This document shows, piece after piece, positions 1-6,881 of a DNA stretch of 6,881 nt. Numbering within the stretch: position 1 is the first letter of the stretch; the number at the start of each line of letters is the position of its first letter. Below the pieces are notes generated by a model, which was given only the letters and a program-made list of their open reading frames with translations, was not told where the DNA came from and made no database searches. Position numbers and translations under genes: made by a program. Source of the stretch: Bacteroidota bacterium (GTDB taxonomy: Bacteria; Bacteroidota; Ignavibacteria; Ignavibacteriales; Melioribacteraceae); assembly GCA_023381535.1 (NCBI GenBank), contig JAMCSN010000097.1:1-6881 (forward strand). Reading direction: 5' to 3'.

Positions 1-8
1 AACATTGA

Positions 9-230
9 AATGATAGAAAAACTATTTCTCTGAATGAAGCGGCGAGAAAAGAAGAAAGAGAAAAATCCGAAGCAGTTCGTAAACAAAGAGAAGAAGATCT
101 CGCAAAATCACTTGGTATAAAAATCGAGAACAAGAAAGAAGTTGATGCAGCGGTTACAAATACAAAAGATTACGAACTTAAAGAGAGCGGCAGAATTTTA
201 GCCGATCTAATTTTATCAAAAGTTGGATAA
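9..230 (+). CDS. prc: Carboxy-terminal processing (tail-specific) protease, C-terminal fragment
   Basis: This is the tail of a gene that enters from the left edge. The frame ending at the TAA at 228-230 reads NDRKTISLNEAARKEEREK, then a charged Lys/Glu/Arg-rich stretch, then DYELKESGRILADLI before KVG and the stop. A SLNE-type start of a charged helix followed by a final LxExxRILADLI helix matches the C-terminal extension that follows the PDZ and S41 peptidase domains in Prc/Tsp periplasmic proteases. The catalytic domain is outside the window, so the family call rests on this tail alone. The frame is closed by a TGA at 6-8, although family resemblance begins only about residue 4 after it; the first 15 bases look foreign to this gene (see findings). 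The stop lies directly against the palindromic repeat at 231-282, and no T-rich terminator follows, so read-through into the deacylase gene is likely. Confidence 0.55.
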   Translation, partial: NDRKTISLNEAARKEEREKSEAVRKQREEDLAKSLGIKIENKKEVDAAVTNTKDYELKESGRILADLILSKVG

Positions 231-282
231 CCACCCCCTGTGTCCCCCTCCTTGGTAAGGAGGGGGAACTAAAGGGGGAGGT
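231..282. repeat. GC-rich bipartite palindromic intergenic repeat
   Basis: The inner stem is a perfect 10-bp palindrome, CCCCCTCCTT (244-253) against AAGGAGGGGG (257-266), with a GGT loop and one extra T-A pair outside. An outer stem pairs CCCCCT (234-239) with AGGGGG (273-278) and, beyond one A-A mismatch, CC (231-232) with GG (280-281). This nested, nearly symmetric layout in an otherwise AT-rich sequence is typical of a dispersed palindromic repeat and not of an intrinsic terminator, because no T-run follows on either strand. It starts immediately after the protease stop codon and its right arm provides the Shine-Dalgarno sequence of the next gene. I recall C-run/G-run elements of this look being dispersed in several environmental bacterial genomes, but only one copy occurs in this window. 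Confidence 0.75.
277..281 (+). promoter_or_regulatory. Ribosome binding site of the deacylase, inside the repeat arm
   Basis: GGAGG at 277-281 lies 9 nt before the ATG at 291, a perfect Shine-Dalgarno match at suitable spacing. It is part of the right outer arm of the palindrome, so folding of the outer stem would pair these bases with the C-run at 231-238. Confidence 0.55.
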
Positions 283-290
283 CTAAAGTT

Positions 291-755
291 ATGAAGACAA
301 ATGCAATTCGAATTCTAGAATCACATCATATTGAATATGCCACGATAGAATATCAATTCAGCGAAGAAGAAATTGACGCCGTATCGGTGGCGCATAAAAT
401 TGGCGCCGAAGCGGAAACAGTTTTCAAGACGCTTGTTGCACGCAACGATGAAAATGAAATTTTAGTTTTTGTTATCCCGGGAAATTTTGAACTAAATTTG
501 AAAAAAGCGGCAAAAGCATCCGGCAGCAAAAACATTGAAATGATAAAAGTAAAAGAGTTGCAGCTGTTAACCGGATACATTCGCGGCGGATGTTCGCCTA
601 TTGGTATGAAGAAGTTATTCCGGACATTTATAGACGAAACGGCCCAGCTTCAAGATAAAATTTACTGCAGCGCCGGCGTGCGCGGAATGCAAATAAACAT
701 TGCGCCGAACGATCTCTGCGGGGTTATAAGCGCAAAATTTGCCGATTTAATCTGA
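291..755 (+). CDS. ybaK: YbaK/EbsC-type Cys-tRNA(Pro) deacylase
   Basis: This 154-residue single-domain protein belongs to the YbaK family of cytoplasmic trans-editing enzymes, which hydrolyse Cys-tRNA(Pro) formed when prolyl-tRNA synthetase mischarges tRNA(Pro) with cysteine. Visible family marks are the N-terminal MKTNAIRILE, VFKTLVARND with Lys46 at the position of the conserved lysine of Haemophilus YbaK, FVIPGNFELNLKKAAKA at about 60-76, the glycine loop GGCSPIGMKK at 99-108, and CSAGVRGMQI at 126-135. Length is normal for the family, and there are no breaks. The start at 291 is supported by GGAGG nine bases upstream. A prolyl-tRNA synthetase gene lies about 4 kb away on the other strand. 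Other members of the fold deacylate different tRNAs (ProX, PrdX), but the short length and GGCSPIGMKK loop favour YbaK itself. The stop is followed by a 57-nt gap before the next gene. Confidence 0.93.
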   Translation: MKTNAIRILESHHIEYATIEYQFSEEEIDAVSVAHKIGAEAETVFKTLVARNDENEILVFVIPGNFELNLKKAAKASGSKNIEMIKVKELQLLTGYIRGGCSPIGMKKLFRTFIDETAQLQDKIYCSAGVRGMQINIAPNDLCGVISAKFADLI

Positions 756-779
756 TTTTTATTTTAGGTACTTTTTTTA

Positions 780-787
780 TAGATTTG
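780..787 (+). promoter_or_regulatory. Candidate promoter -7 box (TAGATTTG)
   Basis: TAGATTTG fits the Bacteroidota-type -7 consensus TAnnTTTG, 25 nt before the small ORF at 813. No clear TTG -33 element is seen at the usual spacing, so the call is weak. Co-transcription with the upstream deacylase is the alternative. Confidence 0.25.
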
Positions 788-812
788 GCACCAAAATTTA
801 ACGGAGATAACC

Positions 813-977
813 ATGGCAAAACAACAATCCTTTGCCGATAAAGCAAAAGCCAAACACAGATCAGCCGCGGTGAACGTGAAGTTCATTAAAACTGTAAAAA
901 CGGCAGCAGGCACTTATAAATTTCAAGAGAAATTTGTTAAGATTGACGATATCAGCAAAATAAACACGATTAAATGA
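813..977 (+). CDS. Small basic protein, possibly DUF4295-like
   Basis: A 54-residue ORF begins at the ATG at 813 (MAKQQSFADK) and ends at the TGA at 975-977. GGAG at 803-806 sits 6 nt before the start, and a strong terminator begins at the stop codon, so this is very probably a real gene despite its size. The protein has 12 lysines against 4 acidic residues, no signal peptide and no membrane segment. The C-terminal half, FIKTVKTAAGTYKFQEKFV (24-42) followed by KIDDISKI, resembles by eye the small DUF4295 proteins of Bacteroidota, which have a VKSxKTGxYxFxE pattern. In that phylum DUF4295 genes often sit with the L28/L33 ribosomal protein genes, which would suit a ribosome-bound protein; here no ribosomal gene is adjacent. 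The existence of the gene is well supported and the family is tentative. Confidence 0.72.
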   Translation: MAKQQSFADKAKAKHRSAAVNVKFIKTVKTAAGTYKFQEKFVKIDDISKINTIK

Positions 978-1004
978 AAAAAGCGGCTTGAGCCGCTTTT
1001 TTTT
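977..1004. terminator. Bidirectional intrinsic terminator
   Basis: Six A residues (977-982), then GCGGCT-TG-AGCCGC (983-996), then eight T residues (997-1004). The 6-bp GC-rich stem is flanked by A-run and T-run, so it can terminate transcription from both sides. It overlaps the TGA of the 54-residue ORF on the plus strand and lies 21 nt after the end of the Nfu gene on the minus strand, serving the two convergent transcripts. Confidence 0.9.
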
Positions 1005-1025
1005 ACCCATACCCAACTCATTTTG

Positions 1026-1571
1026 CTAATCTGCGGATACAACTTCTATCGGCTGATTAATTTCACGTCTCAAAAGATTTTCTATCGCAACCAATGTTCC
1101 GCGGATGGAACTTGGACAACTTCCGCATGCGCCCTGATAACGGATTTTCAAAGTCAATCCTTCCATTCCGGTAACTTGCAATCCACCGCCGTCGCCGGCA
1201 AGTGCGGGGCGAACACGCTGATCCAATATTTCATTAATCTTTTTTAGCAGCGCAGACTCTTCTTCTTTGCTTACGCTAAGCGGTTCTTCTTGCGGGATAA
1301 GAGTTTTGTCAAAATTTTTAATGAACTCAACGAGTGGTCGCTGAATTTGTCCCCAATTTGCTTTGGGTTCTTTCTCTATCGTAATAAATTTATCCATGTA
1401 GAATACCGAGACGACACCTTCAATTTCAAAAATACCTTTAGCTAACGGATCGTTAACAGCTTCAGCTTTGGTTTGAAAACTTCGTGTCTCTCTATTCAGC
1501 AATTTCTCGTTCAGAATAAACTTAAGCGCTTGCGGATTCGGAGTAAGATCAACGTCTTGAACCATTAACAT
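1026..1571 (-). CDS. Nfu-type iron-sulfur cluster scaffold/carrier protein
   Basis: This 181-residue cytoplasmic protein has the two-domain layout of Nfu carriers, which accept assembled Fe-S clusters and pass them to apoproteins. The N-terminal Nfu_N domain (about 5-88) carries TPNPQALKFILNEKLL and FEIEGVVSVFYMDKFITIEK. The C-terminal NifU-like domain (about 103-178) carries RPALAGDGGGLQV (121-133) and YQGACGSCPSS (145-155), with the cluster-binding pair Cys149 and Cys152 in a CxxC. Both cysteines are present, so the protein should bind a cluster, probably 4Fe-4S bridged across a dimer. The start at 1571 is supported by GGGAG a few bases upstream on the minus strand; a second Met at codon 3 is less well placed. 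It has its own candidate promoter at 1621-1628 and ends at the shared terminator. It lies downstream of the rsmI relic and the transporter gene. Confidence 0.93.
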   Translation of the reverse strand: MLMVQDVDLTPNPQALKFILNEKLLNRETRSFQTKAEAVNDPLAKGIFEIEGVVSVFYMDKFITIEKEPKANWGQIQRPLVEFIKNFDKTLIPQEEPLSVSKEEESALLKKINEILDQRVRPALAGDGGGLQVTGMEGLTLKIRYQGACGSCPSSIRGTLVAIENLLRREINQPIEVVSAD

Positions 1572-1620
1572 ATTGGCTCCCTTCTTTAGTACTTTAAACG
1601 AAAAGACATTTTAACTAGTT

Positions 1621-1628
1621 CAAATATA
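1621..1628 (-). promoter_or_regulatory. Candidate promoter -7 box for nfu (TATATTTG)
   Basis: Read on the minus strand this is TATATTTG, a full match to TAnnTTTG. It also works as an extended -10, since TGG precedes TATATT. It lies 49 nt before the nfu ATG and about 23 nt after the stop of the rsmI relic. No convincing upstream -33/-35 hexamer is visible. Confidence 0.45.
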
Positions 1629-1651
1629 CCAAAATGCCGGGAACTTTGGAT

Positions 1652-1795
1652 TTATTTACTGCCTTTGAGCAAGAGAACAAACTCACCCTTTAGCTTCTAT
1701 TCCAAAATTTTTTCAGCCGCAATGTTAAAACAACTACCAACACGATTGTATGTTAGTTTCCGAAAGGAGTACTTAAGTATCAAGCAAAACGAACA
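1652..1795 (-). pseudogene. Decayed 3' end of a second rsmI gene
   Basis: On the minus strand the frame ending at the TAA at 1652-1654 reads AAEKILE, then an in-frame TAG, then KLKGEFVLLLKGSK and stop. The intact RsmI-like protein encoded at 3721-4407 ends DILKTVSENKLKGEFVLMINNGLK in the equivalent place (split as DILKTVSEN plus KLKGEFVLMINNGLK). Both also share the bases GAGTTTGTTCT at the same codons. Farther upstream in the frame, FRKLT could match the RELT-type motif of RsmI proteins, followed by a stretch that appears to have lost several residues. The relic has an internal stop, no start and no methyltransferase core, so it cannot make an enzyme. It directly abuts the end of the transporter gene. 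The alternative, chance similarity, is weakened because both the KLKGEFV motif and its distance to a stop codon agree. Confidence 0.62.
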
Positions 1796-2737
1796 TCAAA
1801 TAGCTCTTATAGTAACCAGCGAGACCACAGAAATAAAAATCCAGAGCATAACCCCTAATGCCAGTGGTTTCCATCCGACGGATTTAATTTTTTCAAAAGA
1901 AAGTCCCGCTCCAATCAAAAATAATGTTACGGTTAGACCGGTTTTAGAAATATCGGAGATAAACTTAAAGTACGAACCGAAAGAAGGTAGATTGCTATTG
2001 AAAATCATTGCTACAATAAAAAGTCCAATAAACCATGGGAGCTTCAATTTTCTGTTTTTTGATTTAAACACAAATGCGGTTAGAAAAGCAACGGGGATAA
2101 TCCATAATGCTCTTGCAAGTTTTACTGTTGTGGCAACTTGGAGTGCTTCTTTACCGTAAGTGCTTGCTGCACCGACAACTGAACTTGTATCATGAATTGC
2201 GATTGCCGCCCACAAACCAAACTGATGCTGCGATAATTTAAAATAATGTCCTATAGGTGGAAAAATTATGAGCGCAATTGAGTTGAGCAAAAAAACTGTT
2301 CCGAGGGCAACCGACATTTCTTTTTCGGATGCGTCCAGCATTGGGCCGACTGCGGCTATAGCGCTTCCGCCGCAAATTGCAGTACCCGAAGCAACAAGAT
2401 GCGATGTTTTTTGCGCGATCTTTAATGATCTTCCGATAAAGTAGCCAAGCGTTAGCGTCGTAAAAATTGAAGCGATCGTAAGCAGAAAGCCATCATGCCC
2501 CGCATGAATAGCCGCACCGATATTCATTCCAAACCCTAAACCTACGACCGAAGTTTTCAGCAAGATATTTGTCGCTTTATGATTTAAATGAATGAACGGA
2601 TGACCGATAAATTGTGCAAATAAAAATCCTAGTATCAGCGCAATAGGTGGATTTACAAAAGGAGTTGTGCAAAGAATTATTGCTGCGGCTAAAATTACAA
2701 TTCGAACTGAAGAATTATTATCAAGAAATTTTTTCAT
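1796..2737 (-). CDS. YeiH-family membrane transporter (UPF0324, putative sulfate exporter)
   Basis: A 313-residue inner-membrane protein of the UPF0324/YeiH family (Pfam Cons_hypoth698), which databases name putative sulfate exporter family transporter; the transported substrate is not firmly established. About nine to ten hydrophobic segments can be traced. Family signatures are TSVVGLGFGMN (62-72), ASGTAICGGSAIAAVGP (116-132), AIAIHDTSSVVGAAS (178-192) and VKLARALWIIPVA (205-217). The length is slightly below that of E. coli YeiH but complete. The start at 2737 has no Shine-Dalgarno sequence, and the leader is AT-rich, as is common in this group. A LysR regulator gene ends 79 nt upstream on the same strand, and that gap holds a candidate promoter and dyads. 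Pairing of a LysR regulator with a YeiH transporter parallels enterobacterial yeiE/yeiH, where YeiE has been linked to sulfite sensing, so a role in sulfur oxyanion handling is a reasonable inference. Confidence 0.9.
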   Translation of the reverse strand: MKKFLDNNSSVRIVILAAAIILCTTPFVNPPIALILGFLFAQFIGHPFIHLNHKATNILLKTSVVGLGFGMNIGAAIHAGHDGFLLTIASIFTTLTLGYFIGRSLKIAQKTSHLVASGTAICGGSAIAAVGPMLDASEKEMSVALGTVFLLNSIALIIFPPIGHYFKLSQHQFGLWAAIAIHDTSSVVGAASTYGKEALQVATTVKLARALWIIPVAFLTAFVFKSKNRKLKLPWFIGLFIVAMIFNSNLPSFGSYFKFISDISKTGLTVTLFLIGAGLSFEKIKSVGWKPLALGVMLWIFISVVSLVTIRAI

Positions 2738-2761
2738 TGAAAACTCAATAATTATTTAGCA

Positions 2762-2769
2762 CAAACCTA
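2762..2769 (-). promoter_or_regulatory. Candidate promoter -7 box for the yeiH-family gene (TAGGTTTG)
   Basis: On the minus strand this reads TAGGTTTG, matching TAnnTTTG, 24 nt before the transporter ATG. The -33 region offers only TTC in place of TTG at roughly 21 nt spacing. A good -7 box with a poor -33 box would suit a promoter that needs an activator such as the neighbouring LysR protein. Confidence 0.38.
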
Positions 2770-2778
2770 AATGGTTCA

Positions 2779-2819
2779 GCGAGTACTAGCGAATCACTAA
2801 TAGTTATGGGTTATTACTA
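2779..2819. promoter_or_regulatory. Candidate LysR operator dyads upstream of the transporter
   Basis: Two dyads lie behind the candidate -7 box. The nearer is a 12-bp near-palindrome, GCGAGTACTAGC (2779-2790), matching its own complement at 10 of 12 positions. The farther is TAGTTAT (2801-2807), 5 bases, then ATTACTA (2813-2819), a 7-bp inverted repeat with one mismatch that contains a T-N11-A core (T2804, A2816) and overlaps the lysR stop codon. Given a start site near 2755, they would sit roughly at -25 to -35 and -46 to -64, like the activation and recognition sites of many LysR promoters. The short AT-rich half-sites could be chance. Confidence 0.3.
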
Positions 2820-3713
2820 AAGGTTATAGTGGCTGGTGCAGAATTTTCTAAAAAAATCCACGGTCTTAGAAGAATTTCCGCGCAGATTAATGAATTGGAA
2901 CGTTCTATAAATGCTCATTCCCTCAACATCAATTATTGATAGCTCGTTTCGACCTAATTCTTTTGATATGGAATGAATGGAAAGAAACGCGGCGCAGTCG
3001 GAATGGTAGAGGTATTGTTTTATGCTTTCGGTGCTTCCCAATTGAATTTGAACGGTTAGAGCTTTTCTGTTCAGTCCGACTTTTTTTAATGCTGCGTCAA
3101 TTACGTCCAGTGTTCCCGAACCAGATTCACGGATAACAAGCGGAACCGTTTTCAATGTGTTTGGTTTTATTTCTTTTTTTGCAGACAATTTATTTTTTGA
3201 TCTTGTCACAAGCACAATCTCATCTTTAATAAACGGCTGATAGAGTATCTGGGGTTTGTTAGATGTGCCTTCAACAATTCCAAAATCAATTTTTTCATCA
3301 ATCAGTAATTTCTCTATTTGGTCTGTGTTGGCAGTAACTAAATCTATTTGTAAACCATTGTGCTGCTGATTTAATAAAGCCAATATTTTTGGAAGTACAT
3401 ATTGAGCGACGGTTGTGCTGGCGCCGAGACGTAGCTGACCTTTTATTGTGTTATTGGTTCGTGAGAGATCGAATTCAAGTTCTTTGTAAGTCTGAAGGAT
3501 TTTGTTAGCATACAATCTTAAGGTTTGTCCCGCCGCTGTCAGTGCAATTGAATTGCCTTTTCGCTTAAACAAGCTAACGCCCAACTGCTGTTCAAGTTCG
3601 CGGATATGTTTTGTTACCGCGGGCTGAGTAATAAATAATTCGTTTGCGGCTCTTGTAAAGCTTAATCTTTCAGCGACCGTGAAAAAAACTTTTAATCGAA
3701 AATCAAAAATCAT
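2817..3713 (-). CDS. LysR-family transcriptional regulator (YeiE/CysL-like)
   Basis: A 298-residue, full-length LysR-type regulator. Residues 4-62 form the winged helix-turn-helix: FTVAERLSFTRAANELFITQ followed by PAVTKHIRELEQQLGVSLFKR, with ALTAAG at the wing. A linker helix leads to the periplasmic-binding-protein-like effector domain (about 92-294), which has LGASTTVAQYVLPKIL (97-112), VIRESGSGT (193-201) and GSTESIKQ (226-233). The GAST..YVLP and RESGSGT features are those of the YeiE/CysL/CbbR branch, in which several members respond to sulfur compounds; the actual ligand cannot be read from the sequence. The ATG is only 7 nt after the stop of the RsmI-like gene, so the two are probably co-transcribed and perhaps translationally coupled. 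The transporter gene follows on the same strand and is the likely target. This same-strand order differs from the divergent yeiE-yeiH layout of E. coli. Confidence 0.92.
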   Translation of the reverse strand: MIFDFRLKVFFTVAERLSFTRAANELFITQPAVTKHIRELEQQLGVSLFKRKGNSIALTAAGQTLRLYANKILQTYKELEFDLSRTNNTIKGQLRLGASTTVAQYVLPKILALLNQQHNGLQIDLVTANTDQIEKLLIDEKIDFGIVEGTSNKPQILYQPFIKDEIVLVTRSKNKLSAKKEIKPNTLKTVPLVIRESGSGTLDVIDAALKKVGLNRKALTVQIQLGSTESIKQYLYHSDCAAFLSIHSISKELGRNELSIIDVEGMSIYRTFQFINLRGNSSKTVDFFRKFCTSHYNL

Positions 3714-3720
3714 TTTGTTG

Positions 3721-4407
3721 TCACTTCAATCCGTTATTGATCATTAGAACAAACTCGCCTTTTAATTTATTCTCCGAAACGGTTTTCAAGATATCGCTTA
3801 CTTTTCCCCGGTAAAACTTTTCAGTGGGTAATGTTAGGTTAAACGCGACGCATATTTCGGTTGATGCGCCGAATATTTTTGAAACGTCGGTGAGAATTGC
3901 TGAAAGGCGGTATGGTGTTTCCATGAGTACGATCAGTTCTTTAATCCCCTTAAGTCTCAAAAGTTCTTTCTTTCGAATATCACTCTTTGGAGATAGCCAC
4001 CCGGCGTAATAAAATTTGTCTAACTTAAATCCCGAACCTACCAACGCGGGCAGTAATGAACTCGCGCCGGGCACAGGCACAACATCGATCTTGGCGTCTA
4101 TACATAAGCGAACCAAACTTGTTCCCGGATCGGAAAACAGCGGGGTGCCGCAATCGGAAATCAGCGCAGCGCTCTTTCCCTTGGCAATTGTAACAAATAT
4201 TTCTTGCGAAGATTCTTTTTCGTTGTGTTCGTTGAGCGTGACTAATTCTTTGTCGATTTGAAATTGGGAGAGGAGTCGTTTGGCTTCTTTGAACTCTTCG
4301 CAAATGATGAAGTCTACTTCTTTGAGGACGCTTAGCGCTCGAAGGGAAATGTCGTCGTAATTGCCGATTGGTGTGGAAACTATGTAGAGTTTATTGGCGG
4401 TTGTCAT
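3721..4407 (-). CDS. rsmI: RsmI-like 16S rRNA (cytidine-2'-O-)-methyltransferase, short divergent form
   Basis: A 228-residue SAM-dependent methyltransferase of the tetrapyrrole-methylase fold. RsmI 2'-O-methylates C1402 of 16S rRNA in the decoding centre. Visible motifs are LYIVSTPIGNYDDIS (7-21), ALISDCGTPLFSDPG (81-95), VPGASSLLPAL (112-122), GFKLDKFYYAGWL (126-138) and the terminal KGEFVLMI. Three differences from typical RsmI stand out. The usual AEDTR motif is CEEFKEA at 36-42, SDAGTP has become SDCGTP, and the protein stops right after KGEFV with no C-terminal helix-turn-helix extension (E. coli RsmI is nearly 290 residues). It may therefore be a distinct RsmI-like subfamily with changed specificity. 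The start codon overlaps the stop of the GIY-YIG gene (ATGA) and lies inside a palindromic repeat; no later Met precedes the TPIGN motif, so this start is secure. The regulator gene follows after 7 nt. Confidence 0.87.
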   Translation of the reverse strand: MTTANKLYIVSTPIGNYDDISLRALSVLKEVDFIICEEFKEAKRLLSQFQIDKELVTLNEHNEKESSQEIFVTIAKGKSAALISDCGTPLFSDPGTSLVRLCIDAKIDVVPVPGASSLLPALVGSGFKLDKFYYAGWLSPKSDIRKKELLRLKGIKELIVLMETPYRLSAILTDVSKIFGASTEICVAFNLTLPTEKFYRGKVSDILKTVSENKLKGEFVLMINNGLK

Positions 4408-4427
4408 GCTGAACTCGTTTCAGCATC
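4401..4427 (-). repeat. Palindromic repeat copy A, spanning a stop and a start codon
   Basis: On the minus strand the 27-nt unit begins GATGCTGAA, continues ACGAG, then TTCAGCAT and GACAA. An 8-bp perfect stem (ATGCTGAA with TTCAGCAT) encloses a 5-nt ACGAG loop. The unit encodes the last residues of the GIY-YIG protein (DAETSSA), its TGA stop, and the ATGACA start of the RsmI-like gene. Copy B lies in opposite orientation at 4726-4752. Confidence 0.85.
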
Positions 4428-4721
4428 TTTATCTCTATCATACCAATCCTTAGCCAGATCGGCCCAATCTTTATTTACTGATTCGATGAGATTGATTTTC
4501 CAATCACGATGCCAGTTCTTGAGTTGCTTTTCTCTCTTAATGGCAGAGTTTATATCTGAGGTCTCCTCGAAATATACGAGCTTTGTGATGTTATATTTTT
4601 TAGTAAATCCATCGAGAAGTTTTTCTTTATGTTCGTATACTCGTCGTTTTAAGTCGTTAGTAACGCCAACATAAAGAGTTTTTGATTTGTTGGTCATTAT
4701 ATATACGTAGTAATTTTTCAT
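4404..4721 (-). CDS. Small GIY-YIG nuclease-domain protein (UPF0213/YhbQ-like)
   Basis: A 105-residue protein made almost entirely of one GIY-YIG nuclease domain. The VYI and YVG halves of the signature lie in YYVYIMTN (4-11) and LYVGVTNDLKRRVYEHK (16-32), with catalytic-type Tyr17 and Arg26/Arg27. AIKREKQLKNW (60-70) supplies the expected Glu64, and WADL near 86-89 is the usual end of the domain. All key residues are present, so nuclease activity is possible; the cellular role of stand-alone members is unknown. The last seven residues, DAETSSA, and the stop are encoded by palindromic repeat copy A, a tail grafted on from repeat DNA. Copy B ends 4 nt before the start codon and leaves no good Shine-Dalgarno site. 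The stop overlaps the next start by 4 nt (ATGA), predicting translational coupling to the RsmI-like gene. Transcription probably comes from the proS promoter. Confidence 0.88.
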   Translation of the reverse strand: MKNYYVYIMTNKSKTLYVGVTNDLKRRVYEHKEKLLDGFTKKYNITKLVYFEETSDINSAIKREKQLKNWHRDWKINLIESVNKDWADLAKDWYDRDKDAETSSA

Positions 4722-4725
4722 AGTA

Positions 4726-4752
4726 GACCCCGAAACGAGTTCGGGGTGACAA
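4726..4752 (+). repeat. Palindromic repeat copy B, in the leader of the GIY-YIG gene
   Basis: On the plus strand it begins GACCCCGAA, continues ACGAG, then TTCGGGGT and GACAA. It matches copy A at 21 of 27 positions, including the entire loop and the GACAA flank. All six differences fall in three stem pairs and keep pairing intact (T-A to C-G, G-C to C-G, T-A to C-G). It lies between the proS stop and the nuclease start; no T-run follows, so it is not a typical terminator. Confidence 0.85.
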
Positions 4753-4766
4753 ATGAGAAATACAAG

Positions 4767-6464
4767 TTATACTAATTCTTTTACAGCAGAACCTAGATTA
4801 CTCAACTCAACTACTTTCTTTTCGTTTGTTGAGCGGAGTTTCAACTCAACGTTTCCGTTTTTCAAATTCTTCTCGCCCACAACGACTTGCAGAGGCATAC
4901 CGAGCAAGTCTGCATCGTTGAATTTGAATCCGGCGCTCACATCGTTTCGGTCATCGAACAAAACTTCGTAACCTTCACCAATCAATTCCAGATAAATTTT
5001 TTCACATGCGTCTGCGATAGTGCTGTTCTTCATGTTCAAACCAATTAAATGAATGTTGAACGGATTGAGCGGAGCTTTCCAGACAATTCCTTTCTCGTCG
5101 TAATTCTGTTCGATGAAACACGCTAAAATTCTTTCCACGCCGATTCCGTAGCTTCCCATCACGATCGGGTGCTCTTTTCCGTTCTCATCAAGATACATCA
5201 CGCCGAGTGCATCGGAGTATTTTGTGCCGAGTTTGAAAATGTGTCCGAGTTCAATCGCCTTGAATACATCCAGCGTAGAACCGCATCGTGTACATTTTTC
5301 GCCGGACACAACCGTGCGTAAATCGAAATATTCAACCTTCGGTACGTCTCGCTGCAAATCAATTCCGCCGAGATGGTAATCATTTTTGTTAGCGCCGCTG
5401 TAAAGATTGTTTCCGCCCTTTAACAAATTATCGGCAATAATTCTGTGTTTGAATCCTATTGGACCGATTGAACCGGCGTCCGCACCGGAAATTTCTTTCA
5501 GCTCTTCCGAATGGGCGGGACGAACATTTCCACCGAGTATTGAACCAAGTTTTGTTTCGTTCACCTCATCGTTGCCGAGCATCAGAACGAGAACAGGCTG
5601 TCCGTCATGAATATAAACTCTTGATTTGGCGGTTTCATGTTCGTGAATTTTTAAGAACTCACAAAGCTCATCAATGGATTTTACATTCGGCGTCGAAATT
5701 TCATAAGGCGTTTTACTTTCTTTATTTTGTTTTGCCTGCTCTGCAATCGATTGCGCGACTTCCACATTTGCGGCGTAACCGCATCCGGCAGCTGCCGGAT
5801 CGCAATACGCAACCGTGTCTTCGCCCGCATCGCTCTTCACCATAAACTCTTCAGATTTGCTGCCGCCCATCGCTCCGCTCGAAGCGCCGACAACAAAATA
5901 TTTCAATCCGCATCTATCGAAAATTGCGCGGTAAGCTTTATCATGAAGCGAATAGCCCACATCCAAGCCCGCAAAATCTTTATCGAGCGTGTAAGCATCT
6001 TTCATGATGAATTGTCTCCCGCGAATAACGCCGCTGCGCGGGCGCGGTTCATTTCTAAACTTAGTCTGAATCTGATACCAGATTTGCGGTAAATCTTTGT
6101 ATGAAACAAGCGAACCTTTAGCGTGGTAGGCGACAATTTCTTCGTGAGTGGGCGCTAAAACATAATCCCGATTCTTAATATGAAAAAGAATATCGCCGAA
6201 AGCTTCAACTCGTCCCGTCTGTTCCCAAATCTCTTTCGGGTTTAATCCGGGAAAATGAAATTCCTGTCCGCCAATCGCGTTCATTTCTTCGCGGATGATA
6301 TCCATTATTTTTCTGATGACTTTGTAACCCAGCGGAAGCCAAGAATAAATTCCGGCGGATAGCTGCCGCACCAATCCGGCACGGATCATTAGAATGTGGC
6401 TTGGAATAACCGCTTCCGAAGGCACTTCTTTTAATGTCGGGATGAAAGATTTACTCAGTCGCAT
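4767..6464 (-). CDS. proS: Prolyl-tRNA synthetase, bacterial type with INS editing domain
   Basis: A 565-residue class II synthetase that charges tRNA(Pro), of normal length for the bacterial form. Motif 1 lies around AGIYSWLPLGYKVIRKI (37-53). The motif 2 region has APTHEE (104-109) and FRNEPRPRSGVIRGRQF (136-152). Motif 3 is GSYGIGVERILA (437-448). The INS domain between motifs 2 and 3 (about 220-395) hydrolyses Ala-tRNA(Pro); its GSIGPIG loop (331-337), Lys280 (by eye the counterpart of E. coli Lys279) and His364 are present, so editing should be intact. The anticodon-binding domain runs from NPFNIHLIGLN to the C-terminus. A CTRCG motif (391-395) is typical, while the earlier cysteine pair is spread to C-x6-C (221, 228) by extra residues PAAA. 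The start has no clear Shine-Dalgarno sequence. A candidate promoter lies at 6496-6503, and the GIY-YIG and RsmI-like genes follow on the same strand. Confidence 0.97.
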   Translation of the reverse strand: MRLSKSFIPTLKEVPSEAVIPSHILMIRAGLVRQLSAGIYSWLPLGYKVIRKIMDIIREEMNAIGGQEFHFPGLNPKEIWEQTGRVEAFGDILFHIKNRDYVLAPTHEEIVAYHAKGSLVSYKDLPQIWYQIQTKFRNEPRPRSGVIRGRQFIMKDAYTLDKDFAGLDVGYSLHDKAYRAIFDRCGLKYFVVGASSGAMGGSKSEEFMVKSDAGEDTVAYCDPAAAGCGYAANVEVAQSIAEQAKQNKESKTPYEISTPNVKSIDELCEFLKIHEHETAKSRVYIHDGQPVLVLMLGNDEVNETKLGSILGGNVRPAHSEELKEISGADAGSIGPIGFKHRIIADNLLKGGNNLYSGANKNDYHLGGIDLQRDVPKVEYFDLRTVVSGEKCTRCGSTLDVFKAIELGHIFKLGTKYSDALGVMYLDENGKEHPIVMGSYGIGVERILACFIEQNYDEKGIVWKAPLNPFNIHLIGLNMKNSTIADACEKIYLELIGEGYEVLFDDRNDVSAGFKFNDADLLGMPLQVVVGEKNLKNGNVELKLRSTNEKKVVELSNLGSAVKELV

Positions 6465-6495
6465 TATCGAAACATGTTAGTTGGAAAATTATGGG

Positions 6496-6503
6496 CAAAG
6501 ATA
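6496..6503 (-). promoter_or_regulatory. Candidate promoter -7 box for proS (TATCTTTG)
   Basis: On the minus strand TATCTTTG matches TAnnTTTG exactly, 31 nt before the proS ATG. A TTTC at 6524-6527, 20 nt farther upstream, is a near match to the TTTG -33 element. This probably drives proS and the genes behind it. Confidence 0.45.
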
Positions 6504-6572
6504 AGAAATGGAAAAGCGAATAGGAAATTGCGGTAAGTTGGCAGACAAATTTCGGACGAATCTTTTTCTGTG

Positions 6573-6580
6573 TATCTTTA
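6573..6580 (+). promoter_or_regulatory. Candidate promoter -7 box for the decarboxylase (TATCTTTA)
   Basis: TATCTTTA is one base from TAnnTTTG. TTTC at 6550-6553 lies about 19 nt upstream, the same arrangement as the proS promoter on the other strand. The predicted start near 6585 would give a leader of about 33 nt to the ATG at 6618 and leave the earlier ATG at 6594 close to the 5' end. Confidence 0.35.
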
Positions 6581-6617
6581 CTTATAAAAGTATATGCGCA
6601 ACGAACATTTAGGAAAC

Positions 6618-6881
6618 ATGAAAACCGAAAAACACTTTGAAGATATGCCGCCGGAAGAATTCAAAAAGTACGGCCGCGAATTAATTGACTGGGTTGCAAA
6701 TTATCTTGACGGGATTGAATCATATCCCGTTTTGCCGGATGTAAAACCGGGAGAGATCAAATCTAAACTTCCGAAGAGTGCGCCGGAAGAATCTGAGCCT
6801 ATGGAAAACATTCTTGCTGACATTGATAAAATTATTCTGCCCGGCGTTACACATTGGCAGCACCCAAACTTTATTGTTCCG
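6618..6881 (+). CDS. PLP-dependent aromatic-amino-acid-type decarboxylase, N-terminal part
   Basis: The first 88 residues of a gene that runs off the right edge. They match the N-terminus of group II pyridoxal-phosphate decarboxylases (aromatic-L-amino-acid decarboxylase family): MPPEEFKKYGRELIDWVANYL (split MPPEEFKKYG and RELIDWVANYL, 10-30), ESYPVLPDVKPGEIKSKLP (34-52), and the substrate-pocket motif GVTHWQHPNF (76-85). The catalytic lysine lies beyond the window, so substrate (tyrosine, tryptophan, DOPA, glutamate or other) cannot be judged. The start at 6618 is preferred because AGGA precedes it at 6611-6614. An in-frame ATG at 6594 would add MRNEHLGN but lacks a ribosome binding site. 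The gene is transcribed divergently from proS across a 153-bp gap holding both candidate promoters. Confidence 0.88.
   Translation, partial: MKTEKHFEDMPPEEFKKYGRELIDWVANYLDGIESYPVLPDVKPGEIKSKLPKSAPEESEPMENILADIDKIILPGVTHWQHPNFIVP

Follow-up and report, generated by a model that had tools for sequence, protein, structure and literature searches.

A GIY-YIG nuclease gene framed by TGTC-tagged hairpins as a probable minimal insertion element and candidate source of CGTC/TGTC REPs

The hairpin-framed nuclease gene between proS and rsmI

The locus described here raises a simple question: why is a short gene for a single-domain GIY-YIG nuclease, lying between proS and rsmI in a bacterium of the Ignavibacteria, bounded on both sides by inverted copies of one hairpin? 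The window (the whole 6,881-nucleotide stretch that was analysed, from contig JAMCSN010000097.1) holds the following features.

3721..4407, minus strand: rsmI (16S rRNA C1402 2'-O-methyltransferase; TIGR00096), downstream neighbour
4402..4426, plus strand: downstream TGTC-tagged hairpin (tag 4402-4405, hairpin 4406-4426), tag outward
4404..4721, minus strand: GIY-YIG nuclease open reading frame, 105 aa, PF01541 (62.6 bits, 4.2e-17)
4402..4751, minus strand: proposed minimal mobile element of 350 bp (hairpin, GIY-YIG gene, hairpin), put forward for the window from its relatives
4727..4751, minus strand: upstream TGTC-tagged hairpin (tag 4751-4748, hairpin 4747-4727), tag outward, 5 nt before the nuclease ATG
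4767..6464, minus strand: proS (proline-tRNA ligase), upstream neighbour

An earlier note on this DNA had described opposite-facing repeat copies bounding a single-domain GIY-YIG nuclease, with the same loop and flank and with three stem pairs changed so that pairing is kept. Both descriptions were borne out. The PF01541 gene is the sole gene of the unit at 4402-4751, the hairpin pair (4401-4428 and 4725-4752) is the first-ranked inverted repeat of the window (28 nt, 79% complementary), and the two copies are inverted relative to each other with their TGTC tags unpaired and pointing outward. Folding gave each hairpin an 8-bp stem with an A-T outer pair and the 5-nt loop ACGAG, at -7.1 and -8.7 kcal/mol (z -4.8 and -4.3), a stability equalled for each hairpin by 0 of 200 dinucleotide shuffles. 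Between the stems, ATGCTGAA/TTCAGCAT and ACCCCGAA/TTCGGGGT, five of the eight pairs are identical and three are changed on both sides (T-A to C-G, G-C to C-G and T-A to C-G); at the second pair, one copy has T-A and the other C-G. The hairpins share the flank TGACAA and have the tails CTT and CTA. Because they come from two copies alone, these compensatory changes are little proof in themselves, and the evidence lies in the relatives.

The downstream hairpin lies inside the nuclease gene, where it codes for the C-terminal DAETSSA and contains the stop codon. It also holds the rsmI start codon (4407-4405), and the nuclease stop and this start overlap as ATGA (4404-4407); owing to this overlap, rsmI may be translated from a start supplied by the hairpin. 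The RsmI N-terminus reads MTTANKLYIV in the window and MNSKLYIV in a relative (L161).

The tag-and-hairpin detector returned three places in the window, namely the two element hairpins and a hairpin of another repeat family at 241-265 (TGTC-CCCCTCCTTGGTAAGGAGGGG), in which TGTC also adjoins the stem. Positions 1-18 and 531-548 carry near-identical 18-mers (94%), one of them at the very start of the window, and their likeness is possibly an assembly-edge effect. No Rfam family reached its gathering score in the window.

Solved relatives of the nuclease are remote. The fold is common to UPF0213 (1zg2, E 9e-5) and, at greater distance, to Slx1 (6seh, E 6e-3); by profile the best UPF0213 structure scored 3e-5, too weak for the nuclease to be counted as close to UPF0213. 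An AlphaFold2 model has a mean pLDDT of 91. Across 170 genes, Y7 (169/170), Y17 (170/170), R27 (169/170), E64 (169/170) and N83 (168/169) are conserved, which we take to be the GIY-YIG active-site set of two tyrosines, an arginine, a glutamate and an asparagine. The retention of these positions in nearly all genes points to a functioning nuclease.

Association of the gene subfamily with outward tagged hairpins

A profile of 29 homologues identified at least 550 relatives among at least 592 pattern matches, with one genome per species, and the best 80 were taken for analysis of their surroundings. By record title, these best 80 of at least 550 span Ignavibacteria, Bacteroidetes, Planctomycetes, Cyanobacteria and Chloroflexi, together with candidate-phyla bacteria, Omnitrophota, Armatimonadota, Proteobacteria and others. 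The hairpins that accompany these relatives have highly variable stems (ATTCCCGCGAAAGCGGGAAT, ATTCTGAGCGAAGCGAAGAAT, ATGCTGAACTTGTTTCAGCAT and others) and a constant [CT]GTC tag. An outward hairpin pair frames 27 of 78 GIY-YIG genes from the best 80 and 0 of 472 other open reading frames of at least 100 aa at the same loci. Counted at the same 78 genes, upstream units are outward in 34 cases and inward in 7, and downstream units outward in 46 and inward in 13. At the best-80 loci, repeats are densest in the first 100 nt from the gene, at 5-6 per kb, and thin out to 2-3.3 per kb at 100-200 nt, to about 0.85 per kb at 200-500 nt and to about 0.1 per kb at 0.5-6 kb. The earlier note had asked whether repeats cluster beside short GIY-YIG genes; they do, and an even spread is contradicted by these densities.

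Since the first detector demands the tag, the hairpin count was rerun with the tag requirement removed. Near the gene, 57/186 upstream and 70/239 downstream tag-free hairpins carried an outward tag, against 5/384 and 10/384 about 3 kb away. A reverse detector, which takes the tag [CT]GTCA first and the hairpin second, found a hairpin at 175/394 outward sites near the gene versus 67/1668 sites more than 1.5 kb away. Inward tagged sites near the gene are also above that background (upstream 23/109, downstream 47/125, together 70/234), so that hairpin arrays surround the gene. Of 170 distinct genes, 104 had at least one correctly oriented hairpin and 60 had both; 66 had none within the search distance.

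At a distance from the gene, the tags point outward in 10 of 21 pairs of adjacent units; a second orientation count of 51/105 outward adjacent pairs was set aside, 19 of its loci having been chosen as dimers. Fifteen dimers were examined in one genome (G004), most of them with a conserved spacer. Twelve plasmid-collection loci included five with the full outward pair (L238, L239, L242, L244 and L247). The pattern is not universal: no tagged hairpin adjoins the GIY-YIG gene in Photobacterium, R. tumorigenes or Sinorhizobium K101, and in N. gonorrhoeae the tags point toward the gene. Among viral contigs, none of 58 pattern matches was a relative, and phages gave no match at 1e-10. Taken over these loci, the association of the GIY-YIG gene with outward tagged hairpins is real and widespread.

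A survey of 245 genomes of a related class was less informative at the level of whole genomes. The window repeat type occurs in 47 of them, at 1-150 copies (a reversed-pattern control gave 0 in every genome), and a GIY-YIG match at 1e-15 occurs in 126. Repeats are present in 35/126 genomes with GIY-YIG and 12/119 without (OR 3.4, p 6e-4), and likewise in 44/195 genomes with a Y1 transposase (PF01797) and 3/50 without (OR 4.6, p 0.008). Co-occurrence is weak and, as Y1 transposases go with the repeat too, unspecific, and it was dropped as proof. The 12 of 47 repeat-positive genomes that lack a GIY-YIG match at 1e-15 include G224, with 150 repeats. Position gives the stronger test. Among the 98 repeat places listed from 18 genomes, 16 have a listed GIY-YIG gene no more than 500 nt away, against an expectation of 0.05; a single genome (G124) contributes 7 of these 16.

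The association is specific to the subfamily. GIY-YIG genes of other subfamilies, labelled UPF0213-like by eye (20 tested of 30 places listed at 2e-18 or weaker in 36 genomes), had an outward hairpin in 0/20 cases and an inward one in 1/20. Window-type genes in those same 36 genomes had an outward hairpin in 49 of 87 and both in 32.

These observations bear on the reading that the protein is a host enzyme for DNA repair or structure processing, UvrC-like or Slx1-like, and that the nearby hairpins are regulatory or terminators. Small COG2827 proteins of Caulobacter, one of them with an SOS box, have been proposed as UvrC-like repair enzymes (PMC1839093). The nearest folds are UPF0213 (1zg2) and Slx1, a branched-DNA nuclease, and the translated hairpin, as D[AP]ExxSA, forms the protein end in 44 of 120 homologues listed, both of which suit a host function. 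We nevertheless regard it as very unlikely. A housekeeping role does not fit the patchy presence of the gene (126/245 genomes at 1e-15; 1-8 matches per genome at 1e-10, other subfamilies included) or the bare flanks of the other subfamilies in the same genomes, and it leaves the signs of mobility described below, empty sites and flanking direct repeats, unexplained.

Hairpins are also matched to individual genes. Similarity was 0.81 between the upstream and downstream hairpins of one gene (60 genes), 0.57 between paralogues of the same genome (24 ordered pairs) and 0.52 between genomes. Within-genome shuffles were as good as the observed own-gene match in 16 of 5000 trials (15 genes, 6 genomes), and between genomes repeat similarity rises with protein identity (Mantel rho 0.27, 0/300 permutations, 104 genes). 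The likeness of own-gene hairpins, and the way in which repeat type tracks enzyme similarity, speak for an enzyme that recognises its own hairpin.

Empty sites and flanking direct repeats

Comparison of orthologous proS-rsmI junctions, suggested by the earlier note, found them element-free: proS and rsmI are adjacent in 26 of 30 relatives examined, with the element absent. A relative keeping the nuclease at this place without the repeats would have spoken against the pairing of the two, and 0/30 relatives have a GIY-YIG gene within about 1.5 kb of proS. One of the 30 (L167) holds a lone TGTC repeat at the junction. Several relatives among L161-L168 carry a different repeat in the spacer (CGCAAAGACGCAGAGAACGC ... 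TTTGCG), so the proS-rsmI spacer accepts several repeat families. The order represented by G005 was too distant to serve as a proS source (best identity 62%), and rsmI was not found beside proS in its 30 loci.

Empty sites are also clear elsewhere. Azospirillum lipoferum has the element between sufB and sufC, where it is absent from five sister species (A. ramasamyi, A. oryzae, A. sp. B510, A. thermophilum and A. argentinense). Within the genus Hanstruepera (Flavobacteriaceae, five genomes), G281 has 17 nt where G030 has 711 nt of hairpins and gene, the flanks being 90-91% identical, and the other three species of the genus also lack the element. In G280 an identical 23-nt sequence stands on either side of the element; G030 has this sequence once, with no hairpin, and at this place G281 has a lone double-tagged palindrome between diverged copies of the 23-nt sequence. 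In G012, three of seven copies examined share 364-381 nt, about the element length.

Two further observations concern insertion places. In L225 (G030), at about 629-680, a hairpin copy encloses in its loop a sequence that resembles the end of the upstream gene before its interruption (GTACCAAACT...), which is perhaps a trace of the insertion process. In Lacinutrix L041, Hanstruepera L230 and L376, the element lies at the 3' end of apparently the same gene and direct repeats cover the gene end; target preference or shared descent are both possible.

In S. meliloti Ak57 a complete element lies next to a copy with an internal deletion, the two being 89-93% alike; the corresponding place in Sinorhizobium K101 and M103 holds one double-tagged palindrome. 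Tandem and deleted copies bounded by hairpins suggest recombination between hairpins, as would be expected if the hairpins were hot spots that catch any small cargo and the nuclease were one passenger. Such indifference to cargo is at odds with the outward pair at none of the 472 other open reading frames and with the cognate specificity of hairpin and enzyme, and the hot-spot reading is disfavoured to the point of being highly improbable.

Seven of 59 elements are immediately flanked by direct repeats of 19-67 nt (score of at least 12). Pairing with other loci gave an expectation of 0.03, and moving both flanks 140 nt further out gave 0. Hairpins were masked in this final count, because several earlier matches had been copies from hairpin arrays; one of the seven elements (L205) still lies in a repeat array. 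Examples are the repeats of 67 nt in L025 and 49 nt in L080, each with one mismatch. Gene-less dimers have weak direct repeats, and none were found at the window element. Target duplications of variable length are known for retroelements. The varying length of the direct repeats found here would fit offset nicks better than a transposase with a fixed stagger.

GIY-YIG nucleases tied to their own spread are familiar from homing endonucleases of the I-TevI type and from the nuclease of Penelope-type elements. The window enzyme differs from both in being single-domain, with no separate DNA-binding or reverse-transcriptase domain, and the element differs in having hairpin ends and no intron or intein seen. 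A homing-type parasite could still be imagined, in which the gene invades existing hairpins by cutting and repair copying while the hairpins spread by other means. It would account for genes often lying amid further hairpins (the 2-3.3 per kb at 100-200 nt and about 0.85 per kb at 200-500 nt), for the lone double-tagged palindromes at matching places in Sinorhizobium K101 and M103 and in G281 (C14), and for the lone repeat at the L167 junction. Arrays and lone palindromes are thus explained, but the empty sites G281 C4 and G030 C13, which have no hairpin whatsoever, are not; moreover, the direct repeats sit outside the hairpins and the hairpin type tracks the individual gene within a genome. 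We consider invasion of pre-existing hairpins unlikely, though less so than a repair role.

We prefer to read the 350-bp unit as a minimal insertion element. Its nuclease would act on the hairpin ends, and the element would spread CGTC/TGTC REPs; on the evidence of the relatives this reading is probably correct. Like an insertion sequence, it has terminal inverted repeats around an enzyme gene, in the window and in relatives. Empty sites are clear in the relatives, and direct repeats accompany a subset of elements to which the window copy does not belong.

Relation to CGTC-tagged REPs and a proposed mechanism

The hairpins resemble a known repeat superfamily. Di Nocera, De Gregorio and Rocco (2013) described CGTC-tagged REPs (TGTC also occurs) which, in the words of that paper, "apparently lack a dedicated transposase", and which include Neisseria dRS3 and Rickettsia RPE-4/RPE-6 (PMC3733652). 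As set out there, these REPs have an 8-9 bp stem opening with A-T, a second pair that is almost invariably AT, a loop of 4-5, a short tail (CCA in most, not all) and a habit of forming dimers (PMC3733652). The window hairpins agree in their TGTC tag, 8-bp A-T-first stem and 5-nt loop. They depart from the description in the tail, which is CTT or CTA instead of CCA, while CCA-like tails occur in relatives. A further difference is the enzyme: the 2013 paper found none and the term 'GIY' is absent from its main text (PMC3733652), whereas here a GIY-YIG gene is framed by such repeats. Three species named in the paper have a GIY-YIG gene among such repeats, namely Azospirillum lipoferum 4B, Sinorhizobium meliloti Ak57 (where the downstream unit differs by one base at the tag) and Novosphingobium aromaticivorans. 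Among the papers listed by open-access literature searches, we recognised none linking GIY-YIG genes to CGTC/TGTC REPs. The GIY-YIG nuclease is the likely enzyme of these REPs and a strong candidate for that role.

The earlier note had likened the layout to that of REPs and their transposase with a different enzyme class, and this comparison fits. As in the REP/RAYT system (REPtrons, REPINs), hairpins with a tetranucleotide tag form inverted pairs around one small nuclease gene, repeat types are cognate and gene-less dimers occur. The enzyme here is a GIY-YIG nuclease (PF01541) and not an HUH/Y1 tyrosine transposase, the tag is TGTC/CGTC and not GTAG, and some insertions have direct repeats. 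By analogy the window element would work like the REP/RAYT system; with enzyme and tag both different, it is not a member of it.

We infer the following course of events, in which recognition and cutting of the hairpin by the protein, its driving of movement and the order of the steps are all parts of the proposal. The nuclease would recognise its cognate hairpin through the tag and the folded stem, probably as a single strand or cruciform. It would then nick both the ends of the element and the target, after which host synthesis and ligation would finish the insertion and leave direct repeats that vary in length. Elements that lose their interior would give rise to hairpin dimers and single double-tagged palindromes, which would be the dispersed CGTC/TGTC REPs.

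In its full extent the proposal is bolder, and we hold it with more reserve, leaning only somewhat in its favour. On this view, units of about 0.35-0.45 kb, which would rank with the smallest autonomous elements, would form a new class of transposable element in prokaryotes. Their sole enzyme would be a GIY-YIG nuclease that acts by hydrolysis on the tagged hairpin ends, and they would insert through offset nicks and host synthesis, not through a transposase. The element would then be the mobiliser that the CGTC/TGTC REP superfamily has lacked, and so the source of such hairpin repeats in bacteria of many phyla.

Should the nuclease be confirmed to cut and to drive movement, a new class of element would be established and a hydrolytic nuclease would be added to the kinds of enzyme by which DNA is spread in bacteria. 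A common short repeat would be explained, and convergent evolution with the REP/RAYT system would be indicated. The enzyme question of CGTC-tagged REPs, which the 2013 paper left without a known enzyme (PMC3733652), is now testable with one purified protein and one oligonucleotide.
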